Below are positions 1 through 64,000 of a stretch of DNA of 64,000 nucleotides, piece after piece; positions within the stretch are counted from its first letter, which is position 1, and every line of letters begins with the position of its first letter. The stretch covers positions 1 to 64,000 of the forward strand of contig DASPKU010000015.1 in assembly GCA_035627955.1 (NCBI GenBank), in the 5' to 3' direction. Under the pieces are notes generated by a model, which was not told the origin of the DNA, did no database searches, and saw only the letters and a program-made list of their open reading frames with translations. This stretch comes from Phycisphaerales bacterium (GTDB taxonomy: Bacteria > Planctomycetota > Phycisphaerae > Phycisphaerales > UBA1924). Made by a program: the position numbers and the translations under genes.

Positions 1-584
1 GTCGGCTTGGCCTCGAGCTGCTGCGAAGGGCGGGCGCTCGGCGTTGCTGCCGCGGGCTGCGCGGCCGGGGCGTTATAAATGGTCTCGAGCAGCGCGGCCC
101 CCACCTTGGCCGAGTCGGCGGGCGGGGGCGGCGTGGGGTCCGCGGCACTCGCGGTGATGGCGGCCGCGGTGGCGCCGGCCGGTGCGTTCCGGGGCGGGAG
201 CGACATCGAGGTGCGGGAGACGAGGTCCTCCACCTTGACAGGGCGGACCTGCACGGTGGGCGTCTCGCCGAGGGCCGCGGGGGCTTCGACCTTGGTGAAG
301 GCCTCGGCGATGAACTCTTCCGGGGCTGCGCGGCGGGGCGGCTTCTGGGCGGTGGCGGTCGCGCCGGTCGTGGCAGTGCTCTTCGCAGCGGGCTTGAGCG
401 TGGGACCGCGGGCGGACATCGAGTCCGCGGCCGTGACCTCGATGACCTGCTTGCCACCGATGCCCATGACGGCGCCGACCTTGTAGGCCCGCGTGTGCAG
501 GATGACCGCGTCCTTGCCCAGGTCCTTCTTGACCTCGGCGAGGGCTTGGGCCATCGACGGTGCGCGGTAGGTCTTGAGGTTCAT
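1..584 (-). CDS. flhF: FlhF, flagellar biosynthesis GTPase (N-terminal part, cut by window edge)
   Basis: Only the first 194 codons are present; the 3' part, including the SRP-type GTPase domain, lies beyond base 1. The protein opens MNLKTYRAPSMAQALAEVKK and continues with DLGKDAVILHTRAYKVG, which is the conserved N-terminal B domain of FlhF. After residue 55 comes a low-complexity Ala/Pro/Thr-rich linker, as is usual between the B domain and the GTPase. FlhF is a membrane-associated SRP-family GTPase that sets flagellar position and number. It is the last visible gene of the flagellar operon, downstream of flhA and separated from it by a CACAGAG palindrome. The ATG at 584 is the only start that gives the conserved N-terminus. 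Confidence 0.9.
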   Translation of the reverse strand, partial: MNLKTYRAPSMAQALAEVKKDLGKDAVILHTRAYKVGAVMGIGGKQVIEVTAADSMSARGPTLKPAAKSTATTGATATAQKPPRRAAPEEFIAEAFTKVEAPAALGETPTVQVRPVKVEDLVSRTSMSLPPRNAPAGATAAAITASAADPTPPPPADSAKVGAALLETIYNAPAAQPAAATPSARPSQQLEAKP

Positions 585-740
585 GGTCCGTCCGTGGACG
601 CTGCGGGTGAGAGCTCCCTCCTGGAGCCGTGCGCGGGAGTGTACCGCGATCGCGCAGAATCAACCAGAGGCAATCGTGGGTTTTTCGCGGTTCCTGCGCG
701 GGGAGTCTGCGATTGTGGAAAACGTCTCGGATCGCGGAGG

Positions 741-863
741 GAAGCAGAACACAGAGGGAACAGAGGTGGGAAACGGAGCCACACGGAGAAGGATCATGGA
801 TCGGATCCTGTCTTTCACCTCTGTTCCCTCCGTCTCAGCTCTGTGCGCTCTGTGTTCTGCCTT
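741..863. repeat. CACAGAG palindromic element A, flhA-flhF spacer
   Basis: Imperfect inverted repeat filling the spacer. Bases 756-768 (GGGAACAGAGGTG) pair perfectly with 816-828, and 744-756 (GCAGAACACAGAG) pair with 847-859. The element ends directly at the flhA stop codon. It shares the repeated heptamer CACAGAG with four other elements in the window. Confidence 0.85.
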
Positions 864-3017
864 TCAGGCCGCAGCGCCCGCCATCGCCCGCTCGTCCACC
901 GGCGGCGAGACCAGGGCCATCGACTCCACCTCGACGCCGCTCACGACCTCGTTGTAGCCGAGCACCGCCACCGTGGGCAGGTGGGGGTCGAGGAGCTGCT
1001 TGACCACCGCCCGCACCGGCGGGCTGGCGATGACGACCGGCGGGTGGCCGGCGGTGATGACCTTCTGCAGCGCGGTGATGACCGCGTCGGCGATGCGCGA
1101 GGCGACGCGCGAGGGCATGTTGACCGTGGTGCCCGCGGCCCCGCGGTCGATGTAGGCGTTGATCTGGTCCTCCAGCGCGGGGTCGAGCGTGACGCAGACC
1201 ATGCGCGGGACGCCGCGCTCGGTGGGCGCGGAGTACTGCTGGCAGATGGTGCGGCGCAGGGCATTCCTGACGTACTCGGTGAGCACCTCGACGTCCCGGG
1301 TCTTGCTGCCCCACTCGGCCAGGGTTTCCAGGATCGTCTCGAGGTCGCGGATGGGCACGCGCTCGCGGAGCAGGGCCTGCAGGATCTTCTGCAGCTCGAC
1401 GGGCTTGACGATCGCCGGCACCGTCTCCTCGATGAGCTTGGGCGCCTTGGCCTTGAGCTGCTCGAGCAGGTTGTTGACCTCGTCGCGCGTCAGCAGCTCG
1501 TCGGCGTGCTTGCGCACGATCTCGGTGATGTGCGTCGCCAGCACGCTGGTGGGGTCCACCACCGTGTAGTTCATGGTCTCGGCCCGCATGCGCAAGGCGG
1601 GGTCGATCCACCACGCGTCCAGGCCGAAGGCGGGCTCCTTGGTGGCCTCGCCGTCAATCCTGCCGGACGCGATGCCGGAGTCCATGGCCATCAGCTTGCC
1701 GGGCTTGGTGACGCCGGTGGCGATGGGGTTGCCGCGGATCTTCACGCGGTACTCCGTCGAGCTCAGCTGCATGTTGTCGCGGATGCGCACGGGCGGCATC
1801 ACGAGGCCCAGCTCCACAGCCAGCTGGCGGCGGATGGCGGTGATGCGGTCGAGCAGGTCGCCGCCCTGGGCGGTGTCCACCAGCGAAACGAGGGCGTAGC
1901 CGACCTCGAGTTCGAGCGTGTCCACCTTGAGCAGCTGCTCCACCGGCGGCGGTTCGGGCTTCTGTGCTGCGGGCGCGGCCGCCTTCTTCTCCTGCTCCAC
2001 CTTCTTCTGCGTCCGCATCATCATGTACGCGAGCCCGCCGAGGCCGCCCGCGCACGCGAGCAGCGGCAGCGCCGGCAGGGGCGTGAAGGCGAGGGCCGCC
2101 AGAAAGCCCGCGGTGATCATGAGGCCCCTGGGCTGGCTGATGACCTGGTCGGCCAGCTCGCTGCCCAGCTCCGCCTTGCTGCCGCTGCGCGTCACGATCA
2201 ACGCGGACGCGATGGCGATCACGAAGCTGGGGATCTGGGCCGTGAGGCCGTCGCCGATCGTGAGCTTGGTGAACACCTCGGCGGTCTGGCCCGCCTCCCA
2301 GCCGCGGGAGATGATGCCCACGCCAAAGCCGCCCGCGACGTTGATGGCGGTGATGATGAGGCCGGCGATGGCGTCGCCACGCACGAACTTGGAGGCGCCG
2401 TCCATGGCGCCGAAGAAGTCGGCCTCCTGGCTGACCCGCTCACGCCGCCTGCGGGCCTCCTTCTCGTCGATGTTGCCGGCGTTGAGGTCGGCGTCGATGG
2501 CCATCTGCTTGCCGGGCATGGCGTCGAGGGTGAACCGGGCCGCGACCTCGGAGATGCGCGTGGCGCCCTTAGTGATCACCATGAACTGCACGATGACCAT
2601 GATCAGGAAGATCACGATGCCCACGAAGAGCGAGTCGCCCGCGACGAAGTTGCCGAAGGCCATGATGACGTGGCCCGCGACGGTGGCGGCCTCCTCGGGC
2701 GTGCTGGCGTCCGCGGTCAGGATCAGCCGCGTGCTGGCGATGTTGAGCACCAGCCGGAACAGCGTCGTGCCCAGCAGCAGGCTGGGGAACACCGAAAAGT
2801 CCAGCGGGTGGCTCATGTAGAGCGTGGTGAGCAGGATGACCAGCGACAGCGCGATGTTGAGCGCGATCAGCACGTCCATCATCACCGGCGGCATCGGCAC
2901 CAGCAGCACGGCCATCATGGCCACGAACCCCACGGGCACGATGTAGCCGCGGTACTCCTTGATCTTCAGGAGCCAGGCTGGGAAGAGGTTGTTGTTCGTG
3001 GCTGTGAGCGCGGCCAT
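864..3017 (-). CDS. flhA: FlhA, flagellar type III export gate protein
   Basis: 717 residues, the usual FlhA length. The N-terminal half (about residues 20-320) carries several hydrophobic membrane segments with the FHIPEP-family motifs VRGDAIAG and LTAQIPSFVIAIASALIVTR. The C-terminal half, after an Ala/Pro/Lys-rich linker near residue 330-350, is the soluble cytoplasmic domain that binds export chaperones and substrates. FlhA forms the nonameric ring of the flagellar export gate and couples proton motive force to secretion. It follows flhB in the operon. The start MAALTATNNN precedes the first membrane segment at the expected distance. Confidence 0.97.
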   Translation of the reverse strand: MAALTATNNNLFPAWLLKIKEYRGYIVPVGFVAMMAVLLVPMPPVMMDVLIALNIALSLVILLTTLYMSHPLDFSVFPSLLLGTTLFRLVLNIASTRLILTADASTPEEAATVAGHVIMAFGNFVAGDSLFVGIVIFLIMVIVQFMVITKGATRISEVAARFTLDAMPGKQMAIDADLNAGNIDEKEARRRRERVSQEADFFGAMDGASKFVRGDAIAGLIITAINVAGGFGVGIISRGWEAGQTAEVFTKLTIGDGLTAQIPSFVIAIASALIVTRSGSKAELGSELADQVISQPRGLMITAGFLAALAFTPLPALPLLACAGGLGGLAYMMMRTQKKVEQEKKAAAPAAQKPEPPPVEQLLKVDTLELEVGYALVSLVDTAQGGDLLDRITAIRRQLAVELGLVMPPVRIRDNMQLSSTEYRVKIRGNPIATGVTKPGKLMAMDSGIASGRIDGEATKEPAFGLDAWWIDPALRMRAETMNYTVVDPTSVLATHITEIVRKHADELLTRDEVNNLLEQLKAKAPKLIEETVPAIVKPVELQKILQALLRERVPIRDLETILETLAEWGSKTRDVEVLTEYVRNALRRTICQQYSAPTERGVPRMVCVTLDPALEDQINAYIDRGAAGTTVNMPSRVASRIADAVITALQKVITAGHPPVVIASPPVRAVVKQLLDPHLPTVAVLGYNEVVSGVEVESMALVSPPVDERAMAGAAA

Positions 3018-3045
3018 GGGTTCTGGTTATCCGGCGCGGAGCGGG

Positions 3046-3153
3046 GTTTGAAACACAGAGAACACAGAGAGCACAGAGCAAGGCACTTGATTAATCATCC
3101 CGTTCATTCGCTTTCTGTTCATTGTTTTGTTCCGTGCGCTCTGTGTTTCCAAC
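3046..3153. repeat. CACAGAG palindromic element B, flhB-flhA spacer
   Basis: The left arm at 3046-3078 contains three CACAGAG heptamers (AAACACAGAG, AACACAGAG, GCACAGAG). The right arm at 3134-3153 is the reverse complement of its outer part (CTCTGTGTTTCCAAC). The core between them is A+T-rich, unlike the surrounding genes. Confidence 0.85.
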
Positions 3154-3155
3154 TC

Positions 3156-4217
3156 CTACGCGGCCTTCGATTCCAGCCGGTACACGTACGCCAGCAGCTC
3201 CGCAATCGCCTGGTAGAATTCCGGTGAAACTTCCTGGCCGACCTCGACGCCCGCGTACAGGGCCCGCGCCAGTGGCGGGCGCTCGACGATCGGGACCTTG
3301 TGGATCATCGCGAGCTGGCGGATCCGCATGGCCATGTGGTCCACACCCTTTGCCACGACGCGCGGGGCCCGCATGGTCTTCTCGTCGTACTGGATCGCGA
3401 TCGAGTAGTGCGTGGGGTTGGTGACGATCACGTCGGCCTTGGGGACCGCGGCCGCGACGCGCTGCATGGCCATGTCCCGCATGAGCTTCATGCGGCGGCC
3501 CTTGACCTGCGGGTCGCCGTCCATGTTGCGGCGCTCGTCCTTGACCTCCTCCTTGGTCATCTTGAGGTCCTGCGTGTGCTGCCACTTCTGGTAGAGGAAG
3601 TCCGCCGCTCCGATGACGAGCAGCAGGGCCAGCAGCCAGATCGCGAGCTCGACGACGAGCTTCACCATGAGCGCTACGCCGGTGAACGTGTCCAGCAGCG
3701 GCAGGCCCGCGACGACGGCGAGCTTGTTCTTGAGGTAGAGCCACGCGACGGTCGTCACCACCACCAGCTTGAGCACATTCATGCCGGTCTTGGCGAGGTT
3801 GCGCCTGGAGAGGAGCCGCCCGAAGCCGGTGATGGGGTTGAGGCGGTCGAACTTGGGCATGAGGGGCTGCGTGGTGAACAGCAGGCCGAACTGCACGATG
3901 TGGCTCATGGCCGCGACCACGGCGATCAAGCCGATGACCGGCGTCATCGCAAGCACGGTCTCCCAGGTGATGGTCACGAGCAGCTGGCCCATGTCCCTGG
4001 GGTCGAGGTTCCCCCCAGGGTTGGTCAGCACGTTGCGCATGACGGCCGTCATGGCGCGGATGATGGCCCCGCCGAAGATCATGAGCAGGATCACGCCGCC
4101 GATGAGGTCGATCGCGGCCGCGAGGTCCTGGCTCTTGGCGACCTGCCCCTTGCCGCGGGCGTCCTCGAGCTTGCGCCCGCTGGGTGCCTCTGTTTTTTCT
4201 CCGAGGTCGTCGGCCAT
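3156..4217 (-). CDS. flhB: FlhB, export gate protein and substrate-specificity switch
   Basis: 353 residues, typical for FlhB. The basic N-terminus (GEKTEAPSGRKLEDARGKGQ) is the classic FlhB opening. Four hydrophobic membrane segments follow between about residues 32 and 215. The cytoplasmic domain carries the autocleavage motif NPTH at about residue 267, followed by VVAKGVDHMAMRIRQLA and the conserved ERPPLARALY. Self-cleavage between N and P switches export from hook-type to filament-type substrates. FliK in the same operon is the usual partner in that switch. Confidence 0.97.
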   Translation of the reverse strand: MADDLGEKTEAPSGRKLEDARGKGQVAKSQDLAAAIDLIGGVILLMIFGGAIIRAMTAVMRNVLTNPGGNLDPRDMGQLLVTITWETVLAMTPVIGLIAVVAAMSHIVQFGLLFTTQPLMPKFDRLNPITGFGRLLSRRNLAKTGMNVLKLVVVTTVAWLYLKNKLAVVAGLPLLDTFTGVALMVKLVVELAIWLLALLLVIGAADFLYQKWQHTQDLKMTKEEVKDERRNMDGDPQVKGRRMKLMRDMAMQRVAAAVPKADVIVTNPTHYSIAIQYDEKTMRAPRVVAKGVDHMAMRIRQLAMIHKVPIVERPPLARALYAGVEVGQEVSPEFYQAIAELLAYVYRLESKAA

Positions 4218-4229
4218 GGTGGAGACCTA

Positions 4230-4408
4230 AAGGCAGAACACAGAGGGACGGTGGGGGACGGAGAGAACAGAGAAGGAATCTGAATAGGAAGACATTGCGT
4301 TGTCGCGCTGCGTTCTCTGGAGCTTCTGTTCTTTTCTTTCTGCTTCCATTCCCTGCCTCTCCTCCGTGTGGCTCTGTCCCATCTCTGTGCCCTCTGTGTT
4401 CGGCCTTC
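4230..4408. repeat. CACAGAG palindromic element C, fliR-flhB spacer
   Basis: The outer arms AGGCAGAACACAGAGGG (4231-4247) and CCCTCTGTGTTCGGCCTT (4390-4407) are near-perfect reverse complements. This is the longest of the five elements. The central part is purine-rich on the left and pyrimidine-rich on the right. It fills most of the spacer between the fliR stop and the flhB start. Confidence 0.8.
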
Positions 4409-4415
4409 TCTGGTT

Positions 4416-5204
4416 CTAGAGCGATGCGACCCAGCCACGGATGTCGGAGAGCACGCGCATAATCTCGTCGCCCACGGCGTCCCTGATCGCGTACAGCGCG
4501 AAGGTGAGCATGAGCAGCCCCGCCACAATTTTGATCGCGAAGCCAACGGACAGCACGTTGAGCTGCGGCATCGTCTTGCCCACGACACCCAGCACCACGA
4601 TGATGAGCAGGATGATGGCGGTGACGGGCGCGGACACGCGGATAGCGAGCTCAAAGCCGCTGCTGAGCGTGCCCACGAAGAGGTCCAGGGGGGTCTGCGA
4701 GACCTGGAAGCCGCCGAGCGGCACGTTCTTGAACGAGTCGATGACGCCGCAAAACAGTCTTTCGAGGCCGCCAGCCGCGACGAAGATGCCGGCGCCGATG
4801 TAGTAGATGAGCTGGCCGAGGATGTCGGTCTCGAAGTCGGCGTCGGGGTTGTACACCTTGGCCAGCCCCATGCCCATGTTCTGCCCCGCGATGATGCCCG
4901 ACATCTCGAGCGACAGCAGCGGGATCGCGGCGATGCCGCCGATGGCGACGCCCACGAGGCTCTCGGTTACGATGAGCGGGACGAGGCCGAAGAGGTCGGT
5001 AGGCACCTCCGCCATGGTCAGCGACGGCGAGACGATGGGGAAGATGGCCGCGGCCAGCATGAGCACGAGCAGGGCCTTGAAGCGGCGCGGGATCATGATG
5101 TTGACCAGCAGCGGGGCCATGACGAACACCCCCGCGAGGCGGAAGGCCACGAGCGTGTACGGCACCACGCGGGCGAGAAGGGGGTTGATGTCTTGCGAGT
5201 CCAT
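4416..5204 (-). CDS. fliR: FliR, flagellar export gate membrane protein
   Basis: 262 residues, normal for FliR. It is almost entirely hydrophobic, with about six membrane segments, and opens with the family-typical LVAFRLAGVFVMAPL and PRRFKALLVLMLAA. FliR joins FliP and FliQ in the helical export-gate core within the MS-ring. It sits between fliQ and flhB in the canonical fliP-Q-R-flhB-flhA order. The start MDSQDINPLL gives the short cytoplasmic or periplasmic lead seen in the family. Confidence 0.95.
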   Translation of the reverse strand: MDSQDINPLLARVVPYTLVAFRLAGVFVMAPLLVNIMIPRRFKALLVLMLAAAIFPIVSPSLTMAEVPTDLFGLVPLIVTESLVGVAIGGIAAIPLLSLEMSGIIAGQNMGMGLAKVYNPDADFETDILGQLIYYIGAGIFVAAGGLERLFCGVIDSFKNVPLGGFQVSQTPLDLFVGTLSSGFELAIRVSAPVTAIILLIIVVLGVVGKTMPQLNVLSVGFAIKIVAGLLMLTFALYAIRDAVGDEIMRVLSDIRGWVASL

Positions 5205-5212
5205 TGGGAACT

Positions 5213-5353
5213 AACCACAGAGGCACAGAGACACAGAGAAGACAAGGCAAAGAAAGGCGTGGATTGATACAGAGGCGGCTTGCATGTTCTTCTTTGTCCT
5301 GATCCGTCTTTTCCGTCTGCCTTTCTTCTCTGTGCCTCTGTGTCTCTGTGGTT
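5213..5353. repeat. CACAGAG palindromic element D, fliQ-fliR spacer
   Basis: The cleanest copy in the window. The left arm at 5213-5241 reads AACCACAGAGGCACAGAGAC onward and the right arm is at 5325-5353. The arms are 29 nt and match at 27 of 29 positions as reverse complements; the two mismatches arise from a G/A swap between heptamer copies. The core of 83 nt is unlike the cores of the other elements. Confidence 0.9.
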
Positions 5354-5363
5354 GACTTCCCTC

Positions 5364-5624
5364 CTAGCTGGTGAGCGAGAAGAGGCTGGCCGCGTACTCG
5401 ACGAGGCGCTGGGCGATCCATGGGATCAGCACGGCCGCGGCAACGACCATCACGACGATCTTGGGCACGAACGCGAGCGTCTGGTCCTGCACGCTCGTGA
5501 CCGACTGGAGCAGCGAGATGATCAGGCCCACCACGATGCCCGCGAGCAGGATGGGCGCGGCGATCTTCAGCGTGATGATCAACGCGGTGCGGACGAGTTC
5601 GACTGAGGATTCGTCGTAGTGCAT
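5364..5624 (-). CDS. fliQ: FliQ, flagellar export gate small membrane protein
   Basis: 86 residues starting MHYDESSVEL, with two hydrophobic hairpin segments (about residues 13-38 and 52-75) and the conserved FliQ stretch between them (QSVTSVQDQTLAFVPKI). FliQ is a structural subunit of the FliPQR export gate. The frame stays open far upstream of this start, but that extension is antisense-like and overlaps fliP, so I use the ATG at 5624. It lies 68 nt downstream of the fliP stop, in canonical order. Confidence 0.95.
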   Translation of the reverse strand: MHYDESSVELVRTALIITLKIAAPILLAGIVVGLIISLLQSVTSVQDQTLAFVPKIVVMVVAAAVLIPWIAQRLVEYAASLFSLTS

Positions 5625-5692
5625 GGGAGAGAGCGAACAATGAAAAACGAGAACCGAAATGAGGAGAGCGCGGCCGTCGTCGCTTGGGTCTG

Positions 5693-7393
5693 CTAGCCAC
5701 TCCCTGTCTGTGCGAAGCTGTGCATCAGCCCCCCCACTACCAGCGTCCAGCCGTCCACCAGCACGAACAGCAGCAGCTTGAAGGGCAGCGAGATGAGCAC
5801 GGGCGGGAGCATCATCATGCTCATGGCGATGAGCATGGTGGAGATGACCATGTCGATGACGAGGAACGGCAGGTAGATGCGGAAGCCCATCAGGAACGCG
5901 GTCTTGAGCTCGCTGAGCATGTACGCGGGCACGAGCGAGATCATGTCCACGTCGGCGCGGCTGAGCTTCTCGGGCTCGCTGGTGTCCACGCCGCGGTACT
6001 CGAGGATCATGTAGAGGCTCGACCAGTTGCCGGTCGCCTCGATCTGGTTGAACATGAAGTCGCGGAGCGGCTGCTTGGCCTTGTTCCACAGCTCGTCGTA
6101 GTCCTTGATCTCGCCCTGGCGGTAGGGCACGATCGCCTCGGCGTTGATGCGGTCGAGCGTGGGCGCCATGACCAGCAGCGTCATGAAGAGGGCCAGCGCG
6201 GTCGTGACCTGCGGGGGCGGGACGCTCTGCGTGCCCATCGCCTGCCGCAGCAGCCCCAGCACGATCAGGATGCGCACGAAGCACGTGCACATCAGCATGA
6301 TCGAGGGCGCGAGCGCGACGACCGTCAGGACGACGAGGATGTTGAGCGCCGTCGAGAGGCCGGGCTTCTCGCCGTCGCTGCTGCTGGTGTTGCCGCCGGG
6401 CAGGACGCGCGCGGCGGAGTCGATCATCTGGAGCGGGTTCAGCGCGTCCGTCGCGGTCGTGGTTGGCAGCGAAAGCAGCGGCCCGGCGGGCGGGTTGACC
6501 GTGGGGTTCGTGACAGGCTGCACAGACGCCGGTGCGGCGTCGACCGGCGGGCCGACCTGGGCGGGCGCTGCGAGCGCGAACGCAGCTGTGGCGAGCGCGA
6601 CGGCCAGCGTGCGGAGCCTCATCGCGCCCCCCCCCGCCGCGGGCGTGCGCATCGTCTGGAGGCGCGAGCGGATCGCGCTGGGCTGGCGCTGCGTCGCATG
6701 CGGGCGCGCAGTGCTGGCGATGGCGGAAGCCGTCGGCTCGTCGGTGATCTCGACCCCAGCGGGCTCTTCGAGCGCGGCCGCTGCGGCCCGGTCGGAGGCC
6801 GAGAGCATGCCCTGGAACTTGCGGGCGAGCGTGTCGCCCTCCTCGTCGCGCACCTTGAGCAGGATCGACGCAACGTCCTCGGCGTCGGTGACCTCTGTGA
6901 GCGTGGTCATCGTCGTACCGCCAAGCTTGCCGCCACGCCCCTGGCACAGCAGCAGCACGCGCCGGTCCATCTTCAGCAGGATCAGCGTGCTGCCGCGCCC
7001 TACCGGGTAGCGGCCAAGGACTTCGAGGATCCCGGACGGCGCCCGCCCCCCCGCGCCCAGCGCGGCCATGAGCCCCCCACTGCGACGCGAGACAAGCCGC
7101 ACGGTGACGCCGAGCACGACGATCAGCGCAACAACCCCCGCGAGGGAGACAACGGTCTGCACTGTCGAGGCCGAGATGGAGGGCTCAGAGTTGCCGAGCG
7201 GCGCGGCCTCGGTCTTCTGCTTGGCTGCGGGGGCGAGGGGCTTGGACTCCGGCGAATCGGCGAGGGTGGCGGATGCGAGCACGAGGGCGACTGACGCGCC
7301 GAGCACCCGCACGAAGCGGCACGACCCGAAGACAGACCGTGCCCGTTCCACCTCGGGCGCTCTGCTGCGTGATTTCGTCTCCGCACGGGCCAT
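5693..7393 (-). CDS. fliP: FliO-FliP fusion as read (export gate proteins in one frame)
   Basis: One uninterrupted frame of 566 codons encodes both proteins. Residues 1-257 resemble FliO: a signal-like segment at about 29-46, a second membrane segment at about 77-102, then the soluble FliO domain with ILEVLGRYPVGRGSTLILLK. Residue 258 is an internal Met (codon at 6622) followed by a complete FliP. That part has its own signal peptide (MRLRTLAVALATAAFALAAP), the gate segment LMCTCFVRILIVLGLLRQAM, and the C-terminal hydrophobic pair. FliP alone would be 309 residues. The junction is a run of nine G in the mRNA just before the internal Met. With eight G, FliO would end in a TGA overlapping the FliP ATG (ATGA). 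The fusion may therefore be a one-base sequence error, slippage, or real. Confidence 0.85.
   Translation of the reverse strand: MARAETKSRSRAPEVERARSVFGSCRFVRVLGASVALVLASATLADSPESKPLAPAAKQKTEAAPLGNSEPSISASTVQTVVSLAGVVALIVVLGVTVRLVSRRSGGLMAALGAGGRAPSGILEVLGRYPVGRGSTLILLKMDRRVLLLCQGRGGKLGGTTMTTLTEVTDAEDVASILLKVRDEEGDTLARKFQGMLSASDRAAAAALEEPAGVEITDEPTASAIASTARPHATQRQPSAIRSRLQTMRTPAAGGGAMRLRTLAVALATAAFALAAPAQVGPPVDAAPASVQPVTNPTVNPPAGPLLSLPTTTATDALNPLQMIDSAARVLPGGNTSSSDGEKPGLSTALNILVVLTVVALAPSIMLMCTCFVRILIVLGLLRQAMGTQSVPPPQVTTALALFMTLLVMAPTLDRINAEAIVPYRQGEIKDYDELWNKAKQPLRDFMFNQIEATGNWSSLYMILEYRGVDTSEPEKLSRADVDMISLVPAYMLSELKTAFLMGFRIYLPFLVIDMVISTMLIAMSMMMLPPVLISLPFKLLLFVLVDGWTLVVGGLMHSFAQTGSG
6627..6635 (-). 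other. G9 homopolymer at the fliO-fliP junction
   Basis: Nine consecutive C on the plus strand, so G9 in the mRNA, 4 nt before the internal FliP ATG at 6622. The present length reads GGG GGG GGC GCG ATG, giving the fusion. One G fewer reads GGG GGG GCG CGA TGA, placing a stop across the FliP start. Confidence 0.8.
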
Positions 7394-7449
7394 CCTGGCG
7401 CTCGCGAGTAGTTTGGGCAGCTCCGCTGCCTTGCAGTTTCAGGGTGTGA

Positions 7450-7839
7450 TCAGCCGGCCTTGGCCGCGGGTTGCGGGGCCTCAGCGGCCGGCGCGACAAT
7501 CTCGTTGATTCGCACGCAGAAGTTATCGTTGAGGACGAGCACCTCGCCCCGCGCGACGTGGCGATCGTTGACGTAGACGTCCACCGGGTCGCCGGCGAGC
7601 TTGTCGAGCTCGACGACGGCGCCCTCGGAGAGCCGCAGCACGTCCTCGACCAGCATCCGCGTGCGGCCCAGCTCGATCTTGACGTTGAGGTTCACGTCCG
7701 ACAGCAGGTCGATCGCCTTGGGCGCGGGTGTGGACGCGGGCGTCGAAAAACTGGGGAGCGGCAGCGGCGCAGGTGCGCCCGCATCAGCTGCGGTCGGCGG
7801 TGCTCCGGGAGCGGGCATCGAAGGATCAGACTCGGCCAT
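7450..7839 (-). CDS. fliN: FliN, flagellar motor switch protein
   Basis: 129 residues from the ATG at 7839, which has AGGAGG six bases upstream; a further in-frame Met lies 14 codons earlier but lacks this support. The first 50 residues are Ala/Pro-rich. The rest is the SpoA (surface presentation of antigens) domain, with [39 protein letters not shown] and [14 protein letters not shown]. FliN forms the base of the C-ring and binds CheY-P and FliH. No FliM gene adjoins it; the gene upstream is fliL. Confidence 0.95.
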
Positions 7840-8031
7840 CCTGGCCTCCTGACAAAGACCCGCACCGCGCCGGCACGACATCCTGTCGATACGGCGTGGG
7901 GCGTTGTGGCTCCACCATCGGATATTGCGCGGCCCCCCCGGTACTTTTCGGCAGCGTCTGCGCGTGGTCCCATAAGCACGCGCAAGGCCTGCGCGCCTGT
8001 ACAGGGGAGTCGCTACCTCGGCGGCGCGGCG

Positions 8032-8574
8032 CTATTCGGTCGGGAAGCCCTTGCACTTCGGGATGACCAGCTTCTCCAGCCGGTCGCGACCCTCGGTGTC
8101 CTTCCCGAGGATCTGGTTCATGTACGCGGTGATCTGGCGGTTGATGGTCTGGAGGTCCGATTCCTTGAGTTGGCTGTGCGGGGCGCGCCGGAAGATCATG
8201 GCAATGCCCTCCTGCACCTCGGCCTTTCGGCGCTCCAGTTCCTTCTCGACAACCTCCTTGTTGCGGACCCGGACCTTGAGCACAATCGAGGTGTCCCACA
8301 CCCAGACCCGGCCGGTCTGCATGTTCTGGAACTTCTCGTCGATGAGCGGCACCTCGACGGTCGCTTCGAGATCTTCCTTCTCCTCGCCCTCCAGGGCCTT
8401 GGCCTCGGCAACCTGGGGCTGCTTGCTGGTGGCGCTCACGAACACGAACACCCCTACCGCCTCCGCGATCATGAGCGCGCCGACCACGCCCATGGTCTTG
8501 ATGGGCAAGCCCTTCTTGGGGGCCTCCGGCGCGGGCTCACCCTCGGGCTTCTTCTTTTCGTCCTTGTCGGCCAC
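8032..8574 (-). CDS. fliL: FliL-like flagellar basal body-associated protein
   Basis: 180 residues from a GTG at 8574 preceded by GGGAGG at 7 nt. A charged cytoplasmic head (about 1-28) is followed by one membrane segment (about 30-50) and a periplasmic domain ending FPTE. That topology and the order fliL-fliN fit FliL, the stator-associated stomatin-like protein that supports motor torque. The periplasmic sequence (VEVPLIDEKFQNMQTG, LKVRVRNKEVVEKELERRKAEV, LQTINRQITAYMNQILG) is divergent but has the FliL layout. Confidence 0.75.
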   Translation of the reverse strand: MADKDEKKKPEGEPAPEAPKKGLPIKTMGVVGALMIAEAVGVFVFVSATSKQPQVAEAKALEGEEKEDLEATVEVPLIDEKFQNMQTGRVWVWDTSIVLKVRVRNKEVVEKELERRKAEVQEGIAMIFRRAPHSQLKESDLQTINRQITAYMNQILGKDTEGRDRLEKLVIPKCKGFPTE

Positions 8575-8689
8575 GCGACTACCTCCCGGCGCGCTGAGGG
8601 CGCCCGAGTCCACATCGGCTGGAAAAGGTCAGGGGTGAAGCGAGCGCGGGTATCGGGCGTGGTGGTCTGCCGGAATAAACGGATCGCGC

Positions 8690-9079
8690 TCAGGCGGCCT
8701 TGGCGGGCGGCAGTTCCTGCGCCATGGTGCGGGCGTCCGCGGCCGCGCGGCGTCGCCGCCCCGTAGCCGCCGCGGACACCGCAACAACGGACATGATGAT
8801 CCACAGTGCCGCCGCGCCCGCGGCCCAAGGGTCCAGGAGCAGCGAGGAGGGCACGAAACCCAGCAGGATGGCGAGCGAGCCCGCCGCGCCGACAGCTGCG
8901 ATGGCGTGCTTGGCCCCGGCGCCCACCTCGCGCAATGCCAGGCGCAGCAGGTGGTCCACCCGCAGGTGCGCCGCGGTCCACAGCGCGGCCACTACCAGTA
9001 CGGCCGCGAGGGCCAGCATGGCCGCGAACAGGGCCAGGTCGTTGATGGTCTGGTCGGCGACGGTCATCACAAGATTCAT
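8690..9079 (-). CDS. Unknown small membrane protein in the flagellar operon
   Basis: 129 residues, not recognised. It has three hydrophobic segments: about 16-37, 58-78 and 83-103. The first two are separated by a loop with LRVDHLLRLALREVGAG, and the tail is Arg/Ala-rich (GRRRRAAADARTMAQELPP). It lies between flgE and fliL, where many flagellar operons carry flbD, motA and motB. It has no similarity that I can see to MotA or MotB (no plug or peptidoglycan-binding motif). Position suggests a motor- or basal-body-linked role, but that is inference only. Confidence 0.6.
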   Translation of the reverse strand: MNLVMTVADQTINDLALFAAMLALAAVLVVAALWTAAHLRVDHLLRLALREVGAGAKHAIAAVGAAGSLAILLGFVPSSLLLDPWAAGAAALWIIMSVVAVSAAATGRRRRAAADARTMAQELPPAKAA

Positions 9080-9179
9080 CGGCCAATCTCCTCCGGCGGG
9101 GCGTGTGCCGGAGTGTGATCGGACGTTCCCGGGTGCCGCTTGAGCGGGCCCCAGCGTCTTCAGGGCTGGTGGCCAGTTC

Positions 9180-10943
9180 TTACCGGCCCAGCGTCATGAG
9201 CTGCTGCATGAGGTCGTCGGCGGTGCGGATGACACGCGAGGACGCCGAGTAGCCCGTGGACGACAAAATCAGCTTGATGAACTCCTCGCCAAGATCGACG
9301 TTGGAGAGCTCGAGGGCGCCGCCGATGACGCTGCCGGCGCTGAACTCGCCCGCCGCCGTGATCACGGGGTTCCCCGAGTTCGCGCCGACGGTGAACATGC
9401 TGTTGCCGGCGTCCACCATGCCCTCAGGGTTGGCGAACGTGGCGATCGCGACCTGGCCGAGGGTGCGGGTCAGGCCGTTGGTGAAAGCGCCGGTGATGAT
9501 GCCATCAGCGCCCACCGCGTACGCCGAGAGCGTGCCGATGGGGGCGCCGTCGCGGGCGGTCGCGGCGAGCGTCGAACGGCTGTCGCTGAGCGAGGTCACG
9601 CCGTTGCTGCCGTCGTTGCCGGTGAAGCTGAGGCTGATGGAGAGCGGGGAGTCGGCGCCTGAGCCGTCGCGGTCGATCGCGATACCGAGCGGCAGCGGGT
9701 TGAGGGGCTGGCCGTTGCTGTCGAAGGAAACGGTGCCGGAGCCGACCTGCAACGCGATGTCGCTGTCGTCCACGGACTCGACCGAGTAGCGCCAGGTCGT
9801 GCCGTTTACGCCCCGGGACTCGAGCGTGAGCGTGAGGTCTACCTCGACCGGTGAGCCGAGCGAGTCGAAGGCGACGAAGGTCGTTCGCACGCTCTCGCCA
9901 TCCGCGGCCACTGCCTTCGCAGAGGCGAAGGGCGAGCGCAGGAACGTGCCTGCTCCGTTGGTGATCCGGAGGTCGGCGACGTCGATCACCAGATCGTTCG
10001 CCGTGCCGGTGTTGCCGATGATCGAGATCTCGCCCGTGACGCCGTTGATGTCCACGCCGGGCATCGAACCGTCGGGGTTGGCGCCGGCATTGAGGTCGAT
10101 GCCAAGGGCTTCCGCGAGGAACGTGTTCAGGTCGTCGATCGTGGTGGTCGCGGTCACGGCGAAGCTGGCGGTAGGCAGCTGCTTCCCGCCCTTTTCAGCC
10201 CCCTTGATCTCGAACCGCTGACCGGCGGTGAAGAGGGGCGTGTCGGAACCGAGCAGTGTCGGGTCCTCGATATCGACGAGGCGGGTGGTGCGGTCGATGA
10301 TGTCGGGCGCGGTGGGCGCGGGATTCGCGGTGGTGATCGCCCGCAGGGCGTTGCTGCCCGTGCCTGTCAGGTTGATGCGGGCCCCTTGAGTGGGGAGCAA
10401 ACCGTCGGAGTTGAGGTTGCCGGAGAACTTCACGTTGCGCGTGGCCTCGGCGAGGGTCATCGAGCCCAGCGGTACGTTCAGGTCGATCAGCTGCCCGGGG
10501 ATGATGTTGAAGTTGGCATCAACGCCGAAGCCCTGCAGACGGTTGCCCGCGAGGTCAACAAGGTCATTGTTCTGGTTGGCCCGGAACGCACCGGCACGCG
10601 TGAAGACCTGCGAAGGCCCGCGGTTCATCACGAAGAACCCCGCGCCGTCGATCGCCAGGTCGCGGGCGTCACCTGTCGCGGAAATAGCCCCGCCCGTCAT
10701 GTTGCGCTGCGTGCCGCCGGCCTGGACGCCGTAGCCGATCTGGAACGGGTTACTGCCGCCACGAGCCTCGGAGGGCGCGGAGCCCGCCGTCATGTTGCGG
10801 CTGAACATCGTGGAGAAGAGCATGCGGCTGCTCTTGTACGAGGTCGTGTTGACGTTGGCGATGTTGTTGCCGATGACGTCGATGTTCCGCGAGTTGGCGG
10901 TCATCCCTGAGAGGCCGGTGAACAGGGCGGTGGTCGAAGCCAT
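9180..10943 (-). CDS. flgE: FlgE, flagellar hook protein
   Basis: 587 residues. The N-terminus has the rod/hook signature ALFTGLSGMTANSRNIDVIG followed by NNIANVNTTSYKSSR. The C-terminus ends in the paired coiled-coil region with LELSNVDLGEEFIKLILSST. The hook motif GAGFFVMN is near residue 110. The middle (about 170-480) is longer than in enterobacterial FlgE (about 400 residues) and should hold the surface-exposed D1-D3 domains. FlgE polymerises into the hook on the FlgD cap to a length set by FliK; both genes are just upstream. Confidence 0.96.
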   Translation of the reverse strand: MASTTALFTGLSGMTANSRNIDVIGNNIANVNTTSYKSSRMLFSTMFSRNMTAGSAPSEARGGSNPFQIGYGVQAGGTQRNMTGGAISATGDARDLAIDGAGFFVMNRGPSQVFTRAGAFRANQNNDLVDLAGNRLQGFGVDANFNIIPGQLIDLNVPLGSMTLAEATRNVKFSGNLNSDGLLPTQGARINLTGTGSNALRAITTANPAPTAPDIIDRTTRLVDIEDPTLLGSDTPLFTAGQRFEIKGAEKGGKQLPTASFAVTATTTIDDLNTFLAEALGIDLNAGANPDGSMPGVDINGVTGEISIIGNTGTANDLVIDVADLRITNGAGTFLRSPFASAKAVAADGESVRTTFVAFDSLGSPVEVDLTLTLESRGVNGTTWRYSVESVDDSDIALQVGSGTVSFDSNGQPLNPLPLGIAIDRDGSGADSPLSISLSFTGNDGSNGVTSLSDSRSTLAATARDGAPIGTLSAYAVGADGIITGAFTNGLTRTLGQVAIATFANPEGMVDAGNSMFTVGANSGNPVITAAGEFSAGSVIGGALELSNVDLGEEFIKLILSSTGYSASSRVIRTADDLMQQLMTLGR

Positions 10944-11044
10944 GGTCCTGGTTCCTTCGCGTGCACAAATCGCGACGGTGAATCGCTAAGGGAGGGCCTC
11001 CATGCCCGGAACATCGGCGGCGTCCTTGCCGCGTGACTGGTATC

Positions 11045-11530
11045 TCAGGCCCTTGGCGGCGTCCTGCCACCAAGAATCCTGAGCAGAGAAGCATTCATGC
11101 TGTTGGCTGTGAGCGTTGGCACCTGGTTCGGCACCTCACCCGCATCGGGCGCGACGGTGACCACGGCGTCCACGCCGTTGAGCACCCTGGTGGCTGATGT
11201 ATCGGCCTTGCCGGTGATGGTCCGCAGGCCGACGTCCATCTGCAGCACCATGCCGTCGATGAGCACCAGGGCCTTGCTCGCTCCCGCGGCCTCGGCGCGG
11301 TCGGCCGCGGCGGCGAGGCGGTTGAGCTGAGAGGGTGTCAGGTCGATGCCGGCATGACGGGAGACGCGGATCGGCAGATCGCTGGAAACGCCACCAGTGC
11401 TCGCTTTGTCGAGCATGTCCTGGAACGATGGCCCCTCGATAAGGCGTGGCGTGGCACTGGCAGGGTCGGCTCCGACGGGGCGGATCCCCGAGCCGAGCGC
11501 CCGCAGGAGTGCCGTGGGATCATTCGTCAC
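11045..11530 (-). CDS. Flagellar operon protein, Flg_new (TIGR02530-like) family
   Basis: 161 residues. The core DLPIRVSRHAGIDLTPSQLN, then RLAAAADRAEAAGASKALVLIDGMVLQMDV and a Val-rich end (TRVLNGVDAVVTV), match the small family encoded between flgD and flgE in Bacillus, Clostridium and spirochetes. Its molecular role is unsettled; position suggests hook assembly. Its start overlaps the flgD stop by 4 nt (ATGA at 11527-11530), so the two are probably translationally coupled. Confidence 0.8.
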   Translation of the reverse strand: MTNDPTALLRALGSGIRPVGADPASATPRLIEGPSFQDMLDKASTGGVSSDLPIRVSRHAGIDLTPSQLNRLAAAADRAEAAGASKALVLIDGMVLQMDVGLRTITGKADTSATRVLNGVDAVVTVAPDAGEVPNQVPTLTANSMNASLLRILGGRTPPRA

Positions 11531-11952
11531 TCGCCACCCCCACTGCTGGCGGTCTGCTTGATCTCGTCGAGGTAGCCCACCGGGATGCGCTCGCCGGACT
11601 TAAGGATCAGCATCGTGCCGTCCTGGGTGCGGGCGACGGACTTCACCTCCCCGGTCACACGCTCGAAGTTCTCATCCACGCCGCTGACCGTCTTCCCAAC
11701 CAGCATCGCCGCGGAGGCGAACTCATTCTGCTGCACCAGCCGGCCCAGGTCGTTCGACAGGTCCATGTCGGACTGGATGGACCGCACGGCCGAGATCTGC
11801 TGCAGCAGCGCGTTCGTGTCGTTTGGCGCGAGCGGGTCCTGCTTCGTCAGCTCGGTCAGGATGAGCTTGAAGAAGTCGCCGGAGGACAGGTTGCTCAGGC
11901 CCCCTGCTCCGCCGCTGCTCTGTGCGCTGGTGAGTGCGTCGATGGCGCTCAT
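11527..11952 (-). CDS. flgD: FlgD, hook-capping protein
   Basis: 141 residues, short for FlgD (usually about 220 or more). It keeps the conserved N-terminal region (DFFKLILTELTKQDPLAPND, then QISAVRSIQSDMDL) and ends soon after a small beta-rich part (MLVGKTVSGVDENF). The C-terminal Ig-like/FlgD-tudor portion is missing or very reduced. FlgD caps the growing hook so that FlgE can polymerise. It lies between fliK and the Flg_new gene. Confidence 0.92.
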   Translation of the reverse strand: MSAIDALTSAQSSGGAGGLSNLSSGDFFKLILTELTKQDPLAPNDTNALLQQISAVRSIQSDMDLSNDLGRLVQQNEFASAAMLVGKTVSGVDENFERVTGEVKSVARTQDGTMLILKSGERIPVGYLDEIKQTASSGGGE

Positions 11953-11961
11953 GGTTCTTCC

Positions 11962-13425
11962 TCAGGCCACGGCGTCGAGGTGAAGGCGGTAGACACCGCC
12001 CTGCTCGAGCGCAAAGGACACTTCAACGGCGGCTGCGGGCCAGGGCTCGTGCACCTGGATGTCGCCCTGTCGCCCCTGCCCGCGGCCTTCACCGGTGTGC
12101 GCCTCCGCGCCGCCGCCGGTGTGCCGGCCCGTGTGTTCGCCGGTGGCTTGCTCCCCGGTGTGATCGGGCTGCTTGTCCGCCGCGTCCTGCGACGGTGCGC
12201 CGCTCGGCGGCGCCACGATGTCGATGCGTTCCACGCTCAGACCCCGCGCTTCCAGCGCGGCCCGGAGAGAATGCTGTGCGTCGGTGAGCAACTGCCGTGC
12301 CGTCTCGCTGGACGCTTCCAGCTTGGCGGTAACCTCCCCCTGCTCCATGCTGACCTCGATCTTGAGCGAGCCCAGGTGCGCGGGTTTCAAGTTGATGGTC
12401 ACGGTGCCCTCACCCTGCTTGAGCGCCATGGCAAGGCCCTTCGCGGCCTGCGGGATAAACGCATGCTGGACGACGCTCTGCTTGAGTGCCGGGGCCTGCG
12501 CGGTGAGCCGGTTGAGAGCGGCCTGTTTGGCGGCGGTTGCGGGGAGGGTGCCGAAGGGGCCTACGCCCTGTGCCGTACTGCCTCGCGCGGCGGTTGTAGC
12601 GCGCTGGTTCTGCGGCGTGCTCTGCGCGGCTTGCGCCGCGGTGGCTGCGGCGTTCGCTTGCGAGTGAGTTGCTGGGAGGGCCTGCATGTTGTCCGATGGC
12701 CCCGGCCCCGGTTTACTCGCGTGGTGGTCGCTGTACCGCGGCCTCGATTCCGCCTCCGGCGCCGTAGGCTGGGGCTCGCCATCCGCTTCGGGGATGACGG
12801 GCTGATCCTGGGCAACTGGGCTCGCCGCCAGCTGAGCTGATGACCGAACGGCCCGGCGATCGATCGCTCCTTCCGCCGGCGCCGGCTGCGGGTGCGGCTG
12901 CTCGCTCTGAGGGGCGGCACCGACGGCGCTCGTCGCGGTTGAGGAGACTTGAGGAGCAGCATGCTGAGCTGCAGCGTTTTCAGCCGCGTCCTTCCCCGCC
13001 GCTTCGGTGACGGGCGCAACGCTCGGCTGCAGCGGCGCGGCGGCGGGGACCGGAGTGGCCAGCTCGGTGGTCGCAGCAGTAGCGATTGAGGAGGAATGCC
13101 GCGACGGCTCAGCCGTCTCCACGACAGCCAGTTGTCCCGAGGTGGCGTCCTCGCGCGATTCCTGCACTTCCTGCCTGGTATCAGCAGGTTGCTGCGCGTC
13201 CTCGGGCCGTTCCTGCGCATCGCGCTCAAGTTGTTCGCTCGTCGATGCTCGTGACTGCCGTTGCACGGCCTCAGGCGCGTGCACTGGCAGTTCCGCGCCC
13301 TTCACACCAAGGTTGAGCCCCGCCATGAGCGCCGCGAACGGGTTCGCTGGCCTCGCGCGTGGCCTCTGCACGGGCGCGTCGGTCGGCAGGAACGTATTGA
13401 CCGGGGCAGGGCTGACCTTGGGCAT
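11962..13425 (-). CDS. fliK: FliK, flagellar hook-length control protein
   Basis: 487 residues from the ATG at 13425. An earlier in-frame start at 13482 would overlap the upstream gene by 44 nt, so I prefer the later one. The first 330 residues are a low-complexity Ala/Gln/Pro/Thr-rich ruler region. The C-terminal FliK domain (about 345-430) has VTINLKPAHLGSLKIEVSM, then LLTDAQHSLRAALEARGLSV. FliK is secreted during hook growth and triggers the FlhB specificity switch. The tail after the FliK domain is Gly/His/Thr-rich. Confidence 0.9.
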   Translation of the reverse strand: MPKVSPAPVNTFLPTDAPVQRPRARPANPFAALMAGLNLGVKGAELPVHAPEAVQRQSRASTSEQLERDAQERPEDAQQPADTRQEVQESREDATSGQLAVVETAEPSRHSSSIATAATTELATPVPAAAPLQPSVAPVTEAAGKDAAENAAAQHAAPQVSSTATSAVGAAPQSEQPHPQPAPAEGAIDRRAVRSSAQLAASPVAQDQPVIPEADGEPQPTAPEAESRPRYSDHHASKPGPGPSDNMQALPATHSQANAAATAAQAAQSTPQNQRATTAARGSTAQGVGPFGTLPATAAKQAALNRLTAQAPALKQSVVQHAFIPQAAKGLAMALKQGEGTVTINLKPAHLGSLKIEVSMEQGEVTAKLEASSETARQLLTDAQHSLRAALEARGLSVERIDIVAPPSGAPSQDAADKQPDHTGEQATGEHTGRHTGGGAEAHTGEGRGQGRQGDIQVHEPWPAAAVEVSFALEQGGVYRLHLDAVA

Positions 13426-13438
13426 CGTTGAGCGGGCC

Positions 13439-14203
13439 TCACGGCACGCGGGCGAACTCGCCGCGTTTCCGGAGTCGCTCAAGCAAGTCGGCTGCCAGCT
13501 TCGGGTCGGTCTTCGTCAGGGACTCCATGATCTTGGCCCGCTGCTTGTCGCCCATCGCATCCAGGTACTCCACCACAGCACCGATCTGCTGCTCATTGGG
13601 ACCGGCCGGTGCCGGCTGTGGTGCTTCGGCCCCGTTCGCGACGGGCACCATGGTCAGCTCTGGCGGGGGCGCGGCCGGCTCCAGCATCTGGAGCAACAGC
13701 GTGACAGCCTGCTGCGGCTTGGCGCTCGTGAGGATTTTCAAGGTCTTTTGGAACTGTGCATCGCTGGTCCCGGCGTTCAGGCTGGCCACCACCTGATCGA
13801 ACTGCTTCTTCTCGGCCTCGAACGCCGCGCGCTCGTCGCGGAGCCGCTGACCCTCGGCGGCGAGCTGCATCTGGAGGTCCGCCACCTCGCGCTTGAGCCG
13901 CTCGATGCGCTGGCGGTCGATTTCGGTCGCTTCAATGCGGGCCTGGAGCTTTTCCGCCGCGGTGAGCGGTGGCCGGCCTGCGCGTGCCTCAGCCTCTGCT
14001 TTCGCGTTCGCGGCTTCCTGCTCCTTAGCGGCCTGCTCCAGCTCCGATCGCTCCAGCGAGATTGGCTTAGCGATCACCTCTCGCACGGCACGCACGCGGT
14101 CCATGCTCAGGCGGTCGGACTTCGCGAGCCAGCCGACAAAGCTCATTAGCGCGACAAGGTTGGCGACCGCGAGCACCGACAGCACGGTCCACAGCGACTT
14201 CAT
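13439..14203 (-). CDS. MotE/FlbB-like coiled-coil flagellar protein
   Basis: 254 residues. One N-terminal membrane anchor (about 4-26) is followed by a long charged coiled coil (about 45-150, rich in Glu/Lys/Arg/Gln). A short C-terminal domain with VVEYLDAMGDKQRAKIMESL and DPKLAADLLERLR resembles the MgtE-N-like end of MotE and FlbB. Those proteins act in the periplasm or at the collar around the stator and rotor. The gene lies between fliJ and fliK and overlaps the fliJ stop by 4 nt. Assignment is by layout and motif, not by a search. Confidence 0.65.
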   Translation of the reverse strand: MKSLWTVLSVLAVANLVALMSFVGWLAKSDRLSMDRVRAVREVIAKPISLERSELEQAAKEQEAANAKAEAEARAGRPPLTAAEKLQARIEATEIDRQRIERLKREVADLQMQLAAEGQRLRDERAAFEAEKKQFDQVVASLNAGTSDAQFQKTLKILTSAKPQQAVTLLLQMLEPAAPPPELTMVPVANGAEAPQPAPAGPNEQQIGAVVEYLDAMGDKQRAKIMESLTKTDPKLAADLLERLRKRGEFARVP

Positions 14204-14670
14204 AACGGCTCCTCGGTGCGGCTCGCCCGCACCACATTCAGCTCATCGAGCGCGGCCTCCTCGCGCTTGCGCTGCTCCAGTTTCCACTCCTCGTGTCGCC
14301 GCTCCTTCAGCATCTCGACGCCCTTGCGGCGGGTGGTGGCCTGGAGGAGCAGCAGGCGGGCCGCGTCGATCTTCTTGTGCACGCCCGCGAGCTGGAGGAC
14401 TGCCCGCTGCGCCATCGTGACCAGCCGCAGCGAGGCGCCGGCCTGGAATCGCACGCCGCGGAAGTCGAGCGTTGCGGAACGGGCCTGAGTGGCCGCGAGC
14501 TGTTCCCGCAGCTCGTCGCGCTCGCTGGTGAGGTCGCGCTGGTAAGTGCGGATGAGGTCCTCAAGCTGCTGCCGCTCGCGCTCGAGCACGGCTACCGCCA
14601 GCTGCCGCTCGCGTTCTTCCGCGAGCCGCTGCTTCAGCACGGCCTCAAGCTCAAAGACGAATCGCGGCAT
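14200..14670 (-). CDS. fliJ: FliJ, flagellar export ATPase stalk
   Basis: 156 residues, nearly all coiled coil, opening MPRFVFELEAVLKQRLAEER, which is the normal FliJ N-terminus. FliJ inserts into the FliI hexamer like the gamma subunit of F-ATPase and links it to FlhA. It follows fliI with a 27-nt gap, in the usual order. Sequence conservation in FliJ is low, so the call relies on length, coiled coil, opening motif and position together. Confidence 0.9.
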   Translation of the reverse strand: MPRFVFELEAVLKQRLAEERERQLAVAVLERERQQLEDLIRTYQRDLTSERDELREQLAATQARSATLDFRGVRFQAGASLRLVTMAQRAVLQLAGVHKKIDAARLLLLQATTRRKGVEMLKERRHEEWKLEQRKREEAALDELNVVRASRTEEPL

Positions 14671-14697
14671 GGTTCAGCTCTGGTTGAAGAGTCACGT

Positions 14698-16074
14698 TCA
14701 CCGTTTGGCCTTCGTGGCGCGGGCGAGCGCGTCGGAACTGTCCTTCGAAATGCGGAGCATGGTGGCGAGCGACTTCTCGAAGGGCGTGGCGTCGTCGCCG
14801 CCCTGGCGCAGCACGTCGTTGATGGTGCGGTTGAGATCGATTGCGACGTCGGCCTCGGGATTGCTGCCGCGGGCATAGGCGCCGATCTGCACAAGATCCT
14901 CCACGTCTCGGTAGGTTGCGAGCAGGCGCGACCACTGGCGGCGCGCGGCCGCGTGCTCGGCCGACACGACGTCGTTCTGCACGCGACTAACGGAGTCGAG
15001 CACGTCGATTGCCGGATAGTGCGACTTTTGGGCGAGCTTACGCGACAAGATGATGTGGCCGTCGAGGATACCGCGGGCCGCGTCGGCGATGGGCTCGGTC
15101 ATGTCGTCGCCTTCGACGAGGATGGTGTAGAGCCCGGTGATCGAGCCCGCCTTGCCGCTGCCCGGAGCGACCTCGAGCGCCCCCGCCCGCTCCAGCAGCA
15201 GCGCCATGTTGGCGAACACGCTGGGCGTGTAGCCCTTGGTCGCCGGCGGCTCGCCCACGCTCAGCCCCACTTGGCGCTGCGCCTGAGCGAAGCGGGTGAT
15301 GGAGTCCATCATCAGGAGCACGTCCAGCCCGCGGGCGCGGAAGTACTCGGCCGCGGTGCACGCGAGCTTCGCGGCCCGGAGTCGCAGCAGCGGCGACTCG
15401 TCGCTGGTCGCGACGACAACGACTGACCGCGCCAGCCCATCGGGCCCGAGGCTGTGCTCGATGAAGTCCTTCACCTCGCGCCCACGCTCACCGATAAGGG
15501 CAATGACGTTGACATCCGCGCTGGTGCGTCTGGCGATGGTGCCCAGCAGGGTGGACTTGCCCACACCCGGACCAGCAAACAAGCCCATGCGCTGCCCGCG
15601 CCCGAGCGTCGTCATCAGGTCGATCGCCCGCACGCCGGTGTACAGCGGCTGGTTGATGCGGCGGCGGCGAAGGGCCTTGATCGGCTCCGGGCTGATGGGC
15701 AGGTGCACGCAGTCGGCGATGCCGCCCTTCTCGTCGATCGGTCGCGCCAGCCCGTCGACCACTCGCCCCAGCAGTCGCGGGCCGACGGGGGCGGTCTGCG
15801 TCACCTCCTCGCACGTCACACGGTCGCCGGGGCGGATGCCGGTGGTCTGCCCCAGCAGCATCAGGATCGCGTGCTCGCGTGTGAAGCCCACGACTTCCGC
15901 GTAGCTCGCTCGACCATTGTTCGAAGCACCAGACTCGATCGAGACGAGCGAGCCGATCGGAACCGGCAGGTCATCAACCAGCACCGTCAGCCCACGAAGC
16001 GCAGCGACCGTGCCGACCACTCCGAGCGGCTGCACGCGCGTCAGTGCGTCAAAGGCTGTCGCGAACGCGGTCAA
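14698..16074 (-). CDS. fliI: FliI, flagellum-specific export ATPase
   Basis: 458 residues. The Walker A motif GPGVGKST is at about 168-175. The Walker B region is LDVLLMMDSITRFAQAQRQV and the signature GLSVGEPPATKGYTPSVFA follows, all typical of the F1-beta-related FliI/YscN ATPases. FliI energises and primes unfolding of export substrates at the base of the export gate. It starts inside the end of fliH (ATGA overlap at 16071-16074), so the two products are probably made in step; FliH is its negative regulator. Confidence 0.97.
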   Translation of the reverse strand: MTAFATAFDALTRVQPLGVVGTVAALRGLTVLVDDLPVPIGSLVSIESGASNNGRASYAEVVGFTREHAILMLLGQTTGIRPGDRVTCEEVTQTAPVGPRLLGRVVDGLARPIDEKGGIADCVHLPISPEPIKALRRRRINQPLYTGVRAIDLMTTLGRGQRMGLFAGPGVGKSTLLGTIARRTSADVNVIALIGERGREVKDFIEHSLGPDGLARSVVVVATSDESPLLRLRAAKLACTAAEYFRARGLDVLLMMDSITRFAQAQRQVGLSVGEPPATKGYTPSVFANMALLLERAGALEVAPGSGKAGSITGLYTILVEGDDMTEPIADAARGILDGHIILSRKLAQKSHYPAIDVLDSVSRVQNDVVSAEHAAARRQWSRLLATYRDVEDLVQIGAYARGSNPEADVAIDLNRTINDVLRQGGDDATPFEKSLATMLRISKDSSDALARATKAKR

Positions 16075-16808
16075 GCCTGACCTCCTGCGTGAATCGCGCC
16101 ACCTTCACCGCCGCTTGGGAGCAGCGCCCGCGCAATGCGGTCCAGCTGCGTCGGGATCGACGCGTCGATCCGCCCCCCGCCGCTCGTGGTACCCGCGCAC
16201 GACCCTCGAGCCAGCGCCGGATCGATTCTCAGGTCAACATGCTGCGCCGCCGGGTACCGCGCCATCAAGTCCGGAAGAACCTCCCGGGCGAGCACCTCAT
16301 CCTCGGTGCTGATGGTGACCGTGAGTCGCGTCGGCTTCGCAAACAGCGACAGCACGCTCTCCAGCTGTGAAGCCACGACCTGCGGATCCGTCTCGATCTT
16401 CCGGCGCGTCACGCGCTCGCCCAGCATGACGGCCAGCCGCACCAGGTCTTCGCGTGCCTCGAGCAGCATGCGGTCCCGTTCCGCCTCGAACTGCGCCAGC
16501 GCAGCCCCCCAGCCCGCCGCCAGCGTGTCGAGCTGGTGCCGTCGCTCGGCGACTGCAGCGTCGTAGCCCTTCTTGCGGCCCTCCTCCAGCCCCCTCGCCA
16601 GCCCCTCGGCATGCCCCTGCCGGATGCCCTCCTCCTTCGCGCTCGCGAGCAGCCTCTGACGTTCCTGCTGCGCCCGCGCGAGGATCGCCTCCGCCTCCTT
16701 CAACGCGTGGGCCCGCACCTGCTCGCCCTGACGCGTGAGGTCACCCAGGTCGAGAACGATGGCATCCTGCACCACGCGGTCGGCCAAGGATTGACGGATC
16801 ACGGCCAT
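16071..16808 (-). CDS. fliH: FliH, negative regulator of the FliI ATPase
   Basis: 245 residues. A long alpha-helical, Ala/Glu/Arg-rich N-terminal half contains GIRQGHAEGLARGLEEGRKK, with the spaced-glycine (GxxxG) repeat typical of FliH. The C-terminal half (EAREDLVRLAVMLGERVTRR onward) matches the FliH/V-ATPase E-like domain that binds FliI. FliH dimers tether FliI to FliN in the C-ring. The gene lies 3 nt after fliG. Confidence 0.92.
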   Translation of the reverse strand: MAVIRQSLADRVVQDAIVLDLGDLTRQGEQVRAHALKEAEAILARAQQERQRLLASAKEEGIRQGHAEGLARGLEEGRKKGYDAAVAERRHQLDTLAAGWGAALAQFEAERDRMLLEAREDLVRLAVMLGERVTRRKIETDPQVVASQLESVLSLFAKPTRLTVTISTEDEVLAREVLPDLMARYPAAQHVDLRIDPALARGSCAGTTSGGGRIDASIPTQLDRIARALLPSGGEGGAIHAGGQA

Positions 16809-16811
16809 GGG

Positions 16812-17852
16812 TTAGACCAGCTGCTCCGCGTCGCCGCCGCGGCCTTCGATGACCACGTCGCCCGACTCTTCCAGACGCCGCACGATGTCCACGATCCGCT
16901 GCTGCGCCGTCTCCACGTCGCTGACCCGCACCGGGCCCATGTACTCCATGTCCTCCTTGATGAGGGCCGCGGCGCGCTCCGACATGTTCTTGAAGATCTT
17001 GGTCTGTAGCTCGCTGCTGGCGGTCTTGAGGGCCAGCGACAGCTCGCTGTTGTCGACCTCCTTGAGCACCGCCTGGATGCCCTTGTCGTTGACCTTCAGC
17101 ACGTCCTCGAACACGAACATCAGTCGGCGGATCTGCTCGACAAGGTCCGGGTCCTCGGCCTCCAGCCCCTCCATGATGCTCTTCTCGGTCGAGCGGTCGG
17201 CGAGGTTGAGGATCTCGGCAACGGTGTCGACGCCGCCCGCCTTCTCCATGCTCTGCACCAGCATGCTGGAGAGGCGCGACTCCAGGCCCTTCTCCACCTC
17301 GCGGATGACCTCCGGGTTGGTCTGCTCCATGTTCGCAACCCGCTTGATCACCTCGATCTGCTTCTGCATGGGCAGGCCGACCAGGATCTCCGCGGCCTTG
17401 TGGTGCGGCAGGTGGCACACGATCAGCGCGATCGTCTGCGGGTGCTCGTCCTGGATGAACGTCATCAGGTTCTCGCTCTCGGCCCTCTGCAGGAACGAGA
17501 ACGGCGTCTTCTGCACCTGGGTCTGGATCTGCCCCAGCATCCGCTCGGCGCTCTTGCTGTCCAGCGAGTTGGCCAGCAGCTGCCGGGCGTAATCGAGGCT
17601 GCCCTCGTTGGCGTACTGGCTCGCAACGGTGATGTTGTAGAACTCCTCCACCACCTCGGCCTGCAGCGACTGCGGCACGCGACCCAGGCTCGCCAGCTCG
17701 CGCGTGACCTCCTCCACCCCCTGCGGCGGAAGCTGCTTCAGCACGCTCGAGGCCCGCTCCGGACCGATTGCCAGCATCAGGATCGCGGCCTTTGTGAGGC
17801 CTTCCAGCTCGGCGGCTTTCGCGGGCAGTTTCTCGTGCGGGCGGCGCGGCAT
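16812..17852 (-). CDS. fliG: FliG, flagellar motor switch protein
   Basis: 346 residues, the standard FliG length. The N-terminal domain has LTKAAILMLAIGPERASSVL. The middle domain has the EHPQ motif (QDEHPQTIALIVCHL). The C-terminal torque domain has charged helix residues (DPDLVEQIRRLMFVFEDVLK, then MSERAAALIKEDMEYMGPVR). FliG sits on the FliF MS-ring, contacts the stator and determines rotation direction with FliM/FliN. It has AGGAACGACG before the ATG and follows fliF after 15 nt. Confidence 0.97.
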   Translation of the reverse strand: MPRRPHEKLPAKAAELEGLTKAAILMLAIGPERASSVLKQLPPQGVEEVTRELASLGRVPQSLQAEVVEEFYNITVASQYANEGSLDYARQLLANSLDSKSAERMLGQIQTQVQKTPFSFLQRAESENLMTFIQDEHPQTIALIVCHLPHHKAAEILVGLPMQKQIEVIKRVANMEQTNPEVIREVEKGLESRLSSMLVQSMEKAGGVDTVAEILNLADRSTEKSIMEGLEAEDPDLVEQIRRLMFVFEDVLKVNDKGIQAVLKEVDNSELSLALKTASSELQTKIFKNMSERAAALIKEDMEYMGPVRVSDVETAQQRIVDIVRRLEESGDVVIEGRGGDAEQLV

Positions 17853-17867
17853 CGTCGTTCCTCGCTC

Positions 17868-19595
17868 TCAATCTTCCACGTTGATCCAGCGGTTGAGCAT
17901 CTTGGCCGCGGACTGCGGGTTCTCCTGCACCATCTGGCTCACGGTCTGCAGAAGCTGCTGGCTCTGCATCTGGTCGTCGCCGACCTCAATGCCCTCCATC
18001 GCCATCTCGCCCTCCGCGGCCTCGCCGATAATGTCGGCCTGAGCATCCAGCGTGGGCGGCAGCCCGACGAGCTCCTCGGCGCTCGGGATGTCCGTCTTGC
18101 GCCCGGCCTTCTTGACCATCACGACCATCATGCCCAGTGCGAAGACGCCCAGCAGCCCGAGCACGCCCTTCTCGATCAGCCCCCCTGGAACGCCGAGCAC
18201 GTTGCGACCACCGCCGCCAGAACCGCTCGCCAGCGACCCGAGCAGCCCCGCCTGCTGCGGGCCCGGCTCACCCCTGGGCATATCGGGGATGAGTGACACG
18301 CTGATGGATTGGTCGACCAGCGCGTCGATTGCCTTCGGGTCCGCCTTGGCATTGGCCGCGACCGTCATCGCGCGCACCTGCGGCCGGATCATGTTGCGGA
18401 TGACCGATTGGAGGTCCTTGAACTCGTCTTCGATCTGCTGCTTGCTGGCGGCGGCCTCCGCCCCGCCCGCGGCCGGCTGCACCAGGCCAGCAACGAACCG
18501 GCGCGGCACGTTCACCGACACGGCGACCATGGTCGGGTGCCCTTTCGGATCGATCACCGACTCGGTCGAAACGCCCGCGCGCGTCTCATTCTCCACCGTG
18601 GTCTCGGTGCTCGCCGTGCGCGAGCCCCCGCCCAGGCCGCGGTTGATATCGGCCTGCACGTTCGACGCCGGGCCCGGCTCGCCCCCCGGCGCCGCGTCCT
18701 GCGACGTCGTCTCGACCGCGGTCTCCTTCTTGGTCAGCACCACGCTGCCCTGGTCCTCGGGCAGGTACTTCTGCGTCTGGGTCGTTACCTTGGTGACGTC
18801 CACCTGCGCCGTGACCGCCACGATCACATCAGGGATGAACGCGAGAAGGCCCATGACCTTCTCCTGCGTCTGACTCTCCACCTTCGCGGCGTGCTCCAGG
18901 TAGCTGGACGCCATTGCATCCTCGTCGGTCGTTACCTTCCGCTGCCGACCGGTGCTGCCGTCGATCACCTTCACGCGGCTGACGTCCAGCCCCGCCCGCG
19001 AGCCCGCAATGAAACTCGCCACCGCGTCCACCATCGACTGCGGCATCGCCTCGCCAGTGTCAGTCCACACCGTCGCGCTCGCAGTCGGGCGCCGCACCGC
19101 CGCGCCCAGCCCCACCGCCTCGGGCACATCGATGAGCACCTTCGCGTGGTCCACGCCCTTGAAGCTGCCGATAGTGAGCGCCAGCTCGTTCATCAGGGCA
19201 TTCAGAAAGTTCATCTCGTTCTGCTGGCGCGAGTTGGTCCAGCTGTTCTTCTCGATCAGCGTCTCGAAGAGCAGCTGCTTGTCCCGCGGCATCTGCCCCG
19301 TCTGCGCCAGCACCGCCCGGGCCTTCACCTGGTCCGCCGAGCGCACCATCAGCTTGCCGCTTTTGGGCACCACCTCAAACCCGGCGCTCACAAGCGCGAC
19401 CTTCGCCTGCTCGACCTCCTGTGCGCTCGCCGTCGGCAGCAGGTCCACGAGGTCCGGCTTGCCCGTCCACTGCGCGACGACCAGCATCACCGTGACCAGC
19501 AGCAGGGCCACGCTCGCCATTGCCAGCTTATGGCTGGGGCTCAGTTTTTTGAGCTGCTCGGCGACACTCGCCAGGATGCGGCGAACCTGGTCCAT
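17868..19595 (-). CDS. fliF: FliF, flagellar MS-ring protein
   Basis: 575 residues from the ATG at 19595, which has AGGAGG five bases upstream; an earlier in-frame ATG at 19646 lacks this. Membrane segments lie at about 23-43 and near 450. The large periplasmic ring-building region between them includes SADQVKARAVLAQTGQMP, DKQLLFETLIEKNSWTNSRQ and DHAKVLIDVPEAVGLG. The C-terminal cytoplasmic tail that binds FliG ends MLNRWINVED. FliF is the first structure assembled and the first gene of this operon. Confidence 0.96.
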   Translation of the reverse strand: MDQVRRILASVAEQLKKLSPSHKLAMASVALLLVTVMLVVAQWTGKPDLVDLLPTASAQEVEQAKVALVSAGFEVVPKSGKLMVRSADQVKARAVLAQTGQMPRDKQLLFETLIEKNSWTNSRQQNEMNFLNALMNELALTIGSFKGVDHAKVLIDVPEAVGLGAAVRRPTASATVWTDTGEAMPQSMVDAVASFIAGSRAGLDVSRVKVIDGSTGRQRKVTTDEDAMASSYLEHAAKVESQTQEKVMGLLAFIPDVIVAVTAQVDVTKVTTQTQKYLPEDQGSVVLTKKETAVETTSQDAAPGGEPGPASNVQADINRGLGGGSRTASTETTVENETRAGVSTESVIDPKGHPTMVAVSVNVPRRFVAGLVQPAAGGAEAAASKQQIEDEFKDLQSVIRNMIRPQVRAMTVAANAKADPKAIDALVDQSISVSLIPDMPRGEPGPQQAGLLGSLASGSGGGGRNVLGVPGGLIEKGVLGLLGVFALGMMVVMVKKAGRKTDIPSAEELVGLPPTLDAQADIIGEAAEGEMAMEGIEVGDDQMQSQQLLQTVSQMVQENPQSAAKMLNRWINVED

Positions 19596-19615
19596 CGGGC
19601 CTCCTGCCTGTCGTC

Positions 19616-19654
19616 GGCGCAATCCTTGCGCCGCGGACGTGCGCACCAGCGCAC
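19616..19654 (-). promoter_or_regulatory. Hairpin region with a sigma54-like -24/-12 site before fliF
   Basis: Two perfect small palindromes lie upstream of the fliF ribosome site: GGCGCAA-TCC-TTGCGCC (19616-19632) and GTGCGC-ACCA-GCGCAC (19639-19654). On the minus strand the first overlaps CGGCGCAAGGATTGC, which has the sigma54 spacing GG-N10-GC and a TTGC at -12. Predicted transcription would begin near 19607, just at the AGGAGG. The -24 half is imperfect, so this may be a hairpin or operator only. Confidence 0.35.
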
Positions 19655-19720
19655 ATCCGGCGGCTTACTTCGGCCGGGTAGCGCGGGTAGCTTGAGGTTT
19701 GAGGGTCTGGACGTTGCGGG

Positions 19721-22234
19721 TCAGAGGCCGAGCGCCGCGCTCAGGGCTGCGTGTAGCTCGCCCGGGGTCCGGGCGGCGGTGATCGAGTCGCGGAACTCTT
19801 CGTGCATCAGCTTGCGGGCGAGCTTGGCGAAAACCTTCATGTGGGCGCCCGTCGTGTCCGCGGCCGGGACGGTCAGAAGCATGACGACCGAAACCGGCTG
19901 ACCGTCGCTCGACTCCCACTCGACCGGGCTCGCGAGTTTCAGCACCACCAGGCTCGCCGCTGTGACACTCTCGGTCCGGCAGTGCGGCACCGCGAAGCCA
20001 TAGCCAAGTCCGGTTGAGTACTCGCCCTCGCGGGCCCACACCGCGGCCTCGACGACGTCCGATCCGTCGGTGCGGGCGTGCACGTAAAGGTGATCCACGG
20101 CCGCGCGGATCGCCTCTTCCTTGGTCGATGCCCTAACTCCTACCGCGATCAGCTCCTCCGAGACAACCGCAGCGGCGCCGGGGCCCCGCCACTCGCCCGC
20201 GCCCAGAAGTGACGCGACCTGGGCCGAGTCCTCGCAGTTGCAGGCCCTCGCCAACAGCTCACGGCAACGCCCCGCGTCCGCTTCCCGCACCACCAGCTTG
20301 ATCTTGCCGATCTCACCCGGCGCCGCGCTGACCTCATCGACACCAAGCCCCAGCAGCACCGGGATGTTCGCCGGGTCGCCGCCCATCTCCCCGCACACGC
20401 CGACCCATGTCCCGGCGGCGCGGGCGCCCTCGACAATCGTCCTCAGCAGCCGCAGAAACGCGGGATGCCGCACGTCGTGCAACGCTGCGACACGACGGTT
20501 GCCGCGGTCCACCGCAAAGGTGTACTGCGCCAGGTCGTTGGTCCCGATGCTGACAAAGTCCACATGCCGGCAGAGCTGGTCCATGACCGTTGCCAAGGCC
20601 GGCACCTCGACCATTACACCGACGGCGACGCTCGCTCCGAACGCCTGGCCCCGCGCCTCGAGCGAGCGCTTCGCCTCCTCGACCATGACCCTGAACACCG
20701 CGGCCTCCGCCGGCGTTGAGATCATCGGCGCCATCACCTTCACCGGCCCCAGCACCGACACCCTCAGCACGGCCCGCAACTGCGACTGGATCAGCCCCTG
20801 GTGCGACGAATACAGCCGGAACCCGCGCTCGCCGAGGAACGGATTGTCCTCAGCCGGGAGCTTCATGTACGGCGCCGGCTTGTCGCCCCCGATGTCCAGC
20901 GTGCGGATGATCACCGGCCGCCCTCCGGCCGCCCGCACCACGGCCGCATACTGCTCGAACTGCTCGTCTTCCGATGGCGGCGTATCGCGTTCCAGGAAAA
21001 GCAGCTCAGTGCGGAGCAGCCCAACGCCATCCGCCCCGCCAGCCGCCGCCCGCTCTACCTCCGCCAGGCCGGACGCATTGCAGCCCACCTCGAGAGCCAC
21101 GCCATCGCGAGTTACGGCCCTACCGCCAACGAGCGGCAGGAGCCGACGTGCACGCGCGTGTTCGGCATGCTGGGCGGCGTCGTACCACCTCGCCACCGGT
21201 GGCGTTGGCTCCACCAACGCAACGCCGCGCGTGCCGTCCACGATCACCGCCCAGCCCTCGCGCGCCTCGTGCACCGGGGCATCGATAATGGTGGGCACAC
21301 CCATCGATCGGGCCAGAATAATGGTGTGGGACGTCGCCCCCACCGGCCCCAGCACCAGCCCCTGCAGCTTTGAACGCTCAAACGCCATGAGCTGGCTGGG
21401 CGTCAGCACATCGGCGAACACGACGCTCGGTCCGCGCAGCGTCACCTCGCACCCCATGCACTGCTTCCCACCCAATCGCGTGAGCAGCTGCATCGCTACA
21501 TCCTGCACGTCCACCACGCGGTCGCGGATGTACGCGCTCGTCGCGCCGGAGAGCCGCTGGCAGAAGCCCCCGGCCGCGGCACTTACCGCCTGCACCGCCG
21601 TCGCACCCCGGCGCACCTGCGCCTCCATCTCCGCGAGCATCGCCGGGTCCGCCGCCATGCTCGCGTGTGCACTCAGCAACTCGCGCTCGAGCCCCGCCGC
21701 GGTTAGGGCCCGGCGCGAGAGTTCATCCCGCAGGCCCGCCGTCGCGAGCCGCAGCCTTGCCAGCTCCTCCTCCGCCGAGCCCGCCCGCGCGGAGGCCTGC
21801 TCCGGCGTGAGCGTCAAGCCCGACACGATGACCGCATCGCCGCGCCCAATCCCCCCCGAGACCCCGCGCCCGCGCAGCACGCGCGGGTGCAGGCGGGCAA
21901 GGCTCACCGGCAGCGATACCGTGTCCGTCTCCGCGTGGGCGATCGCCTCGCTCCCGGCCTCATCCTCCTGCCTCAGCCGCTGCTCGATCAGCTCGACCAG
22001 AGCCACGCGGCATGCGGCCGCGTCATCGCCCTCGATCTCGATGACGCACTCGTCATCCAGCTTGATGTCCAGCCCCACGAGCGAAAGCACGCTGCGAAGG
22101 TCTGCGCTCTCGCCCGTGCCCTTTCGCAGCACGACCGCGGACGTGAACGCCCGCGCCGCCTCCGCCAGCATGCTCGCCGGGCGGGCGTGCAGCCCGTTCT
22201 TGAGCGTGCAGCTGAATCGGTACTCGACGCGCAT
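19721..22234 (-). CDS. Fused PTS phosphocarrier: HPr, enzyme I and fructose-type EIIA
   Basis: 837 residues joining three PTS components. Residues 1-88 are HPr with the phospho-His motif GLHARPA (His16). Residues of about 112-655 are enzyme I: phospho-His loop GATSHTIILARSMGVPTI, PEP-binding region VGLLRTELLFL and GERGFRLY, and Cys motif VGVCGEMGGDP. Residues of about 690-837 are EIIA of the fructose/mannitol type, with the phospho-His in GFAVPHCRTE. One chain can thus carry phosphate from PEP to EIIB. The order HPr-EI-EIIA differs from FruB-type EIIA-HPr fusions. It starts inside the EIIB stop (TGATG), so expression is coupled. Confidence 0.93.
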   Translation of the reverse strand: MRVEYRFSCTLKNGLHARPASMLAEAARAFTSAVVLRKGTGESADLRSVLSLVGLDIKLDDECVIEIEGDDAAACRVALVELIEQRLRQEDEAGSEAIAHAETDTVSLPVSLARLHPRVLRGRGVSGGIGRGDAVIVSGLTLTPEQASARAGSAEEELARLRLATAGLRDELSRRALTAAGLERELLSAHASMAADPAMLAEMEAQVRRGATAVQAVSAAAGGFCQRLSGATSAYIRDRVVDVQDVAMQLLTRLGGKQCMGCEVTLRGPSVVFADVLTPSQLMAFERSKLQGLVLGPVGATSHTIILARSMGVPTIIDAPVHEAREGWAVIVDGTRGVALVEPTPPVARWYDAAQHAEHARARRLLPLVGGRAVTRDGVALEVGCNASGLAEVERAAAGGADGVGLLRTELLFLERDTPPSEDEQFEQYAAVVRAAGGRPVIIRTLDIGGDKPAPYMKLPAEDNPFLGERGFRLYSSHQGLIQSQLRAVLRVSVLGPVKVMAPMISTPAEAAVFRVMVEEAKRSLEARGQAFGASVAVGVMVEVPALATVMDQLCRHVDFVSIGTNDLAQYTFAVDRGNRRVAALHDVRHPAFLRLLRTIVEGARAAGTWVGVCGEMGGDPANIPVLLGLGVDEVSAAPGEIGKIKLVVREADAGRCRELLARACNCEDSAQVASLLGAGEWRGPGAAAVVSEELIAVGVRASTKEEAIRAAVDHLYVHARTDGSDVVEAAVWAREGEYSTGLGYGFAVPHCRTESVTAASLVVLKLASPVEWESSDGQPVSVVMLLTVPAADTTGAHMKVFAKLARKLMHEEFRDSITAARTPGELHAALSAALGL

Positions 22235-22542
22235 CAGCCGACCGTCACCCCGGCCTTGCTGAGCACGCCCTTGGGGTTCTTGATCGCCTCCGACACGCTC
22301 ACCTGCAGCGTCTTCTTGCCGTCGAAGCGCTCACGCTTCTCGACCTCGATGTCGACCGCGAAGATCGCCACGTCGGCGTCGGCGATATCCTTCTTGGACA
22401 ACTCGTCCTCGATCCCCATCGCCCCCTGCGTCTCCACGAGGATGCTGTGGCCCGCGGCCTTCGCCGTCTTCTGCAGCTGCTCCGCCGCCATGTACGTGTG
22501 CGCGATCCCGGTGGGGCAGGCTGTCACGGCCACAATCTTCAT
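22234..22542 (-). CDS. PTS fructose-type EIIB
   Basis: 102 residues, the full size of a lone fructose EIIB domain. The phosphorylated Cys lies in the opening motif VTACPTGIAHTYMAAEQL (Cys9). The protein passes phosphate from the EIIA domain to the sugar carried by EIIC. Its stop codon shares a base with the start of the HPr-EI-EIIA gene. No fructose-1-phosphate kinase gene is next to it, so the exact sugar is not shown by context. Confidence 0.93.
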   Translation of the reverse strand: MKIVAVTACPTGIAHTYMAAEQLQKTAKAAGHSILVETQGAMGIEDELSKKDIADADVAIFAVDIEVEKRERFDGKKTLQVSVSEAIKNPKGVLSKAGVTVG

Positions 22543-22595
22543 ACGAATCCTCCTCCACCAACGGTACCCCGATGCTCCACCTTCAGGCGAGGGGC

Positions 22596-23672
22596 TCAGG
22601 ATGCAGCCGGCTCCTGCTTCCGCGACATCATCTTGACTACGTTGATCGCGACTGCGGTCACGAGCGTGCCGGCGACGATCGCCACGATGTACATCAGCTT
22701 GTTGTCGACGACCGGCAGCACGATCGGCCCGCCGTGCGGCGCATTGTCACCGACGTGGGCCAGCATCGCCGTCGTGCTCGCCACCATCGATCCCAACATG
22801 ATGCAGGGAATCACCCGCAGCGGGTCCGACGCCGCGAAGGGGATCGCGCCCTCGGTGATTCCGATCATGCCCATGCCGACCGCGGCATAGCCGGACTCGC
22901 GCTGCTCTTCCGTCCACAGTCGTCGCCCGATGATGGTCGCCAGCCCCATTCCCAGGGGCGGCGTGCAGATGGCCGCGGCAACCGGCCCCATTACGTAGAT
23001 ATTCCCCTCCGCGATCAGCCCTGACGCGAAGAAGAACGCCGCCTTGTTCACGGGGCCGCCCATGTCAAAGGCAATCATCGCGCCCAGCAGCATCGCGAGC
23101 AGCACGGCGTTCCCGCCCTGCATCTCACGCAGTTCGGTGGACAGGAAGCCCATGAGTTCTACGAGCGGCGGGCCGAGCACGCTCATCATGAGCCCGCACA
23201 CGATCACCGACGACACAATCGGGATCACCAGGATCGGCATGATCGGCTTGATGAACTTGTGCGTGGGCACCTTCTTGATGCCCTGCACCAGGTACCCGGC
23301 CAGCAGGCCTGCGAGGATCGCGCCCAGGAACCCCGCGGGTGCATCCTTCACGCCCTCCTGCGGGAAGAATATCAGCAGGTTCAGGTCGTTGCACACGAAC
23401 CCGCCGATCGCTCCCGCCACCAGCCCTGGCTTGCCGGCGATTGAGTACGCGATGTACGCGCCAAGTATCGCGAGCATCAGCTTGAAGCTGACCACCCCCA
23501 CCTTCAGCATGAACATGAGGGCGGGCACGCTCGACGGGTCGGGCGCGTTGTTGGCCCCCTTCGGTGCGAACGCCAGGGCCGCGGCGATCAGGATGCCGCC
23601 GCATGCCACAAACGGAATCGCGTACGACACACCCGTGAGCAGGTGCTGACGGAGCTGTTTCAGCCGTTCCAT
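22596..23672 (-). CDS. PTS fructose-type EIIC permease
   Basis: 358 residues with about nine to ten hydrophobic membrane segments. It opens MERLKQLRQHLLTGVSYAIPF with VACGGILIAAALAFAP, matching the fructose EIIC family. Conserved inner motifs are FDMGGPVNKAAFFFASGLIA and the substrate-region GMIGITEGAIPFAASDPLRV. It translocates and releases the phosphorylated sugar. It is the first gene of the three-gene PTS operon, 53 nt before EIIB. Confidence 0.93.
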   Translation of the reverse strand: MERLKQLRQHLLTGVSYAIPFVACGGILIAAALAFAPKGANNAPDPSSVPALMFMLKVGVVSFKLMLAILGAYIAYSIAGKPGLVAGAIGGFVCNDLNLLIFFPQEGVKDAPAGFLGAILAGLLAGYLVQGIKKVPTHKFIKPIMPILVIPIVSSVIVCGLMMSVLGPPLVELMGFLSTELREMQGGNAVLLAMLLGAMIAFDMGGPVNKAAFFFASGLIAEGNIYVMGPVAAAICTPPLGMGLATIIGRRLWTEEQRESGYAAVGMGMIGITEGAIPFAASDPLRVIPCIMLGSMVASTTAMLAHVGDNAPHGGPIVLPVVDNKLMYIVAIVAGTLVTAVAINVVKMMSRKQEPAAS

Positions 23673-23765
23673 TCAGTCGAGTTCCTCGCGCGCGGCCCGT
23701 TGGAAGGCCGGCCGGCCGATCTTACAGGAAAACCGACGGCACACTCGCTACCCCGGAACGAGGTC

Positions 23766-25763
23766 TCACCACAGCGCCACGGAGCAGCGCAGCGCCCCGT
23801 CCCTCCGCTGGCTCTCCCCGGTTCGGATCGGGACGACCGGTACCGCGGGCCCCAGCGCCCGTGTGACCACCTGTTGCGCCGCCTCGTCCACTGACCGGAA
23901 CAGCCCCCCGTAGGCCGGCATGAGGTACGCGTTAGGGGTGTGCAGCCCGTTCACCGGGTTGATGCTGCGGTCACCCTGCCCGATCCCGGGGACCGGGACC
24001 ACCTGCCAACCGAGGTTCCGAAGAGAGGCCCGCAGCAATGTGCGATCCTCGTTCCTTCGCGAGAGCGATTGGTAATACACCCGCAGGTTCGCGTCCTGCA
24101 CGCCCTCCAGGCCCTTTGCGTCCATGCTGTACAGCAGGTCGAGCGCCGCCATCAGCCGGTGCAGGTTCCCCACGCCCGAATCGCTGATTCCGTCCTTGAA
24201 CCGCGCCGCGAATGGCAGCGGGAACTTCCCGGGTGCGACGGCCGCGGGGGCGAGCACCGACCACACCATCCCGCACCCCTCTGCGAACCGCCCGACCGCG
24301 ATGTGGCTCATAGCGGTTGCGGCCGCGGCGCTGTCAACCAGGCCGATCCCCACAAGCACCCGGAGGCCCGCCTCAACCACCAGACGCGCACCCGCGCCAG
24401 TGTCCAGCACGAACGCGGTGACCCGCCCATCGTGCACGCGGCAGCTCACCTCGTAGTCGATGTGGATGCTGGCCGCGGGGAGGACGACACCCTTCTCGCA
24501 CCCCATCTCGGCGCAGAGCGCCGCGATAGCCTGCCCGCGCGTCAGACCAAGCGTCTGGTTCCGGCACACCTCGGCCTCACCGATGAGCAGCACGCGCCGG
24601 CCGGGGGCCTCGCGCACAGTGAGCAGATTGCCCCCCTGGAATAGCAGCGGCGAGTGCCCGACCCGCAGCCCGGCATGAGCCCACCCGCGCGCGGCGTACG
24701 TGTCACCCGGCACGTATAGCGATATCTCCTCGCCACGCGTCGCGTACCGCGGAATCAGCACCGCCGGCCCGGAGGCGTCATGCCCCCCTTTGGCGTTGTC
24801 CTGGGCCCACTGCGAGATCGCGAAGGGGTGCGACAGAAGCGTGAGCCGGTCGCGCTGTTCGGGCGTCCATCCAGCCACCGCGCCCCGCAGTTCGGGAACA
24901 TGCCGGTCCTCGATGCTCGCGATGACACGGGTCGATGGCAGCGCTGCGAGCACCTGCTGCAGTACATCGATTGACCCGCCGTCACCGGGCCCGATCCAGT
25001 ATCCGCCTCGGGAGAGCTGGATACGCGCGATGCCGGCCGATCCACTCCCGCCATCGTCGCTGCTCTTAAAACCGTGCACCGTCGGACGGTAGTGGAACGC
25101 CACGTCCTTCAGCACGCGCGCCCAGCGGCCCGGGGGCTCAGTGATGACCTTTGAGACCAACCACCCAGGGATCTCGGTGCTGTCGCCCTCCGGCGAACCG
25201 CTGATCGTGAAGTGCCGGAGCAGGTCCGTAGGGAACCCGGCACGTGCAAGCGCCGCCCCTGCAGCCCCAGCCGACGCCCGCGCAATCTCCGGCATTGCGG
25301 CGAGCGCTCTCGCCGCCGTCACCAGCAACCCGTCGCGCGCCAGCCCGGCCGCCACAAGCCGTGACGCTTCCGACTCAGACTTCGGTGAGCGCTCGAGCGG
25401 TACGTCTCCCTCCAGCACCCGCGGCACAAACCCCCGTGCCGGTGCCGACTTGATCGGCCCCTCCGGGAACTCCCCATCGGGGCACTCGACATGCTGCACC
25501 GGCAGGTCAGCCCGCTCGGCGCCCGGCTTCCACACCTCATGCTCGGTCGCGCCCGGCCGGTCGCTCACCACCAGCCGGAACTTCTCCTGGAACGAGAGCT
25601 GGATGATCCGCCCTGCAACGCGCCGCAGGAACGCCTCGGGCAGCCCCAGGGCCCCCACCGTCGCGGCACCCAGCGCCTGCGCCCGCAGGTTCGCCAGCAC
25701 CTGCGCCTCGGCGGACTCGAATGTCAGTGTGCCTTTGACCGGCCCGCGGGCCTGCATGCCCAT
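23766..25763 (-). CDS. Deiminase-like enzyme (agmatine/protein-arginine deiminase, pentein superfamily)
   Basis: 665 residues from the ATG at 25763, two bases after the stop of the upstream beta-helix gene. The C-terminal 400 residues fit the guanidino-group-modifying pentein fold. They contain an Asp motif (SQWAQDNAKGG, compare WxRD), a GGN motif (LLFQGGNLLTV), an HxD motif (AASIHIDYEVSCRV) and a late Cys (DGALRCSVALW) where agmatine deiminases have GGGIHC. That is a complete Asp/His/Cys set, so hydrolysis of an arginine-like group is plausible; the substrate is unknown. The N-terminal 250 residues are not recognised. No signal peptide is seen. The family call is from motifs only. Confidence 0.55.
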   Translation of the reverse strand: MGMQARGPVKGTLTFESAEAQVLANLRAQALGAATVGALGLPEAFLRRVAGRIIQLSFQEKFRLVVSDRPGATEHEVWKPGAERADLPVQHVECPDGEFPEGPIKSAPARGFVPRVLEGDVPLERSPKSESEASRLVAAGLARDGLLVTAARALAAMPEIARASAGAAGAALARAGFPTDLLRHFTISGSPEGDSTEIPGWLVSKVITEPPGRWARVLKDVAFHYRPTVHGFKSSDDGGSGSAGIARIQLSRGGYWIGPGDGGSIDVLQQVLAALPSTRVIASIEDRHVPELRGAVAGWTPEQRDRLTLLSHPFAISQWAQDNAKGGHDASGPAVLIPRYATRGEEISLYVPGDTYAARGWAHAGLRVGHSPLLFQGGNLLTVREAPGRRVLLIGEAEVCRNQTLGLTRGQAIAALCAEMGCEKGVVLPAASIHIDYEVSCRVHDGRVTAFVLDTGAGARLVVEAGLRVLVGIGLVDSAAAATAMSHIAVGRFAEGCGMVWSVLAPAAVAPGKFPLPFAARFKDGISDSGVGNLHRLMAALDLLYSMDAKGLEGVQDANLRVYYQSLSRRNEDRTLLRASLRNLGWQVVPVPGIGQGDRSINPVNGLHTPNAYLMPAYGGLFRSVDEAAQQVVTRALGPAVPVVPIRTGESQRRDGALRCSVALW

Positions 25764-25765
25764 TC

Positions 25766-27946
25766 TTAGCACGAGCCCCCGCCCAGCACTCGGAAGAAGC
25801 TCTCGATGTCCTGGTCGGTGGCCGTGTCCCCGTCGCGGTTGAAGTCGGCGGAGCCGCAGGTCTCGCAGCACGTGCCGCCGATGCACGCGAAGAACGCCTC
25901 GATGTCCTGATCAGTGCCCGTATCGCCGTCGCCGTTGAAGTCGGCGCTGCATGACACGCCCTGGAACTCGCACGCGCCGATGTCCACCGCAGGCTCCTGC
26001 CCGGGCACCGCGTCCATCATGCTGGTGTCATCGATACGCCGCGCCACCCCGCCCGCATCCAGGGTGACATTCGCCGGAAGCACCGCCGCGTTGCCGGCAT
26101 CAATAAGGGGCGACGCCGGTGCCAGCCGCAGGTCGCCCAGCTCATCATCGGCTGTCCGCCAGACGCCGTCGGGGCCCGCCGAGGGCATCCGCACGAACCG
26201 CGGGTCCACCTGCATGTCCCCCGGCCCGGTCACGCCCGTCCCCACATCCGAGTACGAGATGTTCGACGACCCGCTCACATCCGACGGCGCGTTGTCCCAG
26301 ATCACCGAGTTGGCGATCGTCGAAGGCACCGCCGCCATCGTGTGCACGCCGCCGCCGCGGGCATCAGCCGCCGTCGACCGGTTGGCCACGATCGTCGAAT
26401 TCACGATGGTCGGCGTCGAGAGGACTGCGTTGGCGACCCCGCCCCCACGCTCGGCTTCGTTCCCCACAATCACGCACCCCACCATCGTGGCCGACGTGTG
26501 GAACCCGTTGAGCACGCCGCCGCCCCACCCCTGATCCACCCACGTCGCCTTGTTCCGCGTGATGATCGAGTTCACGATCAGCGGCGATTCGCCCTCGACA
26601 TAGATCCCGCCGCCGCCCACGCCGGCGATGTTCGAATCCACGATGCAGTCAGCGATCACAGAGTTCGAGAAGTACGCGCTGATCCCACCCCCCACCGGGA
26701 ACTGCCCGCCCGAGGCGATGTTCCGCTCGATGGTGCAGCCATGGGCCGACGCGCGGCTCATTAGGATGTACAGCCCGCCCGCCTCATTCGCAACATTGTC
26801 GCGGATGACGCAGCGCACCACCCGCCCCGTACTGTCCTCGTTGAAGTACACGCCCCCGCCAAAGGTCGCCTGGTTGGCTGCGAACACGCAGTCCACCACC
26901 AGCGGGTCGCCGCCGGTGGCCCAGAACCCCCCACCGCCGCTCCCGCCGCCGCCGCCCGAGCCCTCGAGGTCATCCAGCGGCCCCGCGAGGTTGTTGGTGA
27001 ACGTGCACTCGCGCACCGTTGGGTTCGCGAACTTGGCCGCGACACCCGCCCCGCCCGTGTGCGCGATGTTGTAGCTGAAGGTGGACCGCAGGATCGTGGG
27101 GCTGCTGCCCTCGGCGGTGTACATCCCCGCCCCGAAGTTCGCGAGGTTGTACGTGAACAGCGAATCCTCCACCCGCGCACCCACATAGCTCCGCGAGTAC
27201 GCCCCCGCCCCCTCCTGCGGCGTCTCGTTCCGCGTGAACACGCACCGCGTCGCCACCGTCTGCGACTGGAAGTGCATGTACAGCCCGGCCCCCAGCAGCC
27301 CGCCGTAGTTCCGCCGGAACGTGCACGCGACCAGCGTCGAACTGCCGTGGTCGTTCACCGCGCCGTGGTTGCTGGCGTAGTTGTCCTCGAAGATGATGTT
27401 CTCAAAGTGCGGGTAGGAGTCGTAAACGTTGACACCGCTGCCCTGGTCCTGGCTCTCGGGCGTCGCGCCCAACGCCGCGCCGTTCGCGTGCCCGCCGCTG
27501 ATCGTGAACCCATCCAGCCTGCACGTCCCCAGCCCGACCGCGACTACCACGTGGTACGCGTTGTCCGCGCGGTTGGCCCAGTTCGGCGCGTCGTTGCCCA
27601 GCAGGTCGCCCGACAGCACCGTCACGTTGCTTGCCCAGTCGCGCTGCTCGCGCGCAGTTTCGGTCCCGGCGAACCCGCCATACAGGTTCACCCCCGTCTT
27701 GAGCGCAAAGCTTGCCGTCCGAGCAGTCCCCGGCCGGTACGTACCCGCCGCCACCCAGATCTCATCCGAAGGCGCCGCCCCGTTAAGCGCCGCCTGCAGA
27801 TCGGTGTAGGCGTTGGCCCACGAGGTGCCGTTGTTCCCGCCCGTGGCCGCGTGGTTGACGTAAATCACAACGCCCATGGCGTTTACGCCAAAGGTCGTCG
27901 CGGCTAACGCCGCCACTAAGGCCGGGGTGACATGTCGTGCACTCAT
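25766..27946 (-). CDS. Secreted right-handed beta-helix protein with dockerin-like C-terminal tail
   Basis: 726 residues from the ATG at 27946. A signal peptide (MSARHVTPALVAALAATTFG) is followed by IYVNHAATGGNNGTSWANAY, the usual opening of polymorphic outer-membrane/parallel beta-helix proteins. Then come about 450 residues of repeats of the type 'NSxITxNxAxxGGGVxN'. The last 60 residues hold two Ca-binding-like loops, DFNGDGDTGTDQDIEAFF and DFNRDGDTATDQDIESFF, with paired Cys. I know this tail from planctomycete secreted proteins, where it is thought to act in anchoring or sorting. Function beyond an extracellular or surface location is unknown. Confidence 0.85.
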   Translation of the reverse strand: MSARHVTPALVAALAATTFGVNAMGVVIYVNHAATGGNNGTSWANAYTDLQAALNGAAPSDEIWVAAGTYRPGTARTASFALKTGVNLYGGFAGTETAREQRDWASNVTVLSGDLLGNDAPNWANRADNAYHVVVAVGLGTCRLDGFTISGGHANGAALGATPESQDQGSGVNVYDSYPHFENIIFEDNYASNHGAVNDHGSSTLVACTFRRNYGGLLGAGLYMHFQSQTVATRCVFTRNETPQEGAGAYSRSYVGARVEDSLFTYNLANFGAGMYTAEGSSPTILRSTFSYNIAHTGGAGVAAKFANPTVRECTFTNNLAGPLDDLEGSGGGGGSGGGGFWATGGDPLVVDCVFAANQATFGGGVYFNEDSTGRVVRCVIRDNVANEAGGLYILMSRASAHGCTIERNIASGGQFPVGGGISAYFSNSVIADCIVDSNIAGVGGGGIYVEGESPLIVNSIITRNKATWVDQGWGGGVLNGFHTSATMVGCVIVGNEAERGGGVANAVLSTPTIVNSTIVANRSTAADARGGGVHTMAAVPSTIANSVIWDNAPSDVSGSSNISYSDVGTGVTGPGDMQVDPRFVRMPSAGPDGVWRTADDELGDLRLAPASPLIDAGNAAVLPANVTLDAGGVARRIDDTSMMDAVPGQEPAVDIGACEFQGVSCSADFNGDGDTGTDQDIEAFFACIGGTCCETCGSADFNRDGDTATDQDIESFFRVLGGGSC

Positions 27947-28161
27947 GCAGGTCAAGGCCAGTCTAACCGACTGGGCCACCACGGCCCAGGGTTTGTCCAA
28001 GATCGGCGATCCGAGGCTCCTGATCTCCGCAGACAGCAGAAGACGGGTTGCCCACACGCCATCCCCAGGATGTTTTTGCGCATGTCTGAACTGCACCCGG
28101 GGGTCTATCCGATAACACCCGCTGATCCCCCCACCTCGCGGGATCTCTTATAAGGATCAGC

Positions 28162-30693
28162 GTGCCCCAGCCGTCCCCCCAACCCGAGCAGAACCCGCAC
28201 CCACGCCAGACATGGCGTGACGTGTGGCAGGTCCCCGTCCTGGGGGCCTCGGTCCTGCTGCTGGCCGGGGGTCTCGCGGCCGCGTTCGTCACCCGCCCCA
28301 AGCCCGATCTGAACGCCGGCATGCAGGGTGCCAAGCAGCAGATCGAGGCCCGGGCCTACGAGGACGCCCTCCGCATACTCAACGACGACGTCCTGCCCGG
28401 CATCAGCAAGGGCACGCTCACGCCCGACCAGCGCCGCGAGTTCCACCTCCTCCGCGCCCGGGCGCTCTACCTCGGCCAGAAAGAACTCAACCTCGACCGC
28501 GCCGAGAACCACCGCGCCATCGTCTCCGAGTACATGGAGGCCGAGCACCTCAACGCGGCGCTCACGGAGCATGATCAGCAGTACCTCTGCACCTCGCTGC
28601 TGGCGCTAGGCGAGGTGGAGCGGGCTGTCCGCCGGGTGCAGAACCTGCCCGACTCGTCACGCGAGGCCCGCACCGCGCTCATCAAGCGTTGCATCGACGC
28701 GGCCACCACCGCCAGGCCCCCGAACCCCACTCTCGCCCTTGACCTGATCACCTTCCTGACCGGCGACGCGCAACTCTCGCTCGAGGACCGCGCCTGGGCG
28801 CTCGCCCGCCAGGGACGCGTGCTGCTGGCGCAGGGCTACGCCTCAGAGGCCGTGGGCAAGATCGTCAAGTCGCTCCCGCGCCTCGACGGCGCCAGCCCCG
28901 CGATGCTTGGGGAGATCCACTACACGCTCGCCCGCGCGTTCGAGAAGCAGAACGAGCTCGAGGAGTCGGCCCAGGAGTTGGACAAGGCCGCGGCCCTGCT
29001 CGAATCCGGCAGCCCGCTCATCCCATCGCTCACGCTGCTCCAAGGCCAGATCTACCATCGCAAGCCGGGCCTCGGCTCGGCCCGCGACCGTTACCAGGCG
29101 ATCATCAACAAGTTCGCGCACTCGCCCGAGCTTGTCGGTGCGCTGCTCGGCATGGGGGAGGTCGAGGCCGAAACGCTGTTCGCTCAGGACAACGGCCAGG
29201 ACCGCGGCGAGGGCGGCGACGCCGCGGGCGCCCTCACCCGCTCCCTGGACTACTACACGCGCGTCGTGGAGCTGGTCCGCACCTCCCCGTCATCCCCCGA
29301 CGGCGCCGCCGTCACCCCAGATCGCATCGGCGAGAGCCTGCTGGCCCGCTGCCGCGAGCAGGTGGAGGCCCGCAAGCCCGACTACCGGCGTGCCCTCCAG
29401 TTCGCTGATCTCGGGGAGCAGCTGTTCGGAGTCGATAAAGCGCCGCCCGAGCTGCTGCTGGTGCTCGCCCAGGTGCACCAGGAGCTCGCAGAAGAAATTC
29501 TCGCCAGCGCTACCGCCAAGGGCGGCGTGCTCAGCCTGGCCGACGCCGACCCGGCCACCCAGCGTGAAGCCCGCGAGCACCTGGTCCGCGCGGGCGAGTA
29601 CTACCGCAACCACGCCGCACGTGTCGTCGCCGCGAACGTCGGCCTCTACGGCGAGTCCCTCTGGGCCGCGGCCGACGTCTTCGACCGCGCCGGAGACACC
29701 GACGCCGCCATCAGCGCTTTCCAGCAGTTCGCCGCCGACTTCCCCACCGACGTCCGTCAGCCGGAGGCCAGCTTCCGCCTCGCCCAGTGCTATCAGGCCC
29801 GCGGCGATCTCGAACTCGCCGCGAAGATCTACCGCACCCTCATCGCGGGGCGCGATAAGGGCGAGCAGGCCGGCCCGTTCGCCGATGCCAGCTATGTCCC
29901 CCTCGCGCAGACGCTGCTGACCGATGCGGACCATGCGAACGACGCCGACGCCGAGAACCTGCTGGTCTCGGTGGTCAACGGCGCCCTGGGCGGCACCCGC
30001 GCGCCCGCGTTCCGCGACGCCCTCCGCGAGCTCGGCCAGCGCTACTACGTCAGCGGCCGCCACGAACGCGCCATTGAGCGCTTCGAGGAGTTCCTGACCC
30101 GCACCGCTCAGGATGGCACGGCTACGCCCCCCGGCGCGGTTGAGAGCGTGCGCTACAAACTCGCTGATTCCTACCGGCTTTCCGCCGCCGGGCTGGCCGC
30201 GCAGCTCGCGAGCGGTGCAATGCCCGACGGTGAACGCCGTGGTAAAGAAGAAGCGCGCGAGAGCCGGCTCCGCGCCGCCTCCGCAGCGTTCGAGCAGGTC
30301 CGCACCGCCCTCGAGGCCCGCTCCCACCGCACCGCCCTCGAAGACCTCTACCTGCGCAACAGCTACTACTACCTCGGCGCCTGCGCCTTTGACCTCAAGG
30401 ACTACACCGGCGCGATCGCCCACTATGACGCCGCACGCGAGCGCTACCCCAAGGACCCGGCGTCGCTCGTGGCCCTGGTGCAGGTGGTCAGCTGCTACCT
30501 CGCGCAGGGCGATGTGGCCAAGGCCGCCCTCGCGAACCAGCGGGCGCAGCGTTTCTACGACTCGATCCCCGCGAGCGCGTGGGAGGACCCAAACCTCCCG
30601 ATGACGCGTGCCGACTGGAAGCAGTGGCTCGATGCTAAGGACGAGCTCCGGCGTGCCGGCGAGGGCGCCACCGCGGGGGTGAAGGACGAGTAG
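28162..30693 (+). CDS. Membrane-anchored TPR-repeat protein
   Basis: 843 residues from a GTG with AAGGA upstream. A 35-residue Pro-rich cytoplasmic head is followed by a single membrane segment (about 27-47). The rest is helical TPR-like repeats, for example about 50-130, 230-330 and 480-790, ending in a Lys/Glu-rich tail. TPR arrays usually mediate protein contacts. The gene precedes a flagellar chaperone and a FleS/FleR-type regulator pair on the same strand, which hints at a role in flagellar or envelope assembly. No enzyme motif is seen. Confidence 0.8.
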   Translation: MPQPSPQPEQNPHPRQTWRDVWQVPVLGASVLLLAGGLAAAFVTRPKPDLNAGMQGAKQQIEARAYEDALRILNDDVLPGISKGTLTPDQRREFHLLRARALYLGQKELNLDRAENHRAIVSEYMEAEHLNAALTEHDQQYLCTSLLALGEVERAVRRVQNLPDSSREARTALIKRCIDAATTARPPNPTLALDLITFLTGDAQLSLEDRAWALARQGRVLLAQGYASEAVGKIVKSLPRLDGASPAMLGEIHYTLARAFEKQNELEESAQELDKAAALLESGSPLIPSLTLLQGQIYHRKPGLGSARDRYQAIINKFAHSPELVGALLGMGEVEAETLFAQDNGQDRGEGGDAAGALTRSLDYYTRVVELVRTSPSSPDGAAVTPDRIGESLLARCREQVEARKPDYRRALQFADLGEQLFGVDKAPPELLLVLAQVHQELAEEILASATAKGGVLSLADADPATQREAREHLVRAGEYYRNHAARVVAANVGLYGESLWAAADVFDRAGDTDAAISAFQQFAADFPTDVRQPEASFRLAQCYQARGDLELAAKIYRTLIAGRDKGEQAGPFADASYVPLAQTLLTDADHANDADAENLLVSVVNGALGGTRAPAFRDALRELGQRYYVSGRHERAIERFEEFLTRTAQDGTATPPGAVESVRYKLADSYRLSAAGLAAQLASGAMPDGERRGKEEARESRLRAASAAFEQVRTALEARSHRTALEDLYLRNSYYYLGACAFDLKDYTGAIAHYDAARERYPKDPASLVALVQVVSCYLAQGDVAKAALANQRAQRFYDSIPASAWEDPNLPMTRADWKQWLDAKDELRRAGEGATAGVKDE

Positions 30694-30746
30694 ACGTTCG
30701 ATCACTTGAACAAAGACGCCGGGGGACCCGGCGAGGAAGGTCACGG

Positions 30747-31328
30747 ATGACCAGCTTCAAGCCTCACGCAGGCGCCTCACAATCACACCCACCGGCCCAG
30801 CCGCACGCCAGCGGTGCGCACCCGCGGACGCACGCGCCCGCCGCGACCGCCGCGCACACCACCGGCCACACGCCGGAGAACTGCGAGTCGTGCGTGCGCG
30901 AGTACCTCGCGGTGCTCACGCAGCAGCGGGCGCTCCTGGGCGAGCTCGACGCTCTCAGCCAGCGGCAGTCGCTGCTCATCGACGAGCCCGTGCTCGAGCC
31001 GCTGCTGATGGTGCTCGAAGAGCGCCAGCAGGTGATCGACCGCATCACGCAGACGGCCCGTCTGGTGGAGCAGCTCCGCCCGCAGTGGGACCGCACGCGC
31101 GACCACGTGCCCGAGGCGCACCTGCGGCAGGTCGAGCGCGAGCTGGAGGCCGTGAGCTCGCTCGCCGAGCAGGTGCAGAAGCGTGACGAGCGCGACCACG
31201 CCCGCCTCAAGCAGCGGCTGGAGGGCGTCACCAGCGAGCTCGCCGGCCTGGCCACCTCCAAGAAGGCCGCGAACGCGTACACGCCGCAGCAGACCGTGCT
31301 CCCCCGCTTCCAGGACCGAAAGGGCTGA
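30747..31328 (+). CDS. FlgN-like flagellar export chaperone
   Basis: 193 residues. The first 45 are His/Pro/Ala-rich and disordered. The rest is helical coiled coil, with LDALSQRQSLLIDEPVLEPL and LMVLEERQQVIDRITQTARL, the 'L..L..RQ..I..I' pattern of FlgN, which holds hook-filament junction proteins FlgK and FlgL before export. It overlaps the next gene by one base and precedes flagellar regulators, which supports the call. FlgN sequences are poorly conserved, so another coiled-coil chaperone remains possible. Confidence 0.6.
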   Translation: MTSFKPHAGASQSHPPAQPHASGAHPRTHAPAATAAHTTGHTPENCESCVREYLAVLTQQRALLGELDALSQRQSLLIDEPVLEPLLMVLEERQQVIDRITQTARLVEQLRPQWDRTRDHVPEAHLRQVERELEAVSSLAEQVQKRDERDHARLKQRLEGVTSELAGLATSKKAANAYTPQQTVLPRFQDRKG

Positions 31329-32256
31329 TGAGCAGCGTCGCCGCCACAACCTCTGCCGCCGCGCACACGCTGGGCCCGGCTGACCTCGCCGAGCTGATGG
31401 GCGCGTTCAACGACGTCACCGCCAAGCTCCAGGCCTCGCACGAGCAGCTGCGCGCCGAGGTTGCACGCCTCACCCGCGAGCTGGGCGAAGCGAACGCTGC
31501 CTTGGAGCGCTCCCGCCGCCTCGCGGCCCTGGGCGAGATGGCCGCGGGCATCGCCCACGAGATCCGCAACCCCCTGGGCTCGGTGCGGCTCTACGCCCGC
31601 ATGCTGGAGCAGGACCTGACCGACCGGCCCGGCGAGCAGGGCATCGCGCTCAAGATCGCCGGCGCCGCCCGTGTGATGGACGGCATCGTCAACGACGTGC
31701 TCACATTCTCCCGCGAGTTCCGCCTCCGCCCGCAGCCGATCGACGTGCCCGACCTGTACGACCGTGTGCTCGAATCCTGCTGCCACGACGGCGTGCCGGG
31801 CTGGAAACACGTGACGGTCGTGCGCAAAGACCGCGGCGCCAACCTGCCCGGGTTCGAGGCCGACCACAGCCTGCTGCAGCAGGCCCTTGTCAACGTCGTG
31901 CGCAACGCCTTCGAGGCCATGGCCGACGTGCCCGACCGCACGCACGCGCTCACCCTCGCAGCTTCCGCCTGTGACACCGAGTCGATCGTGCTCAGCATCC
32001 GCGACACCGGCCCGGGTATCCGCCCCGAGGTCGTGGATCGCATGTTCAACCCGTTCTTCACCACCCGCAACACCGGCACGGGCCTGGGCCTCGCCATCGT
32101 GCACCGCATCATCGACGCCCACGCCGGTCGCGTGAGCGTGGCCAACAACGACGACGGCCCGGGGGCCACCGTCCGCATCGAACTCCCCCTGCGGGTCGCC
32201 CCCGCCGCGACCCCCGCCCCCACCACAGACCCGATCCACGTTCTGGAGACTGTCCG

Positions 32257-32260
<4 letters not shown>
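31328..32260 (+). CDS. Sensor histidine kinase, FleS/FlrB/FlgS type
   Basis: 310 residues with no membrane segment, so cytoplasmic. An N-terminal helical region (about 15-70) is followed by the HisKA H-box GIAHEIRNPLGSVRLYARML (phospho-His near residue 78). The HATPase region has the N-box VNVVRNAFEAMA, G1 box IRDTGPGI and G2 GTGLGLAIVHRII. The gene ends in a 4-nt overlap with a sigma54 activator gene and is followed by flgBC-fliE. That is the layout of the flagellar checkpoint kinase pairs FleS-FleR and FlgS-FlgR, which sense completion of the basal body or export gate. Confidence 0.88.
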
Positions 32261-33786
<1,526 letters not shown>

Positions 33787-33797
33787 CCGAAGGGGGA

Positions 33798-33947
33798 TTG
33801 AACCACAGAGCCCACAGAGCACACAGAGGAAGGCGGCTGAATCGGATTTGAAGCACTCACCTGCCGCTCAGCGACCAACCTCCCTGACTTGGCTTGGTTC
33901 TGATCCACGTGCCTCCCTCTGTGCCCACTGTGTGCTCTGTGGTTCAA
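33798..33947. repeat. CACAGAG palindromic element E, between the sigma54 activator gene and flgB
   Basis: The left arm at 33798-33837 (TTGAACCACAGAGCCCACAG onward, three heptamers) and the right arm at 33911-33947 are near reverse complements through GAACCACAGAGCACACAG, with one swapped copy. This is the only copy in the plus-strand cluster. A sigma54-like promoter starts 13 nt after it. Confidence 0.88.
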
Positions 33948-33960
33948 ACCCATCTTCGTT

Positions 33961-33976
33961 CGGCACAGGTCTTGCA
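33961..33976 (+). promoter_or_regulatory. Sigma54-like -24/-12 promoter before flgB
   Basis: CGGCACAGGTCTTGCA matches the sigma54 consensus TGGCACG-N4-TTGCA except at the first base and the G before N4, and has exact GG-N10-GC spacing. The predicted start of transcription (about 33987) would fall on the flgB GTG at 33988, giving a leaderless message and leaving the GCAGGAA upstream of the GTG untranscribed. This raises doubt, but the match is strong. Confidence 0.45.
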
Positions 33977-33987
33977 GGAACCCCACC

Positions 33988-34431
33988 GTGATCGATGGCC
34001 TCCACAACGCCGGCGCCCTCCCCGTCCTGGAGAAGGTTCTCCAGTTCTCCGGCCAGCGCCAGAAGCTCCTCGCCCACCACGCGGCCAACATCGATACCCC
34101 CGACTTCCGCCCCCTGGACGTCTCGGTCACCAGCTTCCAGCACGCCCTCGCCCGCGCCGTCAAGGAGCGCCGCGAGGCCACCGACGGCAGCACCGACCAG
34201 GCCCCGCTTGAGTTCCAGGGCACCCGCGAGGTGCAGGTCGGGCGTGACGGCCGCCTCACCCTCACGCCGCGCACCCCCACCGGCAACATCCTCTACCACG
34301 ACCGCAACAACCGCGATGTCGAGCGCCTGATGCAGGGCATCGCCGAGAACGGCCTGATGTACAAGGCCACCGTCGACCTCATCCGGCGCGAGCACGACCT
34401 CCTCCGCACCGCCATCAGCCAGCGAGTCTGA
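33988..34431 (+). CDS. flgB: FlgB, proximal rod protein
   Basis: 147 residues from a GTG with AGGAA about 8 nt before it. It has the rod-protein opening LEKVLQFSGQRQKLLAHHAA with NIDTPDFRPLDVS, and a C-terminal helix MYKATVDLIRREHDLLRTAI. FlgB with FlgC, FlgF and FliE forms the proximal rod that joins the MS-ring to the distal rod. It heads the flgB-flgC-fliE cluster, which is split from the main flagellar operon here. Confidence 0.95.
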   Translation: MIDGLHNAGALPVLEKVLQFSGQRQKLLAHHAANIDTPDFRPLDVSVTSFQHALARAVKERREATDGSTDQAPLEFQGTREVQVGRDGRLTLTPRTPTGNILYHDRNNRDVERLMQGIAENGLMYKATVDLIRREHDLLRTAISQRV

Positions 34432-34475
34432 CCGCACGCGCAGAAACGACCGCGCAGAACTAGCAGGAGACGCGC

Positions 34476-34895
34476 ATGTACGGCGCACTGGATATCTCGG
34501 TCAGCGGCATGATCGCCCAGCGCGCCCGCCTGACCGCCATCTCGGCCAACATCGCCAACCGCACGGCCGTGCACGCCGACGGCACCCCCTACCGCGCCCG
34601 CCACGTCATCATGGCCCCCGGCGACCCCACCGCCCGCGACCCCCAGGGCCGCCGCCTGGGCGTGCACGTCTCCGAGATCCAGATCGACCAGACCCCCTTC
34701 CGCATGCGCTGGGCGCCCAATGACCCGCGGGCGATCAAGGACGGACCGCAGAAGGGCTACGTGCAGGAAAGCAACGTCAACCCGGTCATGGAGCAGGTCA
34801 ACCAGCTCGAGGCGACGCGGGCCTATGAGGCCAACGCCGTCGCTGCCGAGGCGACCAAGGCCATGATCGGGCAGGCACTCCGCTTGCTTGGGTAA
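34476..34895 (+). CDS. flgC: FlgC, proximal rod protein
   Basis: 139 residues, normal for FlgC. The N-terminal rod signature is LDISVSGMIAQRARLTAISA with NIANRTAVHADGTPYRAR. The C-terminal part YVQESNVNPVMEQVNQLEAT with RAYEANAVAAEATKAMI is the FlgC form of the rod/hook coiled coil. AGGAGA precedes the ATG. It lies 44 nt after flgB. Confidence 0.96.
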   Translation: MYGALDISVSGMIAQRARLTAISANIANRTAVHADGTPYRARHVIMAPGDPTARDPQGRRLGVHVSEIQIDQTPFRMRWAPNDPRAIKDGPQKGYVQESNVNPVMEQVNQLEATRAYEANAVAAEATKAMIGQALRLLG

Positions 34896-34960
34896 ACTGG
34901 AACCGTTCGTGACGAGCCCCGAACGCGGTGAGGGGTTCCGAGCTTCTCGAAGGATCGACC

Positions 34961-35323
34961 ATGGCAGACCCACTCGGGCTCATCGGCGGCAACGGCGGGA
35001 TCAACCCGTCGGCCTACCCGCGCCCGTTCATCAAGGGCCCCGGCGGAGCGGGGGCACCCGGAGCGGCGGACGCCGCGGGCGCTGCGGGCGCGGCAACGCC
35101 CGGCGCCTCCTTCAAGGACGTGCTGCTGCAGAACCTCAACGAGGTCAACAGGGCCCAGCAGGACGCCACCCGCGCGGTGGAGGACCTGGCCACCGGCCAG
35201 CGGACCGACATCGAGGGCGTCATCCTCGCCACCCAGAAGGCCGACAACGCCTTCCGCATGCTCCAGGCCCTGCGCAACAAGGTCATGGACGCGTACGAGG
35301 AGGTGAAGCAGATCCGCACCTAA
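34961..35323 (+). CDS. fliE: FliE, MS-ring/rod junction protein
   Basis: 120 residues from the ATG at 34961, with GAAGGA upstream; an in-frame ATG 11 codons earlier is less likely. A Gly/Ala-rich first half is followed by the FliE core SFKDVLLQNLNEVNRAQQDA, then EGVILATQKADNAFRMLQAL and the terminal KVMDAYEEVKQIRT. FliE links FliF to the rod and is the first rod protein exported. It ends the flgB-flgC-fliE cluster. Confidence 0.94.
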   Translation: MADPLGLIGGNGGINPSAYPRPFIKGPGGAGAPGAADAAGAAGAATPGASFKDVLLQNLNEVNRAQQDATRAVEDLATGQRTDIEGVILATQKADNAFRMLQALRNKVMDAYEEVKQIRT

Positions 35324-35381
35324 CCCCTGGGGCTTGGTCGCTGGGGCAACCCTTCACGAAGTGCGATCAGGCGCAGAAAGA

Positions 35382-35402
35382 AAGCCACCGCTTTGGTGGC
35401 TT
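35382..35402. terminator. Hairpin between fliE and the thioredoxin gene
   Basis: An AAGCCACC / GGTGGCTT stem of 8 bp with a 5-nt loop lies between two convergent genes. It is flanked by A-rich sequence on the left (AGAAAGA) and a T-containing stretch on the right, so it could end transcription from both sides. The T run is weak. Confidence 0.5.
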
Positions 35403-35441
35403 CGTTCGTGCGCTCAGTACGCGGTTCGCCGAACAGGCCGC

Positions 35442-35906
35442 TCACCCAGCGTGCTGGTTCAGCCACTGCAGCAGCGCCCCCGCGTCCATGTAGCCCATGT
35501 TGCGGGCCAGCTCCCGTCCGTCCTTCATCAGAATCACCGTGGGCATACCGCGGATCTGCAGCTCCTTGGCGGCGGCGGGGTCCTTGTCCACATCCACCTG
35601 CACCGCCAGGCCGCGGTCCTTCATCCAGGCGGCCAGCTCGGGCTGCGGCCAGGTATCCCGCTCCATCGCCTTGCAGGGCGGGCACCACGTCGCGGTTGCG
35701 TCCACCAGCAGCAGGCGCGAGCCGGCCGCGCTCTTGGCCTCCGCGTAGCTCATAGGCGAGAAGAAGGCGGCGTGACCGCCGGACTCCGCCGCGCCGGCCG
35801 GCGCGGGGGTCGCAAGCGCGGTCTGCCTCTCGCGGCTCTTCTGCAGCACCACCGACCCGCCGATCACCACGCCGATGAACAGGATCACAATCAGCAGACG
35901 ACCCAT
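35442..35906 (-). CDS. Membrane-anchored thioredoxin-fold protein
   Basis: 154 residues. An N-terminal membrane anchor (about 3-20) precedes an Ala-rich linker and a thioredoxin domain with the redox motif ATWCPPCKAM near residue 74 and the cis-Pro loop IRGMPTVILM. It resembles the C-terminal domain of DsbD and TlpA-like periplasmic reductases and should act on disulfides outside the cytoplasmic membrane. GGAGGT lies 5 nt before the ATG. It stands alone on this strand, convergent with fliE and 48 nt downstream of a receiver gene. Confidence 0.88.
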   Translation of the reverse strand: MGRLLIVILFIGVVIGGSVVLQKSRERQTALATPAPAGAAESGGHAAFFSPMSYAEAKSAAGSRLLLVDATATWCPPCKAMERDTWPQPELAAWMKDRGLAVQVDVDKDPAAAKELQIRGMPTVILMKDGRELARNMGYMDAGALLQWLNQHAG

Positions 35907-35954
35907 GCGGCACCTCCGGTTGCGGCCCCCCTGTGGGCCGGCAGCTCAAGGGTA

Positions 35955-36389
35955 TCAGGCCAGCCCAGCCGCCGCGGCCGCGTCGGGGCACACGAAGAAC
36001 TCGCCCGCGGCCACCTTGCGGATCGCCTCGGTGATGTAGTCCGGGTCGCGGTGCTTGCCCACGTACCCGAGGGCGCCGGCGTCGATCGAGCCCAGCACGT
36101 ACTCGCGCTTGAGGTGCCCGCTCAGCATCAGCACTCTGGTGTTGGGGAACCTGGTCGCGATGTCCGTCACGAGCTTGCAGGTGTCCACGCCCGGCATCTG
36201 CATGTCCATGAGCACCAGCGCAGGCTCACGCTCCTGCACCGCGTCGATAACGCCCTCGCCGCCGGTGAGGCCGCACTCCCAGCGCAGGCCGGGCGTGCTC
36301 TTCACCATCCGTTCCAGCGAATCCACCATCAGCGGGTTGTCGTCCACGGCGATCACGCCGACATCCAGCACACCAGCATTCGAGGTCAT
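35955..36389 (-). CDS. Stand-alone response regulator receiver
   Basis: 144 residues consisting of one receiver domain only: acidic pair VDDNPL, phospho-Asp in LVLMDMQMPGVD, Ser in LMLSGHLK and Lys in GYVGKHRD. The helices resemble NarL-type receivers, but the protein ends (CPDAAAAAGLA) where a DNA-binding domain would begin. Its start overlaps the stop of the upstream PAS kinase gene by 4 nt, so the kinase is the likely partner. Output may be by protein contact. Confidence 0.88.
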   Translation of the reverse strand: MTSNAGVLDVGVIAVDDNPLMVDSLERMVKSTPGLRWECGLTGGEGVIDAVQEREPALVLMDMQMPGVDTCKLVTDIATRFPNTRVLMLSGHLKREYVLGSIDAGALGYVGKHRDPDYITEAIRKVAAGEFFVCPDAAAAAGLA

Positions 36390-38752
36390 GGGTGACCCTC
36401 CCGGCTATCGGCCGCGCCCACCCCCGGCGCAAACGCCCGCTTCAGTAATATTCGCAGCTCCGACACGCCGGGGCGCACCCCGGCAAAGAGAACACGCTCG
36501 TTCTTCGGCACTTGGCCCCCGGATTCTCCATTGCTGGCCGGCGCCGGAGCTTGCCCCAGCACCACCGCCCACCGCCCGGGCTCTTTCGCGAAGTCGCACG
36601 CCTGGTGGGCGCGGCTCTGATCCACCACCCACACGCTGGCCATCGGCACCTCGTTCTCACGCGACTGCTTCGCCTCGATGCCCACTAGCTTCATCGCCCA
36701 CTGCATGTACGCCAGCGTGCGGGGGTCAGAAACACTGATCGCCGCCGTTGGCCGCTCGCCCGCGGGCTGCGACTTGAGCTCCACCGTGGGCAGCTCAGCG
36801 GCCCGCAGCACCAGCGTGAACGACGCGCCCTGGCCCGGCGCCGTCTTGAGTTCAACTTCCCCGCCCACGCTGGACGTGATGCCAGCAACCAGCGAAAGCC
36901 CGAGCCCGCCCGAGAGCCGTCGGTGTTTCGTTGAGAAGAACGGCTCCATGCACCGCTGACGCACTTCGTCAGTCATCCCTGGGCCGTGGTCGGTCACGTT
37001 CACCCGCACCTGAGCCTCGCCTCCCGGACCGACGCCCGGTCCCGCAGAGACCTCGATCGCCGGGTCGGAGTCGGTCCCTTCCAGCGCCTCGGCCGCGTTC
37101 TGAACCAGGTTGAACACCGCCTGCAGCAGCTGGTGCGGGGCGATAGCGGCGACCAGCCGCCCGTTGGCCGCGCGGTGCACGTCCCACTTGAGGCTCCCCG
37201 ACCGCGGCAGCACGGCCTTGAGCACCGGCTCCGCCGTCGGCCACCACTCCTCCAGGTCCGTGAAGCCCGCCCCCGACTGGCGCGGGTCGGCCGGGTCCAT
37301 CGCCAGCATGCGCAGGCTGCGGGACAGCCCCTGCACGTACGACAGCCCCGCGTCGATCGCCTCGATGTCGGCCCGGGCCGTGTCTGAGCGCACCTCGGCG
37401 CGGATGGTCTGCACACGCAGCCGCAGCGGCAGCACCAGATTCCCGATGTCGTGCCCCAGCCCCTGCGAGAGCGTGCCCAAGGCCGTCATGCGCTCGGCCG
37501 CCCGCAGCTGCGCGTGCGTCTTCTCGAGCTCAAGCGTCCGCTGCTCCACCAGCCGCTCCAGCCCCTCGCGGTACTCCGCCAGCTGCAGCTGATCGATCCG
37601 CTCGCGCGTGATGTCGCGATCCACCGCTAGGATCACCGTGCACCGGCCCTGGGCGTCTCGCTCGAAGGGCGTCAGTCGCGCCCGCAGGATCGCCCACGCT
37701 CCCGTCGAGTTGAGCGCCCGGTGCTCAAAGTCCAGCAGCTCACCATCGGACAGCTCCGCCGCACGCCGCAGATTTGTGATCACCGCCTCCTGGTCCTCGG
37801 GATGGATGATCGGGTTGCCGGTCGCCGCGCCGCCGTGCCCCCGCAGTTCTTCGAGGGTGTACCCCATCGTTTGCGTCACAGCCGGGTTGATGAGCACCGG
37901 CAAGAAGGTGTCGACGTCGATGAGGAACACCATGTCCGGCAGCGTCTGCGTCACCCTGGCGAAACGCTGCAGGGCCGCGTCGCGCTCGCGCTCCATCGCC
38001 TTGCGGGCGGTGATGTCGCGGGCGATCTTGGAAACGCCGATCACGCGCCCGGTCTCATCCCGCACCGGCGAAATCGTCAGGGACACCTCGACATCCCGCC
38101 CTGAGCGCGTGCGGCGGAATGTCTCCATGTGGTCGATGCGCTCCCCCTGCATGATCCGGGCGAGGATCTCCTCCTCTTCCTGCAGCCGCTCCGGAGGGAT
38201 CAGCGTCTGGATGGGCTTACCAATGATCTCGTGAGCCTGGTACCCGTACAGCCGCTCGGCCGCGGGGTTGAACGAGAGGATCCGCCCTGACAGGTCTTTG
38301 GAGATGATCGCGTCGTCGGAGTTCTGCACGATCGCGGCCAGGCGCGATTCGGTCAGCTGCTCCTGGGTCTTGACATCCGCGTACTGCTGGAGCGAGCGCC
38401 TGGCCAGCCGCACCGAGGCCCATAGCCCAGTGATGATCAGCAGCGAAAACGCCAGCGTGATGGCGAGTACGCCAGGGTCCATGCTCCCGTGCGGGGCGAC
38501 CACCACCAGCTGTGCCGCGACGAACCCCAGGAGCGAGCAGACCCAGAACACGCCCCCCCGCAGCAGCCACGCCAGCGGCACCAGCGCGCCCCAGAGCGTG
38601 ATGAGTTCCAGCCTTCCCTCGAGCCAGGGTTCCATCAGGACCCGCAGCCCCAGCGCCGCGGCGACAATCGCCAGCCCCGTCAGGAGCTGCACCACGACCG
38701 GCGAGGTGTGGATCGAGTACGGGAGCTGGACCTTCGCCTGCGCCAACAACAA
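36386..38752 (-). CDS. Membrane PAS-PAS sensor histidine kinase
   Basis: About 788 residues from a TTG near 38752 (adjacent TTG codons at 38749 and 38746 are equally possible; an ATG at 38875 would extend it). Four or so membrane segments lie within residues 10-120. Two PAS domains follow: one with AIVQNSDDAIISKDLSGRIL and FNPAAERLYGY, and one with LPDMVFLIDVDTF. A coiled coil leads to the H-box GLGHDIGNLVLPLRLRV and an HATPase domain (FNLVQNAAEALEG, DHGPGMTDEV, GGLGLSLVAGI). The last 120 residues look like a degenerate receiver without the acidic pocket. It is divergent from the mannosidase gene. Confidence 0.85.
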   Translation of the reverse strand: MLLAQAKVQLPYSIHTSPVVVQLLTGLAIVAAALGLRVLMEPWLEGRLELITLWGALVPLAWLLRGGVFWVCSLLGFVAAQLVVVAPHGSMDPGVLAITLAFSLLIITGLWASVRLARRSLQQYADVKTQEQLTESRLAAIVQNSDDAIISKDLSGRILSFNPAAERLYGYQAHEIIGKPIQTLIPPERLQEEEEILARIMQGERIDHMETFRRTRSGRDVEVSLTISPVRDETGRVIGVSKIARDITARKAMERERDAALQRFARVTQTLPDMVFLIDVDTFLPVLINPAVTQTMGYTLEELRGHGGAATGNPIIHPEDQEAVITNLRRAAELSDGELLDFEHRALNSTGAWAILRARLTPFERDAQGRCTVILAVDRDITRERIDQLQLAEYREGLERLVEQRTLELEKTHAQLRAAERMTALGTLSQGLGHDIGNLVLPLRLRVQTIRAEVRSDTARADIEAIDAGLSYVQGLSRSLRMLAMDPADPRQSGAGFTDLEEWWPTAEPVLKAVLPRSGSLKWDVHRAANGRLVAAIAPHQLLQAVFNLVQNAAEALEGTDSDPAIEVSAGPGVGPGGEAQVRVNVTDHGPGMTDEVRQRCMEPFFSTKHRRLSGGLGLSLVAGITSSVGGEVELKTAPGQGASFTLVLRAAELPTVELKSQPAGERPTAAISVSDPRTLAYMQWAMKLVGIEAKQSRENEVPMASVWVVDQSRAHQACDFAKEPGRWAVVLGQAPAPASNGESGGQVPKNERVLFAGVRPGVSELRILLKRAFAPGVGAADSREGHP

Positions 38753-38928
38753 TGCCCTTCCACAGTCGCGACGCACCCGCGCAGCCGCCCTGCACGAGCC
38801 ATGGTAGCAGACGGTGCAAGGGCTCTGTTCGTGGGCGAAACCCTTGGGGCGATCCGACCCGGTGCGCGGTACCATCGCCTCCCCCCGGCGCCCGCTCGAA
38901 CGCGCCGGGACACTGGAGGTACTCGCTG

Positions 38929-41900
38929 ATGACCCGTCTCCTGGTGCTCGCCGCCGGCCTCGCCGTGACTGTCTCCTCTGCCTGGGCACAGACCGACTCC
39001 AAGCCGGCCACCCCCGCGCAGCAGCCCGCCCTCACCAAAGTCCCCGCCGCAACCCCCGACCTCACCAAAGAGCCCACGCTCTACGTCGTCGGCTACGCCC
39101 ACCTCGACACCCAGTGGCGCTGGTGCTACCCGCAGGTCATCCGCGAGTTCATCCCCGCGACCCTCCGCAACAACTTCGCCCACTTCGAGAAGTACCCGAA
39201 CTTCGTCTTCAACTTCTCCGGCAGCCGCCGCTACCAGATGATGAAGGAGTACTACCCGCAGGATTACGAGACGCTCAAGAAGTACATCGCCGGCGGCCAG
39301 TGGTTCGTGTGCGGCTCCAGCGTCGACGAGAACGACGCCAACGTCCCCAGCGGCGAGTCGCAGATCCGCCACGTGCTCTACGGCAACCAGTACTCCAAGC
39401 GCGAGTTCGGCACCACCTCCGAGGAGTTCATGCTCCCGGACTGCTTTGGGTTCCCCGCATCGCTCCCTAGCGTGCTTGCCCACTGCGGCCTCAAGGGCTT
39501 CTCCACCCAGAAGCTGACCTGGAACGCCGTGGTCCCCATCCCCTTCAAGGTCGGCGTGTGGAAGGGCCCCGACGGGCGCGGCATCGTCTCCGCCCTCGAC
39601 CCCGGCGCCTACGTCGGCGAGGTCCTCGAGAATCTCGCCAACAGCAACGGCTGGAGCACCCGCATCGCCAAGAACGGGGAGCGCTCCGGCGTCCTCGTCG
39701 ATTACCACTACTACGGCGTCGGAGACCGCGGCGGCGCCCCCACCGAGAAGTCGGTCAAGATGGTCGAGGAGAGCCTGCGGACCAACGGCAAGGTCAAGGT
39801 CATCTCCAGCAAGGCCGACGACATGTTCAAGGCCATTACGCCCGAGCTGCGGGCCAAGCTGCCGACCTACACCGGCGAGCTCGAGCTGATCGAGCACTCC
39901 GCCGGCTCGCTCACCTCTGCCACCATCATGAAGCGGTGGAACCGCAAGAACGAGAAGCTCGCCGACGCGGCCGAGCGCGCCAGCGTCCTCGCGTGGCACC
40001 TGGGCCAGGCCTACCCCAATCAGAAGCTCGAAGACGCGTGGTACCTCGTGCTGGGCTCGCAGATGCACGACATCCTGCCCGGCACCAGCCACCCCTACGC
40101 GTACGACTACTCGCAGAACGACGAGGTCATCGCCGCGGGGCAGTTCGGCGATGTGCTGACCAGCGCCGTGAGCGGCGTCGCGTCGCTGATGGATACCAGC
40201 GGCGAGGGTGTGCCGCTGGTCGTGTACAACCCCGTTTCCATCGACCGTGATGAGGTTGTCGAAGCCGAGATCCCCGGTGACAGCGGCAAGGGCGTCGTTG
40301 TCACCGGCCCCGACGGTAAGCCCGTCCCCACGCAGGTGCTGAGTACCGCCGACGGAAAGACGAGAATCGCCTTCCAGGCCCGCGTCCCCAGCGTCGGCTT
40401 CGGCGTGTTCCACGCTAAGGTTGGGCAGGCCGCGAAGCACGAGGCCGTGCTGAAGGTCACCGAGCGCACGCTCGAGAACTCCCGGTACAAGGTCACCTTC
40501 AACGACGCGGGCGACGTGTCGTCCATCATGGACAAGCAGGCCAAGCGCGAGCTGCTGAAGGCCCCCATCACGCTCCAGCAGTGCTACGAGAAGCCCGCCC
40601 AGTGGCCCGCCTGGAACCAGGACTGGAACGACCGCGTCAAGCCCCCGATGGAGGTCGTCGGCGGGCCCGCGGCGTTCAAGATCGTCGAGAACGGCCCCGT
40701 GCGGGTCTCGATCGAGGTCACCCGCTCGCAGGGCGCCTCCACCTTCCGCCAGGTCGTGAGCCTCACCGAGGGCGACGCCGCCGCCCAGGTCCGCTTCGAC
40801 AACACCATCGACTGGAACGCCGGCGAGCGCAGCCTCCGCGTCTCCTTCCCCCTCGCCGTCAGCAACAAGACGGCCACGTGGGACGGCCAGACCGGCTTCG
40901 TCGAGCGCGGCAACTCGCACAAGCAGCAGTTCGAGTACGCCGGCCAGCAGTGGATGGACCTCACCGACGCCAAGGGTGAGTACGGCGTCGCCATCAGCAA
41001 CGACTGCAAGTACGCCAGCGACAAGCCCAGCGACAACACGCTCCGCCTCACCCTGCTCCACACGCCCGGCGTGCACAACGAGTACCAGGACCAGGCCTGC
41101 CAGGACATCGGCCGCCACGAGGTGAGCTTCGCAGTCCAAGGGCACGAGGGCGGCTGGCAGAACGCCCGCACACCCGCCCTGGCCGAGGCCCTCAACCAGC
41201 CCATGCGGGCCTTCCGCGTCCGCGCCCACCAGGGCCGCCTCGGCCGCGAACTCTCGCTCGCCAAGGTCGAAGGGCCCGCGGTCATGATCACCGCCATCAA
41301 GAAGGCCGAGGAGGGCGACAACACCATCGTCCGCCTCCGCGAGCTCACCGGCCGGCCCATCAACGGCGCCCGCATCTCCTTCCACGGCGGCATCGCCGAG
41401 GCCTACGAGGTCGACGGCCAGGAACGCCGCATCTCCGACGCCAGGGTCGACAAGGGCGCGCTCGTGGTCGATATGAACGGCGCCGAACTCCGCGCGTTCG
41501 CCTTCAAGCCCGCGCCCCGCAGGACCAAGGACGTCCCCCCCACAGTCCAGCCGCTCGCCTGCACGCCCCTCACGCTCGAGCACGACGCCGACGTCGTGAG
41601 CACCAACGCCGCCCTCAAGGACGGCTCGATGGACGGCGCGTTCACCTACCCCGCCGAGCAGTTCCCCGCCGGCACCTTCACCAGCGACGGCATCGCCTTC
41701 AAGCTCGGCGGCGCCGGTAATGGCCAGAAGCAGGCCACCACCTGCAAGGGCCAGACGCTGCAGCTGCCAGACGCCAACGGCGGGCGTGTGTACCTGCTCG
41801 CCGCGGCCGTGGGCGACGACGTCACGACCGATGTCACCATCGGCGATCAGGCCACCCCCGTCACCTTCCGCAGCTGGCGCGGCTACGTCGGGCTCTGGGA

Positions 41901-43254
41901 CCGTCGGGTCTGGGGCGGCACCGTCGAGGAGACCTCCTTCAACTGGCAGAACCCGCTCGTGGGCCTGGAGCCAGGCTTCATCAAGGACACCTCCGTCGCC
42001 TGGTACTGCTCGCACCACCACGGGCACGACGGTGACCAGTACTACCGCTATTCCTACCTCTTCAAGCACCCGATCGACGTGCCCAAGGGCGCGACCACGC
42101 TCAAGCTCCCCGACAACGCCAGCGTCCGCGTGTTCGCGGCCACCTTCGTCGCCAATCCCCCCGAGGCCGCGCCCGCCGCGCCGCTCTTCGACACGCTCGC
42201 CGACCGCGCTCAGGACGCCCCGCTGGTAAAGGTCGAAGGCAACAACCTGAGCGACGTGACCACCGTAAACATCCAGCCGCGCCTCTTCTACGGCCCCGGC
42301 CAGCTCCGCTACACGCTCGACGGCAGCGAACCGGGGCCCAGCTCGCCCGAGTTCACCGCGCCCATCACCCTCTACAAGCCCACGACCGTCAAGGCGGCGG
42401 TCGTGCGCAACGGCGCCGCCGGGCCCAGCGCGGCCGTGCACGTGAACGTCAACGACACCACGCCCCCGAGCGTCACGTCGCTGACCACCTCCTACATGAG
42501 CCCCCAGGTCCGCTTCCAGCTCTCCGAGCCCGTGGACAGCCCCGTCGGCATGTTCTTCTCCCCCGGCGTGATGATCACCGCCATCAACCGCCAGCCCGAC
42601 GGCCGCACCTACATTGCCGAGCTCGAGAAGCCGCTCGAGCCGGGCAAGACCTACACCGCCACCATCTCCGGCGGTCAGGACCGCTCCCCCGCCGCCAACG
42701 GCATGCAGCCCCAGAAGCTCCAGCTCTCGGTCCCCGCTGCCCTCTACGCGCTCGACCGCGTCACCCCCGAGCAGATGGGCAAGGAGATCAAGGTCGACGG
42801 CCTGCCCACCCGCGGCAAGGACCCGTGGACCCTCAACCTGTTCGTCAAGCCCGCCAAGCAGCCCGAGCCGCGCACCATCATTGCGGGCTTCGGCGCCTGC
42901 AAGCAGCAGACCAGCGGCGGCGGCCGCTACCTCTCCCGTTTCCAGGGCGTGCACTTCTGGGCCCACAACAGCGACGTCGCGAGCCGCGCGCAGCTGGAGG
43001 TCGGCAAGTGGCAGATGCTGACCGCGTCGTACGACGGCAACAAGCTCCGCCTGTTTAAGGACGGCAAGAAGATCGGCGAGCGCGAGGTCACCCTCGCGGA
43101 CGACGCCAGCGTGGTCAACATCGCGCCTGTTGATCCGTGGGACGGCAAGCGCCGCTTCGAGGGCGAGATCCGCGCCCTGACCATCTGGCCAACGGCGATG
43201 GACGAGGAGTCGCTCAAGGCCCTGCGTGAGAGCGTAAAGGTCGACGACCAGTGA
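38929..43254 (+). CDS. Secreted GH38 alpha-mannosidase with C-terminal carbohydrate-type modules
   Basis: 1441 residues from the ATG at 38929 (GGAGGT 8 nt upstream). A signal peptide (MTRLLVLAAGLAVTVSSAWA) precedes the GH38 domain. Zn-site motif AHLDTQWRW is at 58-65, nucleophile Asp171 is in LPDCFGFPASLP, and the second Zn region is EHSAGSLTSATIMKRWNRKN. Beta-sandwich domains follow to about residue 1090. A chitobiase-C-like module (YTLDGSEPGPSSPEF) and a concanavalin-like/LamG domain (FVKPAKQPEPRTIIAGFGAC onward) complete the chain. It should trim alpha-mannosides outside the cytoplasmic membrane. It is far longer than typical bacterial GH38 and overlaps the next gene. Confidence 0.92.
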   Translation: MTRLLVLAAGLAVTVSSAWAQTDSKPATPAQQPALTKVPAATPDLTKEPTLYVVGYAHLDTQWRWCYPQVIREFIPATLRNNFAHFEKYPNFVFNFSGSRRYQMMKEYYPQDYETLKKYIAGGQWFVCGSSVDENDANVPSGESQIRHVLYGNQYSKREFGTTSEEFMLPDCFGFPASLPSVLAHCGLKGFSTQKLTWNAVVPIPFKVGVWKGPDGRGIVSALDPGAYVGEVLENLANSNGWSTRIAKNGERSGVLVDYHYYGVGDRGGAPTEKSVKMVEESLRTNGKVKVISSKADDMFKAITPELRAKLPTYTGELELIEHSAGSLTSATIMKRWNRKNEKLADAAERASVLAWHLGQAYPNQKLEDAWYLVLGSQMHDILPGTSHPYAYDYSQNDEVIAAGQFGDVLTSAVSGVASLMDTSGEGVPLVVYNPVSIDRDEVVEAEIPGDSGKGVVVTGPDGKPVPTQVLSTADGKTRIAFQARVPSVGFGVFHAKVGQAAKHEAVLKVTERTLENSRYKVTFNDAGDVSSIMDKQAKRELLKAPITLQQCYEKPAQWPAWNQDWNDRVKPPMEVVGGPAAFKIVENGPVRVSIEVTRSQGASTFRQVVSLTEGDAAAQVRFDNTIDWNAGERSLRVSFPLAVSNKTATWDGQTGFVERGNSHKQQFEYAGQQWMDLTDAKGEYGVAISNDCKYASDKPSDNTLRLTLLHTPGVHNEYQDQACQDIGRHEVSFAVQGHEGGWQNARTPALAEALNQPMRAFRVRAHQGRLGRELSLAKVEGPAVMITAIKKAEEGDNTIVRLRELTGRPINGARISFHGGIAEAYEVDGQERRISDARVDKGALVVDMNGAELRAFAFKPAPRRTKDVPPTVQPLACTPLTLEHDADVVSTNAALKDGSMDGAFTYPAEQFPAGTFTSDGIAFKLGGAGNGQKQATTCKGQTLQLPDANGGRVYLLAAAVGDDVTTDVTIGDQATPVTFRSWRGYVGLWDRRVWGGTVEETSFNWQNPLVGLEPGFIKDTSVAWYCSHHHGHDGDQYYRYSYLFKHPIDVPKGATTLKLPDNASVRVFAATFVANPPEAAPAAPLFDTLADRAQDAPLVKVEGNNLSDVTTVNIQPRLFYGPGQLRYTLDGSEPGPSSPEFTAPITLYKPTTVKAAVVRNGAAGPSAAVHVNVNDTTPPSVTSLTTSYMSPQVRFQLSEPVDSPVGMFFSPGVMITAINRQPDGRTYIAELEKPLEPGKTYTATISGGQDRSPAANGMQPQKLQLSVPAALYALDRVTPEQMGKEIKVDGLPTRGKDPWTLNLFVKPAKQPEPRTIIAGFGACKQQTSGGGRYLSRFQGVHFWAHNSDVASRAQLEVGKWQMLTASYDGNKLRLFKDGKKIGEREVTLADDASVVNIAPVDPWDGKRRFEGEIRALTIWPTAMDEESLKALRESVKVDDQ

Positions 43255-44492
43255 GCGGGCGGCTGCTCCAAGTCCTGGCCGCCGCGGCGATGCTGCTGGT
43301 GGCCTTCGCGCCGGCGGGGGCCCACCCGGGCATCTTCGCCTCCGCGCTGGTCAAGGTGGAGGCCGACGGCATCGTGACGGTCACCATTCGCCACGACGCC
43401 CTCGCGTTCGCCCTGGACGCGCTCCCCGCGGTGGTCGAGGACGAGCCGATGCTTGCCCTGCTCGACGGCCCCGACCGCGCCCTCGACGCCACGCTTGACG
43501 AAACCCGTCAACGCTTTGTCGAGCAGTTCTACCTCGAGGTTGATGGGCGGGCGGTTCCGTTCGAACTGCTCACCAGCCCCACGGCCGCCGACGTCCGCGA
43601 GTGGGAGCGCTCGCAGGCCGTGCGTGCCCTCCCCGTTCGGCTCGACTACATCGCCCGCACCCGGGTCCCTTCCGGCGTGCACACCGTCTCGATGATGTTC
43701 CCGCCCGCCATGGGCGACGTCATCACCACCTTCGACCGCCCGAACTTGGAGCCCTTCGCACTCCCCATCGGCACCGCCGAGCTCTCGCCCCCGCTCGATG
43801 TGCACGTGCAGTCTCCGCCACCGGCGGCCGCGAGTGATGCTTCGCCCACGACAGACACACCGCCCACGAGTTCGCCCACAACGGCCCGACAAGATTCCGC
43901 TCCCGCCGCCGCCGCGTCCCCCTCGCTGGCAACGGTGGCGCGCCAGTACATCGCCCTCGGCTTCGCCCACATCATCCCCAAGGGCCTCGATCACGTGCTC
44001 TTCGTGCTCGGCCTCTTCCTGCTCAGCCCCAAGCTCAAGCCGCTCCTGTGGCAGGTGACCGCCTTCACCCTCGCCCACACCCTCACGCTCGCCCTCACCG
44101 TCATGGGGAAGCTGCCCGACGTGCCGAACATCGTCGAGCCCCTCATCGCCGCCTCCATCGCGTTCGTCGCGGTCGAGAACCTCGTCACCAGCAAGCTGCA
44201 CGCGTGGCGCCCGCTGCTGGTCTTCGCCTTCGGCCTGCTGCACGGCATGGGCTTCGCCGGCGTGCTGAAGGACGCCGGCCTGCCTGAGGGCCAGCTCGCC
44301 ACCGCCCTCATCACCTTCAACATCGGGGTCGAGCTCGGCCAGCTCGCCGTCATCGCCGGCGCGCTCGCCCTCGTGGGCTGGTTCCGGGGCAAGCCGTGGT
44401 ACCGTCCCGCGATCACCATCCCAGCCTCGGTCATCATCGCGGCGGTCGCGATCTGGTGGACGCTCGAACGCGTCGGCGTCGTCGGCAGCTGA
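43251..44492 (+). CDS. HupE/UreJ-like membrane protein
   Basis: 413 residues from a GTG that overlaps the mannosidase stop (GTGA). A signal peptide (LLQVLAAAAMLLVAFAPAGA) precedes a periplasmic domain (about 25-185), a Pro/Thr/Ser-rich linker, and then six or so membrane segments from about residue 225. These contain the HupE/UreJ_2 motifs GFAHIIPKGLDHVLFVLGLF, FTLAHTLTLAL and FGLLHGMGFAG. HupE family members are thought to move nickel or another metal. The His/Asp in the first two motifs are kept. Coupling to an alpha-mannosidase is unusual. Confidence 0.85.
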   Translation: MSGRLLQVLAAAAMLLVAFAPAGAHPGIFASALVKVEADGIVTVTIRHDALAFALDALPAVVEDEPMLALLDGPDRALDATLDETRQRFVEQFYLEVDGRAVPFELLTSPTAADVREWERSQAVRALPVRLDYIARTRVPSGVHTVSMMFPPAMGDVITTFDRPNLEPFALPIGTAELSPPLDVHVQSPPPAAASDASPTTDTPPTSSPTTARQDSAPAAAASPSLATVARQYIALGFAHIIPKGLDHVLFVLGLFLLSPKLKPLLWQVTAFTLAHTLTLALTVMGKLPDVPNIVEPLIAASIAFVAVENLVTSKLHAWRPLLVFAFGLLHGMGFAGVLKDAGLPEGQLATALITFNIGVELGQLAVIAGALALVGWFRGKPWYRPAITIPASVIIAAVAIWWTLERVGVVGS

Positions 44493-44528
44493 TCGGAGCG
44501 ACCCAACCGCTTCTGCGCGAGCGACTCG

Positions 44529-45413
44529 CTAGCGGTAATCCCCGTCATCCCACGTATTCAGGTCCCGCAGATCGTTGGCGGAAATCGCGCTCGCGTGCCC
44601 GTCCATGTACATCGCGTTGGCACCGTTGCCGTGCCGCTTGGGCGCCGTCCGCGGCCAATACCTGGGGTCCCCGCTCTCGGGCCCGTTGATGTTGCTCACC
44701 CGCCAGATGTCGTAGAAGATTGACAGCTCAAGGTCCGAGTTCGCGTTCACGTTCGCGTACCCCGAGCGCACGTTGCCAAGGTCATCCGCGTAACACGTCA
44801 GGTACAGCACCGGCGAGGTCCGCGGCAGGCGCCCCAGCTGCTGCGGCGGCTTGGTCTCGTTCTCGTTGTGCGTGATCGTGTTGCCCACCCGCACGAACCG
44901 CACCCCGTTCACCACATAGTGGATGTTGTGGTCGTCCCGAGGGCGCGCGGGGTCGCGGTAGTACACCGAGTCCTTGAAGCGGTCGTTCAGCCCGCCGGTA
45001 TCGTCATTGCAGTGCGCCCGCGAGTCCAGGAACGGCCGCAGGCTGTACGCCCAGGAAATGTTGTACGCCGAGTGCTGGCTTGCCGGGTTCCACGCTCGGT
45101 ACCACGCGGGCACCAGCGGCACCCGCCCCGTCGACGAAGGCGGCGGGCTCCCGGGGTAGGGCAGCCGCTCGCTCGTGCCCGATTCCCGCGGAATCCATTC
45201 CTTGTAGGCGTTCGCGTAGCTCATCAGGGCCGCGCCGATCTGCCGCTGGTTGCTCAGGCACACCACCGCCCGCCCCGCCTCCCGCGCCTTGCGCAGCCCC
45301 GGCAGGAGCAGCCCCAGCAGGATCCCGATGATCAGGATCACGACCAGCAGCTCGATCAACGTGAACGCACGGCTGCAGTCCCGACCGGCCTGTCCGCGTT
45401 TCGTGTTCAACAT
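44529..45413 (-). CDS. Prepilin-type (DUF1559-like) protein
   Basis: 294 residues. The N-terminus [20 protein letters not shown] is a type II secretion/type IV pilin-type methylation and cleavage signal with its hydrophobic helix. [20 protein letters not shown] follows, as in planctomycete DUF1559-type proteins, and near the end is the H-x-DG-like motif [10 protein letters not shown]. Such proteins are abundant in planctomycetes and are thought to be pseudopilins or surface fibres; the role is unproven. The gene is convergent with the HupE-like gene. Confidence 0.85.
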
Positions 45414-45501
45414 ACGAGCGGGCTTCCCGACCCCTCACCCCAGTGTACCTCACCCCGCAACCCTCTGGGAACCCCATTCGCAGCCCACATAAGATGCCCC
45501 T

Positions 45502-46203
45502 ATGTGCGGGCGGTTCCTGCTCATTACCCCAGCCAGGGTCGTCGCCGAGCTCTTCCGGGCCCACGCCGGGCTCACGGGCTCGCAGGACGCGATTCTCTTC
45601 CAGCCCCGCTACAACATCGCCCCCTCGCAACCGGTCCTGGTGGTCCGCAACACGAAGGATGGCACCGGGCGCGAGCTCGCCGGCATGCGCTGGGGCCTGG
45701 TCCCAAGCTGGGCCAAGGACGAGTCGATCGGCCTCAAGACCATCAACTGCCGCTCGGAGACCGCCCTCGAGAAGCCGATGTTCCGCTCGCTCTACGAGCG
45801 CCGCCGGTGCCTCGTCCCCGCCGACGGCTTCTACGAGTGGAAGGCCGTCCCCGGCCGACGCACGAAGCAGCCGATGCTGATCCAGGTGCGCGAGGCAGGC
45901 CAGCCGAAGACCTTTGCCATGGCCGCGCTGTGGGACCGCTGGCGCCCGCCCGAAGGTGAACCGATCGACTCGGTCACCATCCTCACCACCGCGGCCAACG
46001 AGCAGGTCGCGCCCGTGCACGACCGCATGCCGGTTATTCTGCCCGCGTCCGCGTGGGACGACTGGCTCGCCGCCCGCCAGCCCGCGCCCAGCGCCGTCGA
46101 GCTCTCGCTCACACCGGTCAGCACGCTCGTCAGCAATGTCCGCAACGACGGCCCGGACCTCGTCCGCCCGGTTGCCGTGGAAGAGCAAGGCGGCCTCTTC
46201 TAG
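45502..46203 (+). CDS. SRAP (YedK/HMCES) abasic-site DNA-protein crosslink protein
   Basis: 233 residues, opening MCGRFLLITP. Cys2 becomes N-terminal after Met removal and crosslinks to abasic sites in single-stranded DNA. The family motifs ARYN-like PRYNIAPSQPVLVV, GLVPSWAKD, INCRSETALEKPMF, RCLVPADGFYEW (catalytic Glu), and HDRMPVILP (His) are all present. It protects single-strand gaps from abasic-site damage. It is a lone plus-strand gene between two minus-strand units. Confidence 0.96.
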   Translation: MCGRFLLITPARVVAELFRAHAGLTGSQDAILFQPRYNIAPSQPVLVVRNTKDGTGRELAGMRWGLVPSWAKDESIGLKTINCRSETALEKPMFRSLYERRRCLVPADGFYEWKAVPGRRTKQPMLIQVREAGQPKTFAMAALWDRWRPPEGEPIDSVTILTTAANEQVAPVHDRMPVILPASAWDDWLAARQPAPSAVELSLTPVSTLVSNVRNDGPDLVRPVAVEEQGGLF

Positions 46204-46215
46204 CCATCAGGCTTG

Positions 46216-47943
46216 TCACGACTCCGGCGTGCTGTCGTCCTCGCCGTCATCCTCGACCACCACGGCCGTGCCGGCCAGCTGATCGCCCTTGTGCCGCCCA
46301 CCCGCGTCCAGCAGCCCGAACAGCGCCAGCGGCGGCAGCCCCCACTTCACCGCATTCCGCAGCAGCGACTTCCACACGAGCGGCGTTTTGGCCCCCCCGT
46401 CCTTCGCCTTACCCCCACCGGTGCCAGAGTGCATCTCCACCACCGCGCAACCGGTCACCATCTTGCCCAGTGAGCGCCCCAGCAGTGCCTCCAGCACGCC
46501 GCCGGTGACCACCAGCAGCCCCAGGGCAACGAACATCGCGTTCTGCGCCGGGCCGCTGTTCCACAGGCCCGAGCCGAGAAACTCGCCCACGGGAATGCCG
46601 ATGATCCGGCACGCGATCAGCACGCCGATGCACAGGTCAATCAGCGACGCCAGCATCCGCCGCCCGGGCTCCGCCAGCGACACCCCCGGCGGCAGGTGCA
46701 CCGAGTCCTTGGGCGTCGGCCGCCACAGGAACACCGCCACCAGCCCCGTCACGTACGCCAGCACCACGCCAACGAACCGGTAGTCCGAGCCGCTGATCGG
46801 ACTGCCCAGGCTGATGCCGCCGTCGTAGGCCACGCTTCCGGTGCGCGCCGAAACCTCCGTGATCCGCAGGCTCGGTGCGTCCTTGTTCGTCTTCGCCCGT
46901 GTGTGGCTGACCACGCCGACGCGCCCGACGCCGTCCATCGCCACCAGCGCGCAGTCCGCCGTCGCGCCCGCGAAGGCCGCGACCTCGCGCCACGCGACCG
47001 GCGCCGCCACCGGCTGCGTGAACACCCGCACCCGCCCGTTCGCGTTCACCACGCTCACCACGATGTGGTCCGCGCTCCCCACCACCTCCACCTGGTCCGT
47101 CGGCGCCGAATCCTGCACCGGAACCGACAGTTCTCTCTGCGTCCACGTAGCCGAGGGCGTGCCCCCCGCCGGCGATCCGCCGAAGTCTGCGAGGAACGTC
47201 GTCCCGTGCACGGGCTCATTCGCCTTCCGCGGCGGGATCACCATCAGCCCAAGCCCCGCCTCCGTCGCGAACAGCCGCCACGCCGCCCGTGACACCGGCT
47301 TGCTGTCCCGCACCTCGAAGTTCGCCCCCGCGAGCGATTGCGCCTCCGGCGGCACCGGCACGCTTACCCACCCCCCGCGCGTCAGCACCTGCAGCACGAG
47401 CGTCTTTGGGTCCTCACCCTTTCCCGAGAGTCCCTGCAGCAGGGCCGCGTAGCCCTGCGGAGAACCCGTGAACCCCAGCAGCACCCCGTCAGCCCTCAGC
47501 GAGGGCAGCGTCTCCAGCCGCGGGCCCGAGGCCGCCCGCCACACGCCTGGCTCTCCCTGCACCACCGTGAGCGCCAGCACCGGGCGCCCGTGCAGGTTGG
47601 TCACGCCCCCGCCCGCATCCGCAAACACCATCGCGAGCTGATCGCCGATCGCCCCCATCCCCGCCGGCATCGACGCCAGCGTGGTCGCCACCCGTGCCTC
47701 GCCTTCGGGCGCCCCGATCACCCGCCCCGACCGCTCCGACACCACACCCCGCGGCGGCAGGTGCAGGATGATGCTCCGCGTGCCCTCGGGCTCAGGAATC
47801 GCCAGCCACCCATGCGTCACGGGCACGCCCGCGTTCACCGGCGCTTCCGACAACGAGCCCGCGCCCACGATGCCCGATGCCCGCGCAGCAAGCAGCGCGA
47901 ATACCACCACACACACAATCACGCGGGCAGTGAACGGCGTCAA
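46216..47943 (-). CDS. RDD-family membrane protein with a large N-terminal extracytoplasmic domain
   Basis: 575 residues. A signal peptide (about 5-24) precedes about 370 residues of beta-rich sequence that looks propeller-like (repeating 'VxVxxxxxxGRVGVVSH' strands), then a membrane segment near 395-415. The C-terminal RDD domain has RRMLASLIDLCIGVLIACRI, LEALLGRSLGKMVTGCAVVE and LLRNAVKWGLPPLALFGLLD. RDD domains occur in transporters and envelope proteins; the substrate is unknown. Its start overlaps the stop of the upstream lipoprotein gene by 4 nt, suggesting joint function. Confidence 0.75.
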   Translation of the reverse strand: MTPFTARVIVCVVVFALLAARASGIVGAGSLSEAPVNAGVPVTHGWLAIPEPEGTRSIILHLPPRGVVSERSGRVIGAPEGEARVATTLASMPAGMGAIGDQLAMVFADAGGGVTNLHGRPVLALTVVQGEPGVWRAASGPRLETLPSLRADGVLLGFTGSPQGYAALLQGLSGKGEDPKTLVLQVLTRGGWVSVPVPPEAQSLAGANFEVRDSKPVSRAAWRLFATEAGLGLMVIPPRKANEPVHGTTFLADFGGSPAGGTPSATWTQRELSVPVQDSAPTDQVEVVGSADHIVVSVVNANGRVRVFTQPVAAPVAWREVAAFAGATADCALVAMDGVGRVGVVSHTRAKTNKDAPSLRITEVSARTGSVAYDGGISLGSPISGSDYRFVGVVLAYVTGLVAVFLWRPTPKDSVHLPPGVSLAEPGRRMLASLIDLCIGVLIACRIIGIPVGEFLGSGLWNSGPAQNAMFVALGLLVVTGGVLEALLGRSLGKMVTGCAVVEMHSGTGGGKAKDGGAKTPLVWKSLLRNAVKWGLPPLALFGLLDAGGRHKGDQLAGTAVVVEDDGEDDSTPES

Positions 47944-48920
47944 CGCTTCTCAGCTCCGGGGGTCGGCGTCAGAACCCCCGCGCTGGGCCGCTCGCCGGCC
48001 GCGGGCGCGGGGTCCTGATTCTGTGCCCGCGCCTGATCGATGTCGACCACATTTCGGATATTGAAGTTCTGCAGCACCGCCTGCAGGTTAAACACCTGCA
48101 CCCGCAGCTCCTGCCCGGGGTTTCTCGGCTCGTACACCGACACCGTCACCGTCGCCTTCTGCACCGGCAGCGACAGGTCGATCCGCTTGGTCACCTGCGG
48201 CCGAACCGTCGTGTTCCCCACCACTTCCACAGGCTGGAAGTCCGTGTGCACGCACGACACCACCGTGCTCCCTTGCCCATCGAGCAGCTCGATGCGAATC
48301 GGGGCGAATGTCTCGGGGTGCAGCGAGAACCGCCGCTCTCCCCACCGCCCCGGCAGCGTGACCACCAGCGCCCGCCCGTTCGCCGACCACGCGAGCCTCG
48401 CCTGATGGGCCTCGTCACTCCCGGGCTGCGGCAGCGGCTTGATCGCCAGCACCTCGATCAGGTCCATCGGATGCACCGGAATCCCGAAGTCGTTCACCGC
48501 CTCTGGCGTTGCCTTCGCGTGCGCCCCCACCATCGCCACCTTGGGGTCCTGCGTCAGGTCAATCCACCAGTACTGCTGCTCGTTGCTCCCGAGGTAGAAC
48601 ACCGGCTTGCCGACCTTGTCCACCCGCAGCGACACGCTCGCAGGCAGCATCACCTTCAGGTTCCCTTCCACCTGATTGCTGATCTGCTCGCCCTTCTGGT
48701 TCACCGCTGTAACGTTGAGCGCCACCAGCGCCTCCAGCCGCTCCAGGTGTGTCACCCGCCGGTTGTACCCGTTCGCCACCGCGTCGTAGGCCGGCAGTGC
48801 CCCGCGCTGGATGACCGAGCCCTCGTCCGCCGGCTTCGGTTGAGCACCTCCGCGGCATCCCACGTTCAGGGACACGACCCCGCAGAGGCACAGAACGCCC
48901 AGGCACGCGCGTGTGTTCAT
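47940..48920 (-). CDS. Lipoprotein of unknown function
   Basis: 326 residues from the ATG at 48920. The lipoprotein signal MNTRACLGVLCLCGVVSLNV ends in a lipobox Cys (NVGC). The mature part is beta-rich and resembles LolA/LolB-like or DUF4292-type outer-membrane lipoprotein folds in layout: VTHLERLEALVALNVTAVNQ, then KVMLPASVSLRVDKVGKPVF. The resemblance is loose and not secure. It sits in a minus-strand operon with an RDD membrane protein downstream (4-nt overlap). Confidence 0.7.
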   Translation of the reverse strand: MNTRACLGVLCLCGVVSLNVGCRGGAQPKPADEGSVIQRGALPAYDAVANGYNRRVTHLERLEALVALNVTAVNQKGEQISNQVEGNLKVMLPASVSLRVDKVGKPVFYLGSNEQQYWWIDLTQDPKVAMVGAHAKATPEAVNDFGIPVHPMDLIEVLAIKPLPQPGSDEAHQARLAWSANGRALVVTLPGRWGERRFSLHPETFAPIRIELLDGQGSTVVSCVHTDFQPVEVVGNTTVRPQVTKRIDLSLPVQKATVTVSVYEPRNPGQELRVQVFNLQAVLQNFNIRNVVDIDQARAQNQDPAPAAGERPSAGVLTPTPGAEKR

Positions 48921-48924
48921 GACT

Positions 48925-49488
48925 TCATCCCTGCGTCGGTGCGCTCTTGCCGTTCTTCGCGGGCGTGGGCGCATCGGTCGCCACCACCTGCCCCAGCTGC
49001 TCGATCGCGTCGGCGATCGCCTGCTCGTCCAGCCCCGGGTCGGTCACCGCGATCGGCTCGCGGGCCGTGTCGCCGCTGCCCCGCGGCAGCACGCTCATGA
49101 CACCCGGCTTCGTCCCCACCACCCGCAGCACGCGCCGGCGGATCAGCAGCAGGGACAGGATGTAGCGGAACGTCACCTGCTTCGGTTCAGTCGCCCCGCC
49201 CAGTTCCTCGAAGAGGTCCAGCAGCTCCGGATCGCCCAGCAGCGGCTGCTTCTTGGCCTCCTGCGCCTGGTAGGTCCCACGCCAGAACCCGAACATCCGC
49301 AGAGGCGGCTGCGGGCGTGCCCCGCCATCCCACTGAGCCGCTCCGTAGTCCAGCCGCTCCAGCCCCGCCTGGCCGTCCCGCTCGACCAGCACAGCCACGT
49401 ACGGGTCGCCTTCCTTAAACATCGCCCCGGTCGCTGCACACTGCCCGGTCGAACGGGCCACGGGGTACGGAGAGCTCACAATCGCCAT
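48925..49488 (-). CDS. Conserved-looking hypothetical protein
   Basis: 187 residues from the ATG at 49488. I do not recognise a domain. The N-terminus has GQCAATGAMFKEGDPYVAVL, which looks like a small zinc- or redox-Cys motif, with VERDGQAGLERLDYGAAQWD after it. A helical middle includes LLDLFEELGG and an Arg-rich stretch (LSLLLIRRRVLRVVG). The acidic C-terminus ends in a Lys/Pro-rich tail. It ends 5 nt before the lipoprotein start, so it is co-transcribed. Cytoplasmic location is likely. Confidence 0.65.
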   Translation of the reverse strand: MAIVSSPYPVARSTGQCAATGAMFKEGDPYVAVLVERDGQAGLERLDYGAAQWDGGARPQPPLRMFGFWRGTYQAQEAKKQPLLGDPELLDLFEELGGATEPKQVTFRYILSLLLIRRRVLRVVGTKPGVMSVLPRGSGDTAREPIAVTDPGLDEQAIADAIEQLGQVVATDAPTPAKNGKSAPTQG

Positions 49489-49516
49489 AGACCCGCAGTG
49501 TAGTGGCAAGATCTCT

Positions 49517-49768
49517 TCACGAAACGCAGCTCACCTCGAACTGCCGCTGCTCCGTCCCACCCGGCCCCACCACGAACCGCACGTCCTTCCCGCACTTGGG
49601 GCACCGCGCCAGGTACCGCTGACCGTCCGCCGAGCGGTACACCCGCAGGTACGCGTTCGCGCAGCGGAACATCACCTGAAGGAACGGCCGTCCACGCGGC
49701 CTGGCCGCCTCACTCGACTCGGTGATGTCAAAACTTCCTGACGGCGTGAGCGGCACTTCAGCATCCAT
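49517..49768 (-). CDS. Small zinc-ribbon-like protein
   Basis: 83 residues from the ATG at 49768 (AGGT 8 nt upstream); the frame is open further upstream, but that extension lacks coding character. Residues 34-58 hold FRCANAYLRVYRSADGQ and YLARCPKCGKDVRF, with Cys spacing like a zinc ribbon (one Cys, then CxxC), and a final Cys in FEVSCVS. Role unknown. It is the first gene of the four-gene minus operon that ends with the RDD protein. Confidence 0.65.
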   Translation of the reverse strand: MDAEVPLTPSGSFDITESSEAARPRGRPFLQVMFRCANAYLRVYRSADGQRYLARCPKCGKDVRFVVGPGGTEQRQFEVSCVS

Positions 49769-50058
49769 CGGTGTACCTATCGACAAGTTCAGTGGTACCA
49801 GCGGAGTACGCGCGTGGATCTGTGCACACGTCCGAGAAGCCCGAACATCCGTCAGGGGTGGTTGCCGCGCATGCTTGTCCACACTAAACTTGGCCGCTCG
49901 TCAGATTCGGCTGTTTCTGCCGATACCACCGAGTGGCCCTTGTGCGCGGGTGTGTTGACGAACCGTTCACAGGTTGCCTGCAGTCGTGAGACCCCCGCAC
50001 GGGCGGGGTGCATCCCCCGACGGCGACCGACCTTGCTCCGCTCCGGAACGCCTGACTG

Positions 50059-51009
50059 ATGTCTGCCCTCAGGACCCTTGCCCCGCTCACGATCCTCGCC
50101 GATCCACCGGCGCCGCCCACGGCCATCGGTCTCATCGCCGGCGGTGGCGGCCTGCCGATCCTGATCGCCCGCAGCCTGCGGGCCGCGGGGCACCCGGTTC
50201 ACGGACTTGGCCTCGCCAACCAGTTCGACCCGACGCTCCCGCAGCTGTGCTCCTCCTTCCGCGAAGTCGGTCTGCTCCGGGTCGGCTCCTGGGGCCGAAT
50301 CCTGTCCCGCCTGGGCGTGCACCACGCCATCATGGTCGGCAAGGTCGACAAGGCCAAGCTGATGCACGACCCGTGGCGCATTTTCCGGAACATTCCGGAC
50401 CTTGCCACCATGGGCGTGTGGTACCGCCGGCTGCGGAAGGACCGCCGATCCCACGCCGTGCTCACCGCCGTTGCGGATGAGCTCGACCGCTGCGGCGTCA
50501 CGCTGCTGGACTCCACCGCGCCCATCCCCGCCGAGATGGCCCACGCGGGCGTGATGACCCGCCGTCAGCCCACACCCGAGCAGCGGGCCGACATCGAGTT
50601 CGTGTGGCCGCTGCTGGCCCAGACGCTGCGGCTGGACATCGGCCAGGCGATCGCGGTGCGCGAGCGCGATGTGATCGCCGTGGAAGCCGTGGAAGGCACC
50701 GACCGCATGATCGAGCGCGTGGGCAAGCTCTGCCGCGCCAGGGGCTGGACGCTGGTGAAGGGCGCCCGCGCCGGGCACGACCGGCGCGCCGACGTGCCCA
50801 CAGTCGGCATCAACACGATCCGGAACCTGCACGCCAACGGCGGCGGCTGCCTGGCTCTCGCCGCGACCGACGTCATCATGCTCGACAAGGACGAGATGAT
50901 CGATCTCGCCGACAAGCTCGGTGTCGCGATCGTCGGTGTCCCGGCCGCGCAGGGCATCGGCATCACCCGCCCCGTGGACGAAGACATCGCGGCGTACATC
51001 GGCGCGTGA
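50059..51009 (+). CDS. lpxI: LpxI, UDP-2,3-diacylglucosamine pyrophosphatase
   Basis: 316 residues. LIAGGGGLPILIARSLRAAG near residue 25 opens the LpxI fold. HHAIMVGKVDKAKLM, the middle LLDSTAPIPAEMAHAGV, and the C-terminal domain VIAVEAVEGTDRMIERVG, TLVKGARAGHDRRADVPTVG, ending GIGITRPVDED, follow. LpxI hydrolyses UDP-2,3-diacylglucosamine to lipid X in lipid A synthesis, replacing LpxH. Its presence implies an LPS-type outer membrane. It is divergent from the zinc-ribbon operon and precedes the TlyA-like gene by 63 nt. Confidence 0.93.
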   Translation: MSALRTLAPLTILADPPAPPTAIGLIAGGGGLPILIARSLRAAGHPVHGLGLANQFDPTLPQLCSSFREVGLLRVGSWGRILSRLGVHHAIMVGKVDKAKLMHDPWRIFRNIPDLATMGVWYRRLRKDRRSHAVLTAVADELDRCGVTLLDSTAPIPAEMAHAGVMTRRQPTPEQRADIEFVWPLLAQTLRLDIGQAIAVRERDVIAVEAVEGTDRMIERVGKLCRARGWTLVKGARAGHDRRADVPTVGINTIRNLHANGGGCLALAATDVIMLDKDEMIDLADKLGVAIVGVPAAQGIGITRPVDEDIAAYIGA

Positions 51010-51072
51010 CACGACGCCGGGACTGAGCCGCTCTGGGCGAAGTCCCGGGTTGGCAGTTGCCCGCGCGTCATC

Positions 51073-51750
51073 ATGTCCAAGGACCCCACCAACCCCTACG
51101 TCAGCCGCGGCGGCCTCAAACTCCGCCACGCCCTCGACGAGTTCAAAATCGACGTCACTGGCCTCACCTGCGCCGACCTGGGCGCCAGCACCGGCGGCTT
51201 CACCGACTGCCTCCTGCAAGCCGGTGCCGCCAAGGTCTACTCCGTCGATACCGCCTACGGCGAGTTCGCCTGGAAGCTCCGCAACGACCCGCGCGTCGTG
51301 CTGATGGAGCGCACCAACGCCCTGCACGCCGGGCCGCCGGCCGGTGGCGTCGACCTCGTCGTCGTGGACCTCGGCTGGACCCCCCAGCGGCTCCTCGTGC
51401 CCGCGGCATTGAAGTGGCTGCGCACCTTCCCGAGTGCCATGGCGACGTCTTCGTCGCTATGGAGAGACACTGGCGCTCCACCGCCCTCGCATAGCCACGA
51501 AGACGTGGCCATGGCACGAAAAGGCCGGATCATCTCCCTCATCAAACCCCACTACGAGGCCCCCGACCTCACCAAGGGCGCGCCCAAGGGCATCCTCACC
51601 GACGAGCAGTGTGAGTCGATCACGCAGCGCGTGGTCGCGGAACTGCCGTCGATGGGCGTGCGTGTTGCGGGCCTGACCCGGTCACCCGTCCTCGGCGGCA
51701 GCAAGGGCAAGGGCAACGCCGAGTGGCTGGTGGTGCTGGAGCCATCCTAA
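51073..51750 (+). CDS. TlyA/FtsJ-like rRNA methyltransferase with internal palindromic insertion
   Basis: 225 residues. NPYVSRGGLKLRHALDEF and the SAM-binding motif CADLGASTGGFTDCLLQAGA, then VDLVVVDLGWTPQRL and GRIISLIKPHYEAPD, match the methyltransferase domain of TlyA, which 2'-O-methylates rRNA. The N-terminal S4 RNA-binding domain of standard TlyA (about 60 residues) is absent. Between AALKWLR and GRIISLIKPHYE there are 33 extra residues encoded by an inverted repeat; relatives have about two residues there. The frame is kept, so the gene may still be active, with a loop added next to a core strand. Confidence 0.82.
   Translation: MSKDPTNPYVSRGGLKLRHALDEFKIDVTGLTCADLGASTGGFTDCLLQAGAAKVYSVDTAYGEFAWKLRNDPRVVLMERTNALHAGPPAGGVDLVVVDLGWTPQRLLVPAALKWLRTFPSAMATSSSLWRDTGAPPPSHSHEDVAMARKGRIISLIKPHYEAPDLTKGAPKGILTDEQCESITQRVVAELPSMGVRVAGLTRSPVLGGSKGKGNAEWLVVLEPS
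51434..51517. repeat. Palindromic insertion inside the tlyA-like gene
   Basis: The left arm at 51434-51461 (GTGCCATGGCGACGTCTTCG onward) and the right arm at 51490-51517 are reverse complements at 26 of 28 positions, around a 28-nt loop. The two mismatches sit at symmetrical places. The element lies in a coding region and keeps the reading frame. Confidence 0.88.
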
Positions 51751-51840
51751 AAAGCCGATCGCGCAAGCGATCGATCTTGATGTCTTTCTCGTCCTCTCAA
51801 CGAAACCAAGGCACTCGATCGCTCGCGCGATCGGCTCTTT
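51751..51840. repeat. Palindrome between the convergent tlyA-like and obg genes
   Basis: The left arm at 51751-51775 (AAAGCCGATCGCGCAAGCGA onward) and the right arm at 51813-51840 pair through AGCCGATCGCGC and AGCGATCGA, with a single central mismatch. Repeated GCGATCGC-like words occur within each arm. It fills the whole spacer and reaches the obg stop; it may serve as a two-way terminator or be a mobile repeat. Confidence 0.8.
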
Positions 51841-52891
51841 ACGTCGCCTTCGCCTCGCCCTCTTTCCACCCCTCGACCTTGAAGTCGCTCGGGTGGAGCA
51901 TCGCCCACAGCCGCTCCAGCAGGGGCTTGAGACCGTCGCGCGAGGCCGCGGAGATGATCATCACCTCGCGGTCGGGCCGCAGGTTCAGCTCCCGCGAGAC
52001 CTCCTTGAGCGCCTCCTCGGCCTCCTCGGGCAGCACCAGGTCCGCCTTGTTGAGCGCCACCAGCTCGGGCTTCTCGGAGAGCGCCTCGGAGTACTGCCGC
52101 AGCTCCTCGCGGATCAGCTTGTAGTTCTGCACCGGCGTGGTGCCGTCCAGCGGCGCCACGTCCAGAAGGTGCACGATCACCCGCGTCCGCTCGATGTGCC
52201 GCAGGAAGTCGTGCCCCAGCCCCGCGCCCTGCGAGGCGCCCTCGATCAGCCCGGGGATGTCCGCCAGCACGATGCGTCGCGTGGCGTCGATGGGCGCGAC
52301 GCCCAGCTGCGGCGAGAGGGTCGTGAACGGGTAGTTGGCGATCTTGGGTGTGGCCGCGGAGACCGCCGCCAGCAGCGTGCTCTTGCCGGCATTTGGCAGC
52401 CCCACGATCCCCACCTCGGCGATCAGCTTGAGCTCCAGCCGCAGCTTGAACTCCTGCCCCGGCTCGCCCGCGTCGGCGTGCTTGGGCGTCTGGTACGTTG
52501 AGGTCTTGAAGTGCTCGTTGCCCCAGCCGCCCTTGCCGCCCTTGGCGATGACCACCGAGTCGCCCGGCTTGAGGTCGTGCATCAGCTCGCCAGTCTCGGC
52601 GTTGAAAATCAGTGTGCCCGGGGGGAGCCGCATGACCAGGTCCGCGCCGTTCGCCCCCGTGCACTGCTTCCGCCCACCCGGCTCGCCGTCCTTGGCCGCC
52701 CACAGCTTCTGGTCGCGGAAGTCGTAAAGCGTGGACATGCCGGAGTCGGCCTGGATGACGACGTTGCCGCCGTCACCCCCGTTCCCGCCGTTGGGCCCAC
52801 CCTTGGCCTCGAACATCTCGCGGCGGAATGACACCGCCCCATTGCCCCCGGCACCAGCACGAACACGGATATTGGCTTGATCGACGAACAC
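51839..52891 (-). CDS. obg: Obg (CgtA) GTPase
   Basis: 350 residues. The glycine-rich Obg domain (1-158) opens FVDQANIRVRAGAGGNGAVS with GGPNGGNGGDGGNV. The G domain has P-loop GLPNAGKST near 165, G3 DIPGLIEGAS, G4 NKAD and G5 ISAAS. Obg binds the large ribosomal subunit and links growth to ribosome assembly and stress. There is no C-terminal Obg_C extension. It sits after the Tad pilus locus but is separated from it by a terminator hairpin. Confidence 0.97.
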   Translation of the reverse strand: MFVDQANIRVRAGAGGNGAVSFRREMFEAKGGPNGGNGGDGGNVVIQADSGMSTLYDFRDQKLWAAKDGEPGGRKQCTGANGADLVMRLPPGTLIFNAETGELMHDLKPGDSVVIAKGGKGGWGNEHFKTSTYQTPKHADAGEPGQEFKLRLELKLIAEVGIVGLPNAGKSTLLAAVSAATPKIANYPFTTLSPQLGVAPIDATRRIVLADIPGLIEGASQGAGLGHDFLRHIERTRVIVHLLDVAPLDGTTPVQNYKLIREELRQYSEALSEKPELVALNKADLVLPEEAEEALKEVSRELNLRPDREVMIISAASRDGLKPLLERLWAMLHPSDFKVEGWKEGEAKAT

Positions 52892-52937
52892 GGGGGAGGG
52901 TAGGAGCGGGTGCGGGCTGACGCGGCCAGAACATGAA

Positions 52938-52962
52938 AAGACCCCTGCCGGGCAGGGGTCTT
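52938..52962 (-). terminator. Intrinsic terminator after the Tad-locus TPR lipoprotein gene
   Basis: A near-perfect hairpin on the minus strand, AAGACCCCTGCC / GGCAGGGGTCTT, is followed by TTTTC. It lies 28 nt past the TPR gene stop and before obg, so it should end Tad-operon transcription. Confidence 0.85.
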
Positions 52963-52990
52963 ACTCGTACTGATGGAGGTTCTCGGCTGC

Positions 52991-53755
52991 TCAGGCCTTC
53001 GGGGCCGCCGCTTTGCTCGTCGTGGGCTTGGACTCGGGCGCCGCGGCGGGCGTCGCTGGTGTGGTAGACGGGGCGGGGCTCTTCACCGCCGTGCCCGTGG
53101 GCGCCGGGTGTGCCTGCGAGCCGCGGTGACGCGCGACCTCCTCCAGACGGGCAACCTCGGCGAAGTACGAATCGGCCTTGGCCTTATCGCCGCGGGACTC
53201 CGCCAACACTCCCACGTTGTAGTTGGCATCCACCGGGGGCATCACCTGCTGGTAGAGTGCCAGCGACTCTTCGTACCTGCCCATGCGGCCCAACGCCGCG
53301 GCCATGTTCGCTCGGTACCGCACGTTGCCCGGGGCGAGCGTCGCCGCCTTGGTGAAGTGCTTGAGCGCGCCTTCGTAGTCGCTCTTCATCATCGCGCAGA
53401 TGCCCAGGTTATTGATCAGCACCGGGTCATCGCCGACCGTCTTGAGGCCGGTGTTCAGGATCGCCACCGCCTCGCCGTTGCGGTTGGCCCGCATATGGCA
53501 CTCGGCCAGTTCGCAGTACGCCGGCGAGAAGTCCGGGTAGTCGCGGTTGATCCGCTTGAGCGTCCAGATCGCCTCCTCGTCACGCCCCTGGTGGACCATG
53601 AGCCGGGCGGCGTTGTACAGGGTCTGCGGCGTCGGGGCCCGGTCCGCCCCGCTCTGGAACTGCGCGTCGGCATCGCGGGCGGAGGCCCCGCCGGTACACC
53701 CGACCAGCAGCAGAGCGGCCCCGGTCAGGATAGCGGTGAGTACGGATCGGTTCAT
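52991..53755 (-). CDS. TPR lipoprotein, TadD-like
   Basis: 254 residues. The lipoprotein signal MNRSVLTAILTGAALLLVGC ends in a lipobox Cys at residue 20. Four or five TPR units follow (about 45-210), for example ALKHFTKAATLAPGNVRYRA and SLALYQQVMPPVDANYNVGV. The C-terminal tail is Ala/Pro/Thr/Lys-rich. TadD is the TPR lipoprotein pilotin of Tad pili, and this gene closes the tad operon, overlapping the upstream lipoprotein gene by 4 nt. The assignment is by type and place. Confidence 0.78.
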   Translation of the reverse strand: MNRSVLTAILTGAALLLVGCTGGASARDADAQFQSGADRAPTPQTLYNAARLMVHQGRDEEAIWTLKRINRDYPDFSPAYCELAECHMRANRNGEAVAILNTGLKTVGDDPVLINNLGICAMMKSDYEGALKHFTKAATLAPGNVRYRANMAAALGRMGRYEESLALYQQVMPPVDANYNVGVLAESRGDKAKADSYFAEVARLEEVARHRGSQAHPAPTGTAVKSPAPSTTPATPAAAPESKPTTSKAAAPKA

Positions 53756-54303
53756 CGCTGGGTCCCCTTGTCGTTCGTGTTGCGGTTGCCGCGGTCGGTG
53801 CGGTCGGCGCTGTCGCCCTGGCTCGTGCTGCTGCCGCTTTCAGAGCTCTGGTTCGCCATCATGCTGCGGGAGAGGACTTCCAACGCCCGCTCGCTGGACA
53901 CGCCGTCGCCGCCTGGCACCTTGTCGACGATGCGCAACGAGCCCTGGTCGACGCCCATGGCCACCAGAGCCCTGGTCACGTTCTGCACGCGGGCGTCGTA
54001 CATCCCCTGATCCTCGCGCCCGCGCCGCAGGTTGATCTCGCCCGGGTACCGCGAGTAGTGCTGCGCCAGGATCTTGACGTCGCGCTCCCCCAGTTCGTTC
54101 AGCACGGCAGAGTTCGCCGCGAAGTGGTACGGGTACAGCGTGTGCTGCGTAATCACCGCGTTGGCGACGGACTCGTCGTCCATAGTCTGGATCGTCCAGC
54201 GGTTGACATTCTGACGCTGGTCGTCGACCCGCACCAGCCCGCCCTCCCGGGCGCAACCGGTGAGCCCCACGAGGGCGAGCAAGGGAATTAGCATGATCCG
54301 CAC
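53752..54303 (-). CDS. OmpA-like lipoprotein of the Tad locus
   Basis: 183 residues. The lipoprotein signal MRIMLIPLLALVGLTGC has a lipobox Cys at 17. The middle YPYHFAANSAVLNELGERDV, then YDARVQNVTRALVAMGVDQG, recalls OmpA/peptidoglycan-binding domains (FxxxSAxL and the later YNxxLSxxRAxAV region). The C-terminal tail is Ser/Thr/Asn/Asp-rich. It may anchor the pilus channel to the cell wall. It lies 58 nt after tadC and overlaps the TPR lipoprotein gene. Confidence 0.65.
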   Translation of the reverse strand: MRIMLIPLLALVGLTGCAREGGLVRVDDQRQNVNRWTIQTMDDESVANAVITQHTLYPYHFAANSAVLNELGERDVKILAQHYSRYPGEINLRRGREDQGMYDARVQNVTRALVAMGVDQGSLRIVDKVPGGDGVSSERALEVLSRSMMANQSSESGSSTSQGDSADRTDRGNRNTNDKGTQR

Positions 54304-54361
54304 GAGTTGCTCCTTCCTTCTCTCGAAACACGAGGCGAGAACAGTCTAACCAGACGCGAAA

Positions 54362-55267
54362 CTAGTGCTCGAACAGGTCCAGCAGCTTGAGGACCGCGGG
54401 GCCGACCATGACGACCATGGCCGCGGGGAACACGAACAGGACCATCGGGATGATCAGCTTTACGCTCATCTTCTCGGCCGACTCCTCGGCCTTGGCGCTG
54501 CGCTCCTGCCGCAGGCTGGCGGCGAAGGTCTGCAGGGCCTCGCCCACGCTGGTGCCGAACCGCTCGGACTGGATCAGCACCGCCACCAGCGACAGCAGTT
54601 CCGGCGAGTTCGTCCGCTCCGCCATGTGCCGCATTGCCACGTGACGCGGCGCATTGAGCTGGATCTCCAGGTTCGTCAGCGCCATCTCGTCGGCTAGCAC
54701 CGAGCTCACGTGCCGGATCTCGTCCGTCACGACGTTCCAGGCCATGTCCAGGCCCATGCCGGCGCACACGCACACCTCCAGCAGGTCGGTTGCGTCCGCC
54801 AGGCTGCGCCGCACCTCCTGCGAGCGCTTGCTCCGCCGCATGGAGACGTACAGGTTGGGCACGAACGACATCACCGCGCCCACGAACACCATCAGCACGA
54901 TCCGCAGCAGCGGCGGCACGGGCAGCCAGATGGTCGCGACGCCCACCATGGCCGCCCCGATCACCAGCAGCAGGATCTTGGACCCCAGGAACACCTGCGG
55001 TGCGGAGGGGTCCGACAGCCCGGCCTGCGTCAGCTGCTTCTGCAGCTTGTCCGTCGTCTTGCCGAACGTGACGGCGCGCCCCACGCGGTCGACCAGTTCC
55101 ACTGCCCGCTGCTCGCCCTCGCCCGCCACATCGCTGATCTGGTCCGTGAACAGGCGCGGGGCGATGGCCTTCCGCTTCGCGCCCCGGGCCGCGATGATCG
55201 CGCCCCCCAGGAACAGCACCGCCAGGAAGACCAGCGCCGGCAGGATGATGAGCTGAGCGCCCTGCAT
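54362..55267 (-). CDS. tadC: TadC, Tad pilus inner-membrane platform protein
   Basis: 301 residues from the ATG at 55267, which overlaps the tadB stop (TGATG). Hydrophobic segments lie near 5-25 and at the C-terminus (LIIPMVLFVFPAAMVVMVGP), with a T2SS-F domain between: LADATDLLEVCVCAGMGLDM and SERFGTSVGEALQTFAASLR. TadB and TadC together form the inner-membrane core on which the CpaF motor acts. The final helix leads to LKLLDLFEH. Confidence 0.92.
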   Translation of the reverse strand: MQGAQLIILPALVFLAVLFLGGAIIAARGAKRKAIAPRLFTDQISDVAGEGEQRAVELVDRVGRAVTFGKTTDKLQKQLTQAGLSDPSAPQVFLGSKILLLVIGAAMVGVATIWLPVPPLLRIVLMVFVGAVMSFVPNLYVSMRRSKRSQEVRRSLADATDLLEVCVCAGMGLDMAWNVVTDEIRHVSSVLADEMALTNLEIQLNAPRHVAMRHMAERTNSPELLSLVAVLIQSERFGTSVGEALQTFAASLRQERSAKAEESAEKMSVKLIIPMVLFVFPAAMVVMVGPAVLKLLDLFEH

Positions 55268-56253
55268 CAGTACTTCAGCTCCGAGAGTTTGTTCATCACC
55301 CACACGCCCAGGATCATGTTGACGCCCGCGATCGCGAGCATCAGCTGCCCCACCGGCTCCTTGATCAGCGGCTTCATGTACTCCTGGTTGATGACGTTGA
55401 GCACCACGAACAGGATGATCGGCAGCGCGATCAGCACGCGCTTGCTGAACTGCGTCTGGGCCGTGAGCACCTTGATCCGCCGCCCGATGCGGACGCGGTC
55501 GCGGATGACCGACGCCAGCCGCTCCATCACGTCCGCCAGGTTGCCGCCGCTGCGCAGCTGGATCGTCACCGCCGTCGCGAACAGCTGCACGTCCTTGTTC
55601 GGGGTGGTCGCCGCGACGCGCTCGATCGCCTCCTCCAGCTTCAGCCCCATGGTGTGCTGCTGGCAGATCGAAGAGAACAGCGTCTTCACCGGGTCCGCGA
55701 GCTCGTCAGAGATCAGCTGGAACGCCCCCAGCAGCGGGTGCCCCGCCCGCAGCGACCGCGCCGCCAGCCCCATCGCGTCCACGAACTGGTGCTCGAACAG
55801 CGCCTCGCGCTTGTCCACGCGTGCGCCCAGGTACCACCAGCCCCCCACGACGACCGCCATGCAGGCGCCCGCGGCCACCACCACGCTCTGCGTCAGCATC
55901 CACCCCAGCACGCCGCCCAGGATGCTGAACCCCAGCACGCTCATGACGAACGGCTTGGGATCCCCCTCGAAGCCCGCCTTCACGAACAGCACGTGCATGC
56001 GCTGCTCGAACGTGGGCTTCTCGTCGTCGCCCCGCACCACCGTCGATGCCAGCTTGCCGTCCAGCCACAGGCGGATCACACGCCCGCTGCCGTCATCCGC
56101 CCCCTCGCCGATCCCCAGCCGCTGCTCCATCGCCTTGGCCCGCGCCGCCCGCCGCAGCGACAGCAGCATCAGCAGCCCGAACCACAGGCTGGCGAGCAGC
56201 CCGAACAGGGCCACCACGATGATCACGTTCATGATCAGGCGTGGGTCGCTCAT
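55267..56253 (-). CDS. tadB: TadB, Tad pilus inner-membrane platform protein
   Basis: 328 residues. N-terminal membrane segments (about 8-30 and 90-125) precede a T2SS-F domain with FVDAMGLAARSLRAGHPLLG and TAVTIQLRSGGNLADVMERL. Two C-terminal membrane segments follow (about 265-290 and 300-322). It works with TadC and the CpaF ATPase in pilin extrusion. It starts 4 nt inside the end of cpaF (56250-56253) and ends in the tadC start, so the three are tightly coupled. Confidence 0.93.
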   Translation of the reverse strand: MSDPRLIMNVIIVVALFGLLASLWFGLLMLLSLRRAARAKAMEQRLGIGEGADDGSGRVIRLWLDGKLASTVVRGDDEKPTFEQRMHVLFVKAGFEGDPKPFVMSVLGFSILGGVLGWMLTQSVVVAAGACMAVVVGGWWYLGARVDKREALFEHQFVDAMGLAARSLRAGHPLLGAFQLISDELADPVKTLFSSICQQHTMGLKLEEAIERVAATTPNKDVQLFATAVTIQLRSGGNLADVMERLASVIRDRVRIGRRIKVLTAQTQFSKRVLIALPIILFVVLNVINQEYMKPLIKEPVGQLMLAIAGVNMILGVWVMNKLSELKY

Positions 56254-57593
56254 GGGCTCCCCTTCGGGAACGGCAGCGGCCGCCGCTCAAACAGCGTCGC
56301 CGGCAGCTTCGTCCCTTCCGCCTCGATGCGGTCCATGATCCGAGGCCTGATCCCGCACCCCTCAAACTGCCCCAGCGCGTGCCCGTCGGGCCCCACGCCC
56401 GTCTGCCGGAACTTGAAGATCTCCTGAAGGCAGACCGTGTCGCCCTCCATGCCCGTCACCTCCATCACCGACTGCACCTTGCGGCGCCCGCCGGTCATGC
56501 GTGCCACGTGCACCACCAGGTTGATGGCCGAGGCCATCTGCTGGCGGATCGCCGTCACCGGGTAGTTCAGGCCCGCCATGGAGATCATGTTCTCCACGCG
56601 CCGGATGGCGTCGCGCCCGGTGTTGGCGTGCACCGTGGTCATCGACCCCTCGTGACCGGTGTTCATCGCCTGCATCATGTCCAGCGCCTCGGCGCCGCGG
56701 ACTTCGCCGATGATGATGCGGTCAGGCCGCATACGCAGCGTGTTGCGCAGCAGGTCGCGCTGCGTCACCTCGCCCCGGCCCTCGATGTTGGGCGGGCGGG
56801 TCTCCAGCCGCACCACGTGCTGCCGCTGCAAGCGCAGTTCGGCCGCGTCCTCGATGGTCACCACGCGCTCGCCCGCGGGGATCCACCGCGACAGCACGTT
56901 CAGCAGCGTGGTCTTGCCGGCGCCGGTGCCGCCCGCCAGCAGGATGTTGATCCGCGACTTGACGCTGGCCTCGAGGAACTGGGCCATCTCCGGCGTAAAG
57001 GCCTGGAACTCGATCAGCTTCGCCGCGTCGATCGGGATGACGCCGAAACGGCGGATGGACACCGTCGGCCCGTCCAGCGCCAGGGGCGGGATGATGGCGT
57101 TCACGCGCGAGCCATCGGCCAGGCGCGCGTCCATCATCGGCGTGCTCTCGTCGATGCGCCGCCCGACCTGCGAGCCGATCCGCTGGATCACCTTCAGCAG
57201 GTGGTCGCTGTCGCGGAACGACGAGGTCGCACGCACCAGCCGGCCCTCGCGCTCCAGGTACACCTGGTCGGGGCCGTTGATCAGGATGTCGCTGATCGTC
57301 GGGTCGCGCAGGAACTCCTCCAGCGGCCCCAGCCCGAAGATCTCGTCCAGCAGGTCGCGCAGCAGCTGCCGCCGCTCAGGCGCCGACAGCGGCGTGCGCT
57401 CCTCCGTCAGCAGGGAATCGAGCTTCCGCGAGCACTCCGCCGCGAGCTGGTCCTGCGGCAGCCGCTGCGCCTCGACGAGGTCCAGCGAGTCCAGCAGCCG
57501 CCGGTGCATCCGCACCTTGAGGTCCTGGAGCGCGCCAGCGCCCAGCACCTTCGGCGCTCCGTTCATCGGGGGTGTTGTTTCAGGTGGCGGCAT
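56250..57593 (-). CDS. cpaF: CpaF/TadA pilus assembly ATPase
   Basis: 447 residues. A helical N-terminal region (about 20-100) is followed by the secretion-ATPase core: DPTISDILINGPDQVYLERE, VNAIIPPLALDGPTVSIRRF, Walker A GGTGAGKTTLLNVLSRW, the Asp box ERVVTIEDAAELRL, and Walker B RPDRIIIGEVRGAEALDMMQ with AMNTGHEGSMTTVHANT after it. It drives pilin polymerisation (and in some systems retraction) at the TadBC platform. Confidence 0.96.
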   Translation of the reverse strand: MPPPETTPPMNGAPKVLGAGALQDLKVRMHRRLLDSLDLVEAQRLPQDQLAAECSRKLDSLLTEERTPLSAPERRQLLRDLLDEIFGLGPLEEFLRDPTISDILINGPDQVYLEREGRLVRATSSFRDSDHLLKVIQRIGSQVGRRIDESTPMMDARLADGSRVNAIIPPLALDGPTVSIRRFGVIPIDAAKLIEFQAFTPEMAQFLEASVKSRINILLAGGTGAGKTTLLNVLSRWIPAGERVVTIEDAAELRLQRQHVVRLETRPPNIEGRGEVTQRDLLRNTLRMRPDRIIIGEVRGAEALDMMQAMNTGHEGSMTTVHANTGRDAIRRVENMISMAGLNYPVTAIRQQMASAINLVVHVARMTGGRRKVQSVMEVTGMEGDTVCLQEIFKFRQTGVGPDGHALGQFEGCGIRPRIMDRIEAEGTKLPATLFERRPLPFPKGSP

Positions 57594-57596
57594 GGG

Positions 57597-58766
57597 TCAC
57601 CAGTTGATCTTGCTCGGTTTCAGCCCCTCAGGGCTGGAGTGGGCCTTATGAATCTGCTCGGCCAGCGCCGCGATCCCCTTCCGAAGGGCGCTCCGCGGCG
57701 CCTGCTGACTGAGCGGTTTGCCGAAGTTCATGCTCTCGACCGCGGCCTCCCAGTCGTTCTCCAGCCGTCCAACGCTCTCTCGCCCCAGGGCGCGGCACAC
57801 GTCCTCGTACCGCACCAGGGCCCCACGCTTCTTGAAGCGGTTGATCACCGGCACGATCGTGTCGGGCATGCACCCGTGCGAGACCAGCGCCGTGATCAGC
57901 TTCTTGACGCAGTTGACCCCCACCACCGTCGCCTGGAACGGCACCAGCGTCAGATGGCTGTGCGACACGATGTCGCTCGTCACCTCCAGCGGCAGGCGCG
58001 GCAGGTCGAGCACCGTGTACTGGAACCCCTCCTTCGCGGCCTCCAGGAACCGCCCCATGTTCTCAAAGGCGATCCGCTGCCCGTGGCTCCGCGTCGAGAC
58101 CGACGCGCTCTCGATCACCGACAGCGTGCCCGAGTGCAGCGTCGCCGAGCTCCTGATCAGCTCGGCGTCCATGCGCGATGCATCCGCCAGCACCACGTCA
58201 AGCGAGTACTGCGGCTCAATCCCCAGGTACGCCGCGGCCGCGCCGCAGTACATATCCAGGTCCACCAGCAGGGTGGACGACTTGGTGAGCAGCCGCAGCT
58301 CATCGGCGAGGTTCACCGCCAGGAGCGTGGCGCCCGCACCGCCGCTCGCCTGCAGCACCGTCACCGCGCACCCGGTCCCCGCCTTCTTGAGGGCGGCTAC
58401 TGGGAGCACGCGGTTGAGCACGCCGATGAGGTCCGAGGCGATCGCCTCCTTCCCCAGGAAGTGCCGCGCCCCCACCTGCATGGCCTCCAGCAGCAGCTCC
58501 TGGCGCGGGTGCTGGCCAAGGGCCACGAACCGCGTGTCCGAGAACTTGCTGATCAGCGGCTCCAGCAGGCTCAGCGTCCGCTCGGGCTCGGGGTCCACAT
58601 CCACCAGCGCCACCGTCGGCGCGCCGGTCTTGAGTGCCCTGAGCAGTTCCGGGAGCGAACGCACCGAGGTCTCCAGTGAAAGCGAGCGCTCCGCGCGCAA
58701 CGCCGCAATGACCGAGCGTTCGGTGCCCGGGTCCGCCGTCATCAGGTACACGCCGCGCTGCGCCAT
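57597..58766 (-). CDS. cpaE: CpaE/TadZ pilus localisation protein
   Basis: 389 residues. A receiver-like N-terminal domain (about 1-125, with ALVDVDPEPERTLSLLEPLI) is followed by a MinD/ParA-type ATPase domain with a deviant Walker A (QASGGAGATLLAVNLA near 140), LLVDLDMYCGAAAAYLG, and YTVLDLPRLPLEV. TadZ/CpaE proteins place the Tad machine at the pole. It lies 3 nt before cpaF. Confidence 0.92.
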   Translation of the reverse strand: MAQRGVYLMTADPGTERSVIAALRAERSLSLETSVRSLPELLRALKTGAPTVALVDVDPEPERTLSLLEPLISKFSDTRFVALGQHPRQELLLEAMQVGARHFLGKEAIASDLIGVLNRVLPVAALKKAGTGCAVTVLQASGGAGATLLAVNLADELRLLTKSSTLLVDLDMYCGAAAAYLGIEPQYSLDVVLADASRMDAELIRSSATLHSGTLSVIESASVSTRSHGQRIAFENMGRFLEAAKEGFQYTVLDLPRLPLEVTSDIVSHSHLTLVPFQATVVGVNCVKKLITALVSHGCMPDTIVPVINRFKKRGALVRYEDVCRALGRESVGRLENDWEAAVESMNFGKPLSQQAPRSALRKGIAALAEQIHKAHSSPEGLKPSKINW

Positions 58767-58781
58767 CCGTGCGTCCGGTCC

Positions 58782-60326
58782 TTAGTGAGCGGCCGAGTCG
58801 TTCGGCCGCAGGTTCGAGGTTGAGGAAGCGGGCGCCTGGTCGTGGGTGCTCCACGCGCCCGGACCGCGCAGGCGGTTCATGCCCGTGGACTTCATCCACT
58901 CGCAGTCCGCCGCACTCACACGCGGCGTCGGGTTGCCGTCGATCATGCCCTTGGAGTACAGCTCCCAGTCGTTGGGCGAGCTGTGCGTTGAGCCCGGCAC
59001 CGCCGTCTTCCCCGCGACGTTCATGGGCTCGACGAGGTCCGCCGTCACCATGACCACCAGTTCCGTCTCGCCTGCCTGGTACCGCACCGAGCGGAACAGC
59101 GTGCCCAGCACGGGCAGGTCGCCCAGCAGCGGCGCCCGCGAGTTGCGCCCCTCGCTGCGCTGGCTGATCAGCCCCGCCAGTGAGAACGTCTGCCCGCTCT
59201 TGAGCTCCAGCGTGGTCTCCGCACGACGCGTGAGGATGGCCGGGATGCGGAAGCCCTGGATGTTCACCGCGCCGGTCTCAGTAAGCTCGCTCACCTCCGG
59301 CGCCACCAGCAGCCGGATGGTGTTGTCACCCAGCACGTAAGGCTTGAACCGCAGGCGGACACCGAACTCCTTGTACTCAATCGTGATCGAGGTCGTGCTC
59401 GTGGTCGCCGTTACTGCGCCGCCGCCCTGGACGACCGGGATCGGGAACTCGCCGCCCGCGAGGAACGTCGCCTCCTCGCCGCTCACGCACTTGAGGCTCG
59501 GCTCCGCCAGCACGCGGAGGTAGTTGTTCTCCTGCAGCGCCTGGATGAAGGTGTCAATCTTCCACTCGGGGATGCTCACGCCCAGCCCGAACGCGTTGTC
59601 GAGGCTCCCCGTGAAGCGGCTCACCCCAGCGGTCAGCAGCGAGGGGTTCGTCGTGCCGGTGCTCGTGTCAGAAAATGCAGGTCCGATCCGATAGCCACCA
59701 ACATCCGTGTCCGCCGCGAGGATCCGCAGCGCCGCACGCTGCACCTCCGCAACGCGCACGCGGATCAGCACCTGCTGTACGCCGGCGACCGTCGTGCGGT
59801 CCACGAACTCCATCCCCGTCTTCTCGAAGAACGAGCGCAGGCCGGCGGAGTCGTCCACCCGCCGCAGCAGCCCGCTCACCACCAGCACGTTCTGAGCGAC
59901 GGTCACGTCGAGCTCGGCTCCCGGGAAGAGCCGCTCGAGGTCGGCCTTGATGCGAGCAACGTCGATGCCCACATCCACGCGGGCCCGCCAGATCCGCTCG
60001 TCCTGGCTCCACAGCACCAGGTCCGTCGACCCCGGCTTCTTGCCCAGCACCAGCACCTGCTCGGGCGTCAGCGCCTGCACGTCGGCGATTGACGGGTCGG
60101 TCACCGACACCCGCGCAACCGGCCACGGTGGGCGGATGACCTGCGACTGCCCCGCCAGGATCTGCAGCGGCGGGTTCTCGTCCCCCGGCTGCGACAGCAC
60201 GATCGTCGCGACCTGCGACTGCGCCTGAACGCCGACGGCGAGCCCGGCCACCGCCGCCAGCCCGCCGACGAACACACCCAGGCCCGGAACCCAGGCCGAC
60301 GTACGCCCCCACTTCTGATTCAGCAT
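58782..60326 (-). CDS. cpaC: CpaC/RcpA secretin (outer-membrane pilus channel)
   Basis: 514 residues. A signal peptide (about 11-35) precedes the BON/N0-like pilus-secretin domain ILAGQSQVIRPPWPVARVSV, with VTDPSIADVQALTPEQVLVLG. The C-terminal secretin domain has VLAEPSLKCVSGEEATFLAG with GGEFPIPVVQ, IEYKEFGVRLRFKPYVLGDN, and APLLGDLPVLGTLFRSVRYQ (VPLLGDIPxLG-type motif). It forms the outer-membrane ring through which the Flp pilus exits. A Ser/Asn/Thr-rich tail of about 80 residues follows the secretin core. Confidence 0.95.
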   Translation of the reverse strand: MLNQKWGRTSAWVPGLGVFVGGLAAVAGLAVGVQAQSQVATIVLSQPGDENPPLQILAGQSQVIRPPWPVARVSVTDPSIADVQALTPEQVLVLGKKPGSTDLVLWSQDERIWRARVDVGIDVARIKADLERLFPGAELDVTVAQNVLVVSGLLRRVDDSAGLRSFFEKTGMEFVDRTTVAGVQQVLIRVRVAEVQRAALRILAADTDVGGYRIGPAFSDTSTGTTNPSLLTAGVSRFTGSLDNAFGLGVSIPEWKIDTFIQALQENNYLRVLAEPSLKCVSGEEATFLAGGEFPIPVVQGGGAVTATTSTTSITIEYKEFGVRLRFKPYVLGDNTIRLLVAPEVSELTETGAVNIQGFRIPAILTRRAETTLELKSGQTFSLAGLISQRSEGRNSRAPLLGDLPVLGTLFRSVRYQAGETELVVMVTADLVEPMNVAGKTAVPGSTHSSPNDWELYSKGMIDGNPTPRVSAADCEWMKSTGMNRLRGPGAWSTHDQAPASSTSNLRPNDSAAH

Positions 60327-60371
60327 GGACTTCAGCTCCTTGCGCCCTCTCTCGATCCACTCTCATCGGAC

Positions 60372-61436
60372 CTACGGCCTCGCAGCCTCGACCGTCTTCT
60401 TGTCAACCGGCTTCGGCTTCACCTTCTTGACCGGCACCGGCTCGGCCCCGGGGATCGGGAACGAGTTCTGCGACGAAGCGCCGCCGCGCAGGACGGTTGT
60501 CACCCACATCGGCAGCTCGTATTCGATCTCTTCTTCGGGTTCTTCCCTCGGCGCGGGCACGGCCGGCCGCTGGGGCTCGCTGGTCAGAGCGAACACACCC
60601 GCCGGCAGGGTGCCCGGAGCCGGCGTCGGAGCCTGGGCTGGCGTCGCCGCCATGGGCTGCTGCGGCACATCCCGCACCGCCAGCATCTTGGAGTCACCCT
60701 CCAGCAGCTCGGGCGGCAGGCCGATGTCCTCCAGGCGCGTCACCCGCGAGGAATCCTCGGCCGTGTCGGTCGGCCCGCGCAGAGCCAGCGAGATGCTCCC
60801 GAAGTCCATCGCCAGCCGCAGCTTCTCGGCCTGCTCGGGCGAGACAAGCAGCGTCACTTTGCGACGGTTGGCGTCGATGTTCTTGGGCTGCTCTTCATCG
60901 AGGGGCGACGCCATCGTCCGGTTGTCGATGGCGAGCACCGTGATGTTCCGCAGCAGCGTCTTGGACAGCACGCCCTGCTTCGCGTCACCCTTGCTGCGCA
61001 TGTCGAACGACGCGATCACGTCCACGTTCGAGCCCGGGTACAGCAGCCCGTCCAGCATCGAGTAGTCCGCCACCGCGATCGGGAACGCCCGCTTGCCCGG
61101 GGGCAGCATCGAAGCGATGTAGAAGCCGGACCCCTCCGGCGCGAAGACCGCCTCGGTGAAGGGCTGCCCCTTCACCAGCTTCACCGTGATCACCTGCCCC
61201 ACCACCTTGGTCATCGTGGCGATCGCGCTCTTGGGCGCCTGGGCCCGCGAGATCTTCTTGACCTCGCACATCTCCTCGGTGACTTTCGTCATCGGCTCGA
61301 TGTCCTTGCCGGCCACGATCACGTCGACGTCATCGCTCACCGCCGCGGGCGCCGAGCGGTTGAACATCACCAGCAGGGTCGCGCACAACGCGCAGATGAC
61401 GCCAAGCCCCACCAGCCCCAGGTATTGCAGCTTCAT
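60372..61436 (-). CDS. cpaB: CpaB/RcpC Tad pilus assembly protein
   Basis: 354 residues. An N-terminal membrane anchor (about 6-26) is followed by a SAF-type domain: DVIVAGKDIEPMTKVTEEMC, KVVGQVITVKLVKGQPFTEA, GKRAFPIAVADYSMLDGLLY and PGSNVDVIASFD. The RcpC core LLRNITVLAIDNR and VTLLVSPEQAEKLRLAMDFG comes next. It is periplasmic and modulates the secretin ring. Pro/Glu-rich stretches precede the C-terminal Lys/Pro tail. Confidence 0.93.
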   Translation of the reverse strand: MKLQYLGLVGLGVICALCATLLVMFNRSAPAAVSDDVDVIVAGKDIEPMTKVTEEMCEVKKISRAQAPKSAIATMTKVVGQVITVKLVKGQPFTEAVFAPEGSGFYIASMLPPGKRAFPIAVADYSMLDGLLYPGSNVDVIASFDMRSKGDAKQGVLSKTLLRNITVLAIDNRTMASPLDEEQPKNIDANRRKVTLLVSPEQAEKLRLAMDFGSISLALRGPTDTAEDSSRVTRLEDIGLPPELLEGDSKMLAVRDVPQQPMAATPAQAPTPAPGTLPAGVFALTSEPQRPAVPAPREEPEEEIEYELPMWVTTVLRGGASSQNSFPIPGAEPVPVKKVKPKPVDKKTVEAARP

Positions 61437-61448
61437 ACGTGCTCCGCC

Positions 61449-61865
61449 TTATGGCCCCTCGCGGGCCATGACCACCCGCCCACGGATCGTGGTCGGGGTT
61501 GGAATCAGAACGATACCCACCGCGTCAACATTCGCGTAGGGAACAGTGATGTCAACCGTCAGCAGCTGCCCCGCCCCCAGCGTCCCCGGGTTCGCGGGCG
61601 TCACCGTCAGCGTGTAACCGCTCGATGCCATCCCCGACGCCGTCATCGCGGTGCTCACGGCGTTGGTGATGTCAGTAGAAGTAGACCCGTACCGCGCCCC
61701 AGCCCGCGCCCCCACCCGCGCCGCGTTGGAGAGCTGCTGGCACTTCAGCAGGCACCAGCCGTACTCGATTACCCCCAGCACCAGCAGGATCATCAGCTGC
61801 GCAACAATGGCCATCTCGACGAGGGCCGCCCCACGCCGCGCACCACCTTGACGTGTCTTCCTCAT
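61449..61865 (-). CDS. tadE: TadE-like pseudopilin
   Basis: 138 residues from the ATG at 61865, which overlaps the prepilin peptidase stop (ATGA); an ATG three codons earlier (61874) is an alternative. It has the TadE signature RRGAALVEMAIVAQLMILLV with LGVIEYGWCLLKCQQLSNAA and a Glu at the +5-like position after the basic leader. The rest is a beta-rich periplasmic domain. TadE is a minor pseudopilin processed by the Tad prepilin peptidase encoded just upstream. Confidence 0.88.
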   Translation of the reverse strand: MRKTRQGGARRGAALVEMAIVAQLMILLVLGVIEYGWCLLKCQQLSNAARVGARAGARYGSTSTDITNAVSTAMTASGMASSGYTLTVTPANPGTLGAGQLLTVDITVPYANVDAVGIVLIPTPTTIRGRVVMAREGP

Positions 61866-62443
61866 CCGCGCCATAAGAAGACCCCGATGCCCGCGACGAG
61901 CAGCCCCGCGCAAATCGCCACCCCGTACGGCACGGTTTGCGGCTCCTCACGCCCAGGTTCCACTCCCGCCTCCGCCTCCGCTGCCGCGGGGACGGTACGG
62001 GCGACGGCGTGACCCGCCCATCCCACGACCATGCCCGAGATGTTGCCCGCGACCTCGCGGGTCTTACCGGTCGCTATCGCATATCCGATGCCAAGGAGAA
62101 TCCCCGACACTGCCACCGCCCCCAGAACGATCCCGCCGTTGATGACACCCAGCCACACGCCAAGAGCGCCCATCAGCTTGGCGTCGCCCGCGCCCCCCCC
62201 CGCGAACAGGAACAGCAGCACATAGGGGAGCCCAAGGGCGACGCACGCCAGAAGCCCATCCGCAACCCCCGCCACACCGCCCGACCAGGCGGCGAAGGCC
62301 AGCCCCGTCGCGAACGTTCCCGCCGTCAGCCAGTTGGGCAGCCGGCGCGCATGCAGGTCCGTCGCCGCACCAACAAGCACGGCCACGGCCGGGACCGCCC
62401 ACTGGAGCGCGGGCTGCGAGCTGTTCCAAAGGGTCGTGAGCAC
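61862..62443 (-). CDS. cpaA: CpaA/TadV prepilin peptidase
   Basis: 193 residues from a GTG at 62443 with GGGAGG five bases before it; longer in-frame starts lack coding character. About six membrane segments are present. The aspartyl protease motifs are VGAATDLHARRLPNWLTAGT (first Asp) and FAGGGAGDAKLMGALGVWLG (GxGDxKL, second Asp). It cleaves the leader of the Flp pilins and TadE. The GGG of the second motif is encoded in a run of nine G, but the frame through it is the conserved one. Confidence 0.93.
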   Translation of the reverse strand: MLTTLWNSSQPALQWAVPAVAVLVGAATDLHARRLPNWLTAGTFATGLAFAAWSGGVAGVADGLLACVALGLPYVLLFLFAGGGAGDAKLMGALGVWLGVINGGIVLGAVAVSGILLGIGYAIATGKTREVAGNISGMVVGWAGHAVARTVPAAAEAEAGVEPGREEPQTVPYGVAICAGLLVAGIGVFLWRG

Positions 62444-62496
62444 CGCATCCTCCCTAATCCGGTGTTCCCGGCCATACGCCCCGCCGGGGGATAGAA

Positions 62497-62529
62497 ACCG
62501 AAGGGGCACCGTTTCCGGTGCCCCTCGGC
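62497..62529 (-). terminator. Hairpin after the proximal Flp pilin gene
   Basis: A stem CCGAAGGGGCACC (62498-62510) / GGTGCCCCTCGG (62517-62528) with one bulge is followed on the minus strand by TTTC. It lies 34 nt past the pilin stop and before cpaA. It may act as an attenuator, leaving pilin mRNA more abundant than that of the assembly genes. Confidence 0.65.
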
Positions 62530-62562
62530 TGGCTTGTCGAGGCCTCGCGGCCTCTGGCGCGA

Positions 62563-62730
62563 TTAGGCGCCGAGCTCGCTCTTCAGGCCGTTCCACTTGC
62601 CGTGGACCCAGGTGCCGATGGCGGCGACGATGGCCACCACGCCGGCGACGATGAGGCCCGCGACGATCGCGTACTCGATGGTCTCGAGGCCGCGCTCATC
62701 CTTCACGAAACGGTTCAGAATCTTCGACAT
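62563..62730 (-). CDS. flp: Flp/Fap pilin, copy 1
   Basis: 55 residues: a short basic leader MSKILNRFVKDERG, then LETIEYAIVAGLIVAGVVAI, the Flp motif with processing after Gly14 and the Glu-Tyr pair needed for pilin assembly. A short hydrophobic helix and KWNGLKSELGA tail complete it. AAGGAGA precedes the ATG. It is the major subunit of the Tad pilus by family. It is 51/55 identical to the pilin gene 80 nt upstream. Confidence 0.95.
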   Translation of the reverse strand: MSKILNRFVKDERGLETIEYAIVAGLIVAGVVAIVAAIGTWVHGKWNGLKSELGA

Positions 62731-62810
62731 GGCAATCTCCTTCTAGAGTTGTGGCAGGTTGCCCCTGCCGGGTTGGTGTCTGGGGCCACGAGCCCCCTCT
62801 CTCCCACGGC

Positions 62811-62978
62811 TCAGGCGCCGAGGCTGGTCTTCAGGCCGTTCCACTTCCCGTGCACCCACGTGCCGATGGCGGCGACGATGGCCACCACGCCCGCGACGAT
62901 GAGGCCGGCGACAATCGCGTACTCGATGGTCTCGAGGCCGCGCTCGTCCTTGGCGAAACGGTTCAGAATCTTGGTCAT
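62811..62978 (-). CDS. flp: Flp/Fap pilin, copy 2
   Basis: 55 residues, MTKILNRFAKDERG leader and the same LETIEYAIVAGLIVAGVVAI core as copy 1; it differs only at residues 2, 9, 51 and 52. AAGGA lies 8 nt before the ATG. The pair is a recent tandem duplication or is kept alike by gene conversion. It is the first gene of the minus-strand Tad operon. Confidence 0.95.
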   Translation of the reverse strand: MTKILNRFAKDERGLETIEYAIVAGLIVAGVVAIVAAIGTWVHGKWNGLKTSLGA

Positions 62979-63494
62979 GTGACGTTCCTTTCTTCAGCTG
63001 TCCGGCCTGGGAAGTCCCCGCCGGCTCTTCAAGCCCCCCGCCGAGCCGCACGCGCGCCTCTGCTGCCAGGGTTCCCAGGATGCGGGGACAACGTCCCCGG
63101 AATCGCCCCCGCGGCGTTCCCGCCGGCAGAGCCGTTCACGAACCGGTCAACCGCTTTCGTCCTTGAGGTAAGTCCGTTCACCTGAGGCGGTTACCGGGTC
63201 TCCACCCGACCGTTGCCCTCAGTGCGGTGCATGCTGAGCACGCCCAATGTGTACTCACCTTTAGCCGTCCCAACCACCGATCCTGACAAGTCATTGCACA
63301 AAACGGGGCATTAACCTGCACAGACCGCCGATCTTACCATGCGGTGCACGCTTCCAAAGGGTTATTGGCGTCCTCATTCGCAAGTGCGTGATCCGTTTGG
63401 GTTTGCGCACATCGACCAAGCATCCACAACTTTCCCTTGAACCCACGGCGTCCTGCCGTAGACTCTCCACATCTGCGTGCGGGAGCACTTTCAT
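62979..63494. other. Divergent intergenic region between the Flp pilins and tadG
   Basis: 516 nt without a convincing gene. It should hold the promoters of both divergent units. Near the pilin side there is a hairpin CGGGGAC-AAC-GTCCCCG (63083-63099). The part from about 63180 to 63440 is less G+C-rich than the genes. The short open frames across it have no recognisable product. No clear sigma54 site was found. Confidence 0.6.
63437..63464 (+). promoter_or_regulatory. Candidate sigma70-type promoter for tadG
   Basis: TTGAAC and TAGACT separated by 16 nt, ending 30 nt before the tadG ATG. The match is moderate and based on reading only. Confidence 0.4.
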
Positions 63495-64000
63495 ATGAAG
63501 GGTGGGCGCCGGGGTATTGCCATCGTCTGGGTGAGCATCGCCATCGTGGTGATGCTTTCGCTCGTTGGCCTCGCGCTCGACACCGGTTACGCCGTGCTCG
63601 TCGGCAACCAGCTCCAGAACGGCGCTGACGCTGCGGCCCTCGCCGGTGCACAAACTGTCGCGACCGACCAGGCCACCGCCCGCGCCCGCGCCTCAACGGC
63701 CGGTGCGGCCAACTCCGCCGCAGGCTCCAGCCTCACCTTCGACCAGAACACAGACGTCGAGGTCGGTTACTTCCACCCCTCGACCAAGGTATTCACCGCT
63801 TCCGGCGTTCTTCCCAATGCGGTCCGCGCCCATGCCCGGCGCACCGGCACCGCCCACGGCGCCGTGCCCCTCCTCTTCGGTGCCGCCTACGGCTCGCCGA
63901 CCATGGATATGACACGCGACGCGGTGGCCAGCATCAACGTCTCCGTGTCGCCCGCGCTCCTCGTGATGGACCCCACCGGCGAGTACGCGCTGGACCTCAC
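63495..64000 (+). CDS. TadG-like pilus-associated protein (N-terminal part, cut by window edge)
   Basis: 168 complete codons run off the right edge. It opens MKGGRRGIAIVWVSIAIVVM with LSLVGLALDTGYAVLVGNQL and QNGADAAALAGAQTVA, the TadE/TadG-like membrane helix and the 'ADAAALAGA' motif of TadG proteins. About 130 residues of periplasmic sequence follow and end in VMDPTGEYALDL. TadG family members usually carry a von Willebrand-type domain further on, which is not visible here. It is divergent from the main tad operon. Confidence 0.85.
   Translation, partial: MKGGRRGIAIVWVSIAIVVMLSLVGLALDTGYAVLVGNQLQNGADAAALAGAQTVATDQATARARASTAGAANSAAGSSLTFDQNTDVEVGYFHPSTKVFTASGVLPNAVRAHARRTGTAHGAVPLLFGAAYGSPTMDMTRDAVASINVSVSPALLVMDPTGEYALDL

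Follow-up and report, generated by a model that had tools for sequence, protein, structure and literature searches.

A probable GTGC-tagged REP pair inserted in frame in a TlyA-like methyltransferase gene of a Phycisphaerales bacterium

In the 64,000 nucleotides of Phycisphaerales DNA analysed here (contig DASPKU010000015.1; hereafter the window), a gene for a TlyA-like rRNA 2'-O-methyltransferase (tly; 51073..51750, + strand; 225 aa) carries an insert which we consider, at a probability of about 0.83, to be a pair of GTGC-tagged repetitive extragenic palindromic sequences (REPs), placed in the loop that joins helix alpha-D to strand beta-5 in the encoded protein, most likely moved there by a REP-associated tyrosine transposase (RAYT) and tolerated in frame. 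The pair is REPIN-like, occupies 51434..51517 (no strand assigned) and is built of 28+28+28 = 84 nt, namely arm 1 (51434..51461, + strand), a 28-nt spacer (51462..51489, + strand) and arm 2, which is antisense (51490..51517, - strand). The repeat search returned arms of 28 nt each, complementary at 26 of 28 positions (93%) and 28 nt apart, just as an earlier note made from the letters of this DNA had described them, and the 33 residues which that note placed between AALKWLR and GRIISLIKPHYE are present in the translation of the ORF. Its outer limits of 51421-51520 do enclose a real palindrome, but the true bounds are narrower, 51434-51517.

Each arm also folds alone into a 10-bp hairpin that is closed by a TCTT loop and leaves the GTGC tag unpaired at its base, a feature that the earlier note had overlooked. 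Arm 1, which translates to (S)AMATSSSL(W), has the most frequent sequence of a dispersed repeat family, here called family A; arm 2 translates to HSHEDVAMA(R), and the only differences between the arms are at hairpin positions 11 and 22, which form a single compensated pair. The mismatches described previously as symmetrical are real, and they mirror one another because the two arms hold this pair in opposite orientations, G-C and C-G. The start of the spacer resembles the DNA found 3' of REPs elsewhere in the genome, at C23:39098 (91% over query 35-80) and at C6:264667 (95% over query 37-74), in a query numbering where base 35 is 51434 and arm 1 spans 35-62.

Folded as DNA, the segment 51421-51520 is far more stable than its shuffles (z = -7.9), as is 51434-51517 folded as RNA (z = -9.2; hairpin of -56.2 kcal/mol), with 0 of 200 shuffles as stable in either case. 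A measure based on perfect stems did not single the insert out (6 bp; 136 of 300 shuffles as good), because a G-T pair is present in its stems and a long distance separates its arms. A chance palindrome is ruled out by the folding results and by a reversed control pattern, for which 0 matches were found in the host's own genome.

That genome (G000; 23 contigs, 95.7% complete) gave 39 matches to the arm pattern at up to two mismatches, 36 belonging to family A and three to a sister family, B. Family A thus occupies 35 sites with no fewer than 36 arms. Of these, 22 are identical, and the 36 arms are on average 96% alike while their 40-nt flanks are only about 31% alike, so that the search for arm copies proposed earlier revealed a dispersed family with unrelated surroundings. 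Immediately upstream of the arms a bias is seen, with G at -2 in 34 of 36 and C at -1 in 29 of 36. At up to one mismatch the pattern was found in three of 120 genomes of the host's taxonomic family, its own included, and the two others carry GTGGCATGCCCACGTCTTCGTGGGCATG. An inverted pair within 180 nt, at up to four mismatches per arm, occurs at one of the 35 family-A sites, which makes the 84-nt unit atypical for the REPIN model; elsewhere, two opposed copies lie 287 nt apart (L003) and two pairs are direct (L008 and L063). At L049 and L056, degenerate tandem REP or tag pieces such as gcgtgccatggcgactcccgc precede REP copies.

The gene is widespread, tly being present in 36 of 40 relatives (37 of 41 with the host's own genome), and in none of these 36 did a match cross residues 123-145. 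In an alignment of 101 rows, consisting of the window protein and 100 distinct homologs from 109 loci, the stretch from W115 to K158 holds 42 residues in the window protein and 11 in 61 of the 101 rows, and the 84-nt pair supplies 28 of the roughly 31 net extra residues. Since 0 of the 100 distinct homologs carry the window insert or its 33 residues, an old protein feature spread throughout the order is rejected, and the element is better regarded, as was first proposed, as a preformed repeat that inserted in frame: its arms are dispersed in random flanks, homologs lack it, the frame is open and the catalytic residues are kept. At DNA level the close relatives offered no clean empty site, the best homologs being about 64–70% identical.

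The same loop is 6-17 residues longer in seven further rows (L028, L033, L102, L116, L118, L165 and L166). In two other planctomycetes it contains a poly-Gly expansion (L028) and VG repeats (L118), and the loop of L165 has a weak hairpin, equalled by 5 of 300 shuffles. It could be proposed that the repeat is no passenger and acts as a functional element in tly mRNA or DNA, either as an RNA hairpin exerting control or as a protein-binding site, for which the very stable RNA hairpin might speak; with none of the 100 distinct homologs having the repeat, and with the loop filled elsewhere by unrelated poly-Gly or VG repeats, we regard this as very improbable.

A complication is the tly gene of Phycisphaerales SJ192 (L090, genome G136), whose loop has 22 extra residues derived largely from another GTGCC hairpin (L090:1825-1905; GTGCCACCGACTTGC...GCAAGTCGGTG, with an 11-bp stem that none of 300 shuffles equalled). 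Further hairpins related to it are present in the SJ192 genome, weakly matched by BLAST (best E 0.008 beyond itself). In the tree, no row is closer to the window protein than L090, with support of 94/95, just below the program's threshold of 95. Its hairpin insert makes the ancestral state of the loop uncertain: the loop may already have been occupied before the window insert arrived, and both independent insertions and an old insertion later overwritten are possible. The latter reading, in which an ancestor shared with SJ192 gained a GTGCC hairpin in tly that was subsequently overwritten or replaced by different REP families, draws on the tree position and on the tag and loop held in common, and it would have to accommodate two hairpins that share little beyond the tag, that lie 16 and 21 nt from the conserved Trp codon in different reading frames, and that are linked by no intermediate among the 100 distinct homologs; we consider it unlikely.

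With regard to the protein itself, the ORF 51073-51750 stays open through the insert, Pfam PF01728 matches the product, and K16, D99, K158 and E217 do not vary in an alignment of 33 proteins. By motif, these four residues are equated with the catalytic K-D-K-E of Bacillus subtilis TlyA, given as K69, D155, K183 and E239 (PMC12805891). The AlphaFold model reached a pLDDT of 89.7 overall and of 54-69 in the blocks covering residues 121-150, which are preceded by helix 105-115 and followed by strand 152-157; all of the six top PDB matches of the model are TlyA or TlyA-type 'putative hemolysin' entries, 3hp7 and 3opn among them. The modelling advised in the earlier note returned a TlyA-type fold with an addition of low model confidence. 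The name TlyA-like, also given there, is favoured by the FtsJ fold, the K-D-K-E residues and the match to 3hp7/3opn, but the protein stays below the cut-offs of both NCBIfam TlyA models (TIGR00478, 127.1 versus 185.8 bits; NF049952, 81.8 versus 250 bits), and an N-terminal S4 domain was not matched in a profile search. It thus resembles the TlyA 16S/23S rRNA 2'-O-methyltransferases (3hp7, 3opn, 5kyg, 7s0s) in its fold and K-D-K-E positions, and differs from them in the unmatched S4 domain, in the 31 extra residues between alpha-D and beta-5 and in its sub-threshold scores.

The loop between alpha-D and beta-5 is probably located at the protein surface and, given the Rossmann-type fold, presumably faces away from the SAM pocket. 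Together with the length variation of this loop among relatives, the open frame and an element length of 84 nt, a multiple of three, such a location would account for the survival of the copy. We infer that the protein with the insert is made and active and that the added loop is itself functionless. An assembly artefact, by which a repeat was joined into tly, is extremely improbable: repeats may mislead assembly, and this one comprises 23 contigs, but the genome contains a single tly match, whose two parts each occur once and lie collinear and in frame on a contig of 293 kb.

A second repeat lies close by. An inverted REP-like pair of a family unrelated to the tly insert (family C, GAGCCGATCGCGCGAGCGATCGA; 51748..51841, no strand assigned) overlaps the tly stop codon and is situated between tly and a convergent ORF (52891..51839), which we take to be an Obg-like GTPase. 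Family C is likewise dispersed, with 106 BLAST matches in the genome when both strands and overlaps are counted and several pairs among them; at least about 39 sites were listed from the 40 of 56 candidates that were scored, and the scan for intragenic family-C copies covered the listed sites other than C8:90161, C3:54253, C2:137838 and C19:82240.

Copies of family A inside other genes are few. Six of the 35 sites look intragenic. Of the window, 84.5% lies in long ORFs selected by codon score, and a share of six in 35 implies strong avoidance of genes by the family. Coding calls were made with our own codon score and no gene finder; ten single copies were examined closely, and the remaining arms were judged by the codon scores of their flanks only. 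Five of the ten were kept as intragenic (L003, L007, L052, L054 and L061), and five were set aside as gene-edge copies or copies in unconvincing frames (L005, L050, L059, L066 and L067). In a NifS/IscS-like cysteine desulfurase, a single in-frame copy encodes HSDEDVAMAR, a stretch that two aligned relatives and PDB IscS 1p3w lack; a paralog that is 43% identical is present in the same genome. Judged by such alignments, there is a strong case that both tly and the cysteine desulfurase received intragenic insertions. Insertion is probable in a PabB-like gene, where two of the three relatives aligned have a shorter version of the stretch containing AMTTSSSLW and the codon score just upstream is negative. 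Weaker candidates are a YkgJ-like gene (L003), in which the REP falls within a PF03692 match and the loops of aligned relatives are only four or zero residues shorter, and the genes for an alpha/beta hydrolase (L007) and an O-antigen ligase-like protein (L061), in which an open frame and the codon score would suggest insertion and the Pfam match lies to one side only. Since 28 nt is not a multiple of three, lone REPs can be in frame only if extra bases were inserted or lost. The six sites use two of five open frames (P about 0.04), which is too weak for a claim of frame preference. The intragenic candidates of families B and C proved to be gene edges or unverified ORFs (L173, L183, L184, L190, L192, L199, L201, L202, L209, L218 and L225).

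The main indication of how such elements move comes from family B (GTGCCACGATCACGTCTTCGTGATCGTG), for which a 71-nt query gave 36 matches, itself included, and ungapped matches were obtained in 22 of 29 loci scanned. Families A and B share the GTGCC tag, the apex ACGTCTTCGT and the 28-nt size, and their inner stems differ with pairing kept; the GTGC tag is found in both families save for single variants, and is unpaired in one folded family-B copy. A family-B REP stands on both sides of a gene for a 198-aa protein (L014:1444-2040) which scores above the NCBIfam cut-off for REP-associated tyrosine transposases (NF047646, 104.2 versus 80 bits). Judged by sequence, its EHVH and CREVRYIHENPVERGLV are a predicted HUH motif and catalytic tyrosine, and they resemble the HuH and YI..NP motifs tabled for RAYTs (PMC6006769).

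Conservation of pairing was assessed with five measures on 22 self-chosen variants of families A and B and one from genome G056. Pairing was seen in 95.9% of hairpin cells, a share that fell to 83.0% in shuffles and did not exceed 57.3% after sliding, and 39 cells were changed on both sides versus 16.1 in shuffles, counts in which each change is included many times because the rows represent few lineages. Pairs changed on both sides were no more frequent than expected (5 versus 4.7, with 366 of 500 shuffles as high), nor were further pair types (9 versus 10.6).

The 10 Y1_Tnp loci of the host genome, scanned with flanks of about 1.5 kb, included none with family-A REPs on its flanks, and hence no RAYT of family A's own was found among them; a transposase bracketed by its own REP family is seen for B. 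One Y1_Tnp gene has the hairpin GCATGGCCGCGACTGAGCGGCCATAC on both sides (L015:1226 and 1808; G000:C17) and is a further candidate REP/RAYT pair. In the SJ192 genome, the closest match to the L014 protein (53% identical; L248:1501-2082) is bracketed by GTGCCACCGATGTC and GTGCCACCGAAGTC hairpins, and another RAYT-like locus, whose coding sequence is divided between two frames, has GTGCCACGGCTTG and GTGCAACGGCTTG hairpins on either side, the hairpins at both loci being GTGC-tagged; the first of these genes has an in-frame TGA near the C-terminus. REPs with the same tag around RAYT or RAYT-like loci in both genomes indicate a GTGC-tagged RAYT/REP system in these Phycisphaerales, a conclusion we regard as well supported.

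It is from this system that family A would have obtained its mobility: a RAYT, an HUH tyrosine transposase acting on single-stranded DNA, would recognise the tag and hairpin and move the element, one copy would integrate into the alpha-D/beta-5 loop of tly, and being in frame it would survive in a loop of variable length that is probably at the surface. Family A may instead have moved otherwise, for instance through slippage, through gene conversion among the hairpins or by means of an IS or RAYT since lost, with the L014 transposase serving family B only, as could be argued from the missing family-A-flanked RAYT among the loci scanned and from tandem remnants such as gcgtgccatggcgactcccgc adjoining some copies. 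We consider this rather doubtful, given that A and B have tag, apex and size in common and that unrelated flanks favour insertion over slippage.

Compared with known systems, the RAYT-mobilised REP pair proposed here has several counterparts. Like the GTAG-tagged REPs, REPINs and RAYTs of Pseudomonas and E. coli, the repeats have a 5' tag and a hairpin, are dispersed and, when paired in inverted orientation, form a long hairpin; as in REP/RAYT systems, a RAYT is flanked by REPs with the same tag, here of the sister family B. They are dispersed hairpins within 20-40 nt, with an unpaired 5' tetranucleotide, and are mainly extragenic, as REPs are, and they lack the GTAG or GTGG tag and are not mostly inverted doublets (family C has several pairs). 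RAYT classes with a GT[AG]G guide have been described, including a planctomycete-rich class with atypical structures (PMC6006769), and in contrast to these GT[AG]G-tagged REPs the tag here is GTGC. REPINs are REP doublets, and singlets have been regarded as decayed remnants (PMC3116915); family A, unlike REPINs, consists almost entirely of singlets which are nevertheless 96% alike.

The earlier note was right that intragenic repeats are known in Rickettsia, but they were already known outside it too: REP insertions inside genes, with pairs adding 20-30 residues, are described for Opitutus terrae, R. conorii, Thioalkalivibrio and others, and the planctomycete R. baltica has several REP families and many tyrosine transposases with flanking repeats (PMC3733652). 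The main text of that paper contains no word starting with GTGC, and a search of open-licence PMC text for Phycisphaer- names together with repetitive extragenic palindromic sequences gave no match. The in-frame intragenic copies resemble those of O. terrae and Thioalkalivibrio, in which 20-30 residues are added, and also the Rickettsia RPE, palindromes inserted in frame in unrelated genes where they add residues. From the RPE (CGTC in R. conorii) they are set apart by their GTGC tag; moreover, no transposase dedicated to the CGTC repeats is reported, whereas in the present genome the sister family B flanks a RAYT.

In conclusion, what is new here relative to known REPs is the GTGC tag, the near-identical singlets and a planctomycete host in which a RAYT is present. 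It is also possible, though we put it forward only tentatively, that a Phycisphaerales lineage of GTGC-tagged REPs and RAYTs moves single 28-nt REPs and recurrently seeds protein loops, the tly loop having been hit independently by two GTGCC families in sister genomes, and HSDEDVAMAR and AMATSSSLW appearing in several enzymes. If true, this would be a planctomycete counterpart of the Rickettsia RPE with the transposase still present. The RAYT guide tag may extend from GT[AG]G to GTGC, and a planctomycete joins the lineages whose REP insertions turn into protein segments; with a candidate transposase whose flanks bear the same tag, these bacteria could allow a test of how a mobile hairpin becomes part of a protein loop.
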